Assembly (NCBI GenBank): GCA_016234855.1
Contig: JACRNO010000034.1
Coordinates: forward strand, 1-42,862
Reading direction: 5' to 3'
Origin: Deltaproteobacteria bacterium
GTDB taxonomy: Bacteria; Desulfobacterota; GWC2-55-46
DNA: 42,862 nt
The position numbers and the translations under genes are program-made. Under the pieces are notes generated by a model that did no database searches, was not told the DNA's origin, and was given only the letters and a program-made list of their open reading frames with translations. This document shows positions 1-42,862 of the stretch, in pieces (within the stretch, counting starts at the first letter, position 1; every line of letters starts with the position of its first letter).

Positions 1-132
1 AGACGACGAACCAGACCTATGGGAGTCTTCAGCGACAAAACCAGCATCGAAAGAATACTATTCGCGGTATTTACTTACGAAAACAAGAAACAAGGAACCG
101 CTACCCTTTTCTCACTGACACAAAATTCTTGA
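1..132 (+). CDS. IS256-family (Mutator-type) transposase, C-terminal fragment
   Basis: Partial gene, cut by the window edge. Frame 1 is open from base 1 to a TGA at 130-132 and encodes 43 residues, beginning RRRTRPMGVFSDKTSIERIL and ending in SLTQNS. The RRRTRPMGVF stretch is typical of the extreme C-terminus of IS256/Mutator transposases, which are DDE enzymes that cut and paste their own element. The catalytic residues lie upstream, outside the window. A second, nearly identical copy lies in opposite orientation at the other end of the window (two base differences over the shared 140 bases), and it carries more of the family signature (TTNAIERRFREV). The family assignment is firm; the exact IS name cannot be given. 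Confidence 0.85.
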   Translation, partial: RRRTRPMGVFSDKTSIERILFAVFTYENKKQGTATLFSLTQNS

Positions 133-140
133 CGTTACCC
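1..140 (+). mobile_element. Right end of an IS256-family insertion sequence
   Basis: Identity with the inverted copy at 42638-42862 stops after the CCC at 138-140, six bases past the transposase stop. Outward flanks differ from there (AAGACAGACC here, AGATGGCATC at the other copy). The terminal inverted repeat read inward therefore starts GGGTAACGTCAAGAATTTTG. The other end of the element and any target duplication are outside the window. Confidence 0.8.
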
Positions 141-235
141 AAGACAGACCGGCCCCACCCGTTCGCAACGCGCCGGGAGCCGTTGCAGACGCAAACCGGT
201 TGATTTATAAGGCAAAATGCGTTACCATATTTGAC

Positions 236-973
236 ATGATTTACAATACTCAAGACCAGTCTCATTATTTTTCAGATATATGCGTAAACCTCTGTAAAGG
301 CCTGTGCTGCAAACCGTGGTGGGGGATTATCGCCTACAGCGCGGGCAAGGACGGGGGCGCAGGCGCCGCGCAATTCAGGGCCGAACTCATCAAAGGGATG
401 AAGGCCCGCTGCACGAGGATAATGGATGCCTATGTAACGAACGAAAAACCTCCGAGGCGCCTGTTCAAGCCGCCGCAGAGATACAATCTGATATTAAAGA
501 CCGTCCGGCCGACACCGGCCGGATTCACGCTCGACCTCATCGCCATGTTCGCCTTTGAATGCCTCTACCTGGCCGACGACAACACCTGCTCCATCCATCC
601 GGCACGCAGCGCCGGACGCGACATCCGCCCCCCTCACTGCGCCGCGCTCGGCACACCCGGCGCAATCGAAGGCGGCAAGGGATTCTGCCGCATCATCCAC
701 GCGGCCGAGGCCTCACAAAACGCTCAGTCTGATGAACGCGACAAGGCCGTTACAATGGCGTGGGAGTCGGAGAAGGAGACGAGCCAGCGCCATTATGCCG
801 CGAGCAAACCCACGGTTGAAGAGGCCGTGGATGCCGTTATGGGGCGCATAAGTGAGTATATGCCGCAAACGGCGCAAGTCAAGGGAGACGGCGCTGCCCA
901 GGCAAAAGCCGGCAGAAACGACCCGTGCCCGTGCGGGAGCGGGCAGAAGTTCAAGAAATGCCACGGCAGGTAA
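236..973 (+). CDS. YkgJ-family cysteine-cluster protein with C-terminal SEC-C motif
   Basis: About 245 residues from the ATG at 236; an upstream in-frame TTG at 200 is possible, but neither start has a convincing ribosome binding site. The N-terminus has a CVNLCKGLCC cluster (residues about 16-25), followed by a C...CSIHPARS...PPHC pattern near the middle. This is the layout of YkgJ/FliB-type putative zinc- or iron-chelating proteins (PF03692). The last 20 residues are a SEC-C zinc-binding motif (RNDPCPCGSGQKFKKCHG). SEC-C tails occur on SecA and on many small bacterial proteins. The molecular role is unknown. It stands alone, between the IS end and a convergent outer-membrane-type gene. Confidence 0.75.
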   Translation: MIYNTQDQSHYFSDICVNLCKGLCCKPWWGIIAYSAGKDGGAGAAQFRAELIKGMKARCTRIMDAYVTNEKPPRRLFKPPQRYNLILKTVRPTPAGFTLDLIAMFAFECLYLADDNTCSIHPARSAGRDIRPPHCAALGTPGAIEGGKGFCRIIHAAEASQNAQSDERDKAVTMAWESEKETSQRHYAASKPTVEEAVDAVMGRISEYMPQTAQVKGDGAAQAKAGRNDPCPCGSGQKFKKCHGR

Positions 974-1059
974 AGGGTCGGACAACGGCAGGCAGGCTTA
1001 AATAAATGGAAATAAATAGGGACACTTGTACTATTTATTACGGATAACCGGCCACCCCT

Positions 1060-2037
1060 TTAAAACTCGATATTAGGCCTCAATATCACCTGATATTCGT
1101 TATTATTTTCCTTGTCAGCCAGCGAACCCGTGTACTTCTCGGCGCCCTGCCATATAAAACCCACTGCAAACGAAAACCCCATCTTCTCAACCTTGAAAGG
1201 CCACTTCTTGTCCACGACGAAGTAATGCCGCAGAGGCTTCCATGTCTTGCTGTCGAAGTCAACGGTGTACTCGGCCCCGCTGTTATTGAAGAACGAGTTC
1301 GTCGCGTCAACGAAGTCGAGGCGGCTTCGGCGCAGCGACAGGTAGACCACGTCTTTTATCTCCGGGTTCCCGTGGAGCTTGCCGCCCACGCGAAACGACC
1401 AGTGCAGGTCGTGTGTCGGCAGTTTCCTGTCCCCTTTTATCTTCCATTCCAGTTCGACGGACTTATCCGGTATGAGCCTGTTGTTGTGGATATTATAGTT
1501 GGAAACGCTTACGAGATAACCCATGTAACCGAAGTTCCCGCTCCTGTGTTCCTCTCCGGGCCTGGTAAAACTGACGACGTTGCCGAGAAAGAGCGAGAGG
1601 GCATACGGCTCTTCAAACCCGGCCGTAATCGCCTTGACGAGGTTGACGTCCCGGGCCACTTCTCCGTTGTCATAAAGGTTGCGGGCGTTGTCTTTCAAGT
1701 ATACGCCGAGGTTCGGCATGGGAAATACTGCGGCCTCAAGCACGAGAAAACGAGGTATCAATGAACTGAAGAGCAGTTCCTTATATATCTCTATCTCTGG
1801 CCTTTCTCCGGCATCCGGTATGGGTGCATCCGTAAGGCCGACATATAGGCCGACGTTGGAGTAATATGCGTCCAGTTCCGTTTCCACGCGCACCCGCCTG
1901 TTCTCGGGCGCGACTTCTCCCGCGGCCTTTTCAACCGTCTCCGCAAAGACGGGGAAAGAGACAAGAAGATGAAGTAAAAGAAATACGACGATTGACAGAG
2001 GCCGGGTAAAGGTTCTCATCATGAGTTGACGGCTCAT
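1060..2037 (-). CDS. Putative outer-membrane beta-barrel protein of unknown function
   Basis: 325 residues from the ATG at 2037 (a GTG lies just before it at 2040, and a further ATG pair at 2022/2019 is also possible). The N-terminus is a Sec signal peptide: basic residues, a leucine/valine-rich core and a cut site near FPVFA-ET. The mature protein has alternating polar and aromatic strands (for example YSNVGLYVGL, HYFVVDKKWPFKV) and ends in phenylalanine (RPNIEF), the usual signal for outer-membrane barrel assembly. I do not recognise a specific family. It is a single gene, convergent with the YkgJ-like gene and followed upstream by palindromic repeats. Confidence 0.65.
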   Translation of the reverse strand: MSRQLMMRTFTRPLSIVVFLLLHLLVSFPVFAETVEKAAGEVAPENRRVRVETELDAYYSNVGLYVGLTDAPIPDAGERPEIEIYKELLFSSLIPRFLVLEAAVFPMPNLGVYLKDNARNLYDNGEVARDVNLVKAITAGFEEPYALSLFLGNVVSFTRPGEEHRSGNFGYMGYLVSVSNYNIHNNRLIPDKSVELEWKIKGDRKLPTHDLHWSFRVGGKLHGNPEIKDVVYLSLRRSRLDFVDATNSFFNNSGAEYTVDFDSKTWKPLRHYFVVDKKWPFKVEKMGFSFAVGFIWQGAEKYTGSLADKENNNEYQVILRPNIEF

Positions 2038-2164
2038 CACGGTAAGGGCTTCAGGGCAACCGGATTTAACGACGGTGGATACCCTTTATGTATAACAAAG
2101 AAGCAGGGAAAAGAAAAGGAGAAAGGCGCGCCGGAGAGCGGCGGGTCGATTATTTTGTTCTTAT

Positions 2165-2213
2165 CGTTCCCACGCCCCGGCGCGGGAACGCACCCCTGGA
2201 CGCGGGAGCGTCC
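2165..2213. repeat. Two adjacent GC-rich hairpins
   Basis: CGTTCCCACGCC at 2165-2176 pairs with GGCGCGGGAACG at 2179-2190 with one mismatch. GGACGC at 2198-2203 pairs with GCGTCC at 2208-2213 around a four-base loop. Short palindromes of the first type recur between genes in many environmental proteobacterial genomes. They lie in the 460-base gap upstream of the outer-membrane gene; no gene is seen in that gap. Confidence 0.6.
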
Positions 2214-2283
2214 CGATAGACATTTCAACTCCGCCGGATAAAAAAATAGGCGCCATCCATAGTGAGGAGTAAGAACAATACCG

Positions 2284-2376
2284 ACTCCCCCTCTTTTTAA
2301 AGAGGGGGCCGGGGGGAGTTACGTATTAGCTGCCACAAGACTAACCCCTCCCGACCTCCCCTTTAAAAAGGGGAGG
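2284..2376. repeat. Palindromic repeat R1, copy A (about 93 bp)
   Basis: Begins with the palindrome CCCCCTCTTTTTAAAGAGGG and ends with CCTCCCCTTTAAAAAGGGG followed by AGG; both have a TTTAAA-type core. Inner arms GGGGAGTT and AACCCCTCC also pair, so the element can fold into a three-arm structure. A second, rearranged copy is at 20498-20679. It probably resembles a REP element or MITE; no coding capacity is seen. Confidence 0.7.
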
Positions 2377-2503
2377 TGCAAGACAGTTCGGTTTAATAAA
2401 TCAGAGTTTCTCTAACGGGTCTCGTGGGAAAAACAGAAAGGTTTACTCGTGGGGACAGGCTGGCGTCATCGGGGTTTCCCTGCACGGGCGGCTGCAAATA
2501 CCT

Positions 2504-2935
2504 TCACGAAGACGCGCCATACTTATCAACCAGCACATAGAGGATTGTATCCTCCATCTCTATCCGTTTATTTACCGTCCTCAATATGTTCAAGGTCTCG
2601 ACTACGAACTCGTCAGGCTCATCCCGTATATCGAGGTCATGCACCCATCTGCGCATATACTTCTCAAAGGCATCCCTCAGCCCGCCTGCTTCGTCAACAA
2701 ATACCTTTACAGTCTCCTTGACCTTCGGGTCAGGATGGTGCATGAGGTGAGGATAGACGGACATATCCTCGTAAGCAAGGTGATAGACGAGTTTGCCGGC
2801 GAGTTTCGAAAGCATCCTGCGTATCCCAACGCTGTCTTTTACAAGCCCTGCGGGATCAATGCTGTCGATTATCTCTTCGGAGAGCATGGTCAGCTCTCTA
2901 TGGTGCAACCTCAGGTGGTTCGTCTCAACCGTCAT
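2504..2935 (-). CDS. Hemerythrin HHE-domain protein
   Basis: 144 residues from the ATG at 2935, which has AGAGG seven bases upstream. A longer reading from a TTG at 2992 with GGGAG before it would add 19 residues. The sequence fits a four-helix hemerythrin-like fold with candidate di-iron ligands: His in NHLRLHHREL near the N-terminus, HLAYEDMSVYPHL (an HxxxE pair and a further His) in the middle, and EMEDTILY near the C-terminus. Such domains bind O2, NO or iron in the cytoplasm and may act in oxygen or nitrosative stress. It is a single gene with no partner that would narrow the role. Confidence 0.75.
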   Translation of the reverse strand: MTVETNHLRLHHRELTMLSEEIIDSIDPAGLVKDSVGIRRMLSKLAGKLVYHLAYEDMSVYPHLMHHPDPKVKETVKVFVDEAGGLRDAFEKYMRRWVHDLDIRDEPDEFVVETLNILRTVNKRIEMEDTILYVLVDKYGASS

Positions 2936-3086
2936 GATGAAGCCTCTGTGAGCTCGCCTGAATGAAGCCACGGCAATGCGTCGCTCCGTCAAGATGATTT
3001 AACTCCCGGTTCATTCGCTTTGAGTATAGCCTAAAAACCGCCGATATCAAGACCCGCAAGTCCGATTAATTGATTATCACCCGCAA

Positions 3087-3258
3087 TCCATTGATTTTCT
3101 TTGTTAAATCAATGGAACACGGCTGTTGCCGAAGAGCCATCAGCAACCCAAACTTATGCGGGTTCAAGTTTGTAACTTGAACCCATGAGTTCGTGCGCAG
3201 AAAAACGCCGCGTTCTTTACAATTACATAATAAAAGGTTCAGGTTGCAAACCTGAACC
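3087..3258. repeat. Cluster of three hairpins, two of them sequence-related
   Basis: Hairpin 1: TCCATTGATTT (3087-3097) with AAATCAATGGA (3106-3116). Hairpin 2: GGGTTCAAGTT (3160-3170) with AACTTGAACCC (3174-3184), loop TGT. Hairpin 3: GGTTCAGGTT (3236-3245) with AACCTGAACC (3249-3258), loop GCA. All arms are perfect. Hairpins 2 and 3 are variants of one palindrome. They lie in the 350-base gap between the hemerythrin and phosphomannomutase genes; no gene is seen there. Confidence 0.75.
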
Positions 3259-3284
3259 CGCCGGCGTGGATGCGCAAACACGAC

Positions 3285-3318
3285 AAAGCCGCCTGACCCC
3301 TGCCTGTCAGGCGGCTTT
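3285..3318 (-). terminator. Intrinsic terminator of the phosphomannomutase gene
   Basis: Perfect 13-bp stem AAAGCCGCCTGAC / GTCAGGCGGCTTT with an eight-base loop, 33 bases past the stop codon of the minus-strand gene. Only a short T run follows, so strength is uncertain. Confidence 0.7.
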
Positions 3319-3351
3319 GCTCTTAAAGCGCGGTCTATTACTCCGGGCAGA

Positions 3352-4797
3352 CTATATCGTAACCTTCAACATGGGATTCGCTTCCGTCATCTTCCGCCGG
3401 ACAAACGCCTTGGCCGTCTCAAGGAGCGCGGCGCTTGAGGCCTCGAAGCGAAGGACGAGGACCGGCTGGGTATTCGAGGCCCTGACCAGCGCCCAGCCGC
3501 CGTCGAAGTTTATGCGGAGCCCGTCTATCTTGATGATATCCTTCACGACAAACGCATCCGTGCCCGAGCCTATGACCTTGTCGAGCCGCTCTATCACCTC
3601 GAACTTCATCTCATCCGGGCAGTCCACGCGAATCTCCGGGGTCACGACCGTATCCGGCACTCCGGCAAGCAGGGTCGAGAAGGCGAAGCCCGGGTCCTTG
3701 GCGCGCCTTGCGGCCATTATCTCCACGAGCCTTGCCGAGGCATAGACCGCGTCGTCAAACCCGTAATACCTGTCGGCGAAGAATATATGCCCGCTCATCT
3801 CGCCCGCCATGGCCGCGCCGAGCTCCTTCATCTTCGCCTTTATTAGCGAATGGCCCGTCTTCCACATGACGGGCTTGCCCCCTGCCTTCGCTATCTCGTC
3901 GTACATGACCTGCGAGCACTTGACCTCGCCGACGATAATCGCGCCGGGAGAAGCCTCGATTATCGCGCGCGCAAATACAACCATGAGCTTGTCTCCCCAG
4001 ATGACCGCGCCCTTCTCGTCAACCACGCCTATCCTGTCGGCGTCGCCGTCGTAGGCCACGCCGAAGTCGGCGCCCTCCTTCTTCACGGCCTCTATAAGGT
4101 GCGCGAGGTTCTTCAAGACCGTAGGGTCGGGGTGGTGGTTCGGGAACCGGCCGTCCGGCTTTGAGAACAACTCCACGACCTCGCACCCGAGCCTGCGTAA
4201 AAGCGCCGGGGCAACCGGCCCGGCCGTGCCGTTACCCGAGTCAAGCACCACCTTGACCGGCTTTGCGAGCCGGGGCAGCTTAAACTTAGCCGCGACCTCG
4301 TCTATGTAATGCGGAATAATCTCCTGCTTCTCGACCTTGCCCGCCGCCGCTGGAGGGGCCGAGTCCAACTCGTCGCGGATTATCTTCTTGAGGGCCTGGA
4401 TTTCATGGCCGTGTATCGTCTCCTTGCCGATGCTCACCTTGAAGCCGTTATACTCCGGCGGGTTGTGACTGCCGGTTATCATCACCCCGCCGCAGACCTT
4501 GCCCTTAAAATGCTGCATGGAAAAGTACTGGAGCGGCGTCGGACACTCGCCTATGTCGATGCAATCCACGCCAGCGGCGGTAAGCCCTTTTATAAGACCG
4601 TCGCGCAGCGCGGTCGAGGAGAGCCTCACGTCGCGGCCAACGGTTACCATCATCGCGCCCTTGCCTGCCGCGCCCGCCTTCCTCGCCATCACCGCATAGG
4701 CCCTGCCGATAAGCTCGGCCACCTCAGGGGTCAGGTCCTGACCGTAGGTGCCCCTGATATCGTATTCGCGAAAGAGTCCGTCCGATACATTGGCCAT
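3352..4797 (-). CDS. manB: Phosphomannomutase/phosphoglucomutase
   Basis: 481 residues, the normal length for the alpha-D-phosphohexomutase family. It interconverts hexose 1- and 6-phosphates (mannose and/or glucose) for making sugar nucleotides used in polysaccharides and LPS. All four domains show their signature: the N-terminal FREYDIRGTYG, the phosphoserine loop TGSHNPPEYNGFK, the Mg-binding loop DGDADRIGVVDEKG, the sugar-binding GEMSGHIFF and the phosphate-binding RASNTQPVLVLRFEA. TGSHNP and GEMSGH resemble the AlgC/ManB group rather than GlmM. The ATG lies two bases after the tadA stop, so the two genes are co-transcribed. Sugar specificity cannot be told from sequence alone. Confidence 0.92.
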   Translation of the reverse strand: MANVSDGLFREYDIRGTYGQDLTPEVAELIGRAYAVMARKAGAAGKGAMMVTVGRDVRLSSTALRDGLIKGLTAAGVDCIDIGECPTPLQYFSMQHFKGKVCGGVMITGSHNPPEYNGFKVSIGKETIHGHEIQALKKIIRDELDSAPPAAAGKVEKQEIIPHYIDEVAAKFKLPRLAKPVKVVLDSGNGTAGPVAPALLRRLGCEVVELFSKPDGRFPNHHPDPTVLKNLAHLIEAVKKEGADFGVAYDGDADRIGVVDEKGAVIWGDKLMVVFARAIIEASPGAIIVGEVKCSQVMYDEIAKAGGKPVMWKTGHSLIKAKMKELGAAMAGEMSGHIFFADRYYGFDDAVYASARLVEIMAARRAKDPGFAFSTLLAGVPDTVVTPEIRVDCPDEMKFEVIERLDKVIGSGTDAFVVKDIIKIDGLRINFDGGWALVRASNTQPVLVLRFEASSAALLETAKAFVRRKMTEANPMLKVTI

Positions 4798-4799
4798 AA

Positions 4800-5288
4800 T
4801 TAAAACTCCTTTCTTGTTTTCTCTTTTCTTTCCGAGCGCAGGCGCTCGAAAAAACCCTTCAAGACCCGGGCGGCCTCGGGCTCGCAGACCCGCGAGGCCA
4901 CCTTTACCCTGTGGTTGAGCCGCTTATCGTCCGATACGTCGTAGACCGAGCCGCACGCCCCGGCCTTCGGGTCAAAGGCAGCAAAGACAAGCCTCGGTAT
5001 GCGCGCCTGTATTATCGCGCCCATGCACATAAGGCACGGCTCCAGCGTGACATAGAGAGTCGTATGCTCAAGCCTCCACGCCCCGAGCTTTCTTGCCGCC
5101 GAACGTATGGCGGTTATCTCGGCGTGCAGGGTCGGGTCCAGCCCGGTCTCCTTGCGGTTATGGCCCCGGCCTATGACGCGCCCGTCGGCCACCACCACCG
5201 CGCCTATGGGCACTTCAAACCGCGCCCCGGCCTTTGCAGCCTCCTTTAGCGCGGCCTGCATGAAGGTTTCGTCAATGGCCTTATTCAT
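4800..5288 (-). CDS. tadA: tRNA-specific adenosine deaminase TadA
   Basis: 162 residues. It deaminates adenosine 34 of the tRNA-Arg(ACG) anticodon to inosine in the cytoplasm. Zinc-site motifs of the cytidine/deoxycytidylate deaminase fold are intact: HAE (His ligand and catalytic Glu) in DPTLHAEITAIRSA, and PCLMC with two Cys ligands in VTLEPCLMCMGAI. The C-terminal basic helix, FFERLRSERKEKTRKEF, is typical. It is first in a two-gene unit with phosphomannomutase. A -10-like hexamer lies only ten bases before the ATG, and no Shine-Dalgarno sequence is evident. Confidence 0.93.
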   Translation of the reverse strand: MNKAIDETFMQAALKEAAKAGARFEVPIGAVVVADGRVIGRGHNRKETGLDPTLHAEITAIRSAARKLGAWRLEHTTLYVTLEPCLMCMGAIIQARIPRLVFAAFDPKAGACGSVYDVSDDKRLNHRVKVASRVCEPEAARVLKGFFERLRSERKEKTRKEF

Positions 5289-5298
5289 ACTTGTTTAT

Positions 5299-5328
5299 AT
5301 AATATCCATTAAAAGGCGTTATATTCAA
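5299..5328 (-). promoter_or_regulatory. Candidate promoter of tadA-manB
   Basis: Minus strand TTGAAT (5328-5323), 18-base spacer, TATTAT (5304-5299). The -10 ends ten bases before the tadA ATG, so the predicted start site would give a leader of only a few bases. Confidence 0.45.
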
Positions 5329-5333
5329 CCGTT

Positions 5334-8300
5334 TTATTCGACCTCGCTCCACTCCATCCACTCGCCCAGAGCCGGGTAATATAGTGCGCGCCTTATCTCG
5401 CGGCCCTCGCCGGTTGCGCGTATGGCAGCTGCGTAACGCTCGAGCTGAGGCCTGTAGCGCTCCTTCTCGCTCTTCAGGAACTCGGCAAGCGAGCCGCCTT
5501 CATGTCCGCCAGTCTTATAATCCACGACCCAGCGCACGCCTGCCTCATCTACGAACGTCCGGTCGATGACAAGGTGTTCGACGGCGCCGTTTATGACCGC
5601 CGTAAGCGCAAACTCGGTTGCGGCCTCCTTATGAGGGCCGATGAGCCAGCGCCCGCGCTCGTCTGACAGGGCCTTACAGATGATTTCAACCCCGTCAGCC
5701 GCCCTTTGCGCGGCCTCAGGGCCTGTAAGGCCGAGCGAGCGCAGGAGTTCCGTTATATGGCCTTCGGAAGCCCGTACGCGCTCGGGCGTCCAATTGGCCG
5801 CGCCTTCGTTCGCAATCCTGCATAAATATTGATGCACCGCCCTACCGGTCTGCCTTGCCGCCTGACCCGCCCAGCGGAACTCAGGCGCGGCCCGGCCTCT
5901 TGCCTCGATTGTCGAGGCCGCTCTTTCGATTGGCCCGGACGCAGGCGGCAAGGCCCACAGCGCGCAACTCCGGTCCGGTCTCAACGTGTCCGAAGAGGTA
6001 GAGGTATCTACGCGCCCTTGTGGCCCCGACGTAGAAGAGGCGCGCGGCCTCAAGCCGCATCTTCTCCCTTGTGACGTCCTTCAGATAATCATATAACGGG
6101 CTCGGGTTTCCGCCCCTTCTCTTTTCAACCGGGGCAAGGAGGATATCGTCTCCGCGCTCCATCCATATAAGGAGCTTCTTATCGTCGCGGCGCGGAGGCC
6201 TGCCGAGTCCGGGCATCAGGACATGGTCGAACTCCAACCCCTTCGCCTTATGAAGCGTCATCAACTCTATGTTCGTATCAATGCCGCCGGTGTCGGCGTA
6301 GAGCTTTTCAATGCGCCCTTCAATGGATTTGAGCGGATCGAGCCGGCCGCCGACGCCGACCGAACCAACGACGTCAAAGAAGGCCTGTGCGTCAGCCATG
6401 GCCGAGGCATCCGCAAGGCAGGCCGGGCCGCCAAGCCCTATCCATAACCCTTCGAGCAGGCTCCGCATGGCTACGCGCCCCCTGTTGTCAAGCCCTGTTG
6501 CGAGCTTTGACCGCACGAGCGCAAGCCGCGCCTGTCCGTCCCCGGACAGCCCCGCAATGCGCGCCTCGTCGTTGATGAGCGTCCAGACCGGGGTGTCGGC
6601 GCCGCCAAGACAAAGGCTATGCATGTCGGAAAGCGCAAGACCGCACCACGGGGCGCGCAATACCGCAAGGCCTGCGGTCCTGTCATACGGATGAAGGAGG
6701 AAACGCAGGAGCGCAAACAAGTCCTGGACGACCACGCGTTCGCCGAGCGGGTCGAACTCGCGCGCGCGAAAGGCCACCCCTTCGGCCTTCAATGTCTCTA
6801 CTATCACGGCCAGGTGCGAACGCGAGCGGCACAGGACGGCGCAAGACTCGTCCCTGCCGATACCCTTTAAGATTGATGCGACCTCGGCCGCCTCTGCCCC
6901 GTCGCTTCTGCCGTCAAAGAGACGCAAGACCGGCTCGCCCTTGGAAAGCGCCTCTTTATGCGCGACCGACGGCTCGTACCTGACCGCGCCGGTAAAGACG
7001 TCCTCAACGGACGGGAAGACCGGGGCGAACGTCTCATTGACCCAATCGATTATCTGGGCGTGCGAGCGGAAGTTCGTCCGAAGGGTCAACGGCGTAAGCC
7101 TGACGCCGTTGATGCCGCTCTGTCTTGCCTCAAGAAAAAGACCAACCTGCGCCTCGCGCCAGAGGAATATCGACTGCATGGGGTCTCCGACGACAAAGAG
7201 GGTCCTGCCGTCTGACGGTTCCCAGCCCGACGTAAGAAGGCGCAGCAACTTCAGCTGCGTGTAGGAAGTGTCCTGATACTCGTCAACGAGTATGTGGCTG
7301 AGCCTGAGGTCAAGGGCAAGCAGGGTCTCGGAAGGCGAGTCCGGCGAGCCGAGCGCCTCGATGGCCGCTGAGGCAATCTCAATGAAGTCCGCCTCCCCGC
7401 GCTCGGCAAAAACGTCTTTGAGACACCGCACCGCCACGGGCAGCAGCCTTGCAAGCGCAAGGAGCATCTCCCACTCCCACTCGTCGTAACGCGGCGTGGG
7501 CAAGGCCTTCACCCGCGCCAATTCAGTCAAGAACTCCCCTTTGGTCTCGAACTCGGACAGGAGTTCCTTGAACGCTTTTTTGTCTCCGGCCGCTGCCTTG
7601 TCAGCGGGAAAGCCATTCCTGACGTTGACGCCCACGGGTTTACGCAACTCGCCCTTATCAGTCAGAAGCAGCGCGGCGAGCGCCTGCCACAACGGCAGAG
7701 CGTCACTCGACGCGCCTGGCATAGACGTCAGATTGGCGAGTCTCTTTACCGGACTATCATCTCCGAGGTTAGAGGCCGCAAACCGGGCCGAGCCGAGGAG
7801 CCAGTCGTCAAGCTCGGACGGAAAGGCCGCAGCCACGCGCATGAGCCGGGTCTCGACAAGCCGTCCGATTGCAGCCTCAAGCCCGGCGCGCAGACCTTCA
7901 TCGAAAGAGGCGTCCTTAGTATTGACATGGCGCAGCCACTGGTCGCGCCGCTCGAGCATGACGACGATGCGGTCTGTCAGGGCCTCGACAGAGTTATCCA
8001 TGTGCCTTAGGCCGGACAACACGACCCCGGCCTCCGGCCCGTTGCCATCGAGCATCTCCACGGTGCGGGCCGCGGCCTCATGATACAACTCTTCGGGATT
8101 GGCGCTTATGGCGAGCCGCCCGCCCGTCTTCGATAACACGGGAGCGGCGGCCACCACCGAGGCGCAGAACGAATCAATCGTCTGAATCTTAAGACGGCCG
8201 GGGTTGGCGAGAATATCCCATCCGAGGCTTGCCGAGCGCTCAAGGGCGGCCCTCGCAAGCGCGAACGTCACCCGCTCGTTGGGCGAAGCGGGAGACGCGC

Positions 8301-8544
8301 CTTCGGCAGCCGCGGCCATGGCGTCAAGGATGCGGTTACGCATCCCGGCGGCGGCCTTGCGCGTAAAGGTCATGGCCAGAATCTCTTCCGGCCTCTTTAC
8401 GGCCGCAAGGAGCGCGAGGAACCGCTGCATAAGGAGCTCGGTCTTGCCCGAGCCGGCCGGGGCCTGCACGATAAAAGACCGGGCAGGGTCGAGCGCGGCC
8501 TCACGCTCGCGGCCGTCGGCTATCTCTTTAACAGGTTCAGTCAT
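5334..8544 (-). pseudogene. addA: AddA-like UvrD/Rep helicase-nuclease, interrupted by a frameshift
   Basis: Double-strand-break repair helicase-nuclease. The first frame (8544-5881, 887 residues) has the superfamily 1 motifs: Walker A APAGSGKT at about residue 30, TFTRKAAAGMRNR, DEYQDT at about 420, GDPMQSIFLWREA, TNFRSH, TLHKAKGLEFDHV, and GATRARRYLYLFG at about 845. It then hits TGA at 5883-5881. The next frame continues without a break to 5334 and carries the expected C-terminal RecB-type nuclease, with HLVIDRTFVDE followed by WVVDYKTG. The whole span is 3211 bases, one more than a multiple of three, so a single extra base between about 6000 and 5885 explains it. Restored, the protein would be about 1069 residues, normal for AddA. 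The ATG overlaps the addB-like stop by eight bases. It could be a real lesion, an assembly error or a recoded frameshift. Confidence 0.85.
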
Positions 8545-11266
8545 CCGTGCGCGTATCCTCTTCCGCCATATTTACATTACCCGTCTCGGTTATCCTGCAA
8601 AGCACAGTAAGGTCGCAGTGAGCGCACGGCGCCTCCATCCCTTTAAGCTCCGGGTTCGGGTCAACCGAGGCCTCGCCCGCCATGAACGCTGCAGCAAGCC
8701 CCTCGACCGTCGCCTTCCAGAATTCCATCAGAGCGGCCCAGTCGCCTTCCCAATAACGCACGCCCGGAGGCCTGACCCCCGGAAGGGTCTCCTCGGCCTT
8801 TGACACACCCACGAACCTGCAATCGCCGGGCACGACCTTTGCGAACGAGACGGCGTCGTAGGCGCCGGTAAGACTGTATACCTGAAGCTGCGGGTCCGCG
8901 GGCCGCTTCCTGAAGAAGTCGGCCGGACTCTTGACCGCCCCGGTCTTGTAATCGATTATGACCTCGCCGCCGCTTATCTCGTCCACCCTGTCGAGACGGC
9001 AGGTTATCGGAAGCCCCGCGATATTGAGCTCCGTCTTAAGCTCGACGGCCTTCACCTTGAACGCGCCGCGCGCCAGTTCCTTATCAGCCCAATCGAGCAG
9101 CAGAGCGCGTATCCTCTCCTTTTCAAGCTCGATGAGCCTTGGAGATATCCCTGACGACAGCCTGACCTCGGCGAATATCTCCTCGGTCATGGAAGCGGCA
9201 AAACCGGGCAGACTACCTCCCGCGCTCAATTCACGAAGCCTTTCCGAGTCGACAACCTTGTCCCAGAACCCGCGCATGGCCGCGTGCAGGAGGCTGCCCT
9301 TGTCCCGCGGACTCAACCCCGGCTCGGGTACGGCAATGCCGCAGGCCCTGAGCCGGTAGGTGGCAAAGGCCTTGAACGGGCAGAGCGACTGGTCTTTGAG
9401 TATCGCCGTGCCGCCCTTTATATATGGCCGCTCGGCCTCTGTCACCGGTATGGCCGGCTCATCCGGTACCTTTTCAAGGTCATGGTCATGGTCAAGAAAG
9501 TCGGCCCGCTGAAAAACCGCGTCCCTGAGCCTTGCGCTTGATTTCACCATATCGAAGGGCGCGGCCAGCGCGGCATCCGTTGCGAAGAACGGGCTTGGCC
9601 GCATCTCGCGCTCGTCGATGCGGCGCGGGTAACTCACGACAATCGAAGGCGCGGCGCGAAGCACCCTGTTGAGCGCCCTCGCTGCAAAGGCAAGCTCGCG
9701 CTCGTGGGAGGAATGCGGAACGCCGGCAGCGCGCTGCGCCTCCAACGGTATGAACGGGTTCGGGGACGGGGAGGCCGGGAGCGCCCCTTCGTGGCAGCCC
9801 ATGAGCCAGAGCGCGTCGAACTCAAGCCCTGTCGCCTCAAGCAGGCCCAGCACCTCTATATCGGCCTGCGGCGTCTCGGGCTGATGTATCGTCTCGGAGG
9901 CAAGCGCGGCGAGCCGCGCAACCGCCTCCTGAGCGGTAAGCCCCCCTCGTCCGCCCTTGTCCGGGACGCCGGATTGCCCTACCCCGTCAAGGGACGCAAA
10001 CGTATAGAGGAGCCTGTGCCATGCGGAAAGCGCCTGATACTCGTTGCTTGAAAGTTTCACATCGCAGAGCCACCCCATATCGCCGAGGAGCGCGTCAAAG
10101 GCCCCGGTCCACCAGGCATACCCGGCCTTACGGGGCGCATTGTTCAGACGATCGAGCCAGCGGCCGAGACGCGAGGCAAGCCCTGTGTCGCTGCCGAGCC
10201 TGCGCCTGTATTCGGCAAGGCTGGCGCTTGTGCGGTTATCACGCCGTAACACCGCGTCAACCCCCGCGATTAAGGTATGCCCTGCGCCAGTGGCGAAGTA
10301 CGGGGACATAAACGCGGCGCTCAGGGCATCGAGCGAGGCCGCGCCAGGGCCGATTGCGAGGATATCGAGGCCGCTCCTTACGAGCGGCTCGCTTGAGAGC
10401 GGCAGGCCCAGCGAGATATTATACCCCGGCTCGCCGCCCGCATCCGGCAGAACGGAGGCCGGATAAAGCTCCGCGTCAAACTCCCGTTTTATAAGGTCTC
10501 TGTATACGCCGAGTTCCGGACAGATGAGGCCGATGCGCGCCCCAGGCCTTGCCATACGTCTTATCCAGCGGCCGGCCTGCTCAACCTCCTCGCGCTCGTC
10601 AACATACGGCCTCACGGTTACGGCTCCGGCAGGCGCGGAAGCGGCATACCCGCCCGCATCAACGTCAATGCCTGACGAGCGCAGCGCCTCAACGAGTCTG
10701 CGTTGGGCAGGCGTAAACTCGTCAAAACCGGCAAAGATTACCGAATGAGGCAAGACACATTTTCCTGATTCTATAAGGGCCGCGACCCGGGCTGAAAGGC
10801 TTGCCGGGTCGACCCAATTGACGCGGGCCACGGCGTCTTCGTACGAGCCGAGCCATCTCCTGAAGGCCGTTGCCTCTTCAGTAAGAAAGGGTCCGGATTG
10901 AACTAGCGAGGCCCTGAGACCATACTCATGAATAATGGAATACGCATCAGCGGCAAAACGTGCAAGTGAGCGGTTGCCCGCCAATACGTCGGGCAGGGCC
11001 TTGTCAGAGGCGATTATCCTCTCCCAAAGGGCAAGAGACCGGGCGGAGTCCATGAGGCTGCCGCCCTGCCACGCGCCGGCCCATAGGGACTCGAGCCATG
11101 CGGAAAGCGGCATTATCGCGGGCGTGGGCCAGGCAAGCGCGCCCGAGGCCCTGAGGCGCGCGTCATAGGAAGAATGGAGCGAGCGCGCCAGACGCCTGTT
11201 GACGGTTACGACGGCTCCGCCGCCTTTCAGCCTGGCTATAAGTTCATCCGGGGCAGGAGATTTCAT
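8537..11266 (-). CDS. AddB-like PD-(D/E)XK nuclease, probable DNA repair protein
   Basis: About 909 residues from the ATG at 11266 (MKSPAPDELI); ATGs at 11284 and 11332 are alternatives and no start has a clear Shine-Dalgarno sequence. The protein matches the AddB relatives known as TIGR03623, partners of UvrD-type helicases. The N-terminal half is a degenerate helicase fold without Walker A. The C-terminal part is a RecB-type nuclease with TCRLDRVDEI and EVIIDYKTGAVK. An iron-sulphur cluster is suggested by a Cys in QSLCPFKAFA before the nuclease and CAHCDLTVLC after it, the AddB spacing. It overlaps the AddA-like gene by eight bases (ATGACTGA), so translation is probably coupled. Together they would process DNA ends for recombination. 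Confidence 0.85.
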   Translation of the reverse strand: MKSPAPDELIARLKGGGAVVTVNRRLARSLHSSYDARLRASGALAWPTPAIMPLSAWLESLWAGAWQGGSLMDSARSLALWERIIASDKALPDVLAGNRSLARFAADAYSIIHEYGLRASLVQSGPFLTEEATAFRRWLGSYEDAVARVNWVDPASLSARVAALIESGKCVLPHSVIFAGFDEFTPAQRRLVEALRSSGIDVDAGGYAASAPAGAVTVRPYVDEREEVEQAGRWIRRMARPGARIGLICPELGVYRDLIKREFDAELYPASVLPDAGGEPGYNISLGLPLSSEPLVRSGLDILAIGPGAASLDALSAAFMSPYFATGAGHTLIAGVDAVLRRDNRTSASLAEYRRRLGSDTGLASRLGRWLDRLNNAPRKAGYAWWTGAFDALLGDMGWLCDVKLSSNEYQALSAWHRLLYTFASLDGVGQSGVPDKGGRGGLTAQEAVARLAALASETIHQPETPQADIEVLGLLEATGLEFDALWLMGCHEGALPASPSPNPFIPLEAQRAAGVPHSSHERELAFAARALNRVLRAAPSIVVSYPRRIDEREMRPSPFFATDAALAAPFDMVKSSARLRDAVFQRADFLDHDHDLEKVPDEPAIPVTEAERPYIKGGTAILKDQSLCPFKAFATYRLRACGIAVPEPGLSPRDKGSLLHAAMRGFWDKVVDSERLRELSAGGSLPGFAASMTEEIFAEVRLSSGISPRLIELEKERIRALLLDWADKELARGAFKVKAVELKTELNIAGLPITCRLDRVDEISGGEVIIDYKTGAVKSPADFFRKRPADPQLQVYSLTGAYDAVSFAKVVPGDCRFVGVSKAEETLPGVRPPGVRYWEGDWAALMEFWKATVEGLAAAFMAGEASVDPNPELKGMEAPCAHCDLTVLCRITETGNVNMAEEDTRTDD

Positions 11267-11346
11267 ATTCAAGGATTCTACCATAACGCGGAGCGGTTGG
11301 TCATGCAAATTGCCGATTTGACGTTCGGACATTATACCGCAGAGTA

Positions 11347-11375
11347 TTGAAATCGAACCGCGTCTGGTGCATAAT
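11347..11375 (+). promoter_or_regulatory. Sigma-70-type promoter of the GGDEF/EAL gene
   Basis: TTGAAA (11347-11352), 17-base spacer, CATAAT (11370-11375). This is a good match to the consensus at ideal spacing, in the gap between divergent genes. It predicts a leader of about 140 bases before the start at 11521. Confidence 0.65.
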
Positions 11376-11520
11376 TGAACCGGAACGCAAGATACAAGCA
11401 TTGTTGGCAATCCACCCCGCCTCGCCGGCTTACGACAGCCTTACGCCAGCCGTAGTCTTTTTCTTCAAGACATCAGCCGCACGTTCCGCATCAAGCCGCC
11501 TCGACAATCAGGAGCAAGCG

Positions 11521-14500
11521 TTGCGCCTTACCATCATCAAAAAATCCTTCCTTGCGTTCGCAATCGTGCTCATGCCGATGCTTGCGCTTTTCGCCTATGG
11601 ATACATGGGCCTGCGCAACTATCTTGAGACGAACACCCTCAGAGACCTATCCATCATCTCCGGGACGGTCGAGACACAGGTAGAACAATACGTCAACCTC
11701 ACCTTAACCCAGACGCGCAACTTCGCAAGCGACGGGCTTATAAAAGCCGGGCTTGAAGAACTCGCCGGAGGAAACACAGACGCGGCCGCGGCCGTCAACG
11801 CGCACCTCGAAAAGAACAAACTCCCCCTCAACCCCTACCTGATACGCATAGACCTCATAACGCCCGGCGGCCGCGTGGCCGCGTCCTCCGCGCCCGGCCG
11901 GCGCAAGGCCGACGTAGCGCAGGAGCCTTTCTTCCTGAACGCGCTCAAGGGCGCGACCATAACGCCGGAGTATTCCGGGGAGAACGCGCCCGGCGTAATG
12001 ACCGTCACCGTGCCCGTGACCGGGATGAAAGGACGGAAAACAATCGGCTATCTCTCCACCGCCCTCACCCTCGAAGAACTCGACCATATCATCAACGGCG
12101 AATTCTCTCCGGAGTTCAGCGAAAAGGGTTGGTGGGGAGCGATGGCCCCCACGCTTGAAATCTATCTCGTCAACAACGATAAAAAGATGCTCACAAGGTC
12201 GAGGTTCGTGCCGGACGCCATCCTTAAACAGACCGTCAACACCCTGCCCGTGCGCATGTGCGCTGTAGAAGGCGCTGAGCTGCGCGCCTTCTACCCGGAC
12301 TACCGGGGCGTGGAGGTTGCCGGGGCGTCGGAGTGTCTGAAAACGCTCGGCTGGACCCTGCTCGTGGAGCAGGACAAGGACATGGCGTTCGCATTCATAG
12401 GGACTCTCCGGAAATACGCGCTCATTACCGCCGCGCTCGTCACCGCCTTGTTCTCGCTCATCTTTACGCTCTTCTACCGCTCAATCGCGCTGCGACTGAC
12501 AGGCCTGTCCGCGGCCGCCGCCGGGATTACAACCGGAGATTACACGGTCAAGCTGCCCACGGGCGCGCAAGACGAGATAGGCGAGCTTGCCAATGCCTTC
12601 AAGACGATGGCCGGCGGCATAAGGGAGCGCGCCGAATCCCTGAGCCTCAGCGAAGAGAAGTACCGCTCCCTCGTCACCAGCATACCGGACTGCGTATGGA
12701 CAACCGACGAAGACGGCAACACCGTATTCATAAGCCCGAACGTCGAGGATATCATCGGATATACGCAGACGGACTTTTCCGAACCTGGGAACAAGGAGTT
12801 GTGGTTCTCAAACGTCCATGCCGACGATATCAAGACGGTGGCTGACGCCTTCGGCCGCCTCTTCACCATTGGCGAGCCTTTCGACGTCGAATACAGATAC
12901 AGGCACAGGGACGGCAGATGGCTCTGGCTGCACGACAGGGCGTTGTCCACGCACATAAAGGACGGCAAGAAGCTCGCTAACGGCGTATTCACCGATATCA
13001 CGGCGAAGAAGCAGGCAGAGGCGGACCTGCGCGAGAGCGAAGAGCGCCTCAAACAGGCCCAGCGCATAGCCAAGGTAGGCTCGTGGGACTGGGATATCGT
13101 AAAGAACAGGCTCGTATGGAGCGAGGAGATATACCGCATCTTCGGGATTGCGCCAAACGAGTTCGGGGCCACATACGATGCGTTCCTGAATTCCGTCCAC
13201 CCGGACGACCGGCCGCTCGTCAAGGCGGCCGTCAATAACGCCCTGCACGAGCATACCGTCTATTCCATCGACCACAGGATAGTCCTACCGGGCAGGAGCG
13301 GACGCGTCGTCCACGAGGAGGCGTCCGTCACCTATGACCAGTCGGACAGACCCGTTCGCATGTGCGGGACGGTGCAGGACATCACCGAGCGCGTGGAGGC
13401 CGAAGAGGCGGTCAAATCCATAGCGCGCTTCCCGTCAGAGAACCCGAACCCGGTGCTGCGCGCCGCCAACGACGGGACAATGCTCTACGCAAACACCGCC
13501 TTCCAGCGCCACTTCGGCGAATATATCGCCGGCCTCGGAATGATGCTCCCGGAGACATGGCAACTGATATGCAAAGAAGTCCGGAAGAGCGGCCTGGCGA
13601 GAGAGACGGAGGTCGCGCATAAGGACGCCTACTTCTCCTTCGTCTTCGCCCCGGTGGCCGGCGCCGACTACGTCAATATTTACGGCAGCAACATCACGGT
13701 ACGAAAGCGCGCCGAATTCGAATTGAAGAAACTCAGCATGGCCATGGAGCAGAGCGTAAACATCGTCTTCATAACCGACGAGAAAGGCATCATCGAATAC
13801 GTCAACCCGCGCTTCGAGACCGTAACAGGCTACTCAAAAACGGAGGCAGTGGGGCAGACGCCGCGCATCCTCTCGTCGGGCGACGTGACCGACGCCCAGT
13901 ACGAGGAGATGTGGAAGACGATACTGGCCGGCAGGACATGGCGCTCGGTCTACAGGAACAGGAAGAAGACCGGCGGATACTACTGGTGCAACTCCGTCAT
14001 CTCGCCCATCATAAACGACGCGGGCGAGACGACACACTTTCTGGCGGTGCAGGAAGACGTCACCGAAAAGATGCGCTCAGACGAGCGCGTAAAAAGACTG
14101 GCCGAGCATGACGAGCTCACAGGCCTTGTCAACCGGGCCAGGTTCATGGAGATCGTAAGCCGCTGGATTGAAGAGACAAAAGCCTCCGGCTGCGCAACCG
14201 CCGCCCTCATCCTCTTAGACCTTGATTACTTCAAGTTCATGAACGAGACATACGGCCACGGCGCGGCTGACGAACACCTGCGCCGCCTCGCCGGCTTATA
14301 CAAGGGAATACTTGAACGGCTCCACGCCGAGATGCCGGATAAAGACGGCAGGGAACCCGTCCTCGGCCGCCTCGGCGGCGACGAGATGGCCGTCTTCCTG
14401 CCGTGGGCTGACGAGACAGGGGCCATGTCCGCGGCCGAGCGGCTCAGGACGGCCACGGAGTCCTTGCGCCATTCCGATGTGCCGGTCAGCCTGACCGTTT

Positions 14501-15417
14501 CCGCGGGCGTCGTCATCTACCCTAAGCACGGCACAGACCTGTCGTCTCTTTTCACCGGCGTGGACGCGGCGCGCTACCGCGCAAAGGAACTGGGCCGGAA
14601 CCGTTGCCACCTCTACAGGCCCGAAGACCGCGACCTCGAGGAGATACACTCGCGCTTCAGTTGGAAAGGAAGGATAGAGAGCGCCATCAGAGAGGACAGA
14701 TTCGTGCCTTATTATCAGCCGATACTCGACCTGCGCGATGACAGGATACATCACTATGAATCACTTGCCAGGATGCTGGACGAATCCGGCGCGCTCCTGC
14801 TGCCCGGCTCGTTTATCGACGTGGCGGAGAGGTTCGGTCTCATACGCGCGCTCGACAGGGTCATAATAGAAAAAACCATGCGCAAACAGGCGCAGACCCT
14901 GAAGGCGGGCGTGGACGTCTCCTTCAGCATCAATCTCTCTGGCAAGGACATAACCGACGAGAGTCTCCTTGCCTTTCTCCAGACCAAGCTGGAAGAGACG
15001 GGCGCGTCGCCCATGCATATCATCTTCGAAATCACCGAGACCGCGGCCATCAGCGACATCGAAGGCGCGAAGCATTTCGTGGCCCCGCTCAGGTCGCTCG
15101 GCTGCAGGTTCGCGCTCGACGACTTCGGCGTCGGGTTCACGTCATTCACTTACCTGCGCGAGCTGCAGGCCGATTACATCAAGATAGACGGGTCTTTCAT
15201 AAGGAACGTCGACAAATCACCCAAGGACCGCGTATTCGTGAAGGCCATCTCGGAGATGGCCGCGGGCCTCGGCATAAAGACCATCGCGGAGTTCGTGGAG
15301 AGAAAGGAGGTCGCCGCCCTGCTCAAGGCTTTCGGAGTGGACTACGCCCAGGGCTACCTTATCGGCAAACCCCAGCCGCTGCTCCTGCCCGAGCATGAAA
15401 AGGGCGGAGATAAGTAA
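11521..15417 (+). CDS. Membrane-bound sensor with HAMP, four PAS, GGDEF and EAL domains
   Basis: 1298 residues from a TTG at 11521 with AGGAG six bases upstream; the open frame begins further upstream but that part overlaps the promoter. Order: membrane segment (about 9-30), periplasmic sensor region of Cache type (about 31-295), second membrane segment (about 299-320), HAMP, PAS domains starting near 378, 506, 637 and 741, GGDEF (about 863-1040), EAL (about 1061-1290). The GGDEF loop reads RLGGDEMAVF; no RxxD inhibitory site sits before it. The EAL signature reads ESL, while NLSG, EITET, DDFGVGFTSF, KIDGSF and AEFVE are present. It likely makes and/or breaks c-di-GMP in response to a periplasmic signal. 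A monocistronic gene divergent from addB. Confidence 0.9.
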   Translation: MRLTIIKKSFLAFAIVLMPMLALFAYGYMGLRNYLETNTLRDLSIISGTVETQVEQYVNLTLTQTRNFASDGLIKAGLEELAGGNTDAAAAVNAHLEKNKLPLNPYLIRIDLITPGGRVAASSAPGRRKADVAQEPFFLNALKGATITPEYSGENAPGVMTVTVPVTGMKGRKTIGYLSTALTLEELDHIINGEFSPEFSEKGWWGAMAPTLEIYLVNNDKKMLTRSRFVPDAILKQTVNTLPVRMCAVEGAELRAFYPDYRGVEVAGASECLKTLGWTLLVEQDKDMAFAFIGTLRKYALITAALVTALFSLIFTLFYRSIALRLTGLSAAAAGITTGDYTVKLPTGAQDEIGELANAFKTMAGGIRERAESLSLSEEKYRSLVTSIPDCVWTTDEDGNTVFISPNVEDIIGYTQTDFSEPGNKELWFSNVHADDIKTVADAFGRLFTIGEPFDVEYRYRHRDGRWLWLHDRALSTHIKDGKKLANGVFTDITAKKQAEADLRESEERLKQAQRIAKVGSWDWDIVKNRLVWSEEIYRIFGIAPNEFGATYDAFLNSVHPDDRPLVKAAVNNALHEHTVYSIDHRIVLPGRSGRVVHEEASVTYDQSDRPVRMCGTVQDITERVEAEEAVKSIARFPSENPNPVLRAANDGTMLYANTAFQRHFGEYIAGLGMMLPETWQLICKEVRKSGLARETEVAHKDAYFSFVFAPVAGADYVNIYGSNITVRKRAEFELKKLSMAMEQSVNIVFITDEKGIIEYVNPRFETVTGYSKTEAVGQTPRILSSGDVTDAQYEEMWKTILAGRTWRSVYRNRKKTGGYYWCNSVISPIINDAGETTHFLAVQEDVTEKMRSDERVKRLAEHDELTGLVNRARFMEIVSRWIEETKASGCATAALILLDLDYFKFMNETYGHGAADEHLRRLAGLYKGILERLHAEMPDKDGREPVLGRLGGDEMAVFLPWADETGAMSAAERLRTATESLRHSDVPVSLTVSAGVVIYPKHGTDLSSLFTGVDAARYRAKELGRNRCHLYRPEDRDLEEIHSRFSWKGRIESAIREDRFVPYYQPILDLRDDRIHHYESLARMLDESGALLLPGSFIDVAERFGLIRALDRVIIEKTMRKQAQTLKAGVDVSFSINLSGKDITDESLLAFLQTKLEETGASPMHIIFEITETAAISDIEGAKHFVAPLRSLGCRFALDDFGVGFTSFTYLRELQADYIKIDGSFIRNVDKSPKDRVFVKAISEMAAGLGIKTIAEFVERKEVAALLKAFGVDYAQGYLIGKPQPLLLPEHEKGGDK

Positions 15418-15544
15418 CCTACTAACGCCTAAAGGCGGCAGCTTTGGATTCGGCTGTAAGCCGACTAAAACCCGTCGTCCACGTCATTCCCGCAATCTTT
15501 CAGCTGGAATCCAGTATCTTTTCATACACGGCAAAAGACGTTGG

Positions 15545-15629
15545 ATGCCCGATAGAAACCTTCGGGCATGACGGAATCTGCAAATCCACTGAACTATTTC
15601 CGTGGCGTCAGGAGTTTCCTCCTGACGCC
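15545..15629. repeat. Two hairpins between convergent genes
   Basis: ATGCCCGA (15545-15552) pairs with TCGGGCAT (15562-15569). GGCGTCAGGAG (15604-15614) pairs with CTCCTGACGCC (15619-15629). The 264-base gap also has a CGTCATTCCCGC start near 15480 and GACGGAATC near 15570, typical of a decayed dispersed repeat. The second hairpin could terminate transcription from both sides, but neither flank has a T run. Confidence 0.55.
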
Positions 15630-15681
15630 CTGCCCGGGCCTCGTTACTGCTCTCCGTTGCTTAAGGCACAAAACGTAGCCA

Positions 15682-16806
15682 TCACCCGCGCCTGACAAGC
15701 GGAAGAACCTCTTTTTTCAGGAACGCGATATCCCTGTCAACGGCATTCGAATCATCTGCGCTCAGTGCGGGCGTCTTCAGCGGTTCGTCGCGAAGCCGGT
15801 CGCCGGTAAAATACTCGCCCTTGTCCGCGAGAAATGATTGCGGGATGCGTTCCAACGGCTCGACCCCGTTCATCAGCGCCCACGCAAGCGCCCATGCGCG
15901 AGCGACGTTGGACATATCGTATCCCCCGCCGCCAAGCGCGACCCACGGCAGGCCGAGGGCGCGAAACCTCTTGACCATCCGCTCGAAACCGTTGGTGGTA
16001 AGGGACAGATGTGTTATCGGGTCGGACGCGAAGGTGTCCACGCCGAGCTGAGTTACAAGGACGTCCGGGGCAAACGCCTCGATAAATAGCGGGACAACCT
16101 CCTCAAAACCATGCACAAAGACCTCGTCGCCGCTGCCCGGCGGAAGCGGCAGGTTGACGGAATATCCCCTGCCGTCCCTGATACCCATATCCGCTGGAAA
16201 GCCCGTGCCCGGGAATAGATATAACCCGCTCTCATGGATGGAAATGGTCAGCACGTCTTTGGAATCATAGAACGCATACTCAACGCCGTCGCCATGATGG
16301 GCGTCGATATCTACGTATGCCACGCGCCTGCCCATGCCGACAAGGGCCTTTATCGCCACAACCGGGTCGTTTATATAACAGAAACCCGATGCCCTGCCAG
16401 GCATGGCGTGATGCAGCCCGCCCGCGATGTTAAATGCGATATCCGCATCGCCCCCGGCCACGAGCTCGGCAGCCTGGATGGAAGCGCCCGCTGACAGGCA
16501 CGACCAGTCGTATACGCCCTTGAATGCGGGGTTGTCGCCGTAACCAAGCCCGTAAGAGGCGCCTTCGGCAGGCACGACGCCGTTGTTAGCCTGTCTCAGC
16601 ACCCTCAGATACTCCGGCGTATGAAAACTGAGCAGTTCCGCTTCATTGGCGCGGCGCGCCTCAACCACGCCCGCGCCCGGCAAGGCCATAATGCCGAGCG
16701 CGTCGATAAGCCCGCGGGTAAGAGCAAGCCTTGCCGGCCTCATAGGATGGTCAGCCCCGTAAAAGAAGGAGCCGAAACTCTCGGAATATACAAAGGCGGT
16801 CTTCAA
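15682..16806 (-). CDS. Histone deacetylase/AcuC-family deacetylase
   Basis: 374 residues. The start is a TTG at 16806, supported by AGGAGG at good spacing. This arginase-like zinc fold removes acyl groups from lysine or small amines; AcuC members regulate acetyl-CoA synthetase by protein deacetylation. Key motifs are present: the HH pair in GGLHHAMPGRASGFCYIND, the zinc ligands in VDIDAHHGDGVEYAF, the third ligand region in QLGVDTFASDPITH, and GGGGYD near the C-terminus. AcuC length and N-terminus (AFVYSESFGSFFYGADHPMR) fit better than the acetylpolyamine class. No acs, acuA or acuB gene is near, so the substrate is open. Confidence 0.88.
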   Translation of the reverse strand: MKTAFVYSESFGSFFYGADHPMRPARLALTRGLIDALGIMALPGAGVVEARRANEAELLSFHTPEYLRVLRQANNGVVPAEGASYGLGYGDNPAFKGVYDWSCLSAGASIQAAELVAGGDADIAFNIAGGLHHAMPGRASGFCYINDPVVAIKALVGMGRRVAYVDIDAHHGDGVEYAFYDSKDVLTISIHESGLYLFPGTGFPADMGIRDGRGYSVNLPLPPGSGDEVFVHGFEEVVPLFIEAFAPDVLVTQLGVDTFASDPITHLSLTTNGFERMVKRFRALGLPWVALGGGGYDMSNVARAWALAWALMNGVEPLERIPQSFLADKGEYFTGDRLRDEPLKTPALSADDSNAVDRDIAFLKKEVLPLVRRG

Positions 16807-16996
16807 TCTCCTGCCTCCTCCTAAAACAAAGATAAGCGGCGCGCAAAACGCGGACGCCGTCTATAAAGTCTATCTCATGCGGCCGCCTGTCGCCAGCCTC
16901 TACTGCGAAGTCAGCCGGTAAAATATAAAAATCACTTTTTTTTAGAGATGGATGGTGTCATAATAAAATCGAAGAAGAAATCGGCGACAGGGTGGA

Positions 16997-18349
16997 ATGA
17001 GAAAGAAACTCAAGGAAGAGACTATCATATTCATCGGCGTCCTTAAATGGCTGGTGCTCGCATCCATTGTAGGGATAATAGTCGGTTTTTCCACATCTAT
17101 CTTCCTTAAGATACTGAACTGGGCCACCCTCGGCGCCGCTCAATACAGCTACTACTTTCTGCTCCTGCCGATTGCATTCCTCCTGAGCACAATATTGATA
17201 AAGACGCTGGCCCCTGAGGCTGAAGGTCACGGCACGGAGAAGGTCATCGAGGCCGTGCATAAACGCTCCGGCAGGATAAAGGCCGCGGTCGTGCCTGTTA
17301 AGCTCGTTGCTACGGTCATCACCCTCGCCTTTGGCGGGTCCGCGGGCAAGGAAGGCCCGAGCGCGCAGATAGGCGCGGGAATGGCCTCGATATTCGCGGA
17401 CTTTCTGAGGTTCGACGACGTTGACAGGAAAAAACTCGTCATCTGCGGCATCAGCGGCGGCTTCGCCTCGGTCTTCGGCACGCCTGTGGCAGGGGCCATA
17501 TTCGGGGTTGAGGTGCTCTTCGTAGGCGGCATACTCTATGAGGTGCTTTTGCCGTCCTTCGTGGCCGGGCTGGTGAGTTTTCAGGTCTCCTCATACATGG
17601 GAATAAGTTATTTTCACCAGCCACTTAATTTCATCCCAGCCTTCAGCGAGGTCATATTCCTGAAGGTCATAGCCGCCGGCGTATTCTTCGGAGTCTGTTC
17701 CTTCCTGCTCGTCGAAGGCCTGCGGCTCGGCAAGAAGGCCGCCGAGTCGATAAAATGGTCTATGCCGTTGAAGGCCATGCTCGGCGGCGCCGTGCTCGTC
17801 GTCCTATCCTTCATCTTCTCGACGCAGTATCTTGGACTTGGGCTCGACCCCATGCAGGCCGCGCTTGAGGGCAAGCCGGTTGCGCCATATGCCTTTATAC
17901 TCAAGATAATGTTCACGAGCATCACACTGAACTTCGGAGGCAGCGGCGGCATAGTCACGCCAATATTCTTCATCGGCGCGACAGCAGGCAGCTTCATCGG
18001 CACCGTGCTCGGCGCAAGCCCCGTCCTGTTCGCGGCCATTGGCCTCGTCAGCCTCCTGTCCGGTTGCGCGAACACGCCCATAGCAGCGAGCATCATGGCG
18101 GCTGAACTTTTCGGCTCCGGCGTCTCTTCATACGCGGCTGTCGCCTGCATCATCAGCTATATCATCACCGGGCACAGGTCGGTCTACCCGTCGCAGATAC
18201 TCTCCGCCAAAAAGTCATCGTCCTTGTCTGTCAGATTCGGCGAGGAAATCGAGAATGTCAATCCGGAATATCAACACAGGGAAAAGAGCCTGATAGGACT
18301 TCTGCGCCGCGCCTACCGGAGGATGCGGGGTTCAGAAGGGGATAGATAA
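16997..18349 (+). CDS. ClC-family chloride channel or Cl-/H+ antiporter
   Basis: 450 residues with about ten or more hydrophobic helices, the normal size for a bacterial ClC without CBS domains. The second selectivity motif, GSAGKEGPSAQIG, is intact and includes the gating glutamate. The third motif appears as GGSGGIVTPIFFIG. The first motif, GSGIP in E. coli, reads GHGTE (in AEGHGTEKVIEAV), as in more distant ClC branches, so ion preference may differ. The tail after about residue 405 is hydrophilic and basic. The ATG has AGGG five bases upstream. It is convergent with the MacB-like operon; repeat R2 lies between them. Confidence 0.88.
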   Translation: MRKKLKEETIIFIGVLKWLVLASIVGIIVGFSTSIFLKILNWATLGAAQYSYYFLLLPIAFLLSTILIKTLAPEAEGHGTEKVIEAVHKRSGRIKAAVVPVKLVATVITLAFGGSAGKEGPSAQIGAGMASIFADFLRFDDVDRKKLVICGISGGFASVFGTPVAGAIFGVEVLFVGGILYEVLLPSFVAGLVSFQVSSYMGISYFHQPLNFIPAFSEVIFLKVIAAGVFFGVCSFLLVEGLRLGKKAAESIKWSMPLKAMLGGAVLVVLSFIFSTQYLGLGLDPMQAALEGKPVAPYAFILKIMFTSITLNFGGSGGIVTPIFFIGATAGSFIGTVLGASPVLFAAIGLVSLLSGCANTPIAASIMAAELFGSGVSSYAAVACIISYIITGHRSVYPSQILSAKKSSSLSVRFGEEIENVNPEYQHREKSLIGLLRRAYRRMRGSEGDR

Positions 18350-18382
18350 TCGCCGTCTACCAACTTGTTGAAAAACTTTGTT

Positions 18383-18506
18383 CAGGCTGCTCAAAAAGCT
18401 ACATATGCGAGGCGTCGAGGAGCGAGGAATGAGGCGTATGTTGTGTATACGCCGCAGTGACGAGCGACGAAGGCAACGAAGCAGATGGAGCTTTTTCAGC
18501 AGCCTG
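18383..18506. mobile_element. MITE-like repeat R2, copy 1 (124 bp)
   Basis: 18-base terminal inverted repeats, CAGGCTGCTCAAAAAGCT at the left and AGCTTTTTCAGCAGCCTG at the right, with one mismatch. Inside is the hairpin GGCGTAT / ATACGCC and a run of GAGGAGCGAGGAATGAGG. It sits exactly after the stop codon of the convergent permease gene. A second, enlarged copy is at 29599-29958. No ORF is seen. It may also serve as a transcription stop between convergent genes. Confidence 0.75.
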
Positions 18507-19715
18507 CTACTCGTACCTGAGCGCCTCAATCGGGTCCATCATGGACGCCTTGCGCGCCGGATAGATGCCGAAGACTACGCCTATCATCACGGAGAAGACG
18601 AACCCGAGGAGTATCGAACCAAGCGTAACAATGGCCTCCCAGTCCCCGAGATACGCCACCACCCGGCTCATGACGAGACCGAGCCCTATGCCGATAAGCC
18701 CGCCCGTCACCGTTATGACCACCGCCTCGGTCAGGAACTGAAAGAGTATGTCGCGCCTTCGCGCGCCCACGGCCATGCGCACGCCTATCTCGCGCGTCCT
18801 TTCCGTAACCGACACGAGCATGATGTTCATGACGCCGATGCCGCCGACAAGGAGCGAGACCGCGGCGATCCCGGACAGGAGTATCGAGAAGGTCTTTACC
18901 GTCTGCTTGAGCGTTGCCACGAATTCGGTGAAGTCGCGTATCGAGAAATCCGACTCCACGCCCTCGGGTATCCTGTGGCGTGCGCGCAGGAGCCTGTCCA
19001 CGGCATCCTTGACCATCGGGATATCGTCCACCGAGGCCACCTGCACATAGATGTCGTTGACGTAGTCCTGGCTGAAGAGCCGCTTCTGGGACGTGGTTAT
19101 CGGGATGAAGACCTGGTCGTCCGGGTCGTACCACGAGGTCGAGCCTTTCGACTCCATTATGCCTATGACGACGAAGGACTGGCCCTCTATCTTTATCTCT
19201 TCGCCTATGGCCGGGCCGTCGCCGAATAGTTCGGTCTTTACCGTCGTGCCTATGGCCGCGACCTTCTTGCCGAGCTTCAAGTCCGTGGAATCTATGAACC
19301 TGCCCATGCCGAGCGGAAAGCTGTTTATCACCGGGTATTCCGGCGTCGTGCCCGTAATCATGGTCGTCGAGTTCTTCGCCCCGAACTTCACCTGCGAGCC
19401 GTTGCCCACGGCGGGACAGACGAGCGCGATGCCCGGCACGCGCTCCTTGATAGCGGCCGCGTCCTCCAGCGTAAGGGTCTCGACCGCGCCGGTCTGGATA
19501 TGGCCCATGCGCGCCGCGCCAGGACGCACGCGCAGCAGGTTCGTGCCGAAGCGGCTGATGGATGCCACGACCTGGGCCTTGGCCCCTTCGCCGATTGAAA
19601 TCATGGCGATGATGGCCGCGACGCCGATGATGATGCCGAGCATGGTCAGGAGCGTCCTCATCTTGTTCGCAAGGATGCTGCGGAATGCGATTATTATGGT
19701 CTGCCAGAATAACAT
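18507..19715 (-). CDS. MacB-type ABC transporter permease
   Basis: 402 residues with the MacB/FtsX-type layout: one N-terminal membrane helix (within LLTMLGIIIGVAAIIAMISI), a large periplasmic MacB_PCD domain (about 45-260), then three membrane helices, with the conserved TERTREIGVRMAVGARRRDI loop between the second and third. The C-terminus, YPARKASMMDPIEALRYE, is characteristic. With the separate ATPase just upstream it forms a mechanotransmission-type ABC transporter. Co-transcribed TolC and MacA-like genes point to export of a peptide, lipid or macrolide-like compound across the envelope. Confidence 0.9.
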   Translation of the reverse strand: MLFWQTIIIAFRSILANKMRTLLTMLGIIIGVAAIIAMISIGEGAKAQVVASISRFGTNLLRVRPGAARMGHIQTGAVETLTLEDAAAIKERVPGIALVCPAVGNGSQVKFGAKNSTTMITGTTPEYPVINSFPLGMGRFIDSTDLKLGKKVAAIGTTVKTELFGDGPAIGEEIKIEGQSFVVIGIMESKGSTSWYDPDDQVFIPITTSQKRLFSQDYVNDIYVQVASVDDIPMVKDAVDRLLRARHRIPEGVESDFSIRDFTEFVATLKQTVKTFSILLSGIAAVSLLVGGIGVMNIMLVSVTERTREIGVRMAVGARRRDILFQFLTEAVVITVTGGLIGIGLGLVMSRVVAYLGDWEAIVTLGSILLGFVFSVMIGVVFGIYPARKASMMDPIEALRYE

Positions 19716-19761
19716 ATACGCCCGTGCCGGTTACAGGACCCGCCCCCGTCAGATACAAGGT

Positions 19762-20421
19762 CTACGCCTGTTGAATCAAACCGTCCCTGATAGTGACTAT
19801 CCTCTGCGCCTGCTGGGCCACCTCGCGCTCGTGCGTGACCATGACGATGGTCACGCCGGATGCGTGCAGGGTCTTGAAAAGCCCCATTATCCCGGCGCCC
19901 GTGCGCGAGTCGAGGTTTCCCGTAGGCTCGTCCGCGAGTATCAGCGATGGCCTGGTAACTATGGCCCTTGCAATGGCCACCCGTTGGCGCTCTCCGCCGG
20001 AGAGCTCGTTCGGCCTGTGGTTTATCCTGTGACCGAGCCCGACCGTCTCAAGCGCCTGTCTGGCGCGCTCGATTGCGCCGGATGCGCCGGAATAGAGCAG
20101 CGGCAGTTCGACGTTTTCCATGGCGGTCGATCTCGCAAGGAGATTAAAGGTCTGGAAGACGAAGCCGATATACTTGTTGCGCACAGCCGCAAGCGCGTCC
20201 TCGCGCATCCGGTCGACGCGGGTCCCGGCCAGCGCATACGTCCCAAACGTGGGGTGGTCGAGGCATCCGATGATATTCATCAGACTGGACTTGCCGCTGC
20301 CGGACGGCCCCATGACGGAGACGAACTCGCCGTCGGCGATAGCGAGGTCGATGCCCCTGACGGCCTCGACGTCCTCGCCGCCCATGCGATAGACCTTCTT
20401 TATGCCGCTCAGTTCAATCAA
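19762..20421 (-). CDS. MacB/LolD-type ABC transporter ATPase
   Basis: 219 residues. Walker [14 protein letters not shown]-loop in [10 protein letters not shown], signature [14 protein letters not shown], Walker [13 protein letters not shown], and the switch His in VTHEREVA are all intact. It powers the permease 46 bases downstream. In classical MacB the ATPase and permease are one chain; here they are two genes, as is common outside enterobacteria. It is separated from the upstream macA-like gene by 294 bases of repeat R1. Confidence 0.93.
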
Positions 20422-20497
20422 CCGTCAACCTCCCGGCCTACACCGCATGCTTGAAGCAGAAGAGAACTCCCCTTTGGGAAAAAGAAAGCCGCAAACT

Positions 20498-20679
20498 GCC
20501 CCTCTTTTTAAAGAAGCGGGGCACCGTTGCGCGTGTAGCGCAATGCAACAAGGGAAAAGCTGAACCCCTTCTTTTTAAAGAGGCGGGGTACCCACGCCAA
20601 GTGGCGTGGGTCGCGGGGAGTTATAGTTACGATACGTAAAGGACTAACCCCTCCCTGCCTCCCCTTTATAAAGGGGAGG
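20498..20679. repeat. Palindromic repeat R1, copy B, with hairpins inserted
   Basis: Same right arm as copy A (AACCCCTCC then CCTCCCCTTTATAAAGGGG, ending at 20679). The left palindrome is doubled: CCCCTCTTTTTAAAGAAGCG at about 20499 and CCCCTTCTTTTTAAAGAGGC at about 20565. Each is followed by a different hairpin: TTGCGC/GCGCAA near 20526-20543, and ACCCACGCC/GGCGTGGGT at 20590-20611. It sits between two co-directional genes of the efflux operon, so it should be transcribed. No gene is seen in this 294-base gap. Confidence 0.75.
20590..20611. repeat. Inserted hairpin module H, first copy
   Basis: Perfect arms ACCCACGCC and GGCGTGGGT around AAGT. Similarity to the copy in repeat R2 extends from GGGG at 20585 to TCG at 20613. 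Confidence 0.75.
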
Positions 20680-20715
20680 AGTAAAGACAAAACCACATCT
20701 TTTTTCAGCGGCCTG

Positions 20716-21882
20716 TTAAAAGAAGCCGAATCGCCTCTTCGAGTTATTCTTATCCGTCCCTGTCTTCATTGGCGAGGTTACGACCTCTAGCCCGGGCTTC
20801 AGGTCGCCGGTTATCTCCGTCACGCGGCCGTCAGTCGCTCCCGGCTTGACCTCTGTCCATACCGGCTTGCCGGAGTTCATCACATAAACGCCGACCGCCT
20901 TATCCTTCAGCTTGATAGCCGCGCTCGGCACGAGAACGACGCCCTTTCTTATCTCCGTAAGTATCCTGACGTCGGCCGTCATGCCCGGCTTCAACAGCTC
21001 CTTGCCCTTGTCCGTGATGCGCACGAAGACCTTGAATACGGTCACGGTCCTTTGCACCTCGCCCTTGGGCGCGACCCTCTCGACGACGGCGGCAAACGGC
21101 CTCTCAGGCAGGGAATCGACCGAGACACCAACATCCTGGCCGACGGCTATCCTGCTGACGTCGACCTCGTCCACCATCGCGTCCACGTAGATGTTGTCGA
21201 GGTTCGCCATGCTGAATATCGCGGTGCCGTCTGAAAAGGACGAAAGGCTCGACGAGATGACCTGCCCAACGTCCACGTACTTTTTAAGTATGGTGCCCAC
21301 GTACGGGGCCTTGACCTCGGTGTCGTCAAGCCGCTCGCGCTGCTCGCGCAACGCCTCCTTGGCCTGTGCAAGCTCGGCCTCGGCGACCTTGACGTCGCTT
21401 GCGGCCTTCTCAAGCAGTATCCCGGCGTCTTCAAGGTCCTGGCGCGATATGATGCCCCCGGCATAGAGCCCTTTGGCGCGGTCGAGTTTGGTCTTTGCGT
21501 CCTTGTGCGCGATGCTCGTCTTTGAAAGCCGCGCCCGGGCCGCCATGAGCGTGGCCTCGGCCTGATTGGTCCTGGCCTGCTCGGTCGCCGGGTCGAGCTT
21601 GACTATCGTCTCGCCCTTGCTGATGACGTCGCCTTCGTTATGCGGAAAGCTCGTTATCTCGCCGCCAGCCTTGCTCTTCACAACGACCTCGAATTCGGGC
21701 ACGACCGTGCCTGTGGCAAGCACCTCAAGACGCAGATCCCCCTTTTCCACCTTTGCGGTGGTCACCTCGGAATTGTTTGCGCTCCCCTTGTCAGCGCCCT
21801 TTGCGCCCGCATAGAAATATATCAACGCCGCCGCGCCGAGCGCCGCGCATATCATAATCGCTATTATCGCCTTTTTCTTCAA
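20716..21882 (-). CDS. MacA/HlyD-type periplasmic adaptor
   Basis: 388 residues. An N-terminal membrane anchor (about 4-25) is followed by the barrel-sandwich half motif, a coiled-coil hairpin (about 90-195, rich in Glu/Lys/Ala with AEATLMAARARLSK and VAEAELAQAKEALREQ), the second half motif KAPYVGTILKKYVDVGQVI, a beta-barrel and a C-terminal membrane-proximal domain. MacA-type adaptors link an inner-membrane MacB transporter to TolC. The ATG overlaps the stop of the TolC-like gene by four bases (ATGA). Substrate unknown. Confidence 0.9.
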   Translation of the reverse strand: MKKKAIIAIMICAALGAAALIYFYAGAKGADKGSANNSEVTTAKVEKGDLRLEVLATGTVVPEFEVVVKSKAGGEITSFPHNEGDVISKGETIVKLDPATEQARTNQAEATLMAARARLSKTSIAHKDAKTKLDRAKGLYAGGIISRQDLEDAGILLEKAASDVKVAEAELAQAKEALREQRERLDDTEVKAPYVGTILKKYVDVGQVISSSLSSFSDGTAIFSMANLDNIYVDAMVDEVDVSRIAVGQDVGVSVDSLPERPFAAVVERVAPKGEVQRTVTVFKVFVRITDKGKELLKPGMTADVRILTEIRKGVVLVPSAAIKLKDKAVGVYVMNSGKPVWTEVKPGATDGRVTEITGDLKPGLEVVTSPMKTGTDKNNSKRRFGFF

Positions 21883-23498
21883 CGCGCCTCCGCCCCGTCG
21901 GCAACGACCACGCCCCAGTCGTCAAGGAGCGTGCCCTTCACCTTATTATACTTGATAACCGCCTCGTTGTAATCCACGATTGCCGCAAGCTCGACGAGTT
22001 GCGCCTGGGCAAGCTCGTCCTGCACGCGAAGGACGTCGTATATGGTGGAAAGCCCGGCCGCGTACTTCTCCTGCTCGGCCTTGAGCGTGCGTCCCGCCAG
22101 GCCGACCGAGACCTTAGCGTTAGCGGCGCGCTCCCGCGCGTCCTTGAGCTCCTTAATCGCCCCGTCCAGCTCAAGGACAATGCCCTGCTCTATCTTTTTG
22201 AGCCTGAAGAGCAGTTGCGCGGACTCTACACGCGCCGCTGAAAGGTCTCCATTCGCAGTATCGTTGCCGAGCGGATACCGGACGACCAGCCCGACCATCC
22301 ACTGCGGGTTGGAGTCCATCCCGCGGACAGACTCGCCGAAGGTAGTGCCGAGGCCGGAGTAACCGTAGCTCGACTCGATATCCACCCTCGGGTAGGTCTG
22401 GTTCTCGGCATACCGCACCTTGTACCCGGACTTCGTTATCTGCGCCCTTGCCTCGAGGTAGTCAGGCCGCGCTTCGACCGCCTGACGGATGGACTCGTCA
22501 AGGTCCGCCACAACCGGAACAACGGACACGGCCTCTATCGGCACTATCTCCGTATCCCTTATCGCATAAGCGTCTTTGGTTATCAGGAGTTTCAACGCCC
22601 GCTCGCTATCCTTGAGGGCCTTTCCGGCTGTAAGGAGCGCGGCGCGGCGCGCGGCAGCGGCAGCCTCGGCGCGTGTGACGTCGAGTTGCGATGCCGCGCC
22701 CGCCTTGAGTTTCTTGCGCGCGAATTCAAGAAGGGACTCGGACAATTCAAGGTTTGAGGCGCGCACGCGCACCTCCTCGCGGCTGCGTATAAGCTCCCAG
22801 TAGGCAAGCCCGTAGTTTGAAAGGACGTCAATGGCCGAGCCTTTGAACGCGTGCAGGGATATCTCAACGTCCTTGCGCGCGATATTTATCAACTGGTCGT
22901 TGGCGTCAGAACCGAAGTCCTTCAAAAGAGGCTGGGTAACAGTCACGCCGGAAAAGGAGGTGTACTGCTCGTTGAATCTGTTGAAGGTATCCGCGCTGGA
23001 GTCGTCTTTGAGGTCAAGGGTATAAGAGGTGCCGAGCGAGGTCTTACCCTTATATCCGGTCGAGAAGGAGTAGGTCTCTGACTTGGTCGAGGTAAGCCCG
23101 CCCGCTGCCGCGCTTGAGCGCGCTGAAAGCGGGGTCCTTGCGTCCGCGCGCTTCGCCTCGGCGTAAAGCTCGGCGTTGTATATACCAGAGGCGCTCCTTG
23201 CGCGCGCCAGGGCGATATCAGGGCCGGAGCGCTCTATCCTCACGTCAAGGTTATTTTCCATGACCATCTCGACCCCGCGCTTGAGCGTCAGTATCAACTG
23301 TGCATCGGCAGGCTCGATACCCGTCCCTGCCGCGCAAACGGGCGCAACAAGGAAGAAGAACGCAAGAAAGAGCGCGGCAACGCCGGATATGGCGCGCCTG
23401 TGATTAAGCCGGTACGCCAGCCGTCCGGCCAATGATAGACCGCCTGTTGACGCGCCTGATTGCAACGGCTTCTTTATCGTCACTATTCTTTTAGCCAT
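21879..23498 (-). CDS. TolC-family outer-membrane efflux protein
   Basis: 539 residues from the ATG at 23498, first gene of the operon. A signal peptide follows an unusually long basic N-terminal stretch of about 35 residues (core ALFLAFFFLVAPVCAAG at about 42-58). Two OEP repeats with long alpha-helical hairpins fill the rest: ELIRSREEVRVRASNLELSE in the first half, and LKAEQEKYAAGLSTIYDVLR in the second, matching the family motif around YxxGxxxxxDVL. It forms the trimeric outer-membrane duct of the tripartite pump. A shorter start within the first 35 residues cannot be excluded. Confidence 0.9.
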   Translation of the reverse strand: MAKRIVTIKKPLQSGASTGGLSLAGRLAYRLNHRRAISGVAALFLAFFFLVAPVCAAGTGIEPADAQLILTLKRGVEMVMENNLDVRIERSGPDIALARARSASGIYNAELYAEAKRADARTPLSARSSAAAGGLTSTKSETYSFSTGYKGKTSLGTSYTLDLKDDSSADTFNRFNEQYTSFSGVTVTQPLLKDFGSDANDQLINIARKDVEISLHAFKGSAIDVLSNYGLAYWELIRSREEVRVRASNLELSESLLEFARKKLKAGAASQLDVTRAEAAAAARRAALLTAGKALKDSERALKLLITKDAYAIRDTEIVPIEAVSVVPVVADLDESIRQAVEARPDYLEARAQITKSGYKVRYAENQTYPRVDIESSYGYSGLGTTFGESVRGMDSNPQWMVGLVVRYPLGNDTANGDLSAARVESAQLLFRLKKIEQGIVLELDGAIKELKDARERAANAKVSVGLAGRTLKAEQEKYAAGLSTIYDVLRVQDELAQAQLVELAAIVDYNEAVIKYNKVKGTLLDDWGVVVADGAEAR

Positions 23499-23528
23499 GC
23501 CGGGTTCCCGGAAAGGAGATGTTATGTT

Positions 23529-23568
23529 AGTAAGTGCTTACTTTACTACGGCAAGAAGGTGTTGTCAA
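23529..23568 (-). promoter_or_regulatory. Promoter and TetR-like operator of the efflux operon
   Basis: On the minus strand: TTGACA (23568-23563, perfect -35), 17-base spacer, TAAAGT (23545-23540). A perfect 14-base palindrome, AGTAAGTGCTTACT (23529-23542), overlaps the -10 and the expected transcription start. Its form resembles TetR-family operators of efflux genes. The predicted leader is about 35 bases. No regulator gene is next to it. Confidence 0.65.
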
Positions 23569-23639
23569 GTGATAGCGGCGCAGACTACGTTTAAGGCGAT
23601 ATCGGTCAATTGGTGGTTATTGTTATAGGTGTGCGAATA

Positions 23640-23679
23640 GTAGGATGGGCTGAGTTGCACTCAGCTCAGCCCATCCTAC
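23640..23679. repeat. Long perfect hairpin upstream of the toxin-antitoxin genes
   Basis: 15-bp perfect arms GTAGGATGGGCTGAG (23640-23654) and CTCAGCCCATCCTAC (23665-23679) with a ten-base loop. It resembles the GTAGGATGGG-type dispersed repeats seen in many genomes. It lies between two divergent promoters and may insulate them. Confidence 0.75.
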
Positions 23680-23697
23680 GGCCCTGCAAATATGTTC

Positions 23698-23726
23698 TTG
23701 ATTTTATCAGAATTAGGTGATATATT
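23698..23726 (+). promoter_or_regulatory. Promoter of the toxin-antitoxin operon
   Basis: TTGATT (23698-23703), 17-base spacer, TATATT (23721-23726), 32 bases before the antitoxin ATG. Confidence 0.6.
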
Positions 23727-23758
23727 TTTTTTGTAAATCTAAGCAAAAAGGAGCAACC

Positions 23759-24028
23759 ATGCCTATTATAAAACCCATTTCAAGCCTACGCAATCAAACA
23801 AGAGACATTGCTTCATTATGCCATGAACAGAACGAGCCTGTTTATCTTACCACAAACGGCGAGGGCGACCTTGTTGTTATGAGCATCGAACATTACGAAA
23901 GACTCAATGCGCGAGTCGAACTCTTCGGAAAGCTTGCCGTAGCTCAGGCCCAAGCCGCTGCGGGGGAAAAGGGCCTTACGCATGATCAGGTGATGAAAAA
24001 ACTCAGGCAACGTTTGCATGGCAAATAA
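23759..24028 (+). CDS. Phd/YefM-family antitoxin
   Basis: 89 residues from the ATG at 23759, preceded by AAGGAG with a five-base gap; an upstream reading of the frame would run through the promoter. The N-terminal Phd/YefM fold is clear: PISSLRNQTRDIASLCHEQN, then EPVYLTTNGEGDLVVMSIEHYERL. The C-terminal part should be the flexible toxin-binding tail. It overlaps the toxin gene by 11 bases, the usual antitoxin-first order. Antitoxins of this family also bind their own promoter, so autoregulation is expected. Confidence 0.88.
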   Translation: MPIIKPISSLRNQTRDIASLCHEQNEPVYLTTNGEGDLVVMSIEHYERLNARVELFGKLAVAQAQAAAGEKGLTHDQVMKKLRQRLHGK

Positions 24029-24332
24029 ATACACCATTCGTTATCTTCCGGCGGCGGTTGATGACCTTGTCTCAATCTTCGACTGGATTGCTTACTACAA
24101 TCCTGCCAATGCCGCAACATTTGTCGAAAAACTTGACCGGCGTATCGGCGCTCTCAGAACTCATCCGTTTCTTGGCCATACCCCAAAGGATGACAAACTC
24201 ACAAGCTCAGGTTATCGAGTCCTTGCTATTGAATCCTACCTTGCATTCTACGTCGTTTATGACAAAACCGTTGAAATTCACCGGGTTGTTCATGGCTCCC
24301 GCAACTTAGACGTTCTAAAAATAGAAAAATAG
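24018..24332 (+). CDS. RelE/ParE-family toxin
   Basis: 104 residues. Hallmarks of the RelE/ParE superfamily: YTIRYLPAAVDDLVSIFDWIAYYNP at the start of the fold, an LRTHPFLGHTP turn, YRVLAIESYLAFYVVYD and a C-terminal EIHRVVHGSRNL strand. The IFDWIA and HGSRNL features suit the ParE-like side, whose members poison gyrase, but RelE-like mRNA cleavage cannot be excluded. It is encoded with its antitoxin as an isolated two-gene cassette, convergent with metV. Confidence 0.86.
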   Translation: MANKYTIRYLPAAVDDLVSIFDWIAYYNPANAATFVEKLDRRIGALRTHPFLGHTPKDDKLTSSGYRVLAIESYLAFYVVYDKTVEIHRVVHGSRNLDVLKIEK

Positions 24333-24381
24333 GGTCAGCGCCTATTCCCAAGATTGTAAGATGGCAAAAAAAAACGCGCCC

Positions 24382-25071
24382 CTATCCCGTCTTCTTCCGG
24401 TCTTTTGGCACAGAGCCGGTCGGGGTGCGCTGGAGGACGTTACGGGGGCGGATAGCAACGGAGTGGTCTTTCGGCGGGGTTATCTTCATCATGAGGTGCA
24501 GCCTGCCCTGCTTCTTGAGGCGTCTGTATATACGCACCCATGCGCATTCGTTATCAATATTGACCTCGCACATCCCGTTCGCAACCCCGCCGCAAGGGCC
24601 GTTCAAGAGGCCTTTGGGACACTCGGTATGCGGACAGATGCCGCCGGTCTCTATGAGCACACACTCGCCGCACAGGGCGCAACCCTCGTAGAACCTGCCC
24701 TGGCGCTCGACAGTGGCAAGGAATATCGAATCGTTGGCAGGCAGGACGGGCTGTGTCTCGGCATTGGCGTCCGCAACCGTGCGCACGCCCGCGCCGCAGG
24801 CAAGCACAAGCACGGCGTCAGCCTCTTTCGCGGCCGGAACGTTCCTGAACTCCTTCAATACATACTGCCTGTAGCAGGTCTCAGGCACAAGGGACGAGCC
24901 GAGCACCTTTAGACCGTTGGCCTCAAGCGCCTCCGTCATCTCTTTCAGCTCGTCAGGCCCGCCGGTCTTGCACTGCTGGGCGCACGAGTTGCACCCGAAG
25001 AGATAGACGGTCTTGTAGCCTTCGAGCGCTTTCAAGATATCCTTTATGTCTTTCTTTTTCGAGATTATCAT
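24382..25071 (-). CDS. metV: MetV-type protein (methylene-THF reductase C-terminal domain family)
   Basis: 229 residues. Cysteine-rich: FGCNSCAQQCKTGG near the N-terminus, then ETCYRQY, and in the second half CALCGECVLIETGGICPHTECPKGLLNGPCGG. This is the pattern of the MetV family (annotated as MTHFR C-terminal domain), an iron-sulphur/zinc protein that pairs with MetF to reduce methylene-tetrahydrofolate in the methyl branch of the Wood-Ljungdahl pathway and in some non-acetogens. It lies 139 bases downstream of folD, whose product makes the same substrate. metF itself is not in the window. The start has no strong Shine-Dalgarno sequence. Confidence 0.82.
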   Translation of the reverse strand: MIISKKKDIKDILKALEGYKTVYLFGCNSCAQQCKTGGPDELKEMTEALEANGLKVLGSSLVPETCYRQYVLKEFRNVPAAKEADAVLVLACGAGVRTVADANAETQPVLPANDSIFLATVERQGRFYEGCALCGECVLIETGGICPHTECPKGLLNGPCGGVANGMCEVNIDNECAWVRIYRRLKKQGRLHLMMKITPPKDHSVAIRPRNVLQRTPTGSVPKDRKKTG

Positions 25072-25210
25072 CAGTAGGCCCTGGGATAGCCATGTCCCGC
25101 TCCATGAAAAGGACAGGCCCCCTGAAGCGGGTTATGGCAAAAACCTCCGCCGGAAGGAGACGGAAGCGCAAGAAGGCAAACGCGCATGGGCACGGAAAAA
25201 AACAGCCCTG

Positions 25211-26092
25211 CTACGCCTTTGCCTTATGACCGATGGCGAGCCGCGCCGCGGTTATGGTGTTTTCAAGAAGCATGGCTATGGTCATCGGCCCGACCCCGCC
25301 CGGCACCGGCGTAATAAAAGACGCGCGTTGGGAGGCCGCGTCGAAATGAACCTCCCCCACAAGCCCGCCTGACGTGGTGCGGTTTATGCCTACGTCTATG
25401 ACCACCGCGCCCGGCTTTATCCAACCGCCCTTGACGAATTGCTCGCGGCCTATGGCCGCCACCACAAGGTCGGCGGCCCTGACCTTTGCGGGCAGGTCCT
25501 TTGTCTTTGAATGGCAGATGGTGACGGTCGCGGACTTATGCAGGAGCATCAACGCCATGGGCTTGCCCACGATATTGCTCCGGCCTATGATGACCGCGTC
25601 CTTGCCCGTAAGGTCGTATCCGATAAACTCCAGCATGCGCATGACGCCGTAAGGCGTGCACGGCACGAGCTGCGGCGTGCCTGCCACGAGGCGGCCCATG
25701 TTATAAGGGTGAAAACCGTCCACGTCCTTGCGCGGGGAAATCGCCTCAAGCACGATATGCTCGTCTATATGTCCCGGGAGCGGCAGTTGGACGAGTATCC
25801 CGTGCACCTGCGGGTCTGCGTTAAGCCTGGCTATCAAGAGGAGCAGTTCGGCCTGAGTCGTCTCCTCCGGCAGGTCGTGCTGTATGGAGCGCACGCCCGC
25901 CTCTTCGCAAGCCTTGCCTTTGTTCCGCACATAGACCTTTGACGCCGGGTTTGTGCCGACGAGCACCACGACAAGGGCCGGGTCCACGCCGTGCTTGCTC
26001 CTTAGTGAGGCGGCCTCTGCCTTTACGCGCTCGCGCGCCGCGAGCGCAATCTCCTTGCCATTGATGATGGAGGCCTTGTTCGTTGAATTCAT
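25211..26092 (-). CDS. folD: Bifunctional methylene-THF dehydrogenase/methenyl-THF cyclohydrolase
   Basis: 293 residues from the ATG at 26092 ([16 protein letters not shown]); an open frame runs further upstream but through the promoter. FolD interconverts methylene-, methenyl- and formyl-tetrahydrofolate using NAD(P). Motifs: [14 protein letters not shown] with the catalytic Lys, [10 protein letters not shown], the dinucleotide site [14 protein letters not shown], and [18 protein letters not shown] at the C-terminus. Length is normal. With metV downstream it forms a small one-carbon unit. Confidence 0.94.
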
Positions 26093-26101
26093 AGTCTTTT
26101 C

Positions 26102-26130
26102 AGTATACTTTACCGTCCTTTTTTTTGCAA
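26102..26130 (-). promoter_or_regulatory. Candidate promoter of folD-metV
   Basis: Minus strand TTGCAA (26130-26125), 17-base spacer, TATACT (26107-26102). The -10 ends nine bases before the folD ATG, predicting a leader of only a few bases. Confidence 0.5.
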
Positions 26131-26224
26131 AGGTTTTTCGATTTACAGTGCGCCCCTTCATAAAAAAAGATGAAAGATGCATAAAGACGGGCCCTTCTTG
26201 CCCTCCCCTACTGGCCAACATCTC

Positions 26225-26274
26225 AATGATATAGTATCATTAGAGCATACGGCGCCGCGCGCAGACGCGGCGCC
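26225..26274. promoter_or_regulatory. Two palindromes in the folD/kefB divergent region
   Basis: AATGATA (26225-26231) pairs with TATCATT (26235-26241). GGCGCCGCG (26251-26259) pairs with CGCGGCGCC (26266-26274), a very stable hairpin ending 20 bases before the antiporter start. The first could be an operator; the second would be in the mRNA leader. Confidence 0.45.
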
Positions 26275-26294
26275 TGACAAGGAACTATCTCCAT

Positions 26295-28295
26295 ATGGAA
26301 AGCATACCGCTTCTCAAAGACATCGTCATACTCATGCTGATATCAGTCCCTGTCATCGCGCTGACGGTGCGCCTGGGGCTGCCCACGATAATCGGGTTTC
26401 TCCTTACCGGCGTCATCATCGGCCCGTTCGGCTTCGCCCTGGTCACGGAAATGGCGACCGTCGACATACTCGCGCAGATAGGCGTGGTGCTCCTACTCTT
26501 TACCATCGGCCTCGAGTTCTCGGTCACAAAGATACTCAACATCCGGCGCGAAGGGCTTCTGGGCGGGGGCCTGCAGATGGGCCTTACCGTCTCCATAGTC
26601 TTCGCCATAGCCGTCATCTTCGGCACGTCCATGCCGGTGGCCCTGCTCCTCGGCTTCATCATAACGCTCTCCTCCACGGCCATAGTGCTCAAGCTCCTCA
26701 TGGACAAGGGCGAGGTCAACTCGCCGCACGGCAACCTCGCCCTCGGCATACTGCTCTTTCAGGACATCTCCGTCGTCCTCATGGTCATGGTCGTCCAGAG
26801 CATCGGGGCCGGAGGCGGGTCGATACCGGGCATCGTCAAGGGACTCGGCGTCTCCATCATTGCGTTTGCGGCCATAGTAGTCTTCGTCGCCTTCGTCATA
26901 CCGCGCGTCTTCAACCGCATCGTTACGCTCCGTAACCGCGAAATATTCATTCTCACGATAGTCCTCGTCTGTCTCGGCACGGCGTATCTGACCTCGCTCT
27001 TCGGGCTCTCGCTGGCGCTCGGCGCGTTCATCGCCGGGCTCGCCATATCCGAGTCCGAATACAGCCATCAGATAGTCGCCGAGGTCACGCCTTTTCGCGA
27101 CACGTTCTCGGCCCTCTTCTTCATCTCCATCGGCATGCTCCTCGACCTGCGTTACTTTACGGCGCACGCCGCCGCCATCTTCATCCTCATCGCCTGCATA
27201 TTCGCGGTAAAGGCCCTCGTGCTCGTCGGGGTGGGCCAGGCCATGCGCTATCCGCTCCGTCTTTCCATCATGGTCGGACTCGGTCTGGCGCAGATAGGCG
27301 AGTTCTCGTTCATACTCATCAAGATGGGCAAGGACTTCGAGATGCTGAACGAGGGGCTCTACCAGTCCTTCCTCGCCGCGTCCGTGCTGAGCATGGCGGC
27401 CACGCCGTTCATCTACCGGTATTCCGGGCGCATCGCCTATGACGCGGCGCGCGCCTTCCTCGGCGCGGGCGGGCGCGAAGGCACGCAGAAGACCCATCTG
27501 TCAAACCACGTCATCATCGTGGGCTACGGTCTGAACGGCCGCAACCTCGCCCGCGTGCTCAAGGAAACGTCCCTGCCCCACCTCGTCATCGACGTCAACA
27601 TCGCGCGCGTCAACGAGGCGAAAAGAGACGGGCACAGGGCCTACTTCGGCGACCCGGCCCACCCGGAGATACTCCACAAGATGGGCATAGACAAGGCGAA
27701 GATGATAGTCGTGGCCATATCCGACCCGATAAGCACGCGAAGGATTGTAAAGGCCGCGGGCGATATAAACCCGGCCGTCTCCATACTCGTGCGCACGCGC
27801 TACATCCGCGAGGTCGACGACCTGTACAAACTCGGGGCAAAGCAGGTCATACCAGAGGAGTTCGAGACGTCCGTGGAGATATTCGCAAGGGTGCTGCGCG
27901 ACTACCGCATACCGGGCAATATCATACAGAACCAGATCGACCTCATCCGGCAGGAGGGCTACGCCATGTTCCGGCACCCGTCCGTCACCGGCGAGCGGCT
28001 CCCGTCGCTGTCCGCCATACTCGAGGCCTCCCTTACCGACACCTTTTACGTGGACAAGGGCTGCGGCGTGGCGGGCAAGACCCTTGAAGAGATCAACCTC
28101 AGGAAAAAAAGCGGGGCGACCATCATCGCCGTGGTTCGGGGCGGTCACGCAAAGACAAACCCGCACGCGGACTTTCTTATCGAGCCCGGCGACATACTCG
28201 TCCTGCTCGGAAGCCACGCGGAACTCAACTCGGCCGCCGGGATGCTCTCAGACAGGTGCCCCATCAATCCACCCATTGACGCGGCCGTAAAATAA
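26295..28295 (+). CDS. KefB-type monovalent cation/proton antiporter (CPA2) with TrkA domains
   Basis: 666 residues. Membrane part (about 5-385): about twelve helices of the Na/H exchanger fold, including the acidic transport motif region LFTIGLEFSV and GAFIAGLAISESEYSHQI. A RCK/TrkA-N domain follows (about 405-520) with the nucleotide-binding HVIIVGYGLNGRNLARVL and the acidic VIDVN strand end, then a TrkA-C domain (about 565-655). It moves K+ or Na+ out against H+, gated by a nucleotide or similar ligand. The ATG is preceded by AAGGA ten bases upstream. Monocistronic. Confidence 0.92.
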   Translation: MESIPLLKDIVILMLISVPVIALTVRLGLPTIIGFLLTGVIIGPFGFALVTEMATVDILAQIGVVLLLFTIGLEFSVTKILNIRREGLLGGGLQMGLTVSIVFAIAVIFGTSMPVALLLGFIITLSSTAIVLKLLMDKGEVNSPHGNLALGILLFQDISVVLMVMVVQSIGAGGGSIPGIVKGLGVSIIAFAAIVVFVAFVIPRVFNRIVTLRNREIFILTIVLVCLGTAYLTSLFGLSLALGAFIAGLAISESEYSHQIVAEVTPFRDTFSALFFISIGMLLDLRYFTAHAAAIFILIACIFAVKALVLVGVGQAMRYPLRLSIMVGLGLAQIGEFSFILIKMGKDFEMLNEGLYQSFLAASVLSMAATPFIYRYSGRIAYDAARAFLGAGGREGTQKTHLSNHVIIVGYGLNGRNLARVLKETSLPHLVIDVNIARVNEAKRDGHRAYFGDPAHPEILHKMGIDKAKMIVVAISDPISTRRIVKAAGDINPAVSILVRTRYIREVDDLYKLGAKQVIPEEFETSVEIFARVLRDYRIPGNIIQNQIDLIRQEGYAMFRHPSVTGERLPSLSAILEASLTDTFYVDKGCGVAGKTLEEINLRKKSGATIIAVVRGGHAKTNPHADFLIEPGDILVLLGSHAELNSAAGMLSDRCPINPPIDAAVK

Positions 28296-28411
28296 AGCGG
28301 CGTCCGGCAATCGGCAATAGCACAAACCCCGAATGTCCATGCAAGCCTTCGGCAACAGGGCCGGATGCGCCGTCTGAGGCCGAATCGACGCCTGATGCGC
28401 GGAGAAGAACC

Positions 28412-28440
28412 TTGACATTAAGCCACCCCGTTGATATCTT
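28412..28440 (+). promoter_or_regulatory. Promoter of hrcA
   Basis: TTGACA (28412-28417, perfect), 17-base spacer, TATCTT (28435-28440). It resembles a housekeeping promoter rather than a sigma-32 one. No CIRCE operator (TTAGCACTC with its inverted partner) is seen nearby. Confidence 0.55.
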
Positions 28441-28532
28441 TTAAAAGGGCTTTTATGAGGGCGGTTACCGGCGGAACAGGCGGAAACCAGGGCCGGGCCG
28501 ACAGGCCCGCAACCTCAATCCACAGGGGAATC

Positions 28533-29570
28533 ATGGATATCAATTCCGAGCGGCACAGGTCGATACTGACCGCGGTCGTTCGCGATTACATACGCACGGC
28601 AATGCCCGTAGGCTCCAGAGGGCTTACGGCAGGCCACAGGCTCGGCGTAAGCCCCGCGACCGTGCGCGGCGTCATGGCCGAACTCGAAGAGAACGGATAC
28701 CTCGTGCAGCCGCACACCTCCGCCGGCAGGGTGCCCACTGAAAAGGGCTTTCGTTTCTTCATCGACACCCTCCTTGAATTCGACGATATCTCGCCGGATG
28801 AAAAGAGCTTTTTGAGACGCAACCTGAACGGGCCCGTGGCCATAGACGACGCGCTCACCGAGACGGCGAAGGCGCTTGCGTCGATGACGCTGTGCGCCGG
28901 GCTTATGTTCACGCCAAGGCGGAGTAACTACACGATACGGCGCATCAGCCTCCTGAAGACCGACAAGACCGGCGTCATGGTGATTATCGTGCCGAGCGCG
29001 GGCGCGGTCTCGACCAGGCTCGTGCGGATGGGGGTCGAGGTCTCCGCATACGACCTTGAGCGGATAACCGGCTACCTGAACACCATCGCGCTCGGCGCTA
29101 CCCTGGGCGAGCTGCGCGCCAGGATTGTCGAGGAGATGCGCAAGGAGAAGAACCTATACGACGCCCTCGTCTCAAAGGCGCTGTCCATCGGCGCGATGGC
29201 CGTCTCAACCGAGGACGCCTCGGCAACGGGCGCGGCAGGGCTGTGCGTCGAGGGTAAACTCAACGTGCTCGACCAGCCGGAGTTCAGGGACGACCTCGAC
29301 AGGATGAAGGCGCTCTTCAAGGCCTTCGAGGAAAAGGGACTGCTTCTGAAGATCCTCGACAAGAGCATGGAAGAGGCCGGCATGCACGTCTACCTCGGGT
29401 CCGAGAGCAGCATAAAGGAATTCGAGGGGCTGGGCCTGGTCACCGCTCAGTACGGCCGCGACGGCGAGGTGGTCGGCACCCTCGGCGTTATCGGCCCGCT
29501 CAGGATGAACTACTCCCGAATAATCCCGCTTGTCAATTACACCGCAGGGCTTTTGACCAAGGGCTTCTGA
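28533..29570 (+). CDS. hrcA: Heat-inducible transcription repressor HrcA
   Basis: 345 residues from the ATG at 28533, with AGGGGAA just upstream. N-terminal winged helix: RHRSILTAVVRDYIRTAMPV, then GVSPATVRGVMAELEENGYL and the wing QPHTSAGRVPTEKGFRFFID. The remainder is the HrcA dimerisation domain, ending in LGVIGPLRMNYSRIIPLVNY. HrcA represses chaperone operons by binding CIRCE elements, with activity set by GroEL. It is first of a heat-shock set, but 480 bases of repeats separate it from grpE. Confidence 0.95.
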   Translation: MDINSERHRSILTAVVRDYIRTAMPVGSRGLTAGHRLGVSPATVRGVMAELEENGYLVQPHTSAGRVPTEKGFRFFIDTLLEFDDISPDEKSFLRRNLNGPVAIDDALTETAKALASMTLCAGLMFTPRRSNYTIRRISLLKTDKTGVMVIIVPSAGAVSTRLVRMGVEVSAYDLERITGYLNTIALGATLGELRARIVEEMRKEKNLYDALVSKALSIGAMAVSTEDASATGAAGLCVEGKLNVLDQPEFRDDLDRMKALFKAFEEKGLLLKILDKSMEEAGMHVYLGSESSIKEFEGLGLVTAQYGRDGEVVGTLGVIGPLRMNYSRIIPLVNYTAGLLTKGF

Positions 29571-29598
29571 CCGGTTGCGGAAAAACTCAAAATTTGTG

Positions 29599-29958
29599 CA
29601 GGCTGCTCTCTGGCCGCTCGCGCAGCGCCACTGTTACATTGTGCGTTTGCAGGGCAACCAAGACTTATACCGGAAAGTGGCGCTGGGCGAGCAATATAAA
29701 AGAACAAATTCATTGCCAGCAGATAAAGTCTGCAAAAGCTCCATAGACCCACGCTTCTCGCGTGGGTTCCCCGAGGCGTCGAGGAGCGAGGAACGAGGCG
29801 TATTTTGTGTATACGTCGCAGTGACGAGCCGGGGCACCCACGCCAAGTGGCGCGGGTCGGACAACGAAGCAGATGGACTTTTGAAGAGCTACGCTCTTGC
29901 TGGTAAGGAAGTATCCATTTAAAAGTCCGCCTTTGGCGGACAACCAGACAGCAGCCTG
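29599..29958. mobile_element. MITE-like repeat R2, copy 2, enlarged by nested insertions
   Basis: Same outer ends as copy 1 (CAGGCTGCT at 29599; AGCAGCCTG ending 29958) and the same core (GAGGCGTCGAGGAGCGAGGA at about 29772, ATACGTCGCAGTGACGAG after it). It is 360 bases, not 124. Extra parts: an inverted pair GCTCGCGCAGCGCCACT (about 29617) with AGTGGCGCTGGGCGAGC (about 29676), one mismatch; hairpin ACCCACGC/GCGTGGGT at 29747-29767; hairpin module H at 29831-29859; and GTCCGCC/GGCGGAC near 29925-29941. No gene is seen in this 480-base stretch between hrcA and grpE. Confidence 0.75.
29836..29857. repeat. Inserted hairpin module H, second copy
   Basis: ACCCACGCC and GGCGCGGGT around AAGT, one arm mismatch compared with the copy at 20590-20611. 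It splits the R2 sequence that reads GACGAGCGACGAAGGCAACG in copy 1. Confidence 0.75.
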
Positions 29959-30051
29959 CTAAACGCCCCGCATAACGCAACGCCGGCGGCGGGCCCATGA
30001 TGGACGCCGCGCCGCGACTTTTATACCGGTTCAACAAAGGCGAAAGGAAAG

Positions 30052-30633
30052 ATGAAAGAGAACGACAAAGAGATAGACGACTACGAAGCGACGGGAACGG
30101 ACTCCGTTGACAACGGCGAGATACAGGAAATGCCGGAAGACGAACTGGCTCGCGTAAAGGCCGAACTCGAGGCCAAGACCAAAGAGGCGGCCGAGAACTA
30201 CGACAGGTTCCTGCGCTCCTCGGCCGACCTTGAGAACTACAAGAAGCGGGCCGAACGCGAGAAGATCGATTGTATCGCCTTTGCCAACGAGAACCTCCTC
30301 TCCGAGATATTGCCGGCCATCGACAACTTCGAGCGCGCCCTTTCTCACGCCAACAGCGAAACGACGCTCGCCTCGCTCGAACAAGGCGTCAGGCTCATCA
30401 TTGAACAGACGTGGGGCGTGTTGAAAAAATACGGCCTCACCGAGATTACGGCCCTCGGCGAAAGGTTCGACCCGTCCGTTCACCACGCGATAAGCCACGA
30501 GGAGACGTCAGACGCGCCTGTCGGCACCGTGGTCAGGGAATTTCAAAAGGGCTATATGCTCAAGGGCAGGCTCCTGCGCCCGTCAATGGTGGCGGTCGCA
30601 AAGGAACCTGAAGAGAAACCGGCGGCACATTAG
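30052..30633 (+). CDS. grpE: Nucleotide exchange factor GrpE
   Basis: 193 residues. It releases ADP from DnaK. A long acidic N-terminal coiled coil (about 25-75, ELARVKAELEAKTKEA and ADLENYKKRAEREK) leads to the conserved LPAIDNFERAL and the C-terminal beta domain with GERFDPSVHHAISH and VVREFQKGYMLKGRLLRPSMVAVAK. AAAGGAAAG precedes the ATG. It follows hrcA and precedes dnaJ in the same direction. Confidence 0.96.
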   Translation: MKENDKEIDDYEATGTDSVDNGEIQEMPEDELARVKAELEAKTKEAAENYDRFLRSSADLENYKKRAEREKIDCIAFANENLLSEILPAIDNFERALSHANSETTLASLEQGVRLIIEQTWGVLKKYGLTEITALGERFDPSVHHAISHEETSDAPVGTVVREFQKGYMLKGRLLRPSMVAVAKEPEEKPAAH

Positions 30634-30743
30634 ACGCCTGCCAGCGCTTTAACGCTTGCATCGAATCGTAACCTGCAAAAAAACAATGGCCGCTCCTGAC
30701 GGGACCCATCACGACCCGCGACGCGACTGCCGGATAAAGGAAA

Positions 30744-31841
30744 ATGAGCGAAAGAGACTACTATAAGATACTCAACGTGGAACGGACGGCCACGGACGAG
30801 GAGATTAAACGCGCATACAGGAAGCTGGCCCAGGAGGTCCATCCTGACAAACACCCCGGCAACCATGAGATGGAGGAGCGTTTCAAGCTGATAAACGAGG
30901 CCTATGAACATCTCAAAGACGCGGACAAACGCGCGCACTACGACCGCTTCGGCCACGCGCCGGCGGGCGCCGGAGGCTTCCGCGACGCGGGTTTCGGCAA
31001 CGACTTCCAGGACCTTTTCGGCGAGGTCTTTTCGGACTTTTTCAGCCCTGGGAAAAGACGCGGCCCGGAGCGCGGCGACGACCTCAGATACGACCTTGAG
31101 ATAACCTTTGAAGAGGCGGCCTTCGGCGTTGAAAAGTCCATTAAGGTGCCGAAGACCGTCAACTGCGCCGCGTGCAGCGGCAGCGGCGCAAGGCCAGGCA
31201 CCCAGCCGTCCGCCTGCGGCGCGTGCAGGGGCACCGGCCAGGTGCGTTATCAGCAGGGGTTTTTCAGCATCGCCAGACCGTGCGGCACGTGCTCCGGCAC
31301 CGGACGCGTCATCAAGGAGCCTTGCGAGGAATGCAAGGGCGAGGGCAGGGCCCGGATCACCAACACCCTCAATATCAAGATACCGCCGGGCGTCGACACC
31401 GGCTCGCGCCTGCGCGTGGCCAACGAAGGGGGACAGGGGCCGAGGGGCGGCCCTTACGGCGACCTGTATATCTTCCTGACCGTCAAGCCGCATCCGGTAT
31501 TTACACGGGAGAACGACGACATCATCTGCGAGGTGCCGATAACCTTCCCGCAGGCGGCCCTCGGCGCGGAGATAGACGTGCCGACCCTCGGCGGCTCGCT
31601 CAAGCTCAAGATACCCGCGGGCACGCAGTCCGGCAAAACCTTCCGCCTCAAGGCCAAGGGCATTGCCTCGGTGCAGACGGGAAGGCGCGGGGACGCGCGC
31701 GTTATCGTAAATATCAAGACGCCGTTGAAACTCAACAAGCGCCAGCGCGAGATACTCGAAGAGTTCGCCGCCCTGAGCGGAGACGAGACCACAACGGCCA
31801 AAAAGGATATCTTCTCCAAGATAAAGGATATACTGGAATAG
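30744..31841 (+). CDS. dnaJ: Chaperone DnaJ
   Basis: 365 residues, a type I (class A) J protein that delivers substrates to DnaK and stimulates its ATPase. J domain with YYKILNVERTATDEEIKRAY and the HPD motif at about residue 34; a short Gly/Phe region (GAGGFRDAGFGNDF); four CxxCxGxG zinc repeats (CAACSGSG, CGACRGTG, CGTCSGTG, CEECKGEG at about 136-205); and the C-terminal substrate-binding domains. AAAGGAAA precedes the ATG. It lies 110 bases after grpE; dnaK, usually between them, is absent. Confidence 0.97.
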   Translation: MSERDYYKILNVERTATDEEIKRAYRKLAQEVHPDKHPGNHEMEERFKLINEAYEHLKDADKRAHYDRFGHAPAGAGGFRDAGFGNDFQDLFGEVFSDFFSPGKRRGPERGDDLRYDLEITFEEAAFGVEKSIKVPKTVNCAACSGSGARPGTQPSACGACRGTGQVRYQQGFFSIARPCGTCSGTGRVIKEPCEECKGEGRARITNTLNIKIPPGVDTGSRLRVANEGGQGPRGGPYGDLYIFLTVKPHPVFTRENDDIICEVPITFPQAALGAEIDVPTLGGSLKLKIPAGTQSGKTFRLKAKGIASVQTGRRGDARVIVNIKTPLKLNKRQREILEEFAALSGDETTTAKKDIFSKIKDILE

Positions 31842-32019
31842 CAGACGTATTGACACGCGAAAGCCGCGTGCTTGCGCGCACAGGAGAACGTACGATTGAT
31901 TTCATGTTGCGACGAGGGGAATGCGTCCGGCGGTAGCGGCTTCGTTGCCTTAGGAACATATCCCGCGCCCCCTGCCAATATCAATCGATAACATCATAGA
32001 ATAAATAACGGAAGACCGA

Positions 32020-33672
32020 ATGCATACACGCTTAAATATCGCCGCCCTATTAATCTGCCTTGTCCTCACGGTATGCCCGACAGCCGGCCATGCGCAGGAT
32101 GCGCCCAAGACGGCCCCTTTGACTGACGGGGATATCGTCGCCATCTTCGAGGCCCTTGATGCCCGCCCGGGTTCGGCCGCGGCCCTGGCGGCCCTTATGC
32201 GATATATCGACACAAAGCCCGACCCCGGTCACGTTGACGAGGCGCTCCTGCGCCTGGGACGCATACGCGCAGATGAGAAGGACCTTGACGCAGCGGCAAG
32301 CGCCCTGCAGCGCCTGCTGACCGGCTACCCGGCCTCGCCGGTCAAGTTCGAGGCCCTCCTCGACCTTGCCAACGTCAGGCACACGCAAGGCTCCGACGCC
32401 GACGCGAGGTCGCTGCTCGAGGCCGTTGTTATGTCAGACGCGAATATAAGGCTTAGGGCGCGCTCAAGCCTCTTATTGAAGACAATGGACGCAAGCGGCC
32501 CCGGCCCGGCCCAGGCTCTCGCCTCAGCCTCTCTGGCCGGGCTTACCCCGTCCATCGGCGCCCTGCTGCCCCTTAAAGGAAGTTACGCCAGGTACGGCGC
32601 CGACGCCCTCAAGGGCATACTCCTTGCCGCCAACACATTTGGGCAGACCGGTTCGCCAATCGAGGTCTTTACCGCGGACGTCGAGCAAAGCGGGGCATCA
32701 GCCAAAGCGGCCGTGGAAGAGATGGCCGCCAATCCAAGGGTAGCCGGGCTCGTGGGTCCGCTCATCAGCGCGAGCGCGCTTGAGGCCGCATTGGCCGCCC
32801 AGGATAAACGGCTGCCCATAATCACGCTCTCGCAAAGGGAAGGGCTGTTGGGAGCGGGGGATTTCATCTACAGGAACTTCCTAACGACGCAGGTACAGGC
32901 CGCCTTCCTCGCCGAATATGCATGCAAGGCCATGGGGCGCAAGGCATTTGTAATCATCTACCCGCAGAACAACTACGGCATCGAGCTGGCCAAGCACTTC
33001 TCGGCCGAGGTCCTGCGCCAGGGCTGCACCGTAGCGGCCGAGGCCTCGTACCCGCCTGGAACAACCGATTTCAGCCAGGCGCTCCGCCAGGCCTTCGACG
33101 TCAAGGTCAAGGAGACGAAGGCAGGGCGCAGGGTAATCAAGGAATACACCGCCCAGGTGCAGGCGGACGCGCTCTACATGCCGGATTCGTACGAGGCAGC
33201 CGCGCTCCTTGCGCCGTATCTGAATTACTACAACATAACCGGGGTGCAGCTACTCGGCTCGAACGCGTGGAACTCGCCCGGACTCGTTGAGGCCGCGGAC
33301 AAGCGTCTCGACGGCGCGGTCTTTGTCGACGGTTTCTTCGCTGACAGCGAACGGCCGGAGACAAAGGCGTTTACCACGCGCTTTCGCGAGGTCTACGGCG
33401 CGCAACCCGGCCTGATAGAGGCCTACTCGTACGACGCCGCAAAGATAATCATCGCGATGATGACCGCGCCCGGCACAGGCGTTGACCGTGATGCGCTCAA
33501 CGCAAGGCTCCGGGCCTTGAAAAACTTTAAAGGCGCCACGGGAGACCTCTCGCTGGACGCCAACGGCGAGGTAAAGAGGCGGCTCTTCATACTGACGCTT
33601 AAAAACGGCGTCATCACGGAGACAGACGCCGCGCAGCGGGACACGGACGCAAAAAAGACGTTAGTCAAATAA
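32020..33672 (+). CDS. Periplasmic ligand-binding protein with helical N-terminal repeats (LpoA/LivJ-like)
   Basis: 550 residues. A cleavable Sec signal peptide (about 1-25, cut after TAGHA) is followed by a helical, TPR-like part (about 30-165; [40 protein letters not shown]) and a type 1 periplasmic binding fold (about 180-530) beginning [21 protein letters not shown], with [21 protein letters not shown] and [18 protein letters not shown] plus Peripla_BP_6 is the layout of LpoA, which activates a peptidoglycan synthase, but also of branched-chain amino-acid-type receptors; no lipobox is seen. The gene ends 11 bases before moaC. Confidence 0.75.
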
Positions 33673-33683
33673 GGGGGCTTCTT

Positions 33684-34157
33684 ATGGCGCTTACACACAT
33701 AGACGAGCGCGGCAAGGCGCGGATGGTAGACGTTACCGGCAAGGCGCCTACAGAGCGCGCGGCAACGGCAAAAGGCAGGGTCGTGATGAAGGCGCAGACC
33801 CTCGAACTGATCCTGGCCAACGAGGTCAAAAAGGGTGACGTATTGGGCGTGGCGCGCATAGCAGGCATCATGGCCGCCAAACGCACGAGCGAGCTTATAC
33901 CGCTCTGTCACCCGTTGAATATTACGAGCGTTACCGTGGATTTTACCCCTGATAAAAATATCCCCGGCATCGAGATTACCGCCGTTGCAAAGATAGCCTC
34001 ACAGACCGGCGTTGAGATGGAGGCCCTGACCGCGGTCTCCGTGGCCGCCCTGACCGTCTATGACATGTGCAAGGCCGCTGACAAAGGCATGCGCATCACC
34101 GATATAAGGCTTGTTAAAAAAACCGGCGGCAAGAGCGGCACATACGAGGCCGAATAA
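33684..34157 (+). CDS. moaC: Cyclic pyranopterin monophosphate synthase MoaC
   Basis: 157 residues. It acts in the first step of molybdenum cofactor synthesis, converting the MoaA product to cPMP. Motifs are complete: ARMVDVTGK near the N-terminus, [29 protein letters not shown] and [11 protein letters not shown] with the active-site Lys. AAGGGGG lies upstream of the ATG. It is close behind the periplasmic binding-protein gene, so co-transcribed, though no functional link is evident. No other moa or moe gene is in the window. Confidence 0.95.
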
Positions 34158-34243
34158 GGCGTCCCACCCATTACCCGTCGTTACCGGCTTACGGCGGCCC
34201 AACAACCGCGTTACCTTTCAACCCATCTTCTCTTTGATATTTA

Positions 34244-34259
34244 CGGATGATATCATCCG
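34244..34259. promoter_or_regulatory. Perfect 16-base palindrome
   Basis: CGGATGATATCATCCG is fully self-complementary without a loop, in the 314-base gap between moaC and the next gene and about 150 bases before the latter's promoter. The form suits a dimeric repressor site. The rest of the gap is AT-richer than its surroundings and shows no gene. Confidence 0.4.
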
Positions 34260-34378
34260 GTTTGAGTGGAATTATGCGCCAAACTCCGCTATACTTCTAC
34301 TCATTATACCGGCTGTGGCCTGCTCCTCACCCGGCTGACAATAATAGAGAGCCTATTAGATTAGAAATATTATTTATA

Positions 34379-34408
34379 CTGAAATTCGCCTGTTTAATTG
34401 TGTATAAT
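34379..34408 (+). promoter_or_regulatory. Promoter of the MXAN_5187-like gene
   Basis: CTGAAA (34379-34384), 18-base spacer, TATAAT (34403-34408, perfect -10). Predicted leader about 57 bases. Confidence 0.6.
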
Positions 34409-34471
34409 AAAAACTGACACTGCGACCGTGGCGCTATTGAAGGCCAAAATAATGGCACCCGAAAGAGTACT

Positions 34472-35128
34472 ATGGGCATCCTGGAAGACATAGACATACT
34501 TGAGACAAAGATAGCGAGACTCAAGGTCGAGTATGAGCAGTATTTTCTGCGCGTTATCAAAAAGCAGCCGATACAGATGCGCGAAGAGATAGACCGTCTC
34601 GTGCTCTCGTATCATGGGCGCGTTATCAATAACAGCACCCAGAAGTTCAAGATCAACAACATCATCGCGAAGTACAACTCCTACAAGACCTATTGGAACA
34701 GGACGCTGCGCGCCATTGAGGAAGGCACCTATCACCGCCAGGCCGAGGGCGGCATGGGAAACGGATTCGGCGGCTCCACCGCGCCCGCGCCGCCGCCTCA
34801 AATGAGACAGACGCCGTCGGCGCAGCCTCAAACCGCCACGGCGCAGTCCCAAGCCGCCACGGCTCAACCATCCCAACCCTCGCATGCGCAGCCAAAACCT
34901 GCGGCAGCACCACCCCCGGCAAACCCGGCTGACGATATCTACAACCGCTACATGGCCGCGCGCAAGGAATGCAACGAAGCCACGAACGGCATCAGCAGGG
35001 AATCCCTTGCCAAGAGCGTGGAGGAATACAAGAAAAAGGTCATGGCGCAGTATAACGCCAAAGACGTCGAGATAAGGGTGGCTATAAAGGACGGCAAGTC
35101 AAAGCTGCTCATCGTGCCGAAAAAGTAA
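34472..35128 (+). CDS. MXAN_5187-like protein of unknown function
   Basis: 218 residues, no signal peptide or membrane segment. The N-terminal part (1-90) is a predicted coiled coil with a conserved-looking core: ETKIARLKVEYEQYFLRVIK, RLVLSYHGRVINNSTQKFKI and YNSYKTYWNRTLRAIEEGTY. It resembles the C-terminal domain of the myxobacterial MXAN_5187 family (from memory, not checked). A low-complexity Pro/Ala/Gln linker (about 100-150; repeated TAQSQAATAQPSQ-type units) leads to a helical end with EEYKKKVMAQYNAKDVEIRV and DGKSKLLIVPKK. It has its own promoter and terminator. Role unknown. Confidence 0.7.
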   Translation: MGILEDIDILETKIARLKVEYEQYFLRVIKKQPIQMREEIDRLVLSYHGRVINNSTQKFKINNIIAKYNSYKTYWNRTLRAIEEGTYHRQAEGGMGNGFGGSTAPAPPPQMRQTPSAQPQTATAQSQAATAQPSQPSHAQPKPAAAPPPANPADDIYNRYMAARKECNEATNGISRESLAKSVEEYKKKVMAQYNAKDVEIRVAIKDGKSKLLIVPKK

Positions 35129-35204
35129 CAAGGGCGCGGCTCGCTGACACACGGCCGACCATGCGCAGGACGAGACTGACACCCACCCCTCCCCCGCCAT
35201 AAAA

Positions 35205-35236
35205 AAAGGGAGGCATCAAGCCTCCCTTTAAAAAAA
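35205..35236. terminator. Bidirectional intrinsic terminator
   Basis: Ten-bp stem AAAGGGAGGC / GCCTCCCTTT around ATCAA, with A runs on the left and right sides. On the minus strand it gives a U-rich tail for the convergent ATP synthase operon; for the plus-strand gene the stem is followed by A's, so it is weaker in that direction. Confidence 0.75.
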
Positions 35237-35299
35237 CACTGTTATATCCTCTATCGGCAGGTCGTCTTAATTACCCCTGCACCACAGGAACCCACCCTT

Positions 35300-35710
35300 C
35301 TATTTGCCGTGCTCCTTCACCTTGATACGCGCCTTGCTAAGCTCGTATGCCTCTATGGTCGCCTGATACTCAGGGTCGTCTGCAGGCAGAGTCTTGAGCG
35401 CCTCTTCGAGCTTTGCAAGGGCCGCCTTGACGGTCTCAAGCTTTATATCGGCGCTAAACTCCCCGGAATCGACGAGCAGGATGGTCCTGTCCGCTGAGAC
35501 CTCGGCATATCCCTTGCCTATGGCGATATGGCCCGTCTCGCCGCCCTTCTTATATACGACCTCGCCGGGCTTTAGCACCGTTACAAAAGCCGTATGTCCC
35601 GGCAGAACGCCGAACTCGCCGAGCGCACCCGGGGCCGTAAACTCGCTTATCTCGGTAGAGAGCAGGCGTCTGCCCGGTGTAACGACTTCAAGTAAAAAGG
35701 TATTTGACAT
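35300..35710 (-). CDS. atpC: ATP synthase subunit epsilon
   Basis: 136 residues. Part of the F1 central stalk, coupling proton flow to catalysis and able to inhibit ATP hydrolysis. The N-terminal beta barrel (FLLEVVTPGRRLLSTEISEF, GEFGVLPGHTAFVT, ILLVDSGEFSADI) and the C-terminal helical hairpin (VKAALAKLEEALKTL, YELSKARIKVKEH) are both present. Last gene of the operon. The start codon directly follows a GATAACC-type repeat rather than a normal Shine-Dalgarno sequence; only a weak GGAAA is upstream. Confidence 0.94.
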   Translation of the reverse strand: MSNTFLLEVVTPGRRLLSTEISEFTAPGALGEFGVLPGHTAFVTVLKPGEVVYKKGGETGHIAIGKGYAEVSADRTILLVDSGEFSADIKLETVKAALAKLEEALKTLPADDPEYQATIEAYELSKARIKVKEHGK

Positions 35711-35880
35711 ATCGGTTATGGTTTCCAGTTATCGGTTAATAGGTTATCGGTTTCCGGTTATCTGTTATCAGTTAGGGCAAAGGAATCATGATAATAACGA
35801 AGACTTGATTCCTGGTTATCGGTTGTCATAAAGACATCTTACCGATAATTGATAACGGAGCGCCGATAACTGATATTCGC
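35711..35880. repeat. GTTATCGG repeat R3 between atpD and atpC
   Basis: Direct runs of GGTTATCGGTTTCC-type units at 35714-35775, and inverted ones (ACCGATAATTGATAACGG, CCGATAACTGATA) at 35840-35876, so the whole gap is an imperfect inverted repeat. The 27 bases 35743-35769 also occur exactly at 38623-38649 between atpA and atpG. Confidence 0.75.
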
Positions 35881-35881
35881 C

Positions 35882-37306
<1,425 letters not shown>

Positions 37307-37381
37307 TTACGCCTCCTTGTGAATACGGTTATCCGTTGTCTGTACTTAAAATCGAGAAAATTCTGAAAAACTCTACCGGCG

Positions 37382-37667
37382 TGTCATTCTGAGTCCTTCG
37401 CTATGTCATTCTGAGCGAAGCGAAGAATCTTGGTTTTTCGCTCAGGATAAACTCCGCGAAGTAAACGCATAGCGAGCGTAAACCCGCGGCATTACGCGGG
37501 GGTGCGAGCGGATATAAATGGGTGTCACATTGGTTTTATTATTTCATGCGGTCTTATCGCATGGAATAATTCATCTCGTCTTCTTGAAGTTCAGAGGATT
37601 ATTGGATTCCTCACTCGCTTGTGCGCTGACGTTATGTCTTTGGCGCCTTCGCTCTCCCGGAATGACA
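37382..37667. repeat. Repeat-like element R4 between atpG and atpD
   Basis: Bounded by inverted TGTCATTC (37382-37389) and GAATGACA (37660-37667). TGTCATTCTGAG occurs twice at the left (37382, 37404), the second followed by CGAAGCGAAGAATCTTGG, a motif of widespread dispersed repeats. Hairpin-like CCGCGGCATTACGCGGG lies near 37484. The 408-base gap contains no convincing gene; open frames there have no family resemblance. Confidence 0.55.
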
Positions 37668-37711
37668 ACAAGACATATTACTCAGAGATGCCTTAATGTC
37701 TACGCAGCCTG

Positions 37712-38596
37712 CTATTTCAACGCCTCGGCGCCGCCGATGATCTCCATCAGTTCCTTGGTAATCGCGGCCTGGCGCAGCCTGTTATACTTGAGCGTAAGCC
37801 CGCCTATCATGGCGGACGCGTTCTTCGAGGCCGAGTCCATGGACGTCATACGGGAGCCGTGCTCGCTCGCCGAAGACTCCAGAAGCGCCCTGAAGACCTG
37901 CACCTCCACGTACTTAGGAAGGAGCGCCGCGAGCACCTCGGCCTTGGACGGCTCGAACTTCGCCTCAATGCCGCCTGTCTCCTCGGCGGGAGCCTGTGCG
38001 CCTTCTGCCAGCGCCGGAGCTGCCGCGCTTATAGGCAGCAGCCGCTGTATCGCCGGCTTCTGCGTGAGCGCGGACTTAAACTCGCTGTAGACGAGATTTA
38101 CCTCGTCGATCTCGTTGTTAAGGTACATGCCCATGACCAGCGTGGCGATCTCAACGGCCGAGGCATAGGACGGCCTGGCGCCGCCGACCGGCCTTTCCTT
38201 GAATATGTTGTACTTCCTCTTCTTGAAGTATTCTATGCCGCGCTTGCCTATGAAGTAATAGCTCAGCTCGGCGTCGACGGACTCCCTGACGTACCTCTCG
38301 ACCGTCCTTATCATAGAGGCGTTGAAGCTGCCGCAAAGACCCCTGTCCGAGGTCATGACGATAAGGGCTACCCTGTTGCCCTCGTGCCTCGCAAGGAGCG
38401 GGTGGCTGTCAGCGGCCGTGGCCGAGGCCAGGGACATGGTCAGCTCGTTTATCTTCTCGGCATACGGCCGCGCCGCGACGATCTCGTCCTGCGCCCTCTT
38501 GAGCTTCGCGGCCGAGACCATCTTCATGGCCTTGGTTATCTGCTGCGTGTTCTTTACGCTCTTTATGCGGCGTTTTATATCTTTAAGTGATGGCAT
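37712..38596 (-). CDS. atpG: ATP synthase subunit gamma
   Basis: 294 residues. Rotating central shaft of F1. Conserved ends: SLKDIKRRIKSVKNTQQITK then MKMVSAAKLKRAQ at the N-terminus, and ASKNASAMIGGLTLKYNRLRQAAITKELMEIIGG at the C-terminus, split by a Rossmann-like domain with MTSDRGLCGSFN. An Ala/Pro/Glu-rich insertion of about 25 residues near 195-220 (ALAEGAQAPAEETGG) is longer than usual. The start codon follows an R3 repeat with only GGAAACC upstream. Confidence 0.96.
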   Translation of the reverse strand: MPSLKDIKRRIKSVKNTQQITKAMKMVSAAKLKRAQDEIVAARPYAEKINELTMSLASATAADSHPLLARHEGNRVALIVMTSDRGLCGSFNASMIRTVERYVRESVDAELSYYFIGKRGIEYFKKRKYNIFKERPVGGARPSYASAVEIATLVMGMYLNNEIDEVNLVYSEFKSALTQKPAIQRLLPISAAAPALAEGAQAPAEETGGIEAKFEPSKAEVLAALLPKYVEVQVFRALLESSASEHGSRMTSMDSASKNASAMIGGLTLKYNRLRQAAITKELMEIIGGAEALK

Positions 38597-38699
38597 AGTC
38601 GGTTATCGGTTTCCAATTATCTGTTATCGGTTTCCGGTTATCTGTTATCGGCAACGGCGTGTTTCTACCGGTCACCGATAACCGTCCACTGATAACTTT
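38597..38699. repeat. GTTATCGG repeat R3 between atpA and atpG
   Basis: GGTTATCGGTTTCC-type units at 38600-38650, and inverted CACCGATAACCG and CTGATAAC units at 38673-38697. It reaches to within a few bases of the atpG start codon. Confidence 0.75.
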
Positions 38700-38707
38700 A
38701 TTTTTAC

Positions 38708-40222
38708 CTACTTCCCTTCGACGATAAAGAGGCCCTTGAACTCGTCGAGCGCCTTGATAAGGTTGGTCTTTATCTCGCCGTCAAGGCTCTTCTTCTCGCG
38801 GATGGCGTCGAGCACGTCCGAGCGGCGCGTCTCGAAGAACGACAGCAGCTCTTCCTCATATCTCTTGAGCGCGCTGACCGGGTACGCGTCCACGTAACCG
38901 TTGGTGGCCGCGAAGATGACGACGACCTGCTTTTCAACCGGCATGGGCTTATACTGGCCCTGCTTGAGTATTTCCACGAGCCTGCCGCCGCGCGCAAGCT
39001 GCTTCTGCGTCGCCGGGTCGAGGTCGCTGCCGAACTGCGCGAAGGCGGCCAACTCCCTGAACTGCGCCAACTCGAGGCGCAGCGTGCCGGCGACCGACTT
39101 CATCGCCTTTATCTGCGCGCTGCCGCCGACGCGGGAGACCGACAGACCGACGTTGATGGCCGGCCTGATGCCCGAATAGAAGAGGTCGGTCTCAAGATAT
39201 ATCTGCCCGTCCGTGATGGAGATGACGTTAGTCGGGATATAGGCCGAGACGTCGCCCGCCTGAGTCTCGATGACCGGAAGCGCGGTAAGAGAGCCGCCGC
39301 CGAGCTCGTCGGAGAGCTTGGCCGCGCGCTCAAGAAGCCTTGAATGGAGATAGAAGACGTCTCCGGGATATGCCTCGCGGCCCGGGGGCCTTCTGAGAAG
39401 GAGCGAGAGCTGCCTGTACGCGACCGCGTGCTTTGAAAGGTCGTCGTATACTATGAGCGCGTGCTGGCCGTTGTCCCTGAAGTACTCGCCCATGGCGCAG
39501 CCCGAATAAGGCGCAATGAACTGCAGCGGCGCCGGGCTTGCAGCGGTCGCGGCGACGACCGTCGTGTAATCCATCGCCCCTGACTGACGGAGCTTCTCGA
39601 CTATCTGCGCGACCGTGGACTGCTTCTGGCCTATGGCGACGTAAATGCACCAGACGTTAAGTCCCTTCTGGTTGATGATGGTATCGAGCGCGACGGCGGT
39701 CTTTCCGGTCTGACGGTCGCCGATGATGAGCTCTCTTTGCCCCCTGCCGATGGGTATCATGCCGTCGATGGCCTTGATGCCCGTCTGGAGAGGCTCCTTG
39801 ACCGATTTTCTGGCGACTATGCCCGGGGCCTTTATCTCGACGCGCCGCATTTCCTTGGCGTCTATCGGGCCCTTGTTGTCGATGGGCTGGCCCAGCGCGT
39901 TGACGACCCTGCCCGCAAGGGCCGGGCCGACCGGGACCTCGACAATCCTGCCGGTCCTCTTGACGGTATCGCCTTCCTTTATGGTATAATCCCCGCCGAA
40001 GATGGCCGCGCCGACGTTGTCTTCCTCAAGGTTCAAGACCATGCCGTAGAGCCCGCCCGGAAACTCGAGGAGTTCGCCCGCGAGCGCCTTCTCAAGTCCG
40101 TAAATCCTCGCTATGCCGTCGCCGACGGATATGACGGTGCCTATCTCTTTTACGTCTATCTCTTTCTCAAAGCCCTTTATCTGGGTCTTGATGAGTTGGC
40201 TTATCTCCTCAACCTTTATCAT
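38708..40222 (-). CDS. atpA: ATP synthase subunit alpha
   Basis: 504 residues, the non-catalytic nucleotide-binding F1 subunit. Walker [40 protein letters not shown], and the arginine-finger region [32 protein letters not shown] are all typical. The N-terminal [12 protein letters not shown] and [14 protein letters not shown] are normal. AAGGGGTG, overlapping the atpH stop, serves as ribosome binding site, and the start lies two bases after that stop. Confidence 0.98.
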
Positions 40223-40224
40223 CT

Positions 40225-40770
40225 TCAGGCCACCCCTTGTAGGATTTTTTCTTTCATCAGCTCGAGCTGGGTCTTGAGGCTCCCGTCGAGTATGGTATTG
40301 TCCAACTTGATAACAAGCCCGCCTATAAGGGAGGGATTTTTGGCGAACGTCGCAATCACCTCGCGCCCTGTAGAGGCCTTTATCTTATCCTTGACCGCAT
40401 TGAGCGCGTCCGGGGAAAGCTCGACAGGGGATTCCACCACGATGCGGATCCGCCCGGCAAGACCGTCTTCAAGCCTTGAATAGGCCGCCGCGATCTCGTC
40501 AAGGAGCCTTATCTTCCGCGTCTCCATCAGTATGAAAAGCAGCCTGGTGACGGCGCTCGAGAACTTGGCGCCCTCGGCAACCTTCGTCAAAAGGACGCGG
40601 CGCTCCTCTATCCTGTACATCGGGTTCAGAAGCACCTTATACAACTCCGGCGCCCCCTGAAAGATGCCCACGGCGGTGCGGAGCTCCTTGCCGTAATTCA
40701 CGTAGGCGCCGTCCTCGGTGCCTACGGCTATGAGCGCCTTTGCGTATCTTCTTGCCACGGATGTTTTCAA
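40225..40770 (-). CDS. atpH: ATP synthase subunit delta (OSCP)
   Basis: 181 residues. Links the peripheral stalk to the top of F1. N-terminal helical domain with [13 protein letters not shown] and, in the middle, [20 protein letters not shown]-terminal [24 protein letters not shown], the most conserved family stretch. Start is a TTG at 40770 with AGAGGTG six bases upstream. Confidence 0.94.
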
Positions 40771-40880
40771 GGATTACACCTCTTAATCTTCTATATCGGG
40801 CATATCCGGTTGCATTCCCCAACCCCGATAAAATGCCTCTCGCGGAGCCGGCGCAGCCTCTTCCGGCGCACCCGGCCAAA

Positions 40881-41897
40881 CTATTTGCGGATGCCCGACT
40901 TGATACCCTCGGTCTTGTTGCCCCCGGCGCTCAGGTCTTTGAGATAGGCCTTTACGAGCCTGTCATGGTCCTCGCCCTTAAGCCCGGCCACAAGCATCTC
41001 TTCGGCCATTGACGCGGCAAGCACCGCGGCCTCTCTGCGAAGCTCGATTCTGGCCTTCTTGACTTCCTGTTCCGCCGTAAACCTGGCCTGGTCCTTAATC
41101 CTTTGCGCGGCGGCCGAAGCCTCGGCCAGCAGTCTTGCGCTCTCGGCCTCGCCCTCAAGCCTGAGTTCGTTATGCACGTTTACGACGGACGCCTCGAGCA
41201 TGGCGACCTTCGCCTGATACTCCGCGTATTTTCTATCCGCGGCGGCCTTGGCCTCCACCGCGTCCTTTATCGCCTGCTCAATATCCATGCCCCTCTTGGA
41301 GAGCATGCCCTTGATAACGTACTTCCATACGCAGCCGATGCCTATGACGAGGATGACGAAGTTCACAATCTTCCAGAGCATCCCGCTGCCGCCCTCTTCG
41401 TGTCCGCCGCCCTCGGTCTCCGCGAAACCGAGCGCCGGAAGGGACAGGCAGGCCAGAAGCACGACTATGCCCATGACCTTTCTATCGAGTATCTTCTCGG
41501 CCATCTGCGAGCCAAGGGCCTTCGCCTCGGCCTTGAGCATGACCATGGCCGAGGCCTTGTTCTTCTCAAGCGCAGTCTTCATAACGCCCAACTCGCGGCT
41601 TGCCGCGCCGCGAGCGGCCTCGATAATCTCTTTTTCTCTGGCCACGGACTCAAGGCGGCGCTTTGCGCGCTCCTCGTTGCCCTTTATGGCCGCGTCTTTA
41701 AGCCTCTTCTCGTAAGCCGCAAGGCCGTCGGCAATCACCCTGTCATACTCCTGCGCCTTTCTCAGGTTGCCGCCTATCTTCTCGTCCCTCTCCTTGAGCG
41801 CCTTGATGGCCGGCGTAAAAAGAAACCTGCTCAGTATCGGCATAAGCACAAGAAAACCGATTATCTGCCACAATACCGTAAGATTTATATCAAGCAT
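40881..41897 (-). CDS. atpF: Fused ATP synthase subunits b' and b
   Basis: 338 residues in one frame. Residues 1-141 are a complete b' subunit: membrane helix LTVLWQIIGFLVLMPILSRF, TPAIKALKERDEKI, a long coiled coil, and the usual C-terminal AEKILDRKV. At residue 142 (41474) a second subunit begins, MGIVVLLACLSLPALGFAET, which looks like the signal-peptide-like start of a b subunit, followed by GGGHEEGGSG, membrane helix WKIVNFVILVIGIGCVWKYV and a second coiled coil with a typical end. In related bacteria these are two genes. The joint has GAAAGG just before ATG, which may be a leftover ribosome binding site. It forms the peripheral stalk with atpH. Confidence 0.9.
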   Translation of the reverse strand: MLDINLTVLWQIIGFLVLMPILSRFLFTPAIKALKERDEKIGGNLRKAQEYDRVIADGLAAYEKRLKDAAIKGNEERAKRRLESVAREKEIIEAARGAASRELGVMKTALEKNKASAMVMLKAEAKALGSQMAEKILDRKVMGIVVLLACLSLPALGFAETEGGGHEEGGSGMLWKIVNFVILVIGIGCVWKYVIKGMLSKRGMDIEQAIKDAVEAKAAADRKYAEYQAKVAMLEASVVNVHNELRLEGEAESARLLAEASAAAQRIKDQARFTAEQEVKKARIELRREAAVLAASMAEEMLVAGLKGEDHDRLVKAYLKDLSAGGNKTEGIKSGIRK

Positions 41898-41923
41898 ATC
41901 CTTACCACACCGCCGGATGTTTT

Positions 41924-41935
41924 ATCATGATAATA
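41924..41935. promoter_or_regulatory. Possible promoter region of the ATP synthase operon
   Basis: The palindrome TTATCATGATAA lies at about 41922-41933, and a perfect TTGACA is on the minus strand near 41939-41944, but no good -10 hexamer sits at 16-18 bases from it. The 293-base gap to the lipoprotein gene has no gene in it. Confidence 0.3.
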
Positions 41936-42145
41936 CAGGCTGTCAAGCCGGCCCGCACAAGTCTGGACTGCGCCACCGGCCCGGGCCAATGACGGGACCG
42001 TTAACCCATTCCATTTTCCAAGATTAGAACAGAGTATTGCTAACATAGACCGAAGTTTGTTGTCAAGTTATTTATACCGGACAAGAGAATCGGCCGTCGC
42101 CGGGATAGTTACGGAAAGGCAGGGAGGCAGGTCTTTAATCGAAAA

Positions 42146-42178
42146 AAGGCTGCCTGCCATGCCGGCAGGCAGCCTTTC
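42146..42178 (-). terminator. Intrinsic terminator of the lipoprotein gene
   Basis: Perfect 14-bp stem AAAGGCTGCCTGCC / GGCAGGCAGCCTTT with a five-base loop, followed on the minus strand by six T's. It lies just past the stop codon. Confidence 0.85.
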
Positions 42179-42190
42179 ACGAACTTAAGA

Positions 42191-42520
42191 CTACTTCTTT
42201 TTCTTCTTCACGGATTTTTTTGGCGCGGACTTGGCGACCGGTTTTGCCGCGGTCTTTTTCTTTGCCTTGAGCGCGTCGCACTCCTTGCGAGCGGCGTCCC
42301 TCTCGGCCGTAAGGTTCGCGACCTGCGTGTTGAGATCGGCAACGTCCTTCTCAAAGGTCGCGACCTGCGTCTCGAGCTCGCCGGTATGCGCCGTCAGGGT
42401 CGCAACCTGAGCCTTGAGCTGCTCGTTCTCCTTCTTTATCTCCTGCCCGCAACCCGCCGTAAAAAGGACTACGGCAAATACGACGCCCAGCAACCCCAGC
42501 TTCTTCATCATCTTTTTCAT
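42191..42520 (-). CDS. Small coiled-coil lipoprotein
   Basis: About 109 residues from the ATG at 42520; an ATG three codons later (42511) has better spacing to the AAGGGGAG site. Lipoprotein signal peptide with lipobox LFTAGC, cut before Cys. The mature part is a heptad-type coiled coil with recurring units (QLKAQVATLTAHTGELETQV, DLNTQVANLTAERDAARKE), as in Lpp and related murein lipoproteins, and a Lys/Ala/Pro-rich tail (KPVAKSAPKKSVKKKKK). The basic tail may bind peptidoglycan or nucleic acid. It has its own terminator. The exact family is not known to me. Confidence 0.75.
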   Translation of the reverse strand: MKKMMKKLGLLGVVFAVVLFTAGCGQEIKKENEQLKAQVATLTAHTGELETQVATFEKDVADLNTQVANLTAERDAARKECDALKAKKKTAAKPVAKSAPKKSVKKKKK

Positions 42521-42637
42521 GCTCCCCTTGTTAGTTTGGTATAATTCCGCGGCTTGCGCGGCCATGCATTAATATGCCAGAAAAACGGCGAGGTTGCAAC
42601 ATCAAGAAGGACGCCTCCGTCATGGCGGATGCCATCT

Positions 42638-42862
42638 GGGTAACGTCAAGAATTTTGTGTCAGTGAGAAAAGGGTAGCGGTGCCTTGTTTCTTGTTTTCG
42701 TAAGTAAATACCGCGAATAGTTTTCTTTCGATGCTGGTTTTGTCGCTGAAGACTCCCATAGGTCTGGTTCGTCGTCTTACTTCCCTGAACCTTCTCTCTA
42801 TGGCGTTGGTGGTTCTTGTGGCCTTCCGCGTTTCCTCGTCCTTGAACCGGAAGAAGGCGAGA
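42638..42862 (-). mobile_element. Right end of a second IS256-family insertion sequence, inverted
   Basis: Mirror image of 1-140: the sequence from 42638 to 42777 is the reverse complement of 140 to 1 with two mismatches (one gives I to K in the transposase, one is silent). The element continues past the window edge. The inner boundary is GGGTAACG at 42638. Confidence 0.8.
42646..42862 (-). CDS. IS256-family transposase, C-terminal fragment
   Basis: 72 complete codons to a TGA at 42648-42646. Reads FFRFKDEETRKATRTTNAIE, then RRFREVRRRTRPMGVF and on to SLTQNS. TTNAIERRFREVRRRTRPMG is a clear signature of Mutator/IS256 transposases. Partial because of the window edge, with no sign of a lesion in the visible part. 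Confidence 0.88.
   Translation of the reverse strand, partial: LAFFRFKDEETRKATRTTNAIERRFREVRRRTRPMGVFSDKTSIERKLFAVFTYENKKQGTATLFSLTQNS

Follow-up and report, generated by a model that had tools for sequence, protein, structure and literature searches.

A fused b'-b ATP synthase gene with a signal-peptide-like joint: a probable two-subunit precursor in an order of Desulfobacterota

Related subunit pairs, fusions, and cleaved precursors

Among the closest described counterparts of the gene reported here are the AtpF' and AtpF pairs (subunits b' and b of the ATP synthase peripheral stalk) of sister orders, cyanobacteria, and chloroplasts, which comprise the same two subunits in the same gene order. 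There they are encoded by two genes, whereas here they form a single open frame in which the stop, the start, and the leader between them have been lost. The b subunit of the sister orders shares with the fused b both an N-terminal signal peptide and a Gly/His/Glu-rich tail on the outside of the membrane; in chloroplasts, too, an N-terminal presequence is removed from subunit I (b). The closest working parallel for the arrangement as a whole comes from a different complex. FbcH of Bradyrhizobium japonicum is a cytochrome b/cytochrome c1 precursor which is split by signal peptidase at an internal signal sequence, a case of two membrane-complex subunits encoded in one frame and separated within it. 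The FbcH proteins are unrelated to b' and b, however, and the left-hand product of FbcH is a multi-helix membrane protein on which a leftover tail is therefore likely harmless, whereas b' needs a free cytoplasmic C terminus.

Natural fusions within ATP synthase itself have been described as well. A b-delta fusion (AtpFH) is found in mycobacteria and Gordonia (PMC5709465) and, like the b'-b gene, unites stalk genes that are neighbors in the operon. AtpFH joins b to delta, whereas in the fusion described here a membrane segment connects b' with b and delta is separate; because delta is soluble, AtpFH needs no extra membrane crossing and no cut. A delta-alpha fusion in Acidaminococcus fermentans, found from its operon, is likewise a natural fusion of two ATP synthase subunits, but these subunits are soluble, the product stays one chain, and it is proposed to alter stalk number (PMC12229609). 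Cutting of a membrane segment by signal peptidase and then by a site-2 protease, as we propose below, is known from the anti-sigma factor RsiV, whose cytoplasmic part is released when the site-2 protease RasP acts after signal peptidase; site-2 proteases also clear remnant signal peptides (PMC9044953). The cutting of RsiV serves regulated signaling, whereas constitutive production of two subunits is proposed here. The ancient b/b' duplication is treated in a broad ATP synthase survey, whose passages on it mention no fusion (PMC4154653). In the literature searched, which covered few subscription papers, we found no published b'-b fusion; the fusions reported are b-delta and delta-alpha.

The fused gene and its distribution

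The stretch of DNA analyzed here (the window, 42,862 nucleotides) belongs to a draft genome of 95 contigs whose named near relatives are groundwater MAGs labeled Deltaproteobacteria. The preliminary description of this window had reported two stalk subunits within one 338-residue frame. Its coordinates are right, and the Pfam profile PF00430 (ATP-synt_B) matches the frame in two stretches, whose combined 89.6 bits exceed the cut-off of 28. The strand, which had not been given, is minus: the frame reads from 41897 to 40881, b' first and then b, with no stop between them (Table 1). Taken singly, each half consists of one N-terminal membrane helix and a long cytoplasmic helix, as judged by alignment and by helices predicted with low model confidence. 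The genes that follow place the frame in an F-type operon; delta and alpha were identified with Pfam, and gamma, beta, and epsilon were identified by reading. Subunits a and c were not seen in the examined part of the window. A whole-genome profile search returned no PF00430 match in the window genome besides the two stretches of the fused gene.

Table 1. Positions of the fused gene, its parts, and the ATP synthase genes that follow it in the window
Feature	Position	Strand	Description
Fused b'-b gene	40881..41897	-	Open frame, 338 codons plus stop; two PF00430 stretches, E 2.4e-25
Subunit b' (residues 1-140)	41478..41897	-	PF00430 1-131 over residues 6-136; N-terminal membrane helix at about residues 6-26, then stalk helix up to the conserved C-terminal AEKILDRK
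Joint (residues 141-159)	41421..41477	-	Former signal-peptide core of b, as judged by alignment; Pro at -6, small residue at -3, Ala at -1
Predicted signal peptidase I cut A159/E160	41418..41423	-	Conserved site; just before a predicted non-helical stretch, residues 159-170 (low-confidence model)
Predicted mature subunit b (residues 160-338)	40884..41420	-	Second PF00430 stretch at 40992-41378; conserved W175, N179, F180; Gly/His/Glu-rich outside N terminus, membrane helix at about residues 174-194, then stalk helix
Delta/OSCP subunit	40225..40770	-	Next gene downstream of the fused gene; PF00213, E 1.5e-38; separate 181-aa gene
ATP synthase alpha subunit	38708..40222	-	Same operon; PF00006 etc.
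ATP synthase gamma subunit	37712..38596	-	Same operon; recognized from translated sequence
ATP synthase beta subunit	35882..37303	-	Same operon; recognized from translated sequence
ATP synthase epsilon subunit	35300..35710	-	Same operon; recognized from translated sequence

The b half encoded in the window ends in LSAGGNKTEGIKSGIRK (40884-40931, minus strand, residues 323-338) and runs about 14 residues beyond the LRLN-type end of 42 relatives; from the sequences, this longer C terminus looks like a recent change. Two further minus-strand frames lie between the fused gene and the window end. One (42191-42565) encodes a protein of 124 aa that begins like a lipoprotein (AGCGQE), is rich in heptads in its middle, and ends in a Lys-rich tail; Pfam gave only weak coiled-coil matches for it. 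The other (42620-42862) runs off the window end and, judged by reading, resembles the C-terminal region of an IS256-type transposase (NAIERRFREVRRRTRPMGVF).

The fused gene is a property of the window's order. It is present in 42 of the order's 48 genomes, as 43 copies from seven families, and every copy is one open frame; separate b' and b genes were seen in none of the 43. The preliminary description had raised the possibility that close relatives carry two genes with a stop at this point. Among the 59 relatives searched, however, each member of the window's genus, family, or order that has the gene has it as one open frame running across both halves. Ten genomes from the same class but other orders carry b' and b as two separate genes. 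Phylogenetically, a fully supported branch (100/99) separates the 43 fused copies from 8 split ones. When 395 genomes from the phylum were sampled, the only fused copies among the matches listed are 14, all from the window's order; weak scores, where fused copies are not expected, are all that these matches omit. Outside the order, b' and b adjoin among the matches listed in this sample, sometimes in frame with a single stop between them, and no fused b'-b gene appears outside the order among the matches listed in the class and phylum samples.

Within the order, the frame behaves as one coding sequence. dN/dS among close pairs is 0.13 for each of the two halves and 0.19 for the joint, indicating that translation continues in this frame through the joint and that the joint is under purifying selection. 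We also considered a second, separate b gene encoded elsewhere and rejected this option: no genome of the order has another PF00430 gene over the family cut-off, and the fused gene must therefore supply both stalk strands.

Two irregularities were observed in the order. One genome (G034) has two differing fused copies (L040 and L043, at C12:19332-20306 and C113:9306-10283); the bin may contain two strains, or the gene may truly be duplicated. Four members with 90-100% completeness (G009, G043, G044, and G046) have no b/b' gene at all, possibly because the F-type ATP synthase has been lost or because of gaps in the assemblies.

The joint and its cut site

A hydrophobic, signal-peptide-like joint with an LGFA-E site had been noted in the preliminary description and is indeed present; we place it at residues 141-159, with the site after A159 and the sequence across it reading PALGFA/ETEGGG (slashes mark sites). 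Comparison with the sister orders indicates where this segment came from. There, b' ends in AEKILERKVA and a stop, and the separate b begins within a few bases of the b' end with a basic leader and a hydrophobic core, then AFA/AEEGGHEGG; this region aligns to the joint. The fused b' ends at the same place as the separate b' genes of the class, and the fused protein is without the stop, the start, and the basic leader, the place of the leader being occupied by the Arg-Lys end of b'. We infer from these alignments that the joint is b's own ancestral signal peptide, with the Arg/Lys end of b' in place of its basic leader. Descent from a signal peptide also explains the topology, because the signal peptide always placed the N terminus of b outside.

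In seven split relatives (L048 and L051-L056), the b leader is built of repeated KFQ/KFKFQ-like units (DNA type AAATTTCAAATTTCAAATTTC), which on sequence grounds suggests the spread of a small tandem repeat into the signal peptide.

To describe the site across the order we used columns of an alignment that was built regardless of any motif; a separate list of cut sites was picked by a motif-favoring rule, which is why the pattern is judged from the aligned columns. Among 42 aligned copies, residue 159 (-1) is Ala in 40 and Gly in 2; residue 157 (-3) is Ala in 25, Val in 6, Gly in 4, Ser in 4, Leu in 2, and Cys in 1; and residue 154 (-6) is Pro in 37 and Ala in 5. Residue 158 (-2) varies freely and can even be charged. 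As read from these columns, the -1, -3, and -6 positions display the classic signal peptidase I pattern. Basic residues stand directly before a hydrophobic core of about 10-15 residues, as in a signal peptide: residue 139 is Arg in 40 copies and Lys in 2, residue 140 is Lys in 23 and Arg in 3, and 17-23 residues separate residue 140 from the cut. The core itself is among the less conserved parts of the protein (within-group identity of 0.36, versus 0.48-0.60 in most of both halves); its hydrophobic letters drift while the -1/-3 site is kept in all copies.

Stalk geometry, proposed processing, and alternatives

The b' half is a complete subunit. Its profile aligns from 2 to 137 with residues 84-219 of the spinach chloroplast b' chain (6fkf_p, 222 aa), within three residues of the end of that chain and hence over the full length of b', and the resemblance of its C-terminal motif to the free b' counterpart (cross-group identity of 0.50) equals that of the best-kept parts of the protein. 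In E. coli, whose complex measures 232 Å, the stalk coiled coil accounts for 212 Å (PMC5214741), and the end of b' must therefore lie well away from the membrane; in Bacillus PS3 the coiled coil reaches the upper F1 face and binds delta (PMC12229609). By simple arithmetic (1.5 Å per residue), the approximately 110 helix residues past the b' membrane helix span about 165 Å. The joint follows the b' C terminus at once, and there are no linker residues leading back toward the membrane. With a full-length b' and no linker, an uncut chain does not fit the stalk geometry, because the F1 end of b' would have to drop to the membrane. Structure prediction, used for helix boundaries only (five input sequences; mean pLDDT of 64 and pTM of 0.24), gave an unbroken helix over residues 6-151 (about 146 residues), a non-helical stretch at 159-170, and a second helix at 171-305.

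We consider it probable that the gene encodes a two-subunit polyprotein which is cut by signal peptidase I and whose b' part is then trimmed by an intramembrane protease. A precursor cut by signal peptidase was one of three options in the preliminary description, and it emerges as the best supported of them, as the -1/-3 residues are kept and the b subunit of split relatives has the same signal peptide. Such a precursor would supply both peripheral-stalk subunits of the F-type ATP synthase at 1:1. b' would insert with its N terminus outside and its long helix in the cytoplasm, and its basic C terminus (K135, R139, and K140) would serve as the n-region for the hydrophobic joint, which would enter the membrane with its C-terminal end outside. 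Signal peptidase I would then cut on the outer face, likely after A159, and free b with its N terminus outside and its helix inside, the same arrangement as that of a separately encoded b with its own signal peptide. The core of the signal peptide, still attached to b', would be an N-in, C-out hydrophobic tail of the kind cleared by site-2 proteases, and its removal by an RseP-type site-2 protease would allow b' to reach the F1 top and bind delta. This second cut and its protease are plausible in view of the stalk geometry. The preliminary description had recognized neither the descent of the joint from b's signal peptide nor the hydrophobic tail that cutting leaves on b' and that calls for a second cut.

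Candidates for both proteases were sought in the genomes. Signal peptidase I was found in 40 of the 48 genomes of the order; none was found in the window assembly (G000) or in the sister genome (G001), and LepA was likewise found in neither of these genomes, which represent the window's genus. In relatives, lepB sits in the arrangement lepA-lepB-xerC-hslV-hslU-argB. The contig of the window genome that carries hslU (C34) begins inside hslV, just short of the place where relatives have xerC-lepB-lepA, and lepB of the window genome thus likely falls in an assembly gap. Loss of signal peptidase I from the genus is therefore the less likely explanation. The window genome also encodes an RseP-like M50 protease with an HELGH motif, which by analogy could be a candidate for removal of the b' tail.

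The same evidence bears on how else the fused chain might function. The preliminary description had suggested a working three-helix stalk protein; on this reading, the chain would never be cut, would form both stalk strands, and would keep its middle helix permanently in the membrane to return the chain to the outside. The topology of this suggestion holds (b' with its N terminus out, a return helix, then b with its N terminus out), the hydrophobic joint is present in every copy, and the mycobacterial b-delta fusion stays intact and has been solved as one chain (7jg5_d and 9vkp_d). Its geometry does not hold: a full-length b', with a C-terminal motif unchanged relative to free b', puts its C terminus at the F1 top with zero residues before the joint. 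Moreover, a permanent helix has no need of Pro at -6, a small residue at -3, and Ala at -1, and the hydrophobic stretch ahead of the Pro is only about 12-15 residues long. We regard an uncut chain as unlikely. Although the cut site might conceivably be a relic, its upkeep over such divergence argues against this. It is distinctly unlikely that processing stops halfway, with signal peptidase freeing b while b' keeps its membrane-held hydrophobic tail and bends back in an unusual stalk. Such partial cutting requires just the well-supported first cut, yet it would tie the b' C terminus to the membrane despite the conserved F1-end motif, and b' is predicted, at low confidence, to be one unbroken helix of about 146 residues.

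The sequence GAAAGG lies upstream of an ATG at codon 142 in the window, as the preliminary description had pointed out, and b might initiate there, the fusion being mere read-through. The start is not conserved, however (a start codon falls at codons 140-144 in 7 of 43 copies, and sister species L004 has none), so that separate initiation of b is not supported; b' alone would in any case still be impossible, as there is no stop. We give internal initiation very little credence. We also rejected a programmed frameshift that would terminate b': the first stop in the +1 frame often lies close to the joint, but its position varies, and off-frame stops (27) do not exceed the synonymous-codon expectation (30.7 +/- 2.7), leaving no frameshift signal. 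Finally, a stop or a base might have been lost between two ordinary genes through a sequencing or assembly error, a concern raised in the preliminary description and one to which a 95-contig draft is open. The identical fused frame nevertheless recurs in 43 copies from 42 assemblies, among them a single-contig genome (G006), which makes assembly error untenable, and purifying selection acts across the joint. The chance of an artifact is negligible.

If the chain is cut, as we favor, the gene would be a rare bacterial polyprotein outside viruses, one that yields two subunits of a core energy machine, and it would tie the assembly of ATP synthase to the action of signal peptidase and of an intramembrane protease. 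Stalk geometry is also put to a natural test by the fused gene: unless the chain is cut, the accepted picture of b' reaching to the F1 top needs revision for this lineage. Annotation pipelines would tend to call b'-b proteins a single b subunit. For the order as a whole, we see roughly even prospects that the stalk is made from a housekeeping polyprotein cut twice before assembly, by signal peptidase I on the outside and then by an intramembrane protease, in which case ATP synthase biogenesis would depend on signal-peptide processing and the b':b ratio would be fixed by the gene.
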